Shown: positions 1 to 23,912 of the stretch, piece after piece
Layout of the letters: every line of letters starts with the position of its first letter
How positions within the stretch are numbered: the first letter of the stretch is position 1
Origin: Nitrospinota bacterium
GTDB taxonomy: Bacteria > JADFOP01
Length of the DNA: 23,912 nucleotides
Direction: 5' to 3'
Assembly: GCA_022562795.1 (NCBI GenBank)
Contig: JADFOP010000036.1
Span: 1-23,912, forward strand
Program-made: the position numbers and the translations under genes
Notes under the pieces: model-generated
The model's input: only the letters and a program-made list of their open reading frames with translations
The model's database searches: none
What the model was told of the DNA's origin: nothing

Positions 1-1585
1 CCATAACGTGGTCGGGCCGCTCGATGAGGGTGAGGGCCGTCCCCGTGATGGCGCCGTCGGTAAGGCCGGTGCACTCAAGGGAATCGTAGAGGCCGTCGCC
101 GTCAATCGTGACGGGTGTAGCGACCACCGCGTCGGCGCCGGCAGGGGCGCCGGGGGCGGTCACCACGTAGATGACCACTAGCCAGAGGTCGTAGATGCGC
201 AGGCCAAACCCGTCGTCGGGCCGAATCTTCACCTTGACGATTCGATCCAGGGCCGCCCATGATGTCGGGGCCCCCCAGGTCATCTCGGTTATCGCGGCCT
301 TGGGTGAGATTCTGATGCCGTCGATGTAGGCGTCGTTCTTGTTGACGATGTAATTGGTCTCCTCGTACTGGTAGTTGCAGTGGTAGGTGGCTGAGACTAT
401 CTCGCCCGAGTTGGCCAGGGGCCCCCAGTCCTTGAATCTGATCTGAGAATATTGACCGAGCGGGGGGGCGCCCCCCCACGTGGTGCGGTTGGAGTAGGCA
501 AAGGTCGTCTGGTCATCGACGCCCAAATCGTAAGCCTTGACATCATCCAGCCACGAGCCGGGATTGTCGCTCCCCGTCTCATCGTCCGCCGTGGGCTTTT
601 CGTTGTCGGTCGTCTCGCCCGTCTCGTGCTGATGCCTTTGAATTATCGCCGGGGTGTTGAGCTTGAGGCTGACGACCGAGGAGCCGGGCAGCAGGGCGGT
701 GTCTTTCAAATCGAGCGTGTACTCGCCAGCCCCCAAAGCGGTCCCCGCGACGCGGACGCGGCTCACCGTCTTCATCGGGAACGCGGGGCCCAGGTAGGTG
801 TATTCGGTCTTCTTCTCTATCACCGCGCCGCCCCGGTTGTGGAAGACTGCCGTGGTGGAATTCTGGGCGCGCGTCAGCCCGGTCAAGTCGTCGCCGCTCT
901 TGCCCGTGTAAGCTATCTCCTCCTGGCCGACGATGACGGTGCTGCTTGATGGGAAGCGGGTGGCGTCGGAGAGCTCCAGCGGGCCGGTTGAGGCCGATGT
1001 GATGTAGGCCCTGAGCAGGCTCCTCGCCCCGGCGTCGACGGGGTAGACCGGGACATCCTCGACCGTCCCTATGATTGGCCCGCAGACGCGCCCGATCGCC
1101 TCCGGCGCGGCGTTCGGGAAGTCGGTAGTGTTGATTTTATAAAGCGGGAGTGGGTCGCGCTGCGCCATCTCAATCCCGCTCACGATGACCTCAACGGTAT
1201 CGGCGGTGATGGAGGCGGCCTCCTCGGCCTGGCCCACGAAATCGGTGATGAGGTCTGCCGAGGCGTCGGCGCCCTTCATCCACCACTTTATCGTCACCGT
1301 GGCGAAGGCTATCGGGTGGGAGATGAGAAGGTCGGAAAAGCGGGAGAAGCCCGCAACCGTCTTGCTGTTAGCGAAAGAGAGCCTAAGCTCGCGGGGCTCG
1401 TTGGTCTTCGAAAAATCGTCGAAGCCGCCGACGACATCGGGCAGCTCCGTAAGCAGGCCCAAATAATCGTTCCCATCGGGGGCCGAGCTTATCGATTGGT
1501 CCGAGACGCGGATCGTCAACCCGTCGGCAAACGCGACGGTCACGAGAGCCCGCGCGTCTATCCCCCGCATCAAAGATTGGGCCAT
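1..1585 (-). CDS. Phage tail-tip / hub-type protein (partial, runs off the left edge)
   Basis: The minus frame opens at ATG 1585 (MAQSLMRGID) and stays open for 528 codons to the window edge, so the C-terminus is missing. It is the last visible gene of the structural operon, after the tape measure and a distal-tail-like gene, which is where siphophage tail-tip, hub or fibre proteins sit. Residues of roughly 205-265 form a beta-rich segment with the pattern LSDATRFPSS, EEIAYTG, LTGLTRA, followed by a conserved His and Gly; I know this motif from phage tail-tip and fibre proteins. The N-terminal 150 residues look like a compact beta domain. I see no signal peptide or membrane segment. No strong Shine-Dalgarno precedes 1585; the in-frame ATG at 1570 is an alternative. 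Assignment to hub rather than fibre is inference. Confidence 0.72.
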   Translation of the reverse strand, partial: MAQSLMRGIDARALVTVAFADGLTIRVSDQSISSAPDGNDYLGLLTELPDVVGGFDDFSKTNEPRELRLSFANSKTVAGFSRFSDLLISHPIAFATVTIKWWMKGADASADLITDFVGQAEEAASITADTVEVIVSGIEMAQRDPLPLYKINTTDFPNAAPEAIGRVCGPIIGTVEDVPVYPVDAGARSLLRAYITSASTGPLELSDATRFPSSSTVIVGQEEIAYTGKSGDDLTGLTRAQNSTTAVFHNRGGAVIEKKTEYTYLGPAFPMKTVSRVRVAGTALGAGEYTLDLKDTALLPGSSVVSLKLNTPAIIQRHQHETGETTDNEKPTADDETGSDNPGSWLDDVKAYDLGVDDQTTFAYSNRTTWGGAPPLGQYSQIRFKDWGPLANSGEIVSATYHCNYQYEETNYIVNKNDAYIDGIRISPKAAITEMTWGAPTSWAALDRIVKVKIRPDDGFGLRIYDLWLVVIYVVTAPGAPAGADAVVATPVTIDGDGLYDSLECTGLTDGAITGTALTLIERPDHVM

Positions 1586-1647
1586 TGCTGGCGCGGTCAG
1601 GGTTTTCAAAGGCTATGCCTTTCTATCTACCAGGGTAGCTGGCTACT

Positions 1648-1697
1648 GCGTTAATGGCGCTCGATACAGCTTCATTAGCTGACGAAGCACCGTGGCC
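1648..1697. repeat. 50-bp intergenic repeat, copy 1
   Basis: This 50-bp segment matches 6210-6259 at 38 of 50 positions without gaps, sharing GCGTTAATG and GATACAG blocks. Both copies lie between phage structural genes, just after the upstream gene's reading frame would need a spacer. It may be a decayed mobile palindromic element or a shared regulatory or processing site; I cannot tell which. Confidence 0.45.
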
Positions 1698-1715
1698 TAC
1701 GAGGTAGCCTGCTAC

Positions 1716-2477
1716 TCAATTCGCTTCCCGAAGGTTCAGCTTGATGTTCCAGCGCCCATCGCTCGCCAGAACGACCTGAACGGGCCTAACCAGCTCCATC
1801 CAGTACCGGCTAGTGGACGCGTCCAAATCCCAAAACCAAAACGGCTTTAAGCTGTCGCCGCCCGCCGCCTCTTCGGCGAGTAGGGTGTCCTTGAAGCTGG
1901 TCGGGACGTTGGCGACCTCGATCCGAAGGGTCTTTTGCGTATTGCCCCGCTTGGCTTTGAAGGCGGCGCCCGACGGGCCGCGTAGGACGGTTATGTTAGG
2001 CGCCTTGCCCAAGGCCGCCCCGAAGCGATAATTGCGCTCGAAGGTCTTCTGCTCGGTGAGAAAGAGCTCTCCCACCTCCGGGGCGCTCGAAGGGGCCGTG
2101 ATGCGGAGCCGCCAGTAGCGTTTCGTGAGCGGGCCTCCCGAGACGCTGAGCTCTATCGTCCCCGCCGCCGCGACGAAGGAACCCGCTCCCCCGTCGTAGC
2201 CGCTCCAGACCGCGTTGTCGGGGGAGTGCTCCAGAAAGCAGGTGAGGCCGGTCAGGTTGTGGCCCGCGATGAGGGCTGTATCGACCTTGAATGCGCCAGA
2301 GGCGCCTTGATCTATGTTGATGGCCTTGTCTCCCGAGGCGTCCGCCGCCTTCCAGGGGAAGACGAGGTCTCTGTCGTAGAGGTGCTCCTTCGGGTTTCCG
2401 GACGCGGCATCGGTCACCGTCACGACGGCGCCGCTCTGCTCCAGGAGGTTGGCGAAGGCGAATTGGACGGTGGGCAT
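1716..2477 (-). CDS. Putative distal tail / minor tail protein
   Basis: A 253-residue protein without membrane segments, Gly/Ser/Thr-rich and predicted mostly beta. The first 140 residues look like a discoidin-like (carbohydrate-binding type) fold: a segment around GHNLTGLTCF followed by a YWRLRI strand, as in many F5/8-type domains. The C-terminal part, ending in strands such as RYWMELVRP and GRWNIKLNLREA, resembles the closing ring region of distal tail proteins. The ATG is preceded by a GGGGAGGGGG purine run at a workable distance. It lies between the tape measure and the tail-tip gene, the usual place of the distal tail protein that joins tube to tip. Family assignment is inference from position and composition. 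Confidence 0.55.
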   Translation of the reverse strand: MPTVQFAFANLLEQSGAVVTVTDAASGNPKEHLYDRDLVFPWKAADASGDKAINIDQGASGAFKVDTALIAGHNLTGLTCFLEHSPDNAVWSGYDGGAGSFVAAAGTIELSVSGGPLTKRYWRLRITAPSSAPEVGELFLTEQKTFERNYRFGAALGKAPNITVLRGPSGAAFKAKRGNTQKTLRIEVANVPTSFKDTLLAEEAAGGDSLKPFWFWDLDASTSRYWMELVRPVQVVLASDGRWNIKLNLREAN

Positions 2478-2510
2478 TAGGCGCTACCCCCTCCCCGTCC
2501 CATGTTGATG

Positions 2511-2541
2511 GTGTCGGGGTCAGGGGCGACCCCGACTACCC
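2511..2541 (+). repeat. Family B palindromic repeat (short copy)
   Basis: A hairpin-forming element, GTCGGGGTC, short loop, GACCCCGAC, then TACCC. It is a shortened member of the family seen at 6157-6205, 11089-11136, 11276-11322, 12130-12180 and 23517-23550. It fills most of the gap between the tape measure gene and the next tail gene. Confidence 0.7.
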
Positions 2542-2553
2542 ATATAGGCTGCA

Positions 2554-3282
2554 TCAGGCCGCCCCCCTTCTCTGGTGGCGGGCGACGACCTTGGCTATCT
2601 GGCGGCCGTCGAGGTTGACCGGCACCACGATCGTAATCTCGCTTCCTCCTCCGCCCTCCCTCGCAGCGAGCTCGTCGAAGGCGCGCTGGACCTCGGGAGA
2701 GCGCTCGGCCCGGCTGAACGGGACGACGAGCTCGGCCTGGCCCCTCTCGCTCGTCATCAACAGGGTCGGCTGGGTTGTGACGGCGCCGTGCTGGGCGATA
2801 CCTATATTGGAGAACTGAGCGTCGAATCGGGCCCTAAGCTGCGCCCCCGTCAGGGCGGTCGTAAAGCTAACTGCGCCGAACTCGCCCAGGGCGGATGCGG
2901 CCCGCCGGGCTGACGCCACGATCCGGTTTAGGGCGGCGGTGGATTGATTGATCGAAGAAGCCATCTTGCTCTGGGCGACTGCCGCCTGTCGGGAGACCTG
3001 ACTTATTGCTCCTAAGGCCGACGCAAGGCGGATCGCCTCGACCGTCTCCCCGGCCAGCGCGTTGGTCATCTGCTGGAGCGCGGGGGATGCGGCCTTGATG
3101 GAGGCGGCCAGATCGATGGCCTCGAGCGACCGCTTAACGTTCGTCCCTACGACGCTGATTCTCTGGAGCGCCTGCGAGCCACGCTCGCCCAGACGGGCCA
3201 GGGCCCGCTCGGCCCTGACCGAGGCGCTGGAGACCTCCTCCCGGCCGGTTATTTTAAGGCTGACTTCAAAGGCCTGCGCCAT
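2554..3282 (-). CDS. Very short tape-measure-like tail protein
   Basis: A 242-residue, Ala-rich, strongly helical protein placed directly after the G/GT chaperone gene, where the tape measure protein belongs. Its start overlaps the GT stop as TAATG. The N-terminus (FEVSLKITGREEVSSASVRA) and the middle read as continuous helix with Ser/Ala/Gln heptads. The C-terminal 90 residues (MTSERGQAELVVPFSRAE, then ITIVVPVNLDGRQIAKVV) resemble the terminal segment found on many phage tape measures. Usual tape measures have 600-2000 residues and carry hydrophobic transmembrane stretches; none is present here. It could be an internally deleted gene kept in frame, or a genuinely small one giving a very short tail. 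Confidence 0.68.
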   Translation of the reverse strand: MAQAFEVSLKITGREEVSSASVRAERALARLGERGSQALQRISVVGTNVKRSLEAIDLAASIKAASPALQQMTNALAGETVEAIRLASALGAISQVSRQAAVAQSKMASSINQSTAALNRIVASARRAASALGEFGAVSFTTALTGAQLRARFDAQFSNIGIAQHGAVTTQPTLLMTSERGQAELVVPFSRAERSPEVQRAFDELAAREGGGGSEITIVVPVNLDGRQIAKVVARHQRRGAA

Positions 3283-3949
3283 TACCTCTTCATCCTCTCT
3301 TCAAGCACGTCCGCTACGACTATCTCCAGCAGGGCCAGGGAGCGCCACTCGGCGTGAGTGAGGTCGTCGGGGCCGAACCTGCAGCCCGCCTGGATATGCT
3401 GGCGTATTTCCATAATGTGAAGCGCCCAGCCCTCTGCTCCCCCTGAGGCGGACTGCTCCTCGCCCTTCGCTGCGTCAAGGGGGCAGTCGTCGCAACCTTC
3501 TGCCTCGATCCTCCGCTTGATACAGACATCTTCACCGGGGCACTCCCTGCCTTCTAAGATGCGCCGGAAGGCGCATGCAAGTTTTTTCCCAACTCCTCCT
3601 GATCCTCTGCGGCCACGGCGCTCGATGCCGCTACCGCCTCGACCTTGTGGAGGAGGGGCACGTGGGACTTCCACTCGGAAATCTCGGGCGTGAGCTCCTT
3701 GCCCTCGATGGTGTAGCCCTCTACGCGAACCGCTGTCTGGTCCCAGAGCCATTCGTCGGCCTCGGCCGGGGAGCGTCGCAGGGTCGCCTTGCCTCTGCGG
3801 ACCTCAAACTCGCTCCGCATCCGGCTGTAAGTCCGAAGCTCCGAGGCGGCGGGCTCACGCAGAACGTGAACTAGCCGGTGCTCTTCTCCGCCCCGCTCGG
3901 CGACCAGGTGGATTCTCGTCTCTTGCCAACAGCCTACCTCGTAGCTCAT
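3282..3949 (-). CDS. Tail assembly chaperone GT (-1 frameshift product)
   Basis: This product shares its first ~114 residues with the short G protein, then shifts to the -1 frame at the A-AAA-AAC heptamer (3581-3587) and continues to the stop at 3282, giving 222 residues. The frames match exactly: 668 bases plus the one re-read base make 223 codons including the stop. The extension is Cys-rich (CPGEDVC, then CDDC, then a later Cys) and ends in LTHAEWRSLALLEIVVADVLEERMKR-type helices, typical of T domains that bind the tape measure. In lambda-like phages a small fraction of GT chaperones the tape measure while the tube assembles. The TAATG junction suggests translational coupling to the tape measure gene. 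The expanded reading is inference from the site, not a measured product. Confidence 0.78.
3554..3949 (-). CDS. Tail assembly chaperone G (unshifted product)
   Basis: A 131-residue protein beginning MSYEVGCWQETRIHL, 10 bases after the tail tube stop. I chose ATG 3949 because a G-rich stretch (GGGGGG, 6-11 bases upstream) can act as ribosome binding site and because longer readings upstream overlap the tail tube gene. The protein is acidic and charged, with GKATLRRSPAEADEWLWDQ in the middle, and ends at a TAG just after the hairpin of the frameshift signal. Its position between tail tube and tape measure, and its overlap with a -1 frame extension, fit the lambda G/GT class. The equivalent proteins act in the cytoplasm as chaperones and are absent from the finished virion. 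Confidence 0.75.
   Translation of the reverse strand: MSYEVGCWQETRIHLVAERGGEEHRLVHVLREPAASELRTYSRMRSEFEVRRGKATLRRSPAEADEWLWDQTAVRVEGYTIEGKELTPEISEWKSHVPLLHKVEAVAASSAVAAEDQEELGKNLHAPSGAS
3559..3600 (-). promoter_or_regulatory. Programmed -1 ribosomal frameshift signal
   Basis: On the coding (minus) strand there are three elements in order: a Shine-Dalgarno-like AGGAGGAG (3593-3600), five bases, the heptamer A-AAA-AAC in the correct phase (3581-3587), four bases, and a perfect 7-bp stem with a 4-base loop, ATGCGCCTTCCGGCGCAT (3559-3576). The zero-frame stop TAG follows at 3554-3556. This is the same architecture as dnaX and lambda-type G/GT sites: internal Shine-Dalgarno, slippery heptamer, downstream hairpin. 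Confidence 0.85.
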
Positions 3950-3959
3950 ATCGGCCCCC

Positions 3960-4988
3960 CTAGGCCATGTAGCTGGCGATGTTGTTGCGCACTGTAATGT
4001 CGAGCGGGTAGCCGCTCGTGGCGTCGTGGAAGACGTTCGCCTCGATATCGTAGACCGCCATGCCGTCCTCAAAGCCCATGGGCAGGGCCCGGTATGAGAG
4101 CCGGGGAAGCGTGATGGTGAGAGTGTGCTTGTAAGCGCCTTCGATGGCAGCCCCAACCGCCGTTATGATGGCCTTCAGGTAGTCGCCTGCCTCGAGGTGG
4201 TCGCGCTCGACGGCGTCGGCTACGAGCAGGCGGAAGGCGAGCTCGACCTCCCGGCGCTTTCCGTACTCAAGCCGGCCCCTGTAGAGCCCGCTGCCGGGGA
4301 AGTAGCCGTCATCTTCCATCGGGTTGTTGGCGACCGATAGGTTGAAGCTCTTAATACGGGAGGAAACGTCCACCTCGCTACCGGTCGGGCCGACTTGGAA
4401 GGTCACCCCGTGCATGCGCAAAAAGCTGCCGGCCGTCACCGACGGCATGGCGAGCGTCGAAGTCTCCCTGTATCCGCTGCCCACCAAATTCACTTTTAGT
4501 TGAAGCCGCCCCGGGCTCTCTGCGGAAATCTCGAAATCGGCGACAGCCAAGTCCCGATACAGGCTTTTCAGCGCAGCGCCGCTGGTGGCCTGCTCGACGA
4601 GGGAGGTCACGGGGAGAGAAACGGAGCTCGTAATGAAGCGGCACTGGTGGTCGTAGGTGTTGGGCGCGCCGACGCTGTCGGGCTGGGATGTGGTCACCTG
4701 GCCCAGTCCGAAGGCCGCCGCCCAGCCGGCCATGAGCGAGGTGAGATCGAAGTTGCGGGTTACTCGGACGTCCCACCGCTCGATCTCCTGCGACTCCGGG
4801 AATCCGCCTGAGGCGACCCCCCGCCCTGCCTGCTCTGAATCTGTCTCGACCGTCGGCGTCCTCACCACCACGTCGGGCCCCTTGAAGGGGGTCGCGAGGG
4901 TGAGGTCGGCGTCGGCGAGCTTCGTCCCATAAGCCGACTGCTTCTTCGTGGAGAAAGCCCAAAGGACGTCAAAATCGCGCTCAGACAT
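3960..4988 (-). CDS. Phage tail tube (major tail) protein
   Basis: A 342-residue beta-rich protein starting MSERDFDVLWAF, with an upstream GGAGGAGGGG purine run and ATG. It lacks signal and membrane segments. Features that fit siphophage tail tube proteins are the N-terminal QSAYGTKLA segment, the pattern IERWDVRVTRNFDLTSLMAGW for a hairpin arm, then a C-terminal strand-rich half with SFNLSVANNP, a Gly/Tyr turn and a VFHDATSGYP segment. It lies directly before the G/GT chaperone genes, as tube genes do, and no tail sheath gene precedes it. Absence of a sheath argues for a non-contractile tail, as in the transposable siphophages B3 and D3112, rather than a Mu-type myovirus. It carries one copy of the short CGCCTGAGGCG palindrome (4803-4816), encoding ASGG. 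Confidence 0.8.
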   Translation of the reverse strand: MSERDFDVLWAFSTKKQSAYGTKLADADLTLATPFKGPDVVVRTPTVETDSEQAGRGVASGGFPESQEIERWDVRVTRNFDLTSLMAGWAAAFGLGQVTTSQPDSVGAPNTYDHQCRFITSSVSLPVTSLVEQATSGAALKSLYRDLAVADFEISAESPGRLQLKVNLVGSGYRETSTLAMPSVTAGSFLRMHGVTFQVGPTGSEVDVSSRIKSFNLSVANNPMEDDGYFPGSGLYRGRLEYGKRREVELAFRLLVADAVERDHLEAGDYLKAIITAVGAAIEGAYKHTLTITLPRLSYRALPMGFEDGMAVYDIEANVFHDATSGYPLDITVRNNIASYMA

Positions 4989-5029
4989 ACATTACCCCTC
5001 CTCCGCCTCGGCGTGCTCCCTTCCCGTAT

Positions 5030-5076
5030 GGACAGGGCGGCCAGGGCCTTCTTAAGGCAAGGCTGCCCCTACACAG
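5030..5076. repeat. Degenerate REP/BIME (family A)
   Basis: A worn copy with GGACAGGGC at one end and GCCCCTACACA at the other. Its outer end supplies the GTG-TAG that terminates the DUF1834 gene on the minus strand (stop at 5069-5071), as in the RAYT gene. Confidence 0.5.
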
Positions 5077-5542
5077 GAGTAAAATCGACGCTGATTTCAT
5101 ATGTCGCCTCGTAGATTGAAGCATCCCTGGTGTTGATCACGAACCGCTCGGCCACGGGCTCGGGCGGGCCGACGTCCAGGCCCAGGGACTTATTGGCAAT
5201 GAGGCCCCGAACATCCCGGAGCATCTGGTAGGTCCCGGTCATTTCAACGTCACCCCGCCTCTGGGCTTTTTCCCCTCGGAGGTTCCGGGAGGCCACGACC
5301 ACCAGGAAACGCATCGTCTCGTCGTAGACCCCCTTGGCGGACTTGGTATAGCGGCTTGAGTCGTAGACAACGAGCAGGGCGGGGAATAGCTTCAACACCC
5401 GGCTCAAGTCCTCGTCCTCGAGCTCGCCCTGGTAGCTGTCCACGATGCGTGCATAGCCTCCCCCGCCCACCGGGCCGATGGGGGCCGCGTTTATGGCTGC
5501 CAGGATCGCGTCTTCGACCTGCGTTATGGTCTCGTTAGCCAC
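5069..5542 (-). CDS. DUF1834 family (Mu gp37-like) head-tail / tail completion protein
   Basis: A 157-residue protein, MANETITQVEDAILAAI, beginning with GTG at 5542. The N-terminal helix, the repeated strand-helix alternation, and the ending SIYEATYEISVDFTPV are typical of DUF1834 proteins that sit downstream of the virion morphogenesis gene in Mu-like operons; in Mu the relative is gp37. Function in the family is assumed to be head-tail joining or tail termination and is not proven. The start has only a weak AAGGGA. A REP-like element begins 10 bases upstream, and another ends the gene by supplying its TAG. Confidence 0.72.
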   Translation of the reverse strand: MANETITQVEDAILAAINAAPIGPVGGGGYARIVDSYQGELEDEDLSRVLKLFPALLVVYDSSRYTKSAKGVYDETMRFLVVVASRNLRGEKAQRRGDVEMTGTYQMLRDVRGLIANKSLGLDVGPPEPVAERFVINTRDASIYEATYEISVDFTPV

Positions 5543-5552
5543 GTTGTTCCCT

Positions 5553-5625
5553 TGTAGGGACAGCCTTTAGGCTGTCCGGCCTTTAGTGCCCCAAGCCCGC
5601 GGACAGGGTGAACCCTGTCCCTACA
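5553..5625. repeat. REP/BIME pair, family A
   Basis: Two hairpins in inverted arrangement: TGTAGGGACAGCC-TTTA-GGCTGTCC, then GGACAGGG-TGAA-CCCTGTCCCTACA. The outer arms TGTAGGGACAG and CTGTCCCTACA are complementary, so the unit is a BIME. It fills the gap between the virion morphogenesis gene and the DUF1834 gene, 10 bases from the latter's start codon. Confidence 0.85.
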
Positions 5626-5651
5626 CAGCTGATGACGACCCATCTGACACG

Positions 5652-6110
5652 CTAAATCCCACCCGCCAGGTGCTCCCCGACTATTCTGGCGATTACTTCC
5701 ACGTCGGACTTTTGGAAGACAAGATAGGGCCTGGCGGGGATTGTGGTCGCGTGGCCCCGCCCGGCCCGGCCACCGAACTGGTGTATCCGGGCGTATATGA
5801 CGTTCGATCCAACCGCGAGTTCATCTCGCTCCGCCCTGAAGGTGATGGAGCCCATAAGCCTCCCGGTATCGACCAGTAGCTTCGTCTTGGGCGCCTTGGC
5901 CTTGAGCGTCGCCGAAGCCAACGGTTTCCATCTCGTGGGCCTCCCTCCGGCCCTGAAGTTCTCCCTGATTGAGCGGAGCATGTGGAAGCCCCCGGCCCGA
6001 AGGGGGACGGTAAGGTCCTTCGCCCTTTCCCGGATGCCCCGCAGCGCGGCCTCTGCTCCGCCTAAGGCGGACAAGCCCTCAACGTTGATGTGGACCGAAA
6101 ATCCTGACAT
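5652..6110 (-). CDS. Phage virion morphogenesis protein (Mu gpG / P2 gpS family)
   Basis: A 152-residue protein starting MSGFSVHINVEGLSAL with a GGAGG ribosome binding site eight bases upstream. Conserved features of the family are visible: an N-terminal helical region, the WKPLASATLKAK segment, LLVDTGRLMGSIT, NVIYARIHQFGG, and the IPARPYLVF segment before the C-terminal helix. Family members complete the tail terminus or the connector. In the Mu-like order it comes before DUF1834, as here. The segment LSALGGAE is encoded by a perfect copy of the 15-bp palindrome (6057-6071), showing that this repeat is tolerated in a coding sequence. Confidence 0.88.
   Translation of the reverse strand: MSGFSVHINVEGLSALGGAEAALRGIRERAKDLTVPLRAGGFHMLRSIRENFRAGGRPTRWKPLASATLKAKAPKTKLLVDTGRLMGSITFRAERDELAVGSNVIYARIHQFGGRAGRGHATTIPARPYLVFQKSDVEVIARIVGEHLAGGI
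6057..6071. repeat. 15-bp palindrome (family C) inside a coding sequence
   Basis: A perfect TCCGCCTAAGGCGGA palindrome in frame in the virion morphogenesis gene. Near-matches occur in other phage genes at 3438-3452, 4803-4816 and 11003-11017. Intergenic copies are at 8585-8611, 23277-23291, 23377-23391, 23414-23428 and 23796-23810. Confidence 0.75.
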
Positions 6111-6156
6111 AAGATGTCCTCCAGGGACCGCATCGCGGTCCGTGGCCTTTCGAGAA

Positions 6157-6205
6157 GGTGTCGGGGTGCTGCAGGCAGCCTTGGCTGGCGACTCCGACTA
6201 CCCGG
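6157..6205 (+). repeat. Family B palindromic repeat
   Basis: A 49-bp element beginning GGTGTCGGGGTGC and ending CCGACTACCCGG. The reverse complement of 11089-11136 matches it with three substitutions and one single-base gap. It lies between the DUF1320 gene and the virion morphogenesis gene. Confidence 0.8.
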
Positions 6206-6209
6206 ACTT

Positions 6210-6259
6210 GCGTTAATGTTGCTAGATACAGTTTCGATTGCTGATAAGGCATCGTAGCC
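6210..6259. repeat. 50-bp intergenic repeat, copy 2
   Basis: Matches 1648-1697 at 38 of 50 positions without gaps. It occupies the gap just downstream of the DUF1320 stop at 6262, adjoining the family B element. Confidence 0.45.
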
Positions 6260-6261
6260 CC

Positions 6262-6708
6262 CTAAAAATTGTCCAGGGTGCCGGTCGTATCGCCTTTCTT
6301 ACTGGTGAAAACCCGATCCGCCTTCTTCCGCGTCGTCTGCACCTCCTCGTCGTGGGTCTCGGCCGGGGGCGCCTCTACGCCGAGCGACGCCTCGCCGCGG
6401 GCAAGCGCCTTGAGCAACTTTGTGGCGTCCTCGTAGCGCTTCGTGCGGACGGGGGCGTCGAGGTCTCGCCTCGAGTAGAGGTTGTAGATTGCGACATCCA
6501 CCGATAGCTTGCGGATCAGGCCGGGTACTGGGCTAAGCGGCACCGTGTAGCGCTCCTGAAGGTGAGAGTTGACCTCGTCGTCGGCGTCCGCGATGGCTCT
6601 GGCGACGACGTTTGAGTCCACCTGGCCCGCGCCGGAGTCGTCGGTCAGCTGGATAAGCTCGCTCTCAGAGAGCTGGTCCTCAATGTCCGACTGGGTAATA
6701 TAGGCCAA
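6262..6708 (-). CDS. DUF1320 family (Mu gp36-like) head-tail adaptor
   Basis: A 148-residue protein. The start is TTG at 6708 (reading MAYITQSDIEDQ), supported by a strong AGGAGG eight bases upstream, which overlaps the stop of the preceding gene. DUF1320 hallmarks seen are the N-terminal YITQSDIEDQLSE, the ADADDEVNSHLQERYTVPLSPVPG segment, and VDVAIYNLYSRRDLD. The family's Mu relative (gp36) follows the major head gene and is thought to form a connector ring. A Lys/Thr-rich tail after about residue 100 is weakly conserved. Neighbours follow the Mu-like order. Confidence 0.85.
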   Translation of the reverse strand: MAYITQSDIEDQLSESELIQLTDDSGAGQVDSNVVARAIADADDEVNSHLQERYTVPLSPVPGLIRKLSVDVAIYNLYSRRDLDAPVRTKRYEDATKLLKALARGEASLGVEAPPAETHDEEVQTTRKKADRVFTSKKGDTTGTLDNF

Positions 6709-6711
6709 GGG

Positions 6712-7044
6712 TTAATCCTCCTTCAGCTCGCCCAATCGTTTCTCGGCGGCTCTAATGACCGTCCGGCGCCGACGGGTTGAGCTCTCCCAATCGAGAACGG
6801 CCTGCACGGCGACAGCATCCTCCAGGCCCTCGATGTGCTCTCTCAGCTCCCTTGCCCCAGTGGCCCATGTGGGCCCTTCTTGCTCCTCGACCTCTTCGAC
6901 GACGAGCCAGGGGTCGTTCAGGATGGCTTCGGTCATCTCCTGCTCGGCAAGGAGGACCGGCTCGGGCGTGAAGGCCCTGCCGCTTCGCCGGTAGAGGCCA
7001 CTGGGGTGGCTGGCTCTGAGAGAGGTTTTATACGCGCGATTCAC
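6712..7044 (-). CDS. Small phage protein of unknown function
   Basis: A 110-residue, charged protein beginning with GTG at 7044 (MNRAYKTSLRAS) and a GGGAG ribosome binding site nine bases upstream. It lies 22 bases after the major capsid gene and abuts the DUF1320 gene. The C-terminal half is helical and rich in Glu/Arg (TRRRRTVIRAAEKRLGELKED). I do not recognise a family. Position between capsid and adaptor suggests a minor head or head-tail protein. It is in frame, well spaced and translated in the operon direction, so it is probably real. Confidence 0.65.
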   Translation of the reverse strand: MNRAYKTSLRASHPSGLYRRSGRAFTPEPVLLAEQEMTEAILNDPWLVVEEVEEQEGPTWATGARELREHIEGLEDAVAVQAVLDWESSTRRRRTVIRAAEKRLGELKED

Positions 7045-7066
7045 GATTGCAATCTCCCTATAAGCC

Positions 7067-7999
7067 TTATACGAAGGTAGTCAGCACGGCGTTTTGCCAC
7101 AGGCCGTAGCCGACGTTGTAGCGGGCTTCGGCGCCGAAAAACATGTGCTTTCGCATGAAGCGCGCGTAGTCGACGTCCTCGCCCTCCCTGACGCCAACCT
7201 GGAGGAGCTTGACGGCCTCTCGCATCTGGAAGATGAAGGGCTTAAGGAAGGTATCGGTCTTGAAGAGATACCACTTGGCCCCGGCCGTCAGGTGCGGGTT
7301 GACGATCAGGTCGGCCGCATCGCTGAGGATGTTGGTCTCGCCACCGCTCAAGGTATCTTGCTTGAGCGTCTTCTCCGCCACGCCCCACAGCGCCGGGGGA
7401 ACCATGACGAGGAGCCCCGATTGAGCCTCTTCGTGGAAGGGCTCGCCCCTGTCGTCTTTGAAGAGCGCCAGGACGACTCTGGTCGCATCGAAGGCGGCCG
7501 CAAACTCCGCTTGAGTCACGGCGTTTGGGTCGGCGGCGTTGTAGGTGCGGTCGTTATCCTGCGTGCCGCTCTCGCCTTCGGAGTGGTCGGTGTCGAAGAA
7601 GAACTGGCCGTCGTAGCAGAGCGTGGACTCGCCGTCTTTGATAAGCTGGGAGACGAGCTTGTTGGGGTGGACCTTCGCCCGCTCGGCCAGGTCCTGGACG
7701 CGAATCTGAATCGCTCCTATCTGGTCGTCCTTGAAGGCGTTCCTATCGACTGCGATCGTGGACTCCCAGTCTTTGTTGACGATGGTGTACTGGTGGTCGA
7801 GCAGCCCCTTGGGCACCCGCTCGTCTTCCCACTCCCGCATGGCGGGGGCGCTTCCGAGCCAGCCGTACTTCTCCTGTGAAGAGCTGCTCGGAACCTCGGT
7901 GGCTATCTTCGGCCAGAAGGCCTCGGCCGAATGGTAGGCGCTAAGGAAGTGCGCCTGGAGGCCCTTGGTCACTACAATTGGACTGACAACGTCGCCCAT
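7067..7999 (-). CDS. Major capsid protein, Mu gpT-like
   Basis: A 310-residue protein with a strong GGGAGGTGAC upstream of ATG. It shows the gpT family pattern: N-terminal GLQAHFLSAYHSAEAFWPKIATEV, then EKYGWLGSAPAMREWEDERVPKGL, the QYTIVNKDWESTIAVDRNAFKDDQIG block, the LCYDGQFFFDTDHSEG motif, and the C-terminal YNVGYGLWQNA. Length agrees with Mu gpT. These are HK97-like coat subunits that assemble into the procapsid with scaffold, then are matured by the gpI-type protease; genes for both lie upstream in the same operon. No sign of disruption, so the capsid gene is intact. Confidence 0.93.
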   Translation of the reverse strand: MGDVVSPIVVTKGLQAHFLSAYHSAEAFWPKIATEVPSSSSQEKYGWLGSAPAMREWEDERVPKGLLDHQYTIVNKDWESTIAVDRNAFKDDQIGAIQIRVQDLAERAKVHPNKLVSQLIKDGESTLCYDGQFFFDTDHSEGESGTQDNDRTYNAADPNAVTQAEFAAAFDATRVVLALFKDDRGEPFHEEAQSGLLVMVPPALWGVAEKTLKQDTLSGGETNILSDAADLIVNPHLTAGAKWYLFKTDTFLKPFIFQMREAVKLLQVGVREGEDVDYARFMRKHMFFGAEARYNVGYGLWQNAVLTTFV

Positions 8000-8020
8000 G
8001 ATTTGTCACCTCCCTTGTGG

Positions 8021-8527
8021 TTAAGCGTTCAGCAGGGTTTTAAGCTCGTTGATGAGGTCGGCCTCAGGCTGGCCGTAAGTGGCGTCGGCGTTGGCGACCA
8101 GAGCCGCAGCTCTTCGCTCGAACGCCGGCTCGATGTCGATCCAACCCTTGGTGGCCGAGACGTATTCTGCGAGACGCCCGGCCATGATGCCGTTGGTGCC
8201 GGTGGCGTCGTCGAAGGTCTGGTCGTCCACGACGTACATCATCGAGCCGACCATCGCCTGGGTTATGGAGCTGGCGTCCAAGAGGAAGACGCCCTTCCGA
8301 TAACACCGGCACTTGACGGCCCCGTCGGCTCCGGCCGAGTTGTCTTTCTTCTCGTAGGCCACGAGGCCGCCTCTAAGGTTCGCCGCATCCGAGGCGGGCA
8401 CCAGGTAGCCTCCTGAGTCGATGGCTACTAAGGCCCCCTTGTATATTGTGGTTGCCCCCTTCACAGGAATGGCCAGAAGAACGCCATCCTTGCGGTCTGT
8501 TTCCCTGTTCTGTGTCAGTGCTGCCAT
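8021..8527 (-). CDS. Capsid decoration / cement protein, DUF2190-like
   Basis: A 168-residue protein starting MAALTQNRETDRKDGVLLAIPVKG, with AGGAGGG upstream of the ATG. The sequence is rich in small beta strands: YKGALVAIDSGGYLVPASDA, LRGGLVAYEKKDNSAG, and GSMMYVVDDQTFDDA. These repeated segments resemble DUF2190-type decoration proteins. It lies between protease/scaffold and major capsid, as these proteins do in several Mu-like phages. It would bind the outside of the expanded capsid and stabilise it. The family call rests on pattern and position. Confidence 0.72.
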   Translation of the reverse strand: MAALTQNRETDRKDGVLLAIPVKGATTIYKGALVAIDSGGYLVPASDAANLRGGLVAYEKKDNSAGADGAVKCRCYRKGVFLLDASSITQAMVGSMMYVVDDQTFDDATGTNGIMAGRLAEYVSATKGWIDIEPAFERRAAALVANADATYGQPEADLINELKTLLNA

Positions 8528-8584
8528 GCTTTACCCTCCTCTCCGCTTCAGGCGTATAATTGGCGCCGAAAAAGGCCTCACCGG

Positions 8585-8611
8585 CCCGCCTGAGGCGTCC
8601 GCCTAAGGCGG
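8585..8611. repeat. Tandem pair of family C palindromes
   Basis: CGCCTGAGGCG directly followed by TCCGCCTAAGGCGG in the 85-bp gap after the protease/scaffold stop. It can fold into one or two hairpins. Confidence 0.7.
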
Positions 8612-8612
8612 T

Positions 8613-9218
8613 CTAGGCCTCCTGGTGGTGGTGCTCGGAGCGGGCTAACTCCTCCAGGCTCACGCCCATCTTTACGAAGTCGGCCCTGTTCTTCTCATAG
8701 AGCCGGACGACGCTCTTTGGAACCCTGATCCGCTCCTCGCCATCCCCGAAGGTCACAACGTCGCTCGAGGCGCCAGCATCGGCGGCGACCTCGCTCAAAG
8801 GGACGGCGGAGCCTGCCTTACGCGCCTCGTAGGTTTTCATGAGCCGGGCTCTGGGAGTCGCCTCTTCGCCTTCGTCGAACGTGACCAGACTGGCCTCGTC
8901 GTCGGGCAGAGCGAGCAGCGTGATTTTTAGATCCTTGGCCTCGGCCGGGGTGGCCTTGCCCTGGGAAACGAGGCCCTCGCAGAAGGCCGCCACCTCGCGC
9001 TCGGCGGCCTCGGCATAAAGCTTCGCGATGCTCTCTTCGAGCTCGGCGGCACTTCGCTCGGCCCTGAAGGCCCGCTCCTTGAAGGTCGCCGCCTCCTGGT
9101 CCTTTTCCTTCAATTGCTCCTCGAAGCGTTTGGTGACCTCGGCGACGGTTTCCTCTACGACCTTCGCGACCTCGGCCTCGCCGAGCTTTTCGAGCCTCTC
9201 GTTGTTAGTTGTGCCCAT
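8613..9218 (-). CDS. Nested scaffold protein from an internal start (Mu gpZ-like)
   Basis: An in-frame ATG at residue 164 of the protease is preceded by GGAGGAGGACCGG, a near-perfect ribosome binding site at correct spacing. Initiation here would give a 201-residue scaffold, mostly coiled coil followed by an acidic tail, ending in SEHHHQEA. Mu makes its scaffold gpZ in the same way from gene I, and lambda Nu3 is nested in gene C. The purine run also encodes Glu-Glu-Glu, so chance cannot be excluded. Confidence 0.6.
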   Translation of the reverse strand: MGTTNNERLEKLGEAEVAKVVEETVAEVTKRFEEQLKEKDQEAATFKERAFRAERSAAELEESIAKLYAEAAEREVAAFCEGLVSQGKATPAEAKDLKITLLALPDDEASLVTFDEGEEATPRARLMKTYEARKAGSAVPLSEVAADAGASSDVVTFGDGEERIRVPKSVVRLYEKNRADFVKMGVSLEELARSEHHHQEA

Positions 9219-9707
9219 CCGGTCCTCCTCCTCGGCTTGTGTAAGCTGCTTAAAATCCACCGTCATAGACGGCCCGCCGCAGCCCTGGCCGCCTGCAGCG
9301 GCTGGATGGGGCTCGGCCAACTTAATGGGCTCCAGGCCCTTGACGGCGGGGACCGCCGCTCCGAGCAGCGCGACCCTTTTCAGGTACTTTTTGCCCGTGC
9401 CCTGGAAGTCGAGGTAGACCTCGGCGCTTCGGTGCTTGTAGCGGCCCGAGCTGACGAGCTCCTTTAGTTCGGCGGGGACCTGGGATATGCGCGCAACCAG
9501 CGTGTCGCCGAGCCTTTTAAGCTCTTTCACCCACCCGTAGGCAGGGCCGCGGTGCTCCTCGCCCGGCGGGGCGTGGTCGAGAACGAGCGGGGCCTCATGT
9601 AGCAGTGGGTCGTAGGCCCGAGCAATCTCCTCCAAGTCTTCCATGGTGATCTCCCCCTGCGGGTAGCTGCCCGCCCGGGAGATTTCCAGCTCCACTAAAT
9701 CTCTCAT
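8613..9707 (-). CDS. Mu gpI-type head maturation protease with scaffold domain
   Basis: A 364-residue two-part protein. Residues 1-130 form the protease part: VLDHAPPGEEHRGPAYGWV includes a His that fits the catalytic His; YKHRSAEVYLDF holds the likely Ser; LKRVALLGAAVPAVKGLEPI matches the end of the domain. Residues 148-250 are a charged coiled coil (EEQLKEKDQEAATFKERA), and the C-terminus, from residue 250, is acidic. This matches Mu gpI, peptidase family U35, where the C-terminal part is the scaffold. The start overlaps the portal stop as ATGA, implying coupling. A strong internal start for the scaffold part exists at 9218. Confidence 0.85.
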   Translation of the reverse strand: MRDLVELEISRAGSYPQGEITMEDLEEIARAYDPLLHEAPLVLDHAPPGEEHRGPAYGWVKELKRLGDTLVARISQVPAELKELVSSGRYKHRSAEVYLDFQGTGKKYLKRVALLGAAVPAVKGLEPIKLAEPHPAAAGGQGCGGPSMTVDFKQLTQAEEEDRMGTTNNERLEKLGEAEVAKVVEETVAEVTKRFEEQLKEKDQEAATFKERAFRAERSAAELEESIAKLYAEAAEREVAAFCEGLVSQGKATPAEAKDLKITLLALPDDEASLVTFDEGEEATPRARLMKTYEARKAGSAVPLSEVAADAGASSDVVTFGDGEERIRVPKSVVRLYEKNRADFVKMGVSLEELARSEHHHQEA

Positions 9708-11044
9708 GGCTCGCCCTCCCTGTAATCGTAGATCGCTCTTTGGCGCTTGGGCGGCCTCTCGGCCAGCGAGGCGCCGGTCCCCTCATGCGGGGCGGGCTCC
9801 CGCTCCGAGCCCCCTTGGGGGGATGGGGGCGGCGTCACCAGGGCCTCGCCCTCGGCCGGCGGCGGTATCCTGTAGCGCTCGTAGAAGTAGCGCGAAGAGA
9901 CCGGCAGGCCGATTCTAATAAGGCGCTCGTCGCGCTCGCTCAGGGCCTGGAGGTCCCCGATCTCCTCTGCGTGAATCTTGAGACGGGGGTATTCGGAAAT
10001 TCCCGTAAAATTGAAATCGACGAGCCAGGGGATGAGCTGCTCGTTGACGGTGGCCTCGAGCGAGGCGGCGTCGGCCTCGAGGATGTCCTGGCGCACATGG
10101 GCGTGGACCATCCCCAAGGCCTGGGTGCCGTGGCGCCCCTCGCCGCTGGTGAGCGTCTGGCCCAGAATGGCCTTCGCAACTTGAGAATCGAGGTACTCGC
10201 AAAACTCCTGGTAGGTGTCGACGCTTCCGCTCCGGGTCGCCTCCAGGAGCTCGATGACCATCCCCTGCGGGATGACGACGGCGCTATCGGTCTGGATCGC
10301 CTCGCAGGCGCTCAATAGCTCGTCCTGCTTGTCGCTCTTGGTCCCTTCGGGGTACTTGCCGATGGCTGTCGGCATGCCGAACTTCTCGGCGAAGATGACC
10401 CAGAACTTGATGACGTTCTTCTTAAACCACCAGTGCCAGTAGACGCTTTTTAAAACCGCCTCGCCGTAGGGGTTCTCGTATCGACCCCCGTGGCGGTGGA
10501 CGATGAATTTTCGAGGCGGCAGCGCGATCCCCTCATAGGAGCTCTCGGTGGTCAGAAGCCGAAGCTCGCCTCCCGGGCCGAAGACGAACCGGTCCTGCTT
10601 TCTGCTCCTTATGTCGCTGATGGCTACCCTGCCTCCCTGCGCCTCCCAAAGAATTTCGCTAACCGAAAAGCCCTTGGGGACGGCGTCGAGGAGGCTATTC
10701 AGATCCTCGTCGAATCGGGGCACCTCGGCGAGGGCGAGCCGGACGAAGTCCGCTATCTCAATATCTCTTTGAGACTGCGAGGCGGGGACGATCTCGCGCT
10801 CCTTGCTCATGACCCCGAGCCTGCGGGTCTGCAGCAGCGAGGCGATCTGTGGGTCCTTGTCCTCCATCTCGTCGTAGAGGTCGTAGCCCCTGCCGGCAGC
10901 CTCGCGCGAGAGCACCTCGTCGGGGTTGGAGAGGATTCTGCCTACAAAGCCGCGCGTGATGTCCCGGCCGGCCGTCGCGATCTCTTCGGCCTCGGGCTTC
11001 GCCCCGCCTGAGGCCGATTCCTTGAGCTCAACAACATTCGTCAT
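9704..11044 (-). CDS. Phage portal protein, DUF935 (Mu gp29-like)
   Basis: I start this gene at ATG 11044 (MTNVVELKESA) because AGGAG lies seven bases upstream; a longer in-frame opening to 11113 runs through repeat sequence. The product has 446 residues. DUF935 features seen are RGYDLYDEMEDKDPQIASLL, the FIVHRHGGRYENPYGEAVL block, VYWHWWFKKNVIKFWVIFAEKFGMP, and the EATVNEQLIPWLVDFNF block. It forms the dodecameric portal vertex. The next gene (protease) overlaps by four bases. In Mu the large terminase precedes the portal and the minor head protein gp30 follows it; neither is present here. Confidence 0.92.
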   Translation of the reverse strand: MTNVVELKESASGGAKPEAEEIATAGRDITRGFVGRILSNPDEVLSREAAGRGYDLYDEMEDKDPQIASLLQTRRLGVMSKEREIVPASQSQRDIEIADFVRLALAEVPRFDEDLNSLLDAVPKGFSVSEILWEAQGGRVAISDIRSRKQDRFVFGPGGELRLLTTESSYEGIALPPRKFIVHRHGGRYENPYGEAVLKSVYWHWWFKKNVIKFWVIFAEKFGMPTAIGKYPEGTKSDKQDELLSACEAIQTDSAVVIPQGMVIELLEATRSGSVDTYQEFCEYLDSQVAKAILGQTLTSGEGRHGTQALGMVHAHVRQDILEADAASLEATVNEQLIPWLVDFNFTGISEYPRLKIHAEEIGDLQALSERDERLIRIGLPVSSRYFYERYRIPPPAEGEALVTPPPSPQGGSEREPAPHEGTGASLAERPPKRQRAIYDYREGEP

Positions 11045-11050
11045 GTTGCT

Positions 11051-11081
11051 CTCCTGTACGGACGAGGTTTGACTCTGTCCG
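11051..11081. repeat. Degenerate family A REP overlapping the portal leader
   Basis: On the minus strand a worn GGACAGAG...CCTCGTCCGTACAGG hairpin lies directly before the portal gene; the repeat end, TACAGG, forms part of the AGGAG ribosome binding site. Homology to the family A repeat (CTGTCCCTACACAGG) is partial. Confidence 0.45.
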
Positions 11082-11088
11082 CCACACC

Positions 11089-11136
11089 CCGGGTAGTCGG
11101 GGTCGCCAGCCAAGCCGCCTGCGGCACCCCGACACC
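11089..11136 (-). repeat. Family B palindromic repeat, inverted copy
   Basis: The reverse complement of this 48-bp element matches 6157-6205 with three substitutions and one indel. It lies in the untranslated leader of the structural operon and can form a hairpin (GTCGGGGTGCCGC and its partner). Confidence 0.82.
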
Positions 11137-11158
11137 TTTTCCCATTCGCTAAGAGAGG

Positions 11159-11253
11159 ATTATCAAAGAGCAGGGGGGCTTGTCGTCACGTACTTCCCGT
11201 ACTTCCTTTACTTCACGAATGGAGAGCGATTTTTTTGTTTTTTATGGTTTTTT
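11159..11253 (-). promoter_or_regulatory. Candidate late promoter of the structural operon
   Basis: Reading on the minus strand: three A-tracts (11248-11253, 11238-11243, 11230-11236), then three 9-bp direct repeats of a GAAGTA core (11190-11216; plus-strand form GTACTTCCC, GTACTTCCT, TTTACTTCAC), then a GATAAT hexamer at 11159-11164. The -35 region has only a poor match (TGACGA, 18 bases upstream). A weak -35 with repeats beside it is what an activator-dependent late promoter, as for Mu Mor/C, would look like. No operator protein is known here, so this is inference. Confidence 0.35.
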
Positions 11254-11275
11254 GGTGCGGAATCAGCCAAGTAAA

Positions 11276-11322
11276 CGGGTAGTAGGGGGGCCGAAAGCGG
11301 CCTTGGCCGCCCGACTACCCGG
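11276..11322. repeat. Family B palindromic repeat
   Basis: Outer arms CGGGTAGT and ACTACCCG with an inner GGCCGAAAGCGGCC hairpin. Sits just after the candidate promoter region. Confidence 0.7.
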
Positions 11323-11330
11323 TATTATGC

Positions 11331-11457
11331 TGTAGGGACGCCCCTTGTGGGTGTCCGGGCTTTAAGGCGCCGATCCGCCCTTCATACCCTCGGACAGGGT
11401 AAGCCCTGTCCCTACAAAGGCACACGACGGTGTAGGGACAGCCTTTAGGCTGTCCGC
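11331..11457. repeat. Family A REP/BIME cluster beside the RAYT
   Basis: Three hairpins: TGTAGGGACGCCCCTTGTGGGTGTCCG, then CGGACAGGGTAAGCCCTGTCCC, then TGTAGGGACAGCCTTTAGGC. The section from 11371 to about 11441 matches 23642-23712 with four differences in 71 bases. It ends 41 bases before the RAYT start. Confidence 0.85.
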
Positions 11458-11497
11458 ATGTTAGTAATAATTTCCGCCACCCCGACGTCTTGTAGGC

Positions 11498-11980
11498 ATG
11501 GAATCCACTGCTCGGCCCAGAAGAAAATCCCCCCGCCTAGAGGGGTTCGATTATTCCGAATCCCGGTGCTATTTCGTCACCACCTGCACATTTCGGCGGC
11601 GTCGGGCGTTCACCGATGCTCGTTTGAATCAGACACTTCTTGCACATCTCCATGAACAGGCCAAGATTCACGGCGTCGTGCTCCACGCCTGGTGTCTGAT
11701 GACAGATCATCTCCACCTCCTTGTCGAAATGCCGGGTGATGGGCTTTCGCTGTCGGAATGGGTCGGGCGCTTTAAGGGCCACACCAGCCGAAGGGTCCGC
11801 GCGATGGGTTTCCGGGGATGGCTTTGGCAGGGGCGGTTCCACGAGCACATTCTCCGTCGGGAGGAAAGCATCGAGCGGTTGGCGGAGTACATCGTCCACA
11901 ATCCCGTTCGTAAGGGCTTGGTCGAGACGTGGGTTGAATATCCGTGGGCAGGGATGGGCATCGAAGACATCAAAGTGTAG
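11498..11980 (+). CDS. RAYT: REP-associated tyrosine (Y1) transposase
   Basis: A 160-residue protein starting MESTARPRRKSPRLEGFDYS. It shows the Y1 transposase features: the HUH-like motif MTDHLHLLVE (His71, His73), the WQGRFHEHILRREESIERLAEYIVHNPVRKGLVETW block, and a conserved Tyr (Tyr131) in YIVHNPVR. These nick and rejoin single-stranded DNA at REP hairpins. Flanking repeats match those in other bacteria's RAYT loci: family A hairpins end 41 bases upstream and begin at the 3' end. The stop codon, TAG 11978-11980, belongs to the repeat itself (GTG-TAG-GGA-CAG). No strong Shine-Dalgarno is visible before ATG 11498. Length agrees with the family. Confidence 0.88.
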   Translation: MESTARPRRKSPRLEGFDYSESRCYFVTTCTFRRRRAFTDARLNQTLLAHLHEQAKIHGVVLHAWCLMTDHLHLLVEMPGDGLSLSEWVGRFKGHTSRRVRAMGFRGWLWQGRFHEHILRREESIERLAEYIVHNPVRKGLVETWVEYPWAGMGIEDIKV

Positions 11981-12060
11981 GGACAGCCTTTAGGCTGTCC
12001 GGATTTTATGGCAGCGACCTGCCCGTCTAACCCACGGACAGGGTAAACCCTGTCCCTACA
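11976..12060. repeat. Family A BIME supplying the RAYT stop codon
   Basis: TGTAGGGACAGCCTTTAGGC begins four bases before the RAYT stop ends, so the TAG is inside the repeat. A spacer and the CGGACAGGGTAAACCCTGTC hairpin follow, then CCCTACA. The outer arms are complementary. Confidence 0.88.
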
Positions 12061-12074
12061 CGAGCACAAGACCA

Positions 12075-12112
12075 TGTAAGGACGCTCCTTGTCGGTGTCC
12101 GGCCTTTAGGGC
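12075..12112. repeat. Degenerate family A REP
   Basis: TGTAAGGACGCTCCTTGTCG followed by GTGTCCGGCCTTTAGGGC. Several mismatches weaken the stem. Confidence 0.55.
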
Positions 12113-12129
12113 ATTAAGGTCTGCTAGGT

Positions 12130-12180
12130 GGTATCGGGGTCAGGGGGTCGCAAGCGACCTTTGGTCGCCCGACTACCCGG
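12130..12180. repeat. Family B palindromic repeat
   Basis: GGTATCGGGGTCAGGGGGTCG, an inner GTCGCAAGCGAC hairpin, and CCCGACTACCCGG at the end. Confidence 0.65.
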
Positions 12181-12216
12181 ATAGCTTAAAAAGGGGTCGG
12201 GGTTTAGGAGCAACCC

Positions 12217-12360
12217 CTATCCAAACAAAAACCCCCAGACGAGAAAGAAGCAGATCGCGAACCTCTGCCACCAACGAAGGAGGACGACGCCTTGACGCCA
12301 CTCATACACCAGCATCGCCGCGAAGAGAGCGAGAAGCAGAGCTCCGACCCAATCGGACAT
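12217..12360 (-). CDS. Small two-helix membrane protein (47 residues)
   Basis: An ORF below the usual length cut-off. The ATG at 12360 (MSDWVGALLLALFAAMLVYEW) has a GGAGAGATCA ribosome binding site at the right spacing, and a TAG follows at 12217. Two hydrophobic stretches, at about residues 4-18 and 34-46, flank a basic turn (EWRQGVVLLRWWQR), predicting a hairpin membrane protein. It points the same way as the phage operon but lies 1.1 kb from the portal, beyond the RAYT. Holin-like or other small phage protein is possible, or a host small membrane protein. I see no recognised family. Confidence 0.5.
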   Translation of the reverse strand: MSDWVGALLLALFAAMLVYEWRQGVVLLRWWQRFAICFFLVWGFLFG

Positions 12361-12640
12361 TGATCTCTCCCCGGGCGGCGTCACCCACCGACATAGAGGG
12401 CGACCGCTTCTGTGCCCTCAAGTCTAGCGCGAGGGCCGTAAAGAGGCAACCGCCGTCCGATGAGGCCGCCGGTTCGTCTCCATCCGCTACCGTCCCATCG
12501 CTCCCTCAGGCTTTTAGCGATGAGGATATGGACCGTTTTGTCGATATCGCCGCCCCACCACCGGCAGGGGGGGCCGACCTTTCGCTATGTCCTCTGCAAT
12601 TAGTGAAATATATGGCCTGGTGGGGAGGGGCGTCGCGCGG
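12361..12640. other. Stretch with no supportable gene
   Basis: Neither strand shows a frame with a convincing start and ribosome binding site. A minus frame of about 68 codons ending at 12381 is open but has no good start; it ends 20 bases before the small membrane protein and could be a decayed upstream gene. I assign nothing. Confidence 0.5.
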
Positions 12641-12650
12641 GCCTGCTTTT

Positions 12651-12775
12651 TCCGCGATTTTCCGCGATTTTCCGCGATTTTCCGAATATTTGAATCTCCG
12701 CTAGTTTTCGCTAATTTCCTCGAATTTCCGAATTTAAAATTTCCGCGAATTTCCGGGATTTTCCGAATACCGACA
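12651..12775 (+). repeat. 10-bp array, TCCGCGATTT-type, copy 1
   Basis: Three exact copies of TCCGCGATTT in tandem (12651-12680), then TCCGAATATT and degraded units such as TTTCCTCG, TTCCGAAT, TTCCGCGAAT, TTCCGGGATT and TTCCGAATA. The period is 10 bp, with T-runs in phase once per helical turn. A related array in the opposite orientation lies at 20576-20653. A 6-bp stem hairpin (CCGACA and TGTCGG, 12770-12785) ends it six bases from the tRNA-Glu gene and may act as its terminator. Confidence 0.75.
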
Positions 12776-12790
12776 TGATTGTCGGAATTT

Positions 12791-12868
12791 TGGCGTCCCC
12801 GGCGGGATTCGAACCCGCGTTGCCGCCGTGAAAGGGCGGAGTCCTGGGCCAGGCTAGACGACGGGGAC
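12791..12868 (-). tRNA. tRNA-Glu (TTC)
   Basis: The cloverleaf closes completely: acceptor GTCCCCG with CGGGGAC, anticodon stem CCGCC with GGCGG around loop CTTTCAC (anticodon TTC), T arm GCGGG-TTCGAAT-CCCGC, discriminator G, encoded CCA. It lies 37 bases downstream of tRNA-Lys on the same strand and is likely cotranscribed with it. Confidence 0.96.
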
Positions 12869-12905
12869 GCCCGACGAAGGCCGATCTACAAGATCAAGGA
12901 GGGGT

Positions 12906-12981
12906 TGGTGAGCCGCGTAGGATTCGAACCTACGACCCACGGGTTAAAAGCCCGTTGCTCTACCACCTGAGCTAGCGGCTC
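12906..12981 (-). tRNA. tRNA-Lys (TTT)
   Basis: Acceptor GAGCCGC with GCGGCTC, D stem GCTC with GAGC, anticodon stem ACGGG with CCCGT around CTTTTAA (anticodon TTT), T arm GTAGG-TTCGAAT-CCTAC, discriminator A, encoded CCA. A good promoter lies just upstream. Confidence 0.97.
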
Positions 12982-13000
12982 ACTCACCTGGTGTCGATAT

Positions 13001-13029
13001 ATAATAGTAAAAGCCCAGTAACCTGGCAA
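13001..13029 (-). promoter_or_regulatory. Promoter of tRNA-Lys and tRNA-Glu
   Basis: On the minus strand, TTGCCA (13024-13029), 17 bases, TATTAT (13001-13006). The predicted start lies about 10 bases before the tRNA-Lys 5' end. Confidence 0.75.
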
Positions 13030-13035
13030 GCCGCT

Positions 13036-13326
13036 TCAGGTGAGGCGACTCCTGAGGTCCGGCGGACGGACCCCCAGGTTCCATCGGCGGTTGAGGGCCT
13101 CGTAGCCCTCGAGCTGGGATTCGAGGTTGGCCAGCGCTTCTTCGAGGTGGGTTGTGATCAGCTCTTTCTGGTCGGTCGATTCGATTTTAAGCCGCTTAAG
13201 CTCCTCGACCAATGCCGGGTACTCCGTATCCCGAAGGGACTGACATGTGGGGTAGCTGAGCCTGCCCGTCGTTGTGCGATAAAACTCCTCTACCCGCCGG
13301 CAGAGATCTTTAAGGTCACGAACCAT
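13036..13326 (-). CDS. Small helical protein of unknown function
   Basis: A 96-residue protein, MVRDLKDLCRRVEEFYRTT, with coiled-coil-like charged helices (EELKRLKIEST, then EEALANLESQLEGYEAL). I do not recognise a family. Support that it is real comes from a good promoter 35 bases upstream of the ATG (TTGATT, 16 bases, TATGAT), its non-random helical composition, and its place in the divergent region before ilvE. The ribosome binding site is poor (a GGGAG about 14 bases from the ATG). A longer plus frame (12991-13431) covers the same DNA but looks like a shadow. Confidence 0.6.
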   Translation of the reverse strand: MVRDLKDLCRRVEEFYRTTTGRLSYPTCQSLRDTEYPALVEELKRLKIESTDQKELITTHLEEALANLESQLEGYEALNRRWNLGVRPPDLRSRLT

Positions 13327-13360
13327 GAGACAATACGCTCCCTTTCCCTATCGAGGCGGT

Positions 13361-13388
13361 ATCATACACTTCGTGGCACAAAAATCAA
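13361..13388 (-). promoter_or_regulatory. Promoter of the small helical protein gene
   Basis: On the minus strand, TTGATT (13383-13388), 16 bases, TATGAT (13361-13366), 35 bases before ATG 13326. Confidence 0.5.
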
Positions 13389-13443
13389 GCCGCATCGTCC
13401 CCAAAGCATGCCAATAAAAACCTGGATGTAAGAAAAGTTTCCC

Positions 13444-13471
13444 TTGCATTGGGGTAACCCTATGTGATATT
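13444..13471 (+). promoter_or_regulatory. Candidate promoter of ilvE
   Basis: TTGCAT (13444-13449), 16 bases, GATATT (13466-13471), preceded by TG in an extended -10 arrangement (TGTGATATT). The leader to the ilvE ATG at 13507 is about 30 bases. The -10 match is moderate. Confidence 0.4.
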
Positions 13472-13506
13472 TTTTGAGGTTCCACGCCTATATTGAGGAA
13501 TCCTAA

Positions 13507-14427
13507 ATGAAGCCGGTGCAAAAAATCTGGCTCAACGGCGAGCTCGTTGATTGGGAGAAGGCCACTACACACATCCTCACCCATACCCTCCACTACGGCC
13601 TTGGTATCTTCGAGGGCATCCGCTGTTACAAGACCGACCGGGGCCCCGCCGTCTTCCGCCTCCAGGAGCATATTGACCGGCTCTACGACTCTGCTAAAAT
13701 CACCCGCATCCCGATTCCCTACCGGCCGGAGGAGCTTATTGAGGCCACGTTCGACCTCATTCGGGTCAACGACCTCGAAGAGTGCTACATTCGTCCTCTG
13801 GCCTTCCTGGGCTACGGCCGGATGGGCCTCAATCCCATCGGGCTGCCGGTCAGCGTGGCCGTGGCGGTCTGGCCATGGGGGGCCTATCTAGGCGAGGAAG
13901 GCCTCACCAAGGGCATAAGGGCCAAGATTAGCTCTTTTACCCGCCACCACCCAAACGTCATGATGACCAAAGCCAAGGTCTGCGGCAACTACGCCAACAG
14001 CCAGCTGGCCAAGGCCGAGGCCATCGAGAACGGCTACGACGAGGCCATCATGCTTGACCCGTGGGGGAATGTGGCCGAAGGCACCGGCGAGAACATCTTC
14101 ATCGTGCGTCGCGGCGACCTTAAGACCCCGCCGCTGAGCGCCATCCTCGAGGGGATCACTAGAGACAGCGTCATCGAGCTGGCCCGCACAATGGGGGTCG
14201 GCCTCCGAGAGGAGGCCTTCAGTCGCGACGAGCTCTATACTGCCGATGAGGCCTTCTTCACCGGAACGGCCGCCGAGATTACCCCCATCCGTGAGGTCGA
14301 TGGCCGAACCATCGGCTCTGGAAAGCCCGGCCACGTAACAACCAAGCTTCAGCAGTCCTTCTTCGACATTGTAACAGGTCGTGACCCCGCCCACGAACAC
14401 TGGTTGACCTACGTACCACCAGCCTAA
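13507..14427 (+). CDS. ilvE: Branched-chain amino acid aminotransferase
   Basis: A 306-residue fold-type IV PLP enzyme. Residues 1-45 carry [20 protein letters not shown] and [14 protein letters not shown]-binding Lys157 lies in the [16 protein letters not shown] segment; [20 protein letters not shown] and [10 protein letters not shown] are the remaining cofactor-binding elements. It transfers the amino group between glutamate and the branched-chain keto acids, the last step of Val, Leu and Ile synthesis. Length matches E. coli IlvE (309). A GAGGA ribosome binding site sits eight bases before ATG 13507. No biosynthetic neighbours are present, so it seems to be a single gene. Confidence 0.95.
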
Positions 14428-14563
14428 ATTGGGAACAAGGAAAATACACGGCCCCCTAGGAGGCAAGCAGTACTAATTTCCTTTCCAAAAGGCCCCATTC
14501 CTAGTAAATTACGCTGAGGGCTCTTGTGCCCGCTAGACTGAGATGGTGTGGAGCGGCTAGACG

Positions 14564-15805
14564 ATGTATTGGGCCAACTTCTTACACATCTACCAGCCCC
14601 CGACGCAGACCGACGAGATAGTAAATAAGGTCGCCCGGGAGGCCTACAGGCCCTTGGTGGAAATTCTCAGGGCTCATCCGGAAGGACGAATAACCCTCAA
14701 CATCAACGCCTGCCTCACCGAGCTCCTCGACCGGTGCGGGCACGGAGACATCATCGATGGGCTGAAGGCCCTGGCCGAGCAAGGCCAGATCGAGCTCACC
14801 GGAAGCGTCAAGTATCACCCCATAATGCCGCTCATTCCACCTGGGGAGATGGAGCGCCAGATTAGGCTCAATGAAGAGACCAACCGGGCATACTTCGGCG
14901 AGGCCTATCATCCCGAGGGGTTCTTCCCGCCGGAAATGTGTTACTCGAAAGAAGTGGCCGATGTGGTCCATAGGCTCGGCTACCGATGGATAATAGTGGA
15001 TGAAATCTCGTACAACGGCCGTCTCAGGGCCCCACCTACGGAGCGGTGCTTCACCGTCTCGGGCCTGGGCCAGTTCGGCGTCTTCTTCAAGGAGCGCAGG
15101 GTCAGCGCCGGCATAACCTACGGCTCGTGCCAGGACCTGGACGCCTTCCATCGCTTCCTCGCCGAAGCTCCCGCGGTGGAAGGCTACCTCCTGAGCGGCA
15201 CCGACGGCGAGGTCTACGGCCATCACCGCCCGGGCCAGGAACGGCTCCTCAAGGAGGCCTTCACCGACCCGACGATAAAGACGGTGACAATTTCGGAGCT
15301 TTTGGACCTCTTCCCGGCCCGCGATGTGGTGGATCCCCTGGACGGCTCTTGGTCGACGTGGGAAGATGAAATGGAACAGCGGCTACCTTATCCGCAGTGG
15401 CTCGACCCCTCCAACCCCATCCACGAGCTTCAATGGGAGCTTGCGCGGCTCGCCATAGAGGCTCTGGAGGCCTTCGAGCATGAGTCGCCCGGCGGGCCCG
15501 ACGCCCGACGGCTCCTCGACGAGGGGCTTCATTCCTGTCAGTGGTGGTGGGCGAGCTGCCGGCCTTGGTGGGATACAGGCATGGTAGATAAAGGGGCTGC
15601 CGTTCTGGTGGAGGCCGTCCAGGCTCTTGAGAGAGCTGTGGCCCAACCGGTCCTGGAGAAAGCCGAGTATTTGAGAGATCGGATTCACACCACCGCCAAG
15701 GCCTGGCACGAGAGCGGAGAGGCAGCGAGCCGAAAGAAGGCCTACCAGGAGGCTCACCGAGAGGTCTCCAGCCTTCTTACCTTCGGCGAAGAAGAAATAC
15801 CTTAG
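14564..15805 (+). CDS. GH57 glycoside hydrolase / glucanotransferase-like protein
   Basis: A 413-residue GH57 protein. The HxYQP block is near the start (HIYQP, His8-Pro12). Region 3, GFFPPEMCYSKE, contains the likely nucleophile Glu124. Region 4, SGTDGEVYGHH, holds the likely acid Asp214. GH57 enzymes act on alpha-glucans as amylases, 4-alpha-glucanotransferases or branching enzymes; I cannot pick the specificity. The WWWASCRPWWDTGMVD segment (from residue 325) is a distinctive helical part seen in related proteins. GGAG stands 10 bases before the ATG. The next GH57 gene begins 16 bases after the stop, which suggests one operon. It has no signal peptide and should be cytoplasmic. Confidence 0.85.
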   Translation: MYWANFLHIYQPPTQTDEIVNKVAREAYRPLVEILRAHPEGRITLNINACLTELLDRCGHGDIIDGLKALAEQGQIELTGSVKYHPIMPLIPPGEMERQIRLNEETNRAYFGEAYHPEGFFPPEMCYSKEVADVVHRLGYRWIIVDEISYNGRLRAPPTERCFTVSGLGQFGVFFKERRVSAGITYGSCQDLDAFHRFLAEAPAVEGYLLSGTDGEVYGHHRPGQERLLKEAFTDPTIKTVTISELLDLFPARDVVDPLDGSWSTWEDEMEQRLPYPQWLDPSNPIHELQWELARLAIEALEAFEHESPGGPDARRLLDEGLHSCQWWWASCRPWWDTGMVDKGAAVLVEAVQALERAVAQPVLEKAEYLRDRIHTTAKAWHESGEAASRKKAYQEAHREVSSLLTFGEEEIP

Positions 15806-15821
15806 CTCGTGGAGGAGGCCC

Positions 15822-17699
15822 ATGACTAATAAGAAGAAGGTGTACGTGGTGCTGGCTTTCCACGCCCACGAGCCACTCTGGGACCTTCCGGGCCAGCTTC
15901 AAAAAACGGTCTCGGACCACAGAATCATCCACGCTATGACACCCGAGCACTACCTACGCAAGCGGGCCAAGGAGGGCCGCAATGTCTACCGCGACATGCT
16001 AGCCCTAGCCTCGGCCCTCGGCGCACCGATTACAATGGACATCACCAACGAGCTCCTCCACCAGATACGAGACGTGCTCCCTAGCACCTTCGAGGAGCTG
16101 GCCCGCGCCTACCAGGACGGCCTCGTTCATCCCCTCTATACGACAGCCCACCATACCCACGCCGCCTTCCTTACCCAGGAGGAACTCTTGGAGGAGATTG
16201 ACCTCAACGCACAATTCCTCCACGACACTCTGGGAGCCACTGAGCCCGCCATCAAGGGCTTCTTTTTCACCGAGGCATCTGTGGACCGACGCTTCCTTCC
16301 CGGCCTGAAGGCCCACGGCATTGACTACATCGTCTTCCCCCACCTCCACCCCGGGAAGTCCGTCTACACTTGCTCGGATCCAGAGGCGGACTACGTTTAC
16401 AAGCCTTTTTTGGTGGAGGGGGGCTTAATCGCCTTGCCGCGCCATTTTCCAGTCTCCCAAGAAATATGGCGCCCAATAACCCGGTGGTATCCCGAAGAGG
16501 TCAAGTACCAGGGTTATCTCATGGGCCAGTATGCCGTCTTCGATACGGAGTACGCATCTGGAGAGACCCTCTCCTTTCCCATAAACAGGCGAGAAGCCAT
16601 TGTCGAGTACACAGCCGTTTTACGCCAAGCCCTCAAGGAGGCTCCCGATGGGGGCCTCATCCTCTACATCCAAGACCTGGAACTCATGGACTTCGGTGAC
16701 GCGGCTCTGGAGATTCTGGAAGAGGCATGGGACCGAGTCACCGGAGAGGGCATCGCGGATGTCCACTTCGTCACCCCACAGGAGTACGTGAAGGAGGCCG
16801 TATCCGATCCGACCGAGCTTGCCTCGGTATCCTTCGAGCGGATCTCGTGGGCGCCAGAAATCAGGCTGGTGGCCCGCTCCGACGGTCATTACCCACCTCT
16901 GGGCGCAGGGGAATTTAGGGGGCTGGATACAGGGAATATATATAGGAAGGACCCTTTCGTCTTCTGGTCCCCTGGACGGTTTTTGACCGATCTCTGCACC
17001 TGGCTAGTGGAATCCTTCGGCTACCCCGTGACCTGCCGGACTCCGGCCACCGTGCTCTCCGAGGAGGGCTACCTGCTGGCGCGCTTTCCCTATCAGGTGA
17101 GGCTTCCCCTCCACCTCAGATTCATGAAAAGGGCCTGCAACTGGGGCTGGAGACCTGACGAAGGGAGAGTCAAGCGCCCATTCCTCCACGCCTACATGTT
17201 GGCCGACTGCCTCCTGCTTCTGCTCAAGCTCAGAGAGGAGATGGCGCCGAAGCCTCCGAAGGTCCTCGACGGCAGGCTACTCGAGGGGCTGTCGCGGCTG
17301 CCGGAACTCACGATCGATCCCCGGGTAGCATACTTGAAATTCGGCCTCGAGCGGCAGCAAGACGAGCGGCAGTTCGACCCGTCCGAGGCGCTTCGCGAGC
17401 TCGACTACGCCAAGGACTTCCGGGCGAAGGCCGAGACCGCCTCCAGGCGCTTAATTGAGATTCTCCCCAAGCTTGATGACCACGAGAACAGAGATCACTG
17501 GATGGACTTTCTGCTGGAGCTACGAGAGCACTGCCGAAATATTTTTCTCGCCTCCGAGCACATTCAGCGAGCCTGGGGCCATGGGGGTGACGTGGAATTC
17601 CTGGTCGTATCTATGTACAAGTATCTTTATGACATCTACCCGCCTATTGGACCCAGGGTAATGGCCGAGGTATGGGGATCGGAGGGTCCCCCGCCCTGA
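15822..17699 (+). CDS. Second GH57 glycoside hydrolase family protein
   Basis: A 625-residue GH57 protein, different from its neighbour. Motifs are HAHEP (His14-Pro18), GFFFTEASVD with likely nucleophile Glu151, and LILYIQDLELMD with Asp285 as candidate acid. Residues 330 to 625 form a mostly helical C-terminal part. There is no signal peptide. An upstream GGAGG precedes the start (GTGGAGGAGGCCC). Members with this layout are annotated as alpha-amylase-like or of unknown activity; I give none. It is the middle gene of GH57, GH57, DUF5752, treT; a gap of about 96 bases separates it from DUF5752. This clustering suggests alpha-glucan and trehalose metabolism. Confidence 0.85.
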   Translation: MTNKKKVYVVLAFHAHEPLWDLPGQLQKTVSDHRIIHAMTPEHYLRKRAKEGRNVYRDMLALASALGAPITMDITNELLHQIRDVLPSTFEELARAYQDGLVHPLYTTAHHTHAAFLTQEELLEEIDLNAQFLHDTLGATEPAIKGFFFTEASVDRRFLPGLKAHGIDYIVFPHLHPGKSVYTCSDPEADYVYKPFLVEGGLIALPRHFPVSQEIWRPITRWYPEEVKYQGYLMGQYAVFDTEYASGETLSFPINRREAIVEYTAVLRQALKEAPDGGLILYIQDLELMDFGDAALEILEEAWDRVTGEGIADVHFVTPQEYVKEAVSDPTELASVSFERISWAPEIRLVARSDGHYPPLGAGEFRGLDTGNIYRKDPFVFWSPGRFLTDLCTWLVESFGYPVTCRTPATVLSEEGYLLARFPYQVRLPLHLRFMKRACNWGWRPDEGRVKRPFLHAYMLADCLLLLLKLREEMAPKPPKVLDGRLLEGLSRLPELTIDPRVAYLKFGLERQQDERQFDPSEALRELDYAKDFRAKAETASRRLIEILPKLDDHENRDHWMDFLLELREHCRNIFLASEHIQRAWGHGGDVEFLVVSMYKYLYDIYPPIGPRVMAEVWGSEGPPP

Positions 17700-17795
17700 A
17701 TAAATGAAGGAATCGGCTACTAATTTGGTATGAATATTGCTGTAAATACCTCTTGAGGTGACTCTACCAGCCCTGGCAGGCATTCCTGGAAGCCC

Positions 17796-18488
17796 ATGAC
17801 AAAGCTCAAGAAAAAGAGAACCAAGACCAAAAAGCCCGTCCGGGCCCTGGCCCCATTTTTGTTTGTCGCGTGCATCGAGCTCAAGGAGATGCTCGGCCGT
17901 CGAGCCCGCGACGAGCTCGATCTCCTTGAGCATTTGGAGGAGGTCCCCGCCGATTCCATCTACTTCCACACTTACTCCTACTTCCTTCGCCACAGCTACG
18001 TAAAGGGCCCATACCCCAACGACTTCGCCACCTGGGCGGCGAGTGAGGTTGGTGACAACGTCCTGGGCGAGCGTCTGGGGCTTCTAAACCCTTTCGCCTT
18101 TGAGTCCGTCGAAGCTCTAAGGAGCGAGATAATCACGATCATCGACGATCATCTACAAGGCCTTCAGGTGGTTCCACGGGTGGTCCATGGGGAACTCTTC
18201 GAGTTTATGAGCTCCCGCATCATTGAGGTCCCCACAGAGTTCGAGGTGGAAACACTGCCGGATTTTGTTGCGGCCCTCAGGAACGTGGAGGCAAGCGCCA
18301 TCTACTTCCACGTCTTCGAAGCCCAGCTCCGCATGGGCAAGGGTCAAAGCGACTTCGCCAGATGGCTGGAGATCGCCGTGGGCCAGGGGGCCCTGGCCGA
18401 ACGCCTGAACAGAATCGACCCGTACCTGCTGAGCCTGGAGGAACTCAGGGCCCAGATTCTCGAGCTCTGTGAAATGGCCCTCGACTGA
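17796..18488 (+). CDS. DUF5752 family protein with internal duplication
   Basis: A 230-residue protein with a Lys-rich N-terminus (MTKLKKKRTKTKKPVR). Two related blocks can be aligned by eye: residues 54-112 (SIYFHTYSYFLRHSY, NDFATWAASEVG, LGERLGLLNPF, SVEALRSEI) and residues 168-221 (AIYFHVFEAQLRMGK, SDFARWLEIAVG, LAERLNRIDPY, SLEELRAQI). So the protein is a tandem duplication of one unit. I place it in DUF5752 by these patterns and by neighbours; the family has no established function and is repeatedly near trehalose or glycogen genes. The gene ends 11 bases before treT, suggesting cotranscription. Ribosome binding is weak (GGAAG). Confidence 0.75.
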   Translation: MTKLKKKRTKTKKPVRALAPFLFVACIELKEMLGRRARDELDLLEHLEEVPADSIYFHTYSYFLRHSYVKGPYPNDFATWAASEVGDNVLGERLGLLNPFAFESVEALRSEIITIIDDHLQGLQVVPRVVHGELFEFMSSRIIEVPTEFEVETLPDFVAALRNVEASAIYFHVFEAQLRMGKGQSDFARWLEIAVGQGALAERLNRIDPYLLSLEELRAQILELCEMALD

Positions 18489-18499
18489 AAGGGAAAGTG

Positions 18500-19726
18500 A
18501 TGCCCAATGCCAGCCTGGAGCAGTATCGCCCATTCGTCCCACCGGGGACCTTGGAGTCCATCTACGCCATGGGCGATCGGGTTGCCGGGACAAGCTTCCT
18601 CCATGTCAACTCGACCCGCGAGGGAGGCGGTGTTGCAGAGATACTGCACCGGCTCATCCCCCTGCTCAAAGAGGTTGGGGTGAAACCCCGATGGGAGGTC
18701 ATCTCCGGCAATCCCCTGTTTTTCGAAACCACCAAGGCATTTCACAATGCCCTCCAGGGAATCGAGCAGCGCATCACCACGGAGATGTTCGATTCATATC
18801 GAGCGTGCAACGAGGAGAACGCCGGGAAGCTCAACCTCGATGCCGACGTCTCAATAATCCACGACCCTCAGCCGGCGGCTTTAATCCTTCATGGGTCCAA
18901 CCGCACGCGGTGGGTCTGGCGATGCCACATAGACGTCGCCAAGCCCCAGAGGAACGTCTGGAGCTTCCTGAAGCCCTACATTCTCAAGTATCACGCCACG
19001 ATCTTCAGTCTCCCTAAGTTCGCTCAGCGACTACCGATGCCCCAGTTTCTCATCTACCCTTCCATCGACCCGTTGAGCGACAAGAACCGGGAGCTGGAAG
19101 CCAAGGAGCAGGAGAAAATCCTGGAGGAGCTTGGTCTACCCCAGGATAAGCCAATACTCCTCCAAGTATCGCGATTCGATAGGTTCAAAGACCCTTTGGG
19201 AGTGATCAAGGCATATCAGCTGGTTAAAGAGACCGTCGACTGCAGGCTGGTCCTCGCCGGGGGCGGAGCCACCGATGATCCCGAGGGCGCCGAGGTCCTG
19301 AACAAGGTCCGGGCCGCCGCAGAAGGGGACCCCGACATCACCATCTACGACCTTCCACCCACGGCTCATCTCCAGATAAACGCTCTGCAGCGGGCCGCCA
19401 CGATCGTCATCCAAAAATCAGTCAGAGAGGGATTCGGCCTCACCGTGGCCGAGGCCATGTGGAAGGGCAAGCCGGTCATCGGCGGGGCTGTTGGAGGTAT
19501 AGCGTCCCAGATAGTCCAGGGGGTCACGGGCTACCTGGTCCATTCCATCGAGGGGGCCGCATTCCGGATACGTTATCTACTGAACCACCCAGAAGTGATT
19601 GCGAAGATGGGGGCCGACGCCAGGGAATTCGTAAGGCAAAACTTCCTCATCACCCGCCACCTTAGAGATTACCTGGCCATTTTGCTGATGATTGGCAATC
19701 TTGAGGATAGCAGAATCACCCTGTAG
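18500..19726 (+). CDS. treT: Trehalose glycosyltransferring synthase (GT4)
   Basis: A 408-residue GT4 enzyme. Motifs that identify TreT are VNSTREGGGVAEIL (near residue 40), IHDPQPAAL (near 121), WRCHIDVA, QVSRFDRFKDP (middle), and REGFGLTVAEAMWKGKPV near residue 315. It makes trehalose from a nucleoside-diphosphate glucose and glucose (EC 2.4.1.245) in a reversible reaction. I start at ATG 18500; GTG 18497 directly before it is a possible alternative. A GGGAAAG ribosome binding site is near. The gene follows DUF5752 and two GH57 genes, a plausible route from alpha-glucan through glucose to trehalose. A bulged hairpin (about 19733-19760) lies after the stop. Confidence 0.9.
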   Translation: MPNASLEQYRPFVPPGTLESIYAMGDRVAGTSFLHVNSTREGGGVAEILHRLIPLLKEVGVKPRWEVISGNPLFFETTKAFHNALQGIEQRITTEMFDSYRACNEENAGKLNLDADVSIIHDPQPAALILHGSNRTRWVWRCHIDVAKPQRNVWSFLKPYILKYHATIFSLPKFAQRLPMPQFLIYPSIDPLSDKNRELEAKEQEKILEELGLPQDKPILLQVSRFDRFKDPLGVIKAYQLVKETVDCRLVLAGGGATDDPEGAEVLNKVRAAAEGDPDITIYDLPPTAHLQINALQRAATIVIQKSVREGFGLTVAEAMWKGKPVIGGAVGGIASQIVQGVTGYLVHSIEGAAFRIRYLLNHPEVIAKMGADAREFVRQNFLITRHLRDYLAILLMIGNLEDSRITL

Positions 19727-19784
19727 GTGTATCATCCGCAGGGTTTTCGTCTGCCGGATTGGCGTCGTTAAGCCTTCGGAGGCT

Positions 19785-19823
19785 CCCATAATAAAGCCCG
19801 CAACGTATTAATTGTTGCGGGCT
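19785..19823 (-). terminator. Terminator of tRNA-Asn
   Basis: On the minus strand, a perfect 10-bp stem, AGCCCGCAAC with GTTGCGGGCT (19795-19804 and 19814-19823), is followed by TTTATTAT. The U-run is broken, so strength may be moderate. It starts nine bases downstream of the tRNA 3' end. Confidence 0.72.
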
Positions 19824-19831
19824 AAGAAATC

Positions 19832-19907
19832 TGGCTCCAGGGGCGGGACTCGAACCCGCAACCTAGTGGTTAACAGCCACCCGCTCTGCCGGTTGAGCTA
19901 CCCTGGA
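19832..19907 (-). tRNA. tRNA-Asn (GTT)
   Basis: Acceptor TCCAGGG with CCCTGGA, D stem GCTC with GAGC, anticodon stem GGTGG with CCACT around CTGTTAA (anticodon GTT), T arm GCGGG-TTCGAGT-CCCGC, discriminator G, encoded CCA. It lies alone between treT and the GreA-type gene. Confidence 0.96.
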
Positions 19908-19921
19908 GCGAAATGCATGCT

Positions 19922-19950
19922 ATTATAACGCCCTACTGGAGGCCCCGCAA
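19922..19950 (-). promoter_or_regulatory. Promoter of tRNA-Asn
   Basis: On the minus strand, TTGCGG (19945-19950), 17 bases, and a perfect TATAAT (19922-19927). The predicted start is a few bases before the tRNA 5' end at 19907. Confidence 0.72.
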
Positions 19951-20028
19951 GGGTAAGTCAGACGGGGTATCGTACGAACTCTGATGGAATTTGAGTCTAA
20001 GGCCAAAAACCAGGGGTGAGAAATTCCG

Positions 20029-20520
20029 ATGGATGAGCTTGCGGCCCTCGTCAACGGCGTCATTGAGGGGATTCGAGATGATCTCAAACGGCTCAACTAC
20101 GAGCTTACCGCCGTCATCCCAAAGGAGTTGGAGAAGGCCCGCTCGTACGGCGACCTGAGCGAAAACTTCGAGTACCACAGCACCAAAGAGCGGCAGGCAT
20201 TTGTGCAGATGCGGGTAAGCCAGCTCAACCGTCGGCTGAGTGACCTTAGAGACCTGCCCCTCCAAAACCTGCCTCGAGAGACCGTTGGCCTCTTCAGCCA
20301 CGTTTTTCTGGAGGATGATGAAGGCGAAGTCTACGACTACAAACTGGTGCTGCCTGAGATGGTGGAGAAAGATTCATGTTCCATTTCGATAGGCGCGCCG
20401 AGGGCTAAGGCTCTTTTAGGCAAGGCTCCCGGGGATCGCGTTCGTCTTCCATCCGAGGGGGGCGGCATAGAGGCCGACATCCTCCGGTTTATCAATCCAT
20501 GGGGTGAGGAGATCGACTAA
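20029..20520 (+). CDS. GreA/GreB family transcription elongation factor
   Basis: A 163-residue protein. The N-terminal coiled coil includes the tip motif ARSYGDLSENFEYHSTKERQAF, in which Asp42 and Glu45 match the acidic residues that Gre factors insert in the RNA polymerase secondary channel. The C-terminal globular domain has VFLEDDEGEVYDYKLV and IGAPRAKALLGKAPGDRV, conserved in GreA and GreB. It rescues backtracked RNA polymerase by stimulating transcript cleavage. GreA versus GreB cannot be decided from this; length suits GreA (158). GGGGTGAG precedes ATG. No operon partner; the nearby minus gene converges and the 10-bp array lies between them. Confidence 0.88.
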   Translation: MDELAALVNGVIEGIRDDLKRLNYELTAVIPKELEKARSYGDLSENFEYHSTKERQAFVQMRVSQLNRRLSDLRDLPLQNLPRETVGLFSHVFLEDDEGEVYDYKLVLPEMVEKDSCSISIGAPRAKALLGKAPGDRVRLPSEGGGIEADILRFINPWGEEID

Positions 20521-20575
20521 ACCCTCACCGACCTTACGCCTCCCCGGCCCTCTCCAAACCGGGAGGTGTGAAAGC

Positions 20576-20653
20576 TTCCCGGAAATCGCTAATTCGGAAA
20601 ATCCCGGAAAATCTCTTATTCGGAAAATCGCGGAAAATCGCGGAAAATCCGCC
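20576..20653 (-). repeat. 10-bp array, TCCGCGATTT-type, copy 2 (inverted)
   Basis: Reading on the minus strand: two exact TCCGCGATTT units, TCCGAATA, TCCGGGATTT and TCCGAAT in the same 10-bp phase as the array at 12651-12775, which is on the plus strand. It occupies the gap between the convergent GreA-type and GH57-DUF3536 genes. Confidence 0.75.
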
Positions 20654-20666
20654 ATCCTCTCGCCCC

Positions 20667-23141
20667 TCAGTCTGTTTTTTCACCCATAGAGAATGCGGAA
20701 CTCTGTGACGGCAGAGCCTCCCGGTTGAAATTCAACCGCTTGGCCAGACGCAACGCCGCCTCGAGAAGCTCCCCGTGGTCGGGCTTCCGACCTCTCGAAG
20801 CGCCCAGGAGCTTCGGCATCTCGCGGCAAGCCAGACGGTAATAGCGATTCTGAATGTCCCAGAGCCGAGGCTCGATCCCCAAAAGGTCGGCGAGCTCCAA
20901 AAGATGTTCGGAGCGCTCCAGGGAGGCAAACGAAAAATCCTCCTCGAGGGCGTCGAGAGACTTATCAAGGGCCTCCTCCAGGCTGCGCGTAGCGGGTTCC
21001 GTCGCGAGAGGGAGCCCCCAGCGGCCCGCCTCGTCAACGAGGGCCTCCACGGCCTCATCGTGGTTCGCAACGCCCGGTGCGCCTATCGCCTCGATGGCCT
21101 CCTTCTCCAGGGTATAGGCGGCCGCCCCCAGGAATCCCGGAACCAGCGGAGCGTTGACATCTTGGAGGTAGGTCATGAGGCTTCGGTTCTCCTCGTACAT
21201 GGCCCGGTAGGTGGAGTCGAACTTAGCCACCACCTGCTCGGTCAGCATCTCCACGACCTTGCGGCGCTTCTCGATAAATAGATCCTTCAGCGCGTAGTAT
21301 TCGAGCCCGAAAACGCCGTCGAGCGTCCGGATGACCTCGGTTAGGCCCTCCCGCTCGAACTGGCGAAGGAGGGTCGCCTCGAGATCCTCGTAGTCCTCGA
21401 TGCGGTCGGCCGCGGCCACCGAGCAGCGAAAGTCGTAGCCCCCGAGGTGGATTACCCCGTATACCGCTTGGTAAGTCTCGCGCGTGATTGTTGAAGACGC
21501 GACCACGCGCCCTACGGCGAGCCGGGCCGTCCCCTGGTCGGCGTGCCCTCGCCTCTCCTCTTTGAGGGTGTAGGAGTAGACGGCCCCGTTGGGGCCGGAG
21601 TCTTCAAAGAGCTGGCTGATGGCGTGGTGGGCCACAACCCGGGGAAGGTCTATCATCGTGGGGCGGAGCAGCTTGTCGTAAATCTCCGCTCCGGTGCCGA
21701 GCTCACCAACGTTGCTCGGGGCCTTCTCGAGGTTGCCCCGGAAGGTCTCTTCGAGGTTGACCCCGAACACCTTGGCTAGCTGAACGACCCGGGCCGCATA
21801 CTCAAGGACCTTGACCGTCTCCATCCCGGATATCTCGTCGAAGTACCAACCGCAGCTCGTGTACATGAGCATCGCATGGCGCTGCATCTCGAGGAGCTTG
21901 AGGCTCCGGGTGAGCTCGGCCTCGCCGATTGGCCGCGCCTGGTGCTTTTGGAAAAACCGCTCCAGGCCGGCCTCGGAGCGATCGAGGATGACATCTACAT
22001 AATCGTCACGCGCCGCCCAGGGCTCCTCCATCAACTCCTGCGCCTCCCGCTCGTAGAGAGCGGCCACCGCGTCGCGGAGCTCGTCCAGGGCCTCTCTCAG
22101 GGGCATGCGCCAGCGCTGATGCCAGCCCCGCCCCGGGTCCATGAGGCAACCGCAGTCGCTCCGCCACCGCTCGATGCCATGGGAGCAGCTCCAGGAGGAA
22201 TCCTCCACAATCTCCACCTCGTATCGGGGCGGATGCGCCTCCAGGAAGCGGCTATAGTTCGTTAGGGCCACCTCGGGGTTCTCCTCCAAACTTTTCAAGA
22301 GGTAGGCCAGGGCCATTTCGCTGAAGGGCAGGTGGTGGCCGTAGGTCTCCCCGTCGGTCGCCAGGTGGACGAGGCGCGCTCTCCCCCTGTGGCGGCTGAA
22401 GCTCGCGAGAACCCGCTCGAGGAAATTCTCGCCGCTTCGGGGGAGCCCCCCGAAGGCGACGGCCTGCGCCAGAGGGCCATCGTAAAAGAACAGGGAGATG
22501 GCCCGGCCCGAAGGTAGCCGGCACCGGTAGGCCCGAGATGTATTGAGCCTTTCGGCGGCCACCTCGGCCCATTCCCTGCTGCCTATCCGTCGGACCCTTC
22601 GAGCCTGGTGCGGGGCCAGGATGGTGAACGAGATGCCTTGGCCGGCCAGCGCCTCGAGGGTGGCGACGTCGACGGCGCACTCGGGGAGCCACATCCCCTG
22701 GGGCTCGCGGCCAAAACGGACCTCGAAATCACGAATGCCCCAGAGGACCTGGGTCGTCAAGTCGCGGGCGGAGCAGAGAGGCAAGATGGGGTGGTTGTAA
22801 GCCTGGGCGATGGCGTTGCCGTGACCGCCGTTTAGGAGTCGGCTGCTATGGTCGGCAGCGACGATAGCCTGGTAGACTTCCGGCTCTTCGGTCTCGAGCC
22901 ACGAGAACAGAGTGGGGCCCATGTCGAAGCTTATTCTCTCGAAATTGTTGGTTATCTCCAGGATGTTGCCATCTGAGTCGAGGAGACGGGCGGCCGTGTT
23001 GGGAGCGTAGCTCTCGGCGGTCACCCGGGCGTTCCAGTCGTGGAAGGGGGCGGCGGAGTCCTGGACCTCCACGGCCTCAAGCCACGGGTTCTCCCGCGGC
23101 GGCTGGTAGAAGTGGCCGTGAATGCATACGAACCTCTTCAT
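20667..23141 (-). CDS. GH57 protein with DUF3536 domain
   Basis: A large GH57 protein of 824 residues with the start at ATG 23141 (MKRFVCIHGHFYQPPRENPW). I choose this start because the family N-terminus begins just before HGHFYQP and because a candidate promoter -10 lies at 23191-23196, downstream of the 23201 start. AGGAGG lies 14 bases before it, which is longer than usual. Motifs: HGHFYQP (8-14), MWLPECAVD with Glu154 as likely nucleophile, and HLATDGETYGHH with Asp263 as likely acid. Residues from about 300 to 824 form the helical DUF3536 part. The family is probably an alpha-glucan-acting enzyme; no activity is proven. It is separate from, and opposite to, the treT operon. Confidence 0.85.
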   Translation of the reverse strand: MKRFVCIHGHFYQPPRENPWLEAVEVQDSAAPFHDWNARVTAESYAPNTAARLLDSDGNILEITNNFERISFDMGPTLFSWLETEEPEVYQAIVAADHSSRLLNGGHGNAIAQAYNHPILPLCSARDLTTQVLWGIRDFEVRFGREPQGMWLPECAVDVATLEALAGQGISFTILAPHQARRVRRIGSREWAEVAAERLNTSRAYRCRLPSGRAISLFFYDGPLAQAVAFGGLPRSGENFLERVLASFSRHRGRARLVHLATDGETYGHHLPFSEMALAYLLKSLEENPEVALTNYSRFLEAHPPRYEVEIVEDSSWSCSHGIERWRSDCGCLMDPGRGWHQRWRMPLREALDELRDAVAALYEREAQELMEEPWAARDDYVDVILDRSEAGLERFFQKHQARPIGEAELTRSLKLLEMQRHAMLMYTSCGWYFDEISGMETVKVLEYAARVVQLAKVFGVNLEETFRGNLEKAPSNVGELGTGAEIYDKLLRPTMIDLPRVVAHHAISQLFEDSGPNGAVYSYTLKEERRGHADQGTARLAVGRVVASSTITRETYQAVYGVIHLGGYDFRCSVAAADRIEDYEDLEATLLRQFEREGLTEVIRTLDGVFGLEYYALKDLFIEKRRKVVEMLTEQVVAKFDSTYRAMYEENRSLMTYLQDVNAPLVPGFLGAAAYTLEKEAIEAIGAPGVANHDEAVEALVDEAGRWGLPLATEPATRSLEEALDKSLDALEEDFSFASLERSEHLLELADLLGIEPRLWDIQNRYYRLACREMPKLLGASRGRKPDHGELLEAALRLAKRLNFNREALPSQSSAFSMGEKTD

Positions 23142-23190
23142 GGGCAGGAGCAAGCCCTCCTTCATGCCAGTGAAAGCACTGACAAACCTA

Positions 23191-23220
23191 AAGATAGCCA
23201 ATCCGTGATGGGAAGTCCAG
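23191..23220 (-). promoter_or_regulatory. Candidate promoter of the GH57-DUF3536 gene
   Basis: On the minus strand, TATCTT (23191-23196) with CTGGAC 18 bases upstream (23215-23220). It gives a start near 23184 and a leader of about 43 bases to ATG 23141. The -35 match is weak. Confidence 0.35.
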
Positions 23221-23262
23221 TCCGAGACCCTCGCTGTATAAGGGTGGGTAGGGGCCGCCCGG

Positions 23263-23303
23263 CCTGAGGTCCGCCTTCCGCCTAAGGCGGACCTCAGGCG
23301 GAC
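23263..23303. repeat. Family C palindromes (composite)
   Basis: A compound of CCTGAGG, TCCGCCTAAGGCGGA (23277-23291) and CCTCAGGCGGA, with nested hairpins. Similar single copies lie at 23377-23391, 23414-23428 and 23796-23810. Confidence 0.75.
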
Positions 23304-23326
23304 AGCACCCCGACACCAACAAACCC

Positions 23327-23446
23327 TGTAGGGACAGCCTTTAGGCTGTCCGGCCTTTAGGGCAGGAAGCGGCAGTTCCGCCTTAGGCGGATGAACGGAC
23401 AGGGAGTCGCAAGTCCGCCTCAGGCGGAGTCGGCCCTGTCCCTACA
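23327..23446. repeat. Family A BIME with nested family C palindromes
   Basis: Outer arms TGTAGGGACAG and CTGTCCCTACA match the BIME at 5553-5625. The second hairpin is interrupted by a TCCGCCTCAGGCGGA unit (23414-23428), so a small repeat has inserted in a larger one, or both have recombined. Confidence 0.75.
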
Positions 23447-23482
23447 CAGGATTAGGCCAATGTAGCCTCCGTTCTCTTGTTA

Positions 23483-23515
23483 TGTAGGGACACCCCTTGT
23501 GGGTGTCCGGCCTTT
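23483..23515. repeat. Family A REP, GGGTGTCC variant
   Basis: TGTAGGGACACCCCTTGTGG followed by GTGTCCGGCC: the loop and lower stem are a variant also found at 11331 and 23567. Confidence 0.75.
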
Positions 23516-23516
23516 A

Positions 23517-23550
23517 CCGGGTAGTCGGGGTCGCCCCTGACCCCGACTCC
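23517..23550. repeat. Family B palindromic repeat
   Basis: CCGGGTAGTCGGGGTC followed by GCCCCTGACCCCGACT, a near-perfect hairpin. Confidence 0.72.
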
Positions 23551-23566
23551 TTTTACCAGTCCTTCC

Positions 23567-23687
23567 TGTAGGGACGCCCCTTGTGGGTGTCCGCGAACAA
23601 GCATGACCCCCAGGAAAAGGATAAACCCCCGTCCGCATACACGACCCGCCCTTCATACCCTCGGACAGGGTAAACCCTGTCCCTACA
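23567..23687. repeat. Family A REP/BIME cluster
   Basis: TGTAGGGACGCCCCTTGTGG, a spacer, and CGGACAGGGTAAACCCTGTC. From 23642 to about 23712 it repeats 11371-11441 with four differences in 71 bases. Confidence 0.8.
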
Positions 23688-23701
23688 CAGGCACACGACG
23701 A

Positions 23702-23730
23702 TGTAGGGACAGCCCTTGTGGCTGTCCGGC
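23702..23730. repeat. Family A REP
   Basis: TGTAGGGACAGCCCTTGTGG followed by CTGTCCGGC. It corresponds to the hairpin directly upstream of the RAYT. Confidence 0.75.
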
Positions 23731-23795
23731 ACAGAAGAGAGAGGTTAACGTTGTCCGGAACAGAAAGTCGGTTTATTAATCCATATCGGAGGCCC

Positions 23796-23810
23796 TCCGC
23801 CTCAGGCGGA
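23796..23810. repeat. Family C palindrome
   Basis: A perfect TCCGCCTCAGGCGGA. Confidence 0.75.
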
Positions 23811-23846
23811 TAAGGAGGGACTACCCGGGATGAGGAGGAAGAGAGG

Positions 23847-23912
23847 ATGAGGGGTATGAAAGGAACAGGAATGATAACAAATGGTAGCCTCGTTACCCTG
23901 GCTTCGGCCCTG
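23847..23912 (+). CDS. Possible gene start at the right edge (22 codons visible)
   Basis: ATG 23847 follows a purine-rich GAGGAGGAAGAGAGG and opens MRGMKGTGMITNGSLVTLAS to the edge without stop. A short basic and hydrophobic start could be a signal sequence, but too little is visible for a family. An in-frame ATG at 23856 is an alternative. Confidence 0.35.
   Translation, partial: MRGMKGTGMITNGSLVTLASAL

Follow-up and report, generated by a model that had tools for sequence, protein, structure and literature searches.

A candidate −1 frameshift signal with a Shine-Dalgarno-like element at 7-nt spacing in the putative tail-chaperone gene of a Mu-headed prophage

The locus described here raises the question of how two overlapping reading frames, lying between the tail-tube and tape-measure genes of a Mu-type prophage, are expressed, and which elements of the mRNA might join them. 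The window, by which we mean the whole 23,912-nucleotide stretch of DNA that was analysed, is contig C36 of a 2.15-Mb assembly. Mu-type head and structural genes, all on the minus strand, occupy it from position 1 to ∼11.1 kb and give Pfam-type matches (Mu portal, Mu-like gpT capsid, Phage_tail_S and Mu gp37); after the head genes come a phrog_290 tail protein and then G, T and the tape measure. To the right of ∼11.1 kb a transposase-like open reading frame and host-type genes were recognized by eye. Neither G nor T had a match in Pfam or PHROG, and G was therefore named by its position and architecture. The features of the locus are these:

3960..4988, minus strand: major tail (tube) protein, the gene upstream of G (weak PHROG tail match; 79% identical homologue).
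3554..3949, minus strand: G, putative tail assembly chaperone, 0-frame product of 131 amino acids (open frame; homologue with 61% identity and the same order of genes).
3593..3600, minus strand: Shine-Dalgarno (SD)-like AGGAGGAG, GGAGG core at 3599-3595 (read directly; −10.3 kcal/mol with the anti-SD of a same-class genome).
3588..3594, minus strand: 7-nt spacer from GGAGG to the heptamer (read directly; the dominant spacing in the viral scan described below).
3581..3587, minus strand: putative slippery heptamer A_AAA_AAC (correct phase; conserved in L003/L085).
3559..3576, minus strand: 7-bp hairpin ATGCGCC-TTCC-GGCGCAT with a UUCC loop (−11.6 kcal/mol alone).
3554..3556, minus strand: 0-frame stop TAG ending G (8 codons past the slip site in both genomes).
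3282..3587, minus strand: T extension in the −1 frame, 101 codons (62% identical homologue; dN 0.26, dS 0.79).
2554..3282, minus strand: tape measure protein, 242 amino acids, internally deleted (start overlapping the T stop).

The initial annotation had described an SD, a phased A-AAA-AAC and a 7-bp hairpin in that order, and all three could be read in the minus-strand sequence, which runs 5'→3' as CAGGAGGAGTTGGG-AAAAAAC-TTGC-ATGCGCC-TTCC-GGCGCAT-CT-TAG. The SD-like element consists of the in-frame codons CAG GAG GAG (Gln-Glu-Glu); the GGAGG-bearing stretch is CAGGAGGAG, its synonymous counterpart without GGAGG being CAAGAAGAA. The 0 frame reads GGA AAA AAC, which gives the X_XXY_YYZ phase, and the hairpin begins 4 nt past the heptamer. 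The −1 frame proved open and coupled to the tape measure as annotated, its stop TAA (3284-3282) overlapping the tape-measure ATG as TAATG, and its length is 101 codons rather than the ∼107 first given. AAAAAAC occurs five times in the window where 1.04 would be expected, so that its presence carries little weight by itself, and phase, position and conservation are what count. The SD-like element and the downstream fold each lie merely in the top 8–9% of this phage's windows, and the 65-nt downstream fold is no better than its shuffles (z 0.13). The anti-SD was that of a same-class genome, whose 16S rRNA ends GGATCACCTCCTTT, no 16S gene of this genome or of its same-genus relative having been found in the assemblies.

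The element is very probably a −1 programmed ribosomal frameshift signal of the G/GT tail-chaperone type, a kind of frameshift that is itself known and in the textbooks. Most ribosomes would pass AAA AAC and stop at TAG, yielding the 131-residue chaperone G, while a minority would move back by one base at A_AAA_AAC and read 101 codons more, which gives a GT fusion. If lambda is a guide, the tape measure would be coated by many copies of G and few of GT, which would draw in the tail-tube subunits. An elongating ribosome that has the lysine codon in its P site could pair through its 16S anti-SD with the GGAGG lying 7 nt upstream, and the resulting mRNA–rRNA hybrid would resist forward movement and favour re-pairing one base back, a slip that downstream mRNA structure may assist. 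We infer the slippage, its rate, the action of the SD and the chaperone role from the layout and comparison of sequences.

A search of the phylum, comprising only three genomes, found a homologue in one other, a member of the same genus (L003 and L004; G002 contig C177, 25,112 bases), and this relative is the only close homologue in the collections searched. Its contig has a near-identical match in JALLOF010000025.1 from Nitrospinae bacterium AH_259_B05_G02_I21. Taken as a fusion, G and T are 62% identical between the window and the relative. The initial annotation had proposed that the heptamer, the SD and the hairpin be sought in homologues, and the three fared differently. The relative retains A_AAA_AAC at the same codon, preceded there by GTA and in the window by GGA. 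A-ending codons make up 13% of Gly and 7% of Val codons in these genes, and because AAA serves just 24 of 120 lysines (20%), the retention of xxA AAA AAC in both genomes is not codon bias. The SD is weaker in the relative, with a core AGAGG in the same 7-nt register and a pairing energy of −6.3 kcal/mol that is ordinary for this phage. The 7-bp hairpin is not conserved there; the relative could form another stem, of 8 bp, whose two halves lie far apart, and we rejected the hairpin as a conserved element.

The strong SD had been singled out as the less ordinary part of the cassette, a view that our surveys overturn, since the tail-chaperone genes of many phages carry an SD at this same, fixed spacing of 7 nt. 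We first surveyed Mu-capsid loci from IMG/VR for open reading frames no shorter than 80 codons in which an in-phase heptamer lies near the end and the −1 frame, itself long, runs on into a further long open reading frame. After removal of near-duplicates there were 72 sites in the correct phase, compared with 52 and 28 in two control phases. AAAAAAC accounted for 31 non-redundant sites in the correct phase and four in phase 1, and did not rank with the commonest heptamers in phase 2. Ten of the surveyed G proteins were scanned, and five matched phrog_344, phrog_16513, phrog_569 or PF08748 (tail chaperone or tail families), the comparators that match known tail chaperone families being those with phrog_344, phrog_16513 and PF08748. 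In many Mu-headed phages the 0-frame stop directly follows the heptamer (AAAAAAC-TGA/TAA/TAG); in the window it comes 8 codons later. The G and T of the window are not related to the surveyed chaperones by hhalign (probability 0.2–0.3%), and a direct homology search of viral contigs and phage records found no homologue of either. Among 386 other genomes there were weak matches (E 0.003–0.009) over partial stretches, PF08748 had no match anywhere across 372 genomes, an absence that is uninformative because it extends to the controls, and an AlphaFold model of G built from two sequences had a mean pLDDT of 38.

SD analysis of the survey was carried out on 41 non-redundant sites with an A-type heptamer and a nearby tape-measure-like open reading frame. 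Anti-SD pairing over these sites peaks at 6–7 nt, with a mean energy of −5.4 at spacings 4–9 against −2.9 in control windows (p 3e-10). At positions −12 to −8 the commonest bases are G, G, A, G and G (22, 33, 28, 27 and 25 of the 41, respectively), a consensus GGAGG lying 7 nt before the heptamer, which is the register occupied by the GGAGG core of the window; the window SD is stronger than that at any of the 41 sites. Downstream of the surveyed sites the mRNA is predicted to fold more stably than later in T (−20.3 versus −11.9 kcal/mol, p 2e-7; GC 0.62 versus 0.57).

These data bear on the alternative that survives best, namely that AGGAGGAG merely reflects a run of acidic Gln-Glu-Glu codons and that the heptamer and downstream structure suffice, which we hold to be possible but doubtful. 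It is consistent with the in-frame reading of the element, with the reduction to AGAGG in the relative, and with a synonymous-codon control across phages that is marginal (p 0.049), partly because this control keeps the glutamate excess at that codon. Coding demand would not, however, readily account for the choice among glutamate codons, since at the fourth codon upstream of the heptamer GAG is used 18 times and GAA twice, whereas at the three nearer codons GAG is used twice and GAA 21 times (p 5e-8); the rest of G has 57 GAG and 36 GAA (p 0.01 versus the fourth codon upstream). Nor does it explain the register, as the GGAGG match peaks at spacing 7 and the same-phase spacings 4, 10 and 13 peak less. 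One G family supplies 17 of the 41 sites, which are thus not fully independent, and when counted by family the SD signal stands at p 7e-4 over 16 G families, with the SD core present in seven of the 16 and the 7-nt register fixed across unrelated families. In the window, moreover, no start codon follows the GGAGG that such an SD could serve.

The same spacing emerged when genes were not chosen beforehand. We scanned viral contigs for GGAGG-N(1-18)-AAAAAACTGA; among the matches listed, at least 63 were non-redundant, and spacing 7 was found in 19 of the 63 (p 8e-10), the next most frequent being spacing 9 with nine. An upstream 0-frame open reading frame together with a long −1 open reading frame accompanied 17 of the 19 listed matches at spacing 7 and nine of the 44 elsewhere (p 3e-7). 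The window GGAGG and the AGAGG of the relative both lie at exactly spacing 7, and neither was used to define that spacing. The G and T proteins at the scanned loci are very diverse; this phage's capsid found no match in the DNA of these loci and its portal one weak match only, so that the GGAGG-N7 module is seemingly not confined to close relatives. The same pattern in 386 bacterial genomes gave no peak at 7 (eight of 134 matches), and half of those eight resemble ordinary gene starts.

It is very unlikely that the GT fusion arises through slippage of RNA polymerase on the A run. A run of six A is indeed present, but six is short for efficient RNA polymerase slippage, several surveyed sites carry GGGAAAC as their heptamer, and the SD register and the phase favour the ribosome over the polymerase.

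It is likewise very improbable that T is a separate gene read from its own start inside G, with the heptamer incidental. The T frame of the window does extend far upstream without a stop, and has an ATG 55 codons and a GTG 29 codons before the heptamer. In the relative, however, this frame is closed by a TGA lying 4 codons upstream of the heptamer, and its first ATG, GTG or TTG comes only at codon +60, past a Cys-rich part; these 60 start-less codons are nonetheless conserved, the Cys-rich part included, and with a stop upstream and no start within them, only a change of frame gives access to them. The initial annotation had named a homologue that lacks the heptamer and keeps a separate T start as the observation that would count against frameshifting; the opposite was found, the heptamer being kept and an independent T start being absent. 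The −1 frame extends 101 codons past the heptamer in the window and 96 in the relative, and its dN and dS indicate purifying selection, which together with the position and the coupling supports the lambda-like G/GT reading of that annotation. In a comparison that spans only the ten codons of overlap, the second position of the 0 frame, which is the wobble position of T, is the least conserved (identity 0.50 versus 0.90 and 0.80). Five cysteines of the T extension (3282-3587, minus strand) are common to both genomes and possibly form a metal site; conserved cysteines are also seen in the T domains of some Mu-headed phages, without detectable homology to the T of the window.

The prophage in the window (positions 1-11113) is probably a truncated remnant, judging by comparison with the same-genus relative. 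Its tape measure aligns to residues 1–70 and 391–606 of the relative's 606-residue protein and its portal only to residues 1–411 of the relative's 732, the C-terminal (MuF-type) part being absent, and the terminase and neighbouring genes found in the relative are missing beside the portal. An open reading frame resembling a REP-associated transposase (11498-11980, recognized by eye) lies at the broken end. The prophage of the relative is far more complete, its contig carrying a portal, a terminase-like open reading frame and a full-length tape measure. The truncation might suggest that the frames were separated by a mutation during prophage decay or by an error of assembly, and not by programming. 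This is very improbable, since the separately assembled, more complete relative shares the relation between the frames, the heptamer and the position of the stop, and the −1 frame is under purifying selection. Because the prophage is degraded, the present function of the frameshift signal is doubtful; it may be a relic, or may serve a reduced particle.

The part of the cassette that appears to merit attention is therefore not the frameshift but an SD at a fixed 7-nt spacing that recurs across phages. We lean towards the view that GGAGG-N7-A_AAA_AAC, in many cases with a stop directly after it and a structured region, forms a recoding module of phage tail-chaperone genes that is widespread and convergently maintained, its SD spacing being fixed and shorter than the 9–14 nt established for the dnaX type. 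In the open-licence literature, a scope outside which key older papers fall, no account of an SD at a fixed register in tail-chaperone genes came to light. If correct, internal anti-SD pairing would be a major tuner of the G:GT ratio in many phages, and the fixed register would give a sequence criterion by which tail-chaperone frameshifts could be located and aligned in phages that lack annotation. It would also make testable the use of the anti-SD by elongating ribosomes at sub-dnaX spacing, with an AAC heptamer that reportedly slips poorly in E. coli. A ribosome-binding-site score is one of the features from which phage frameshifts are predicted in PMC10885494.

Compared with known systems, the locus most resembles lambda G/GT in its overlapping frames between the major tail protein and the tape measure, its slip site near the end of G and its T in the −1 frame (PMC5009743); it differs in having A_AAA_AAC in place of the lambda site, a strong SD and no match to a chaperone family. 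The G/GT frameshift is a widely conserved feature of long-tailed phages, and chaperone sequence similarity between phages is low (PMC5009743). Escherichia coli dnaX shares the SD, the A-rich heptamer and the hairpin in the same order (PMC5009743, PMC3711429). It differs in gene and purpose, the slip in the window giving a longer rather than a shorter product, in having AAG where the window has AAC, and in spacing, which is 7 nt here and 9–14 nt for SD stimulators of −1 shifts (PMC5009743); the slipperiness reported in E. coli is much lower for A_AAA_AAC than for A_AAA_AAG (PMC5009743). Unlike the downstream hairpin of dnaX-type signals, that of the window is not conserved in the relative; folding is enriched survey-wide. 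SD stimulators are known from dnaX and, by estimate, from 56% of IS elements (PMC5009743), and a conserved SD was found in three of 13 IS and prophage clusters, the accepted range being 6–17 nt before the second heptamer base (PMC4066793), within which the GAGG of the window falls at 8 nt. The heptamer of the window also occurs in the tail chaperone genes of phiCbK (gp93/gp94) and its relatives, of the Acinetobacter phages Loki and IME_AB3 and of halovirus HCTV-2, and the accessible parts of the published accounts describe no SD at these sites (PMC3556154, PMC5313236, PMC5009743). IME_AB3 does have GAGG ending 7 nt before the heptamer, as in the window, whereas Loki, in keeping with the codon-based alternative, has no SD at its slip site. 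In halovirus HHTV-2 (L356:31000-31100) GGAGG motifs lie shortly before GAGGAAAACTGA at the end of the chaperone gene, an arrangement that resembles the cassette without a perfect heptamer. The transposable phages PaMx73 (T TTT TTC) and Mu (−2) use another slip site or direction, and share with the window Mu-like head genes accompanied by a frameshifted tail chaperone (PMC4378225).
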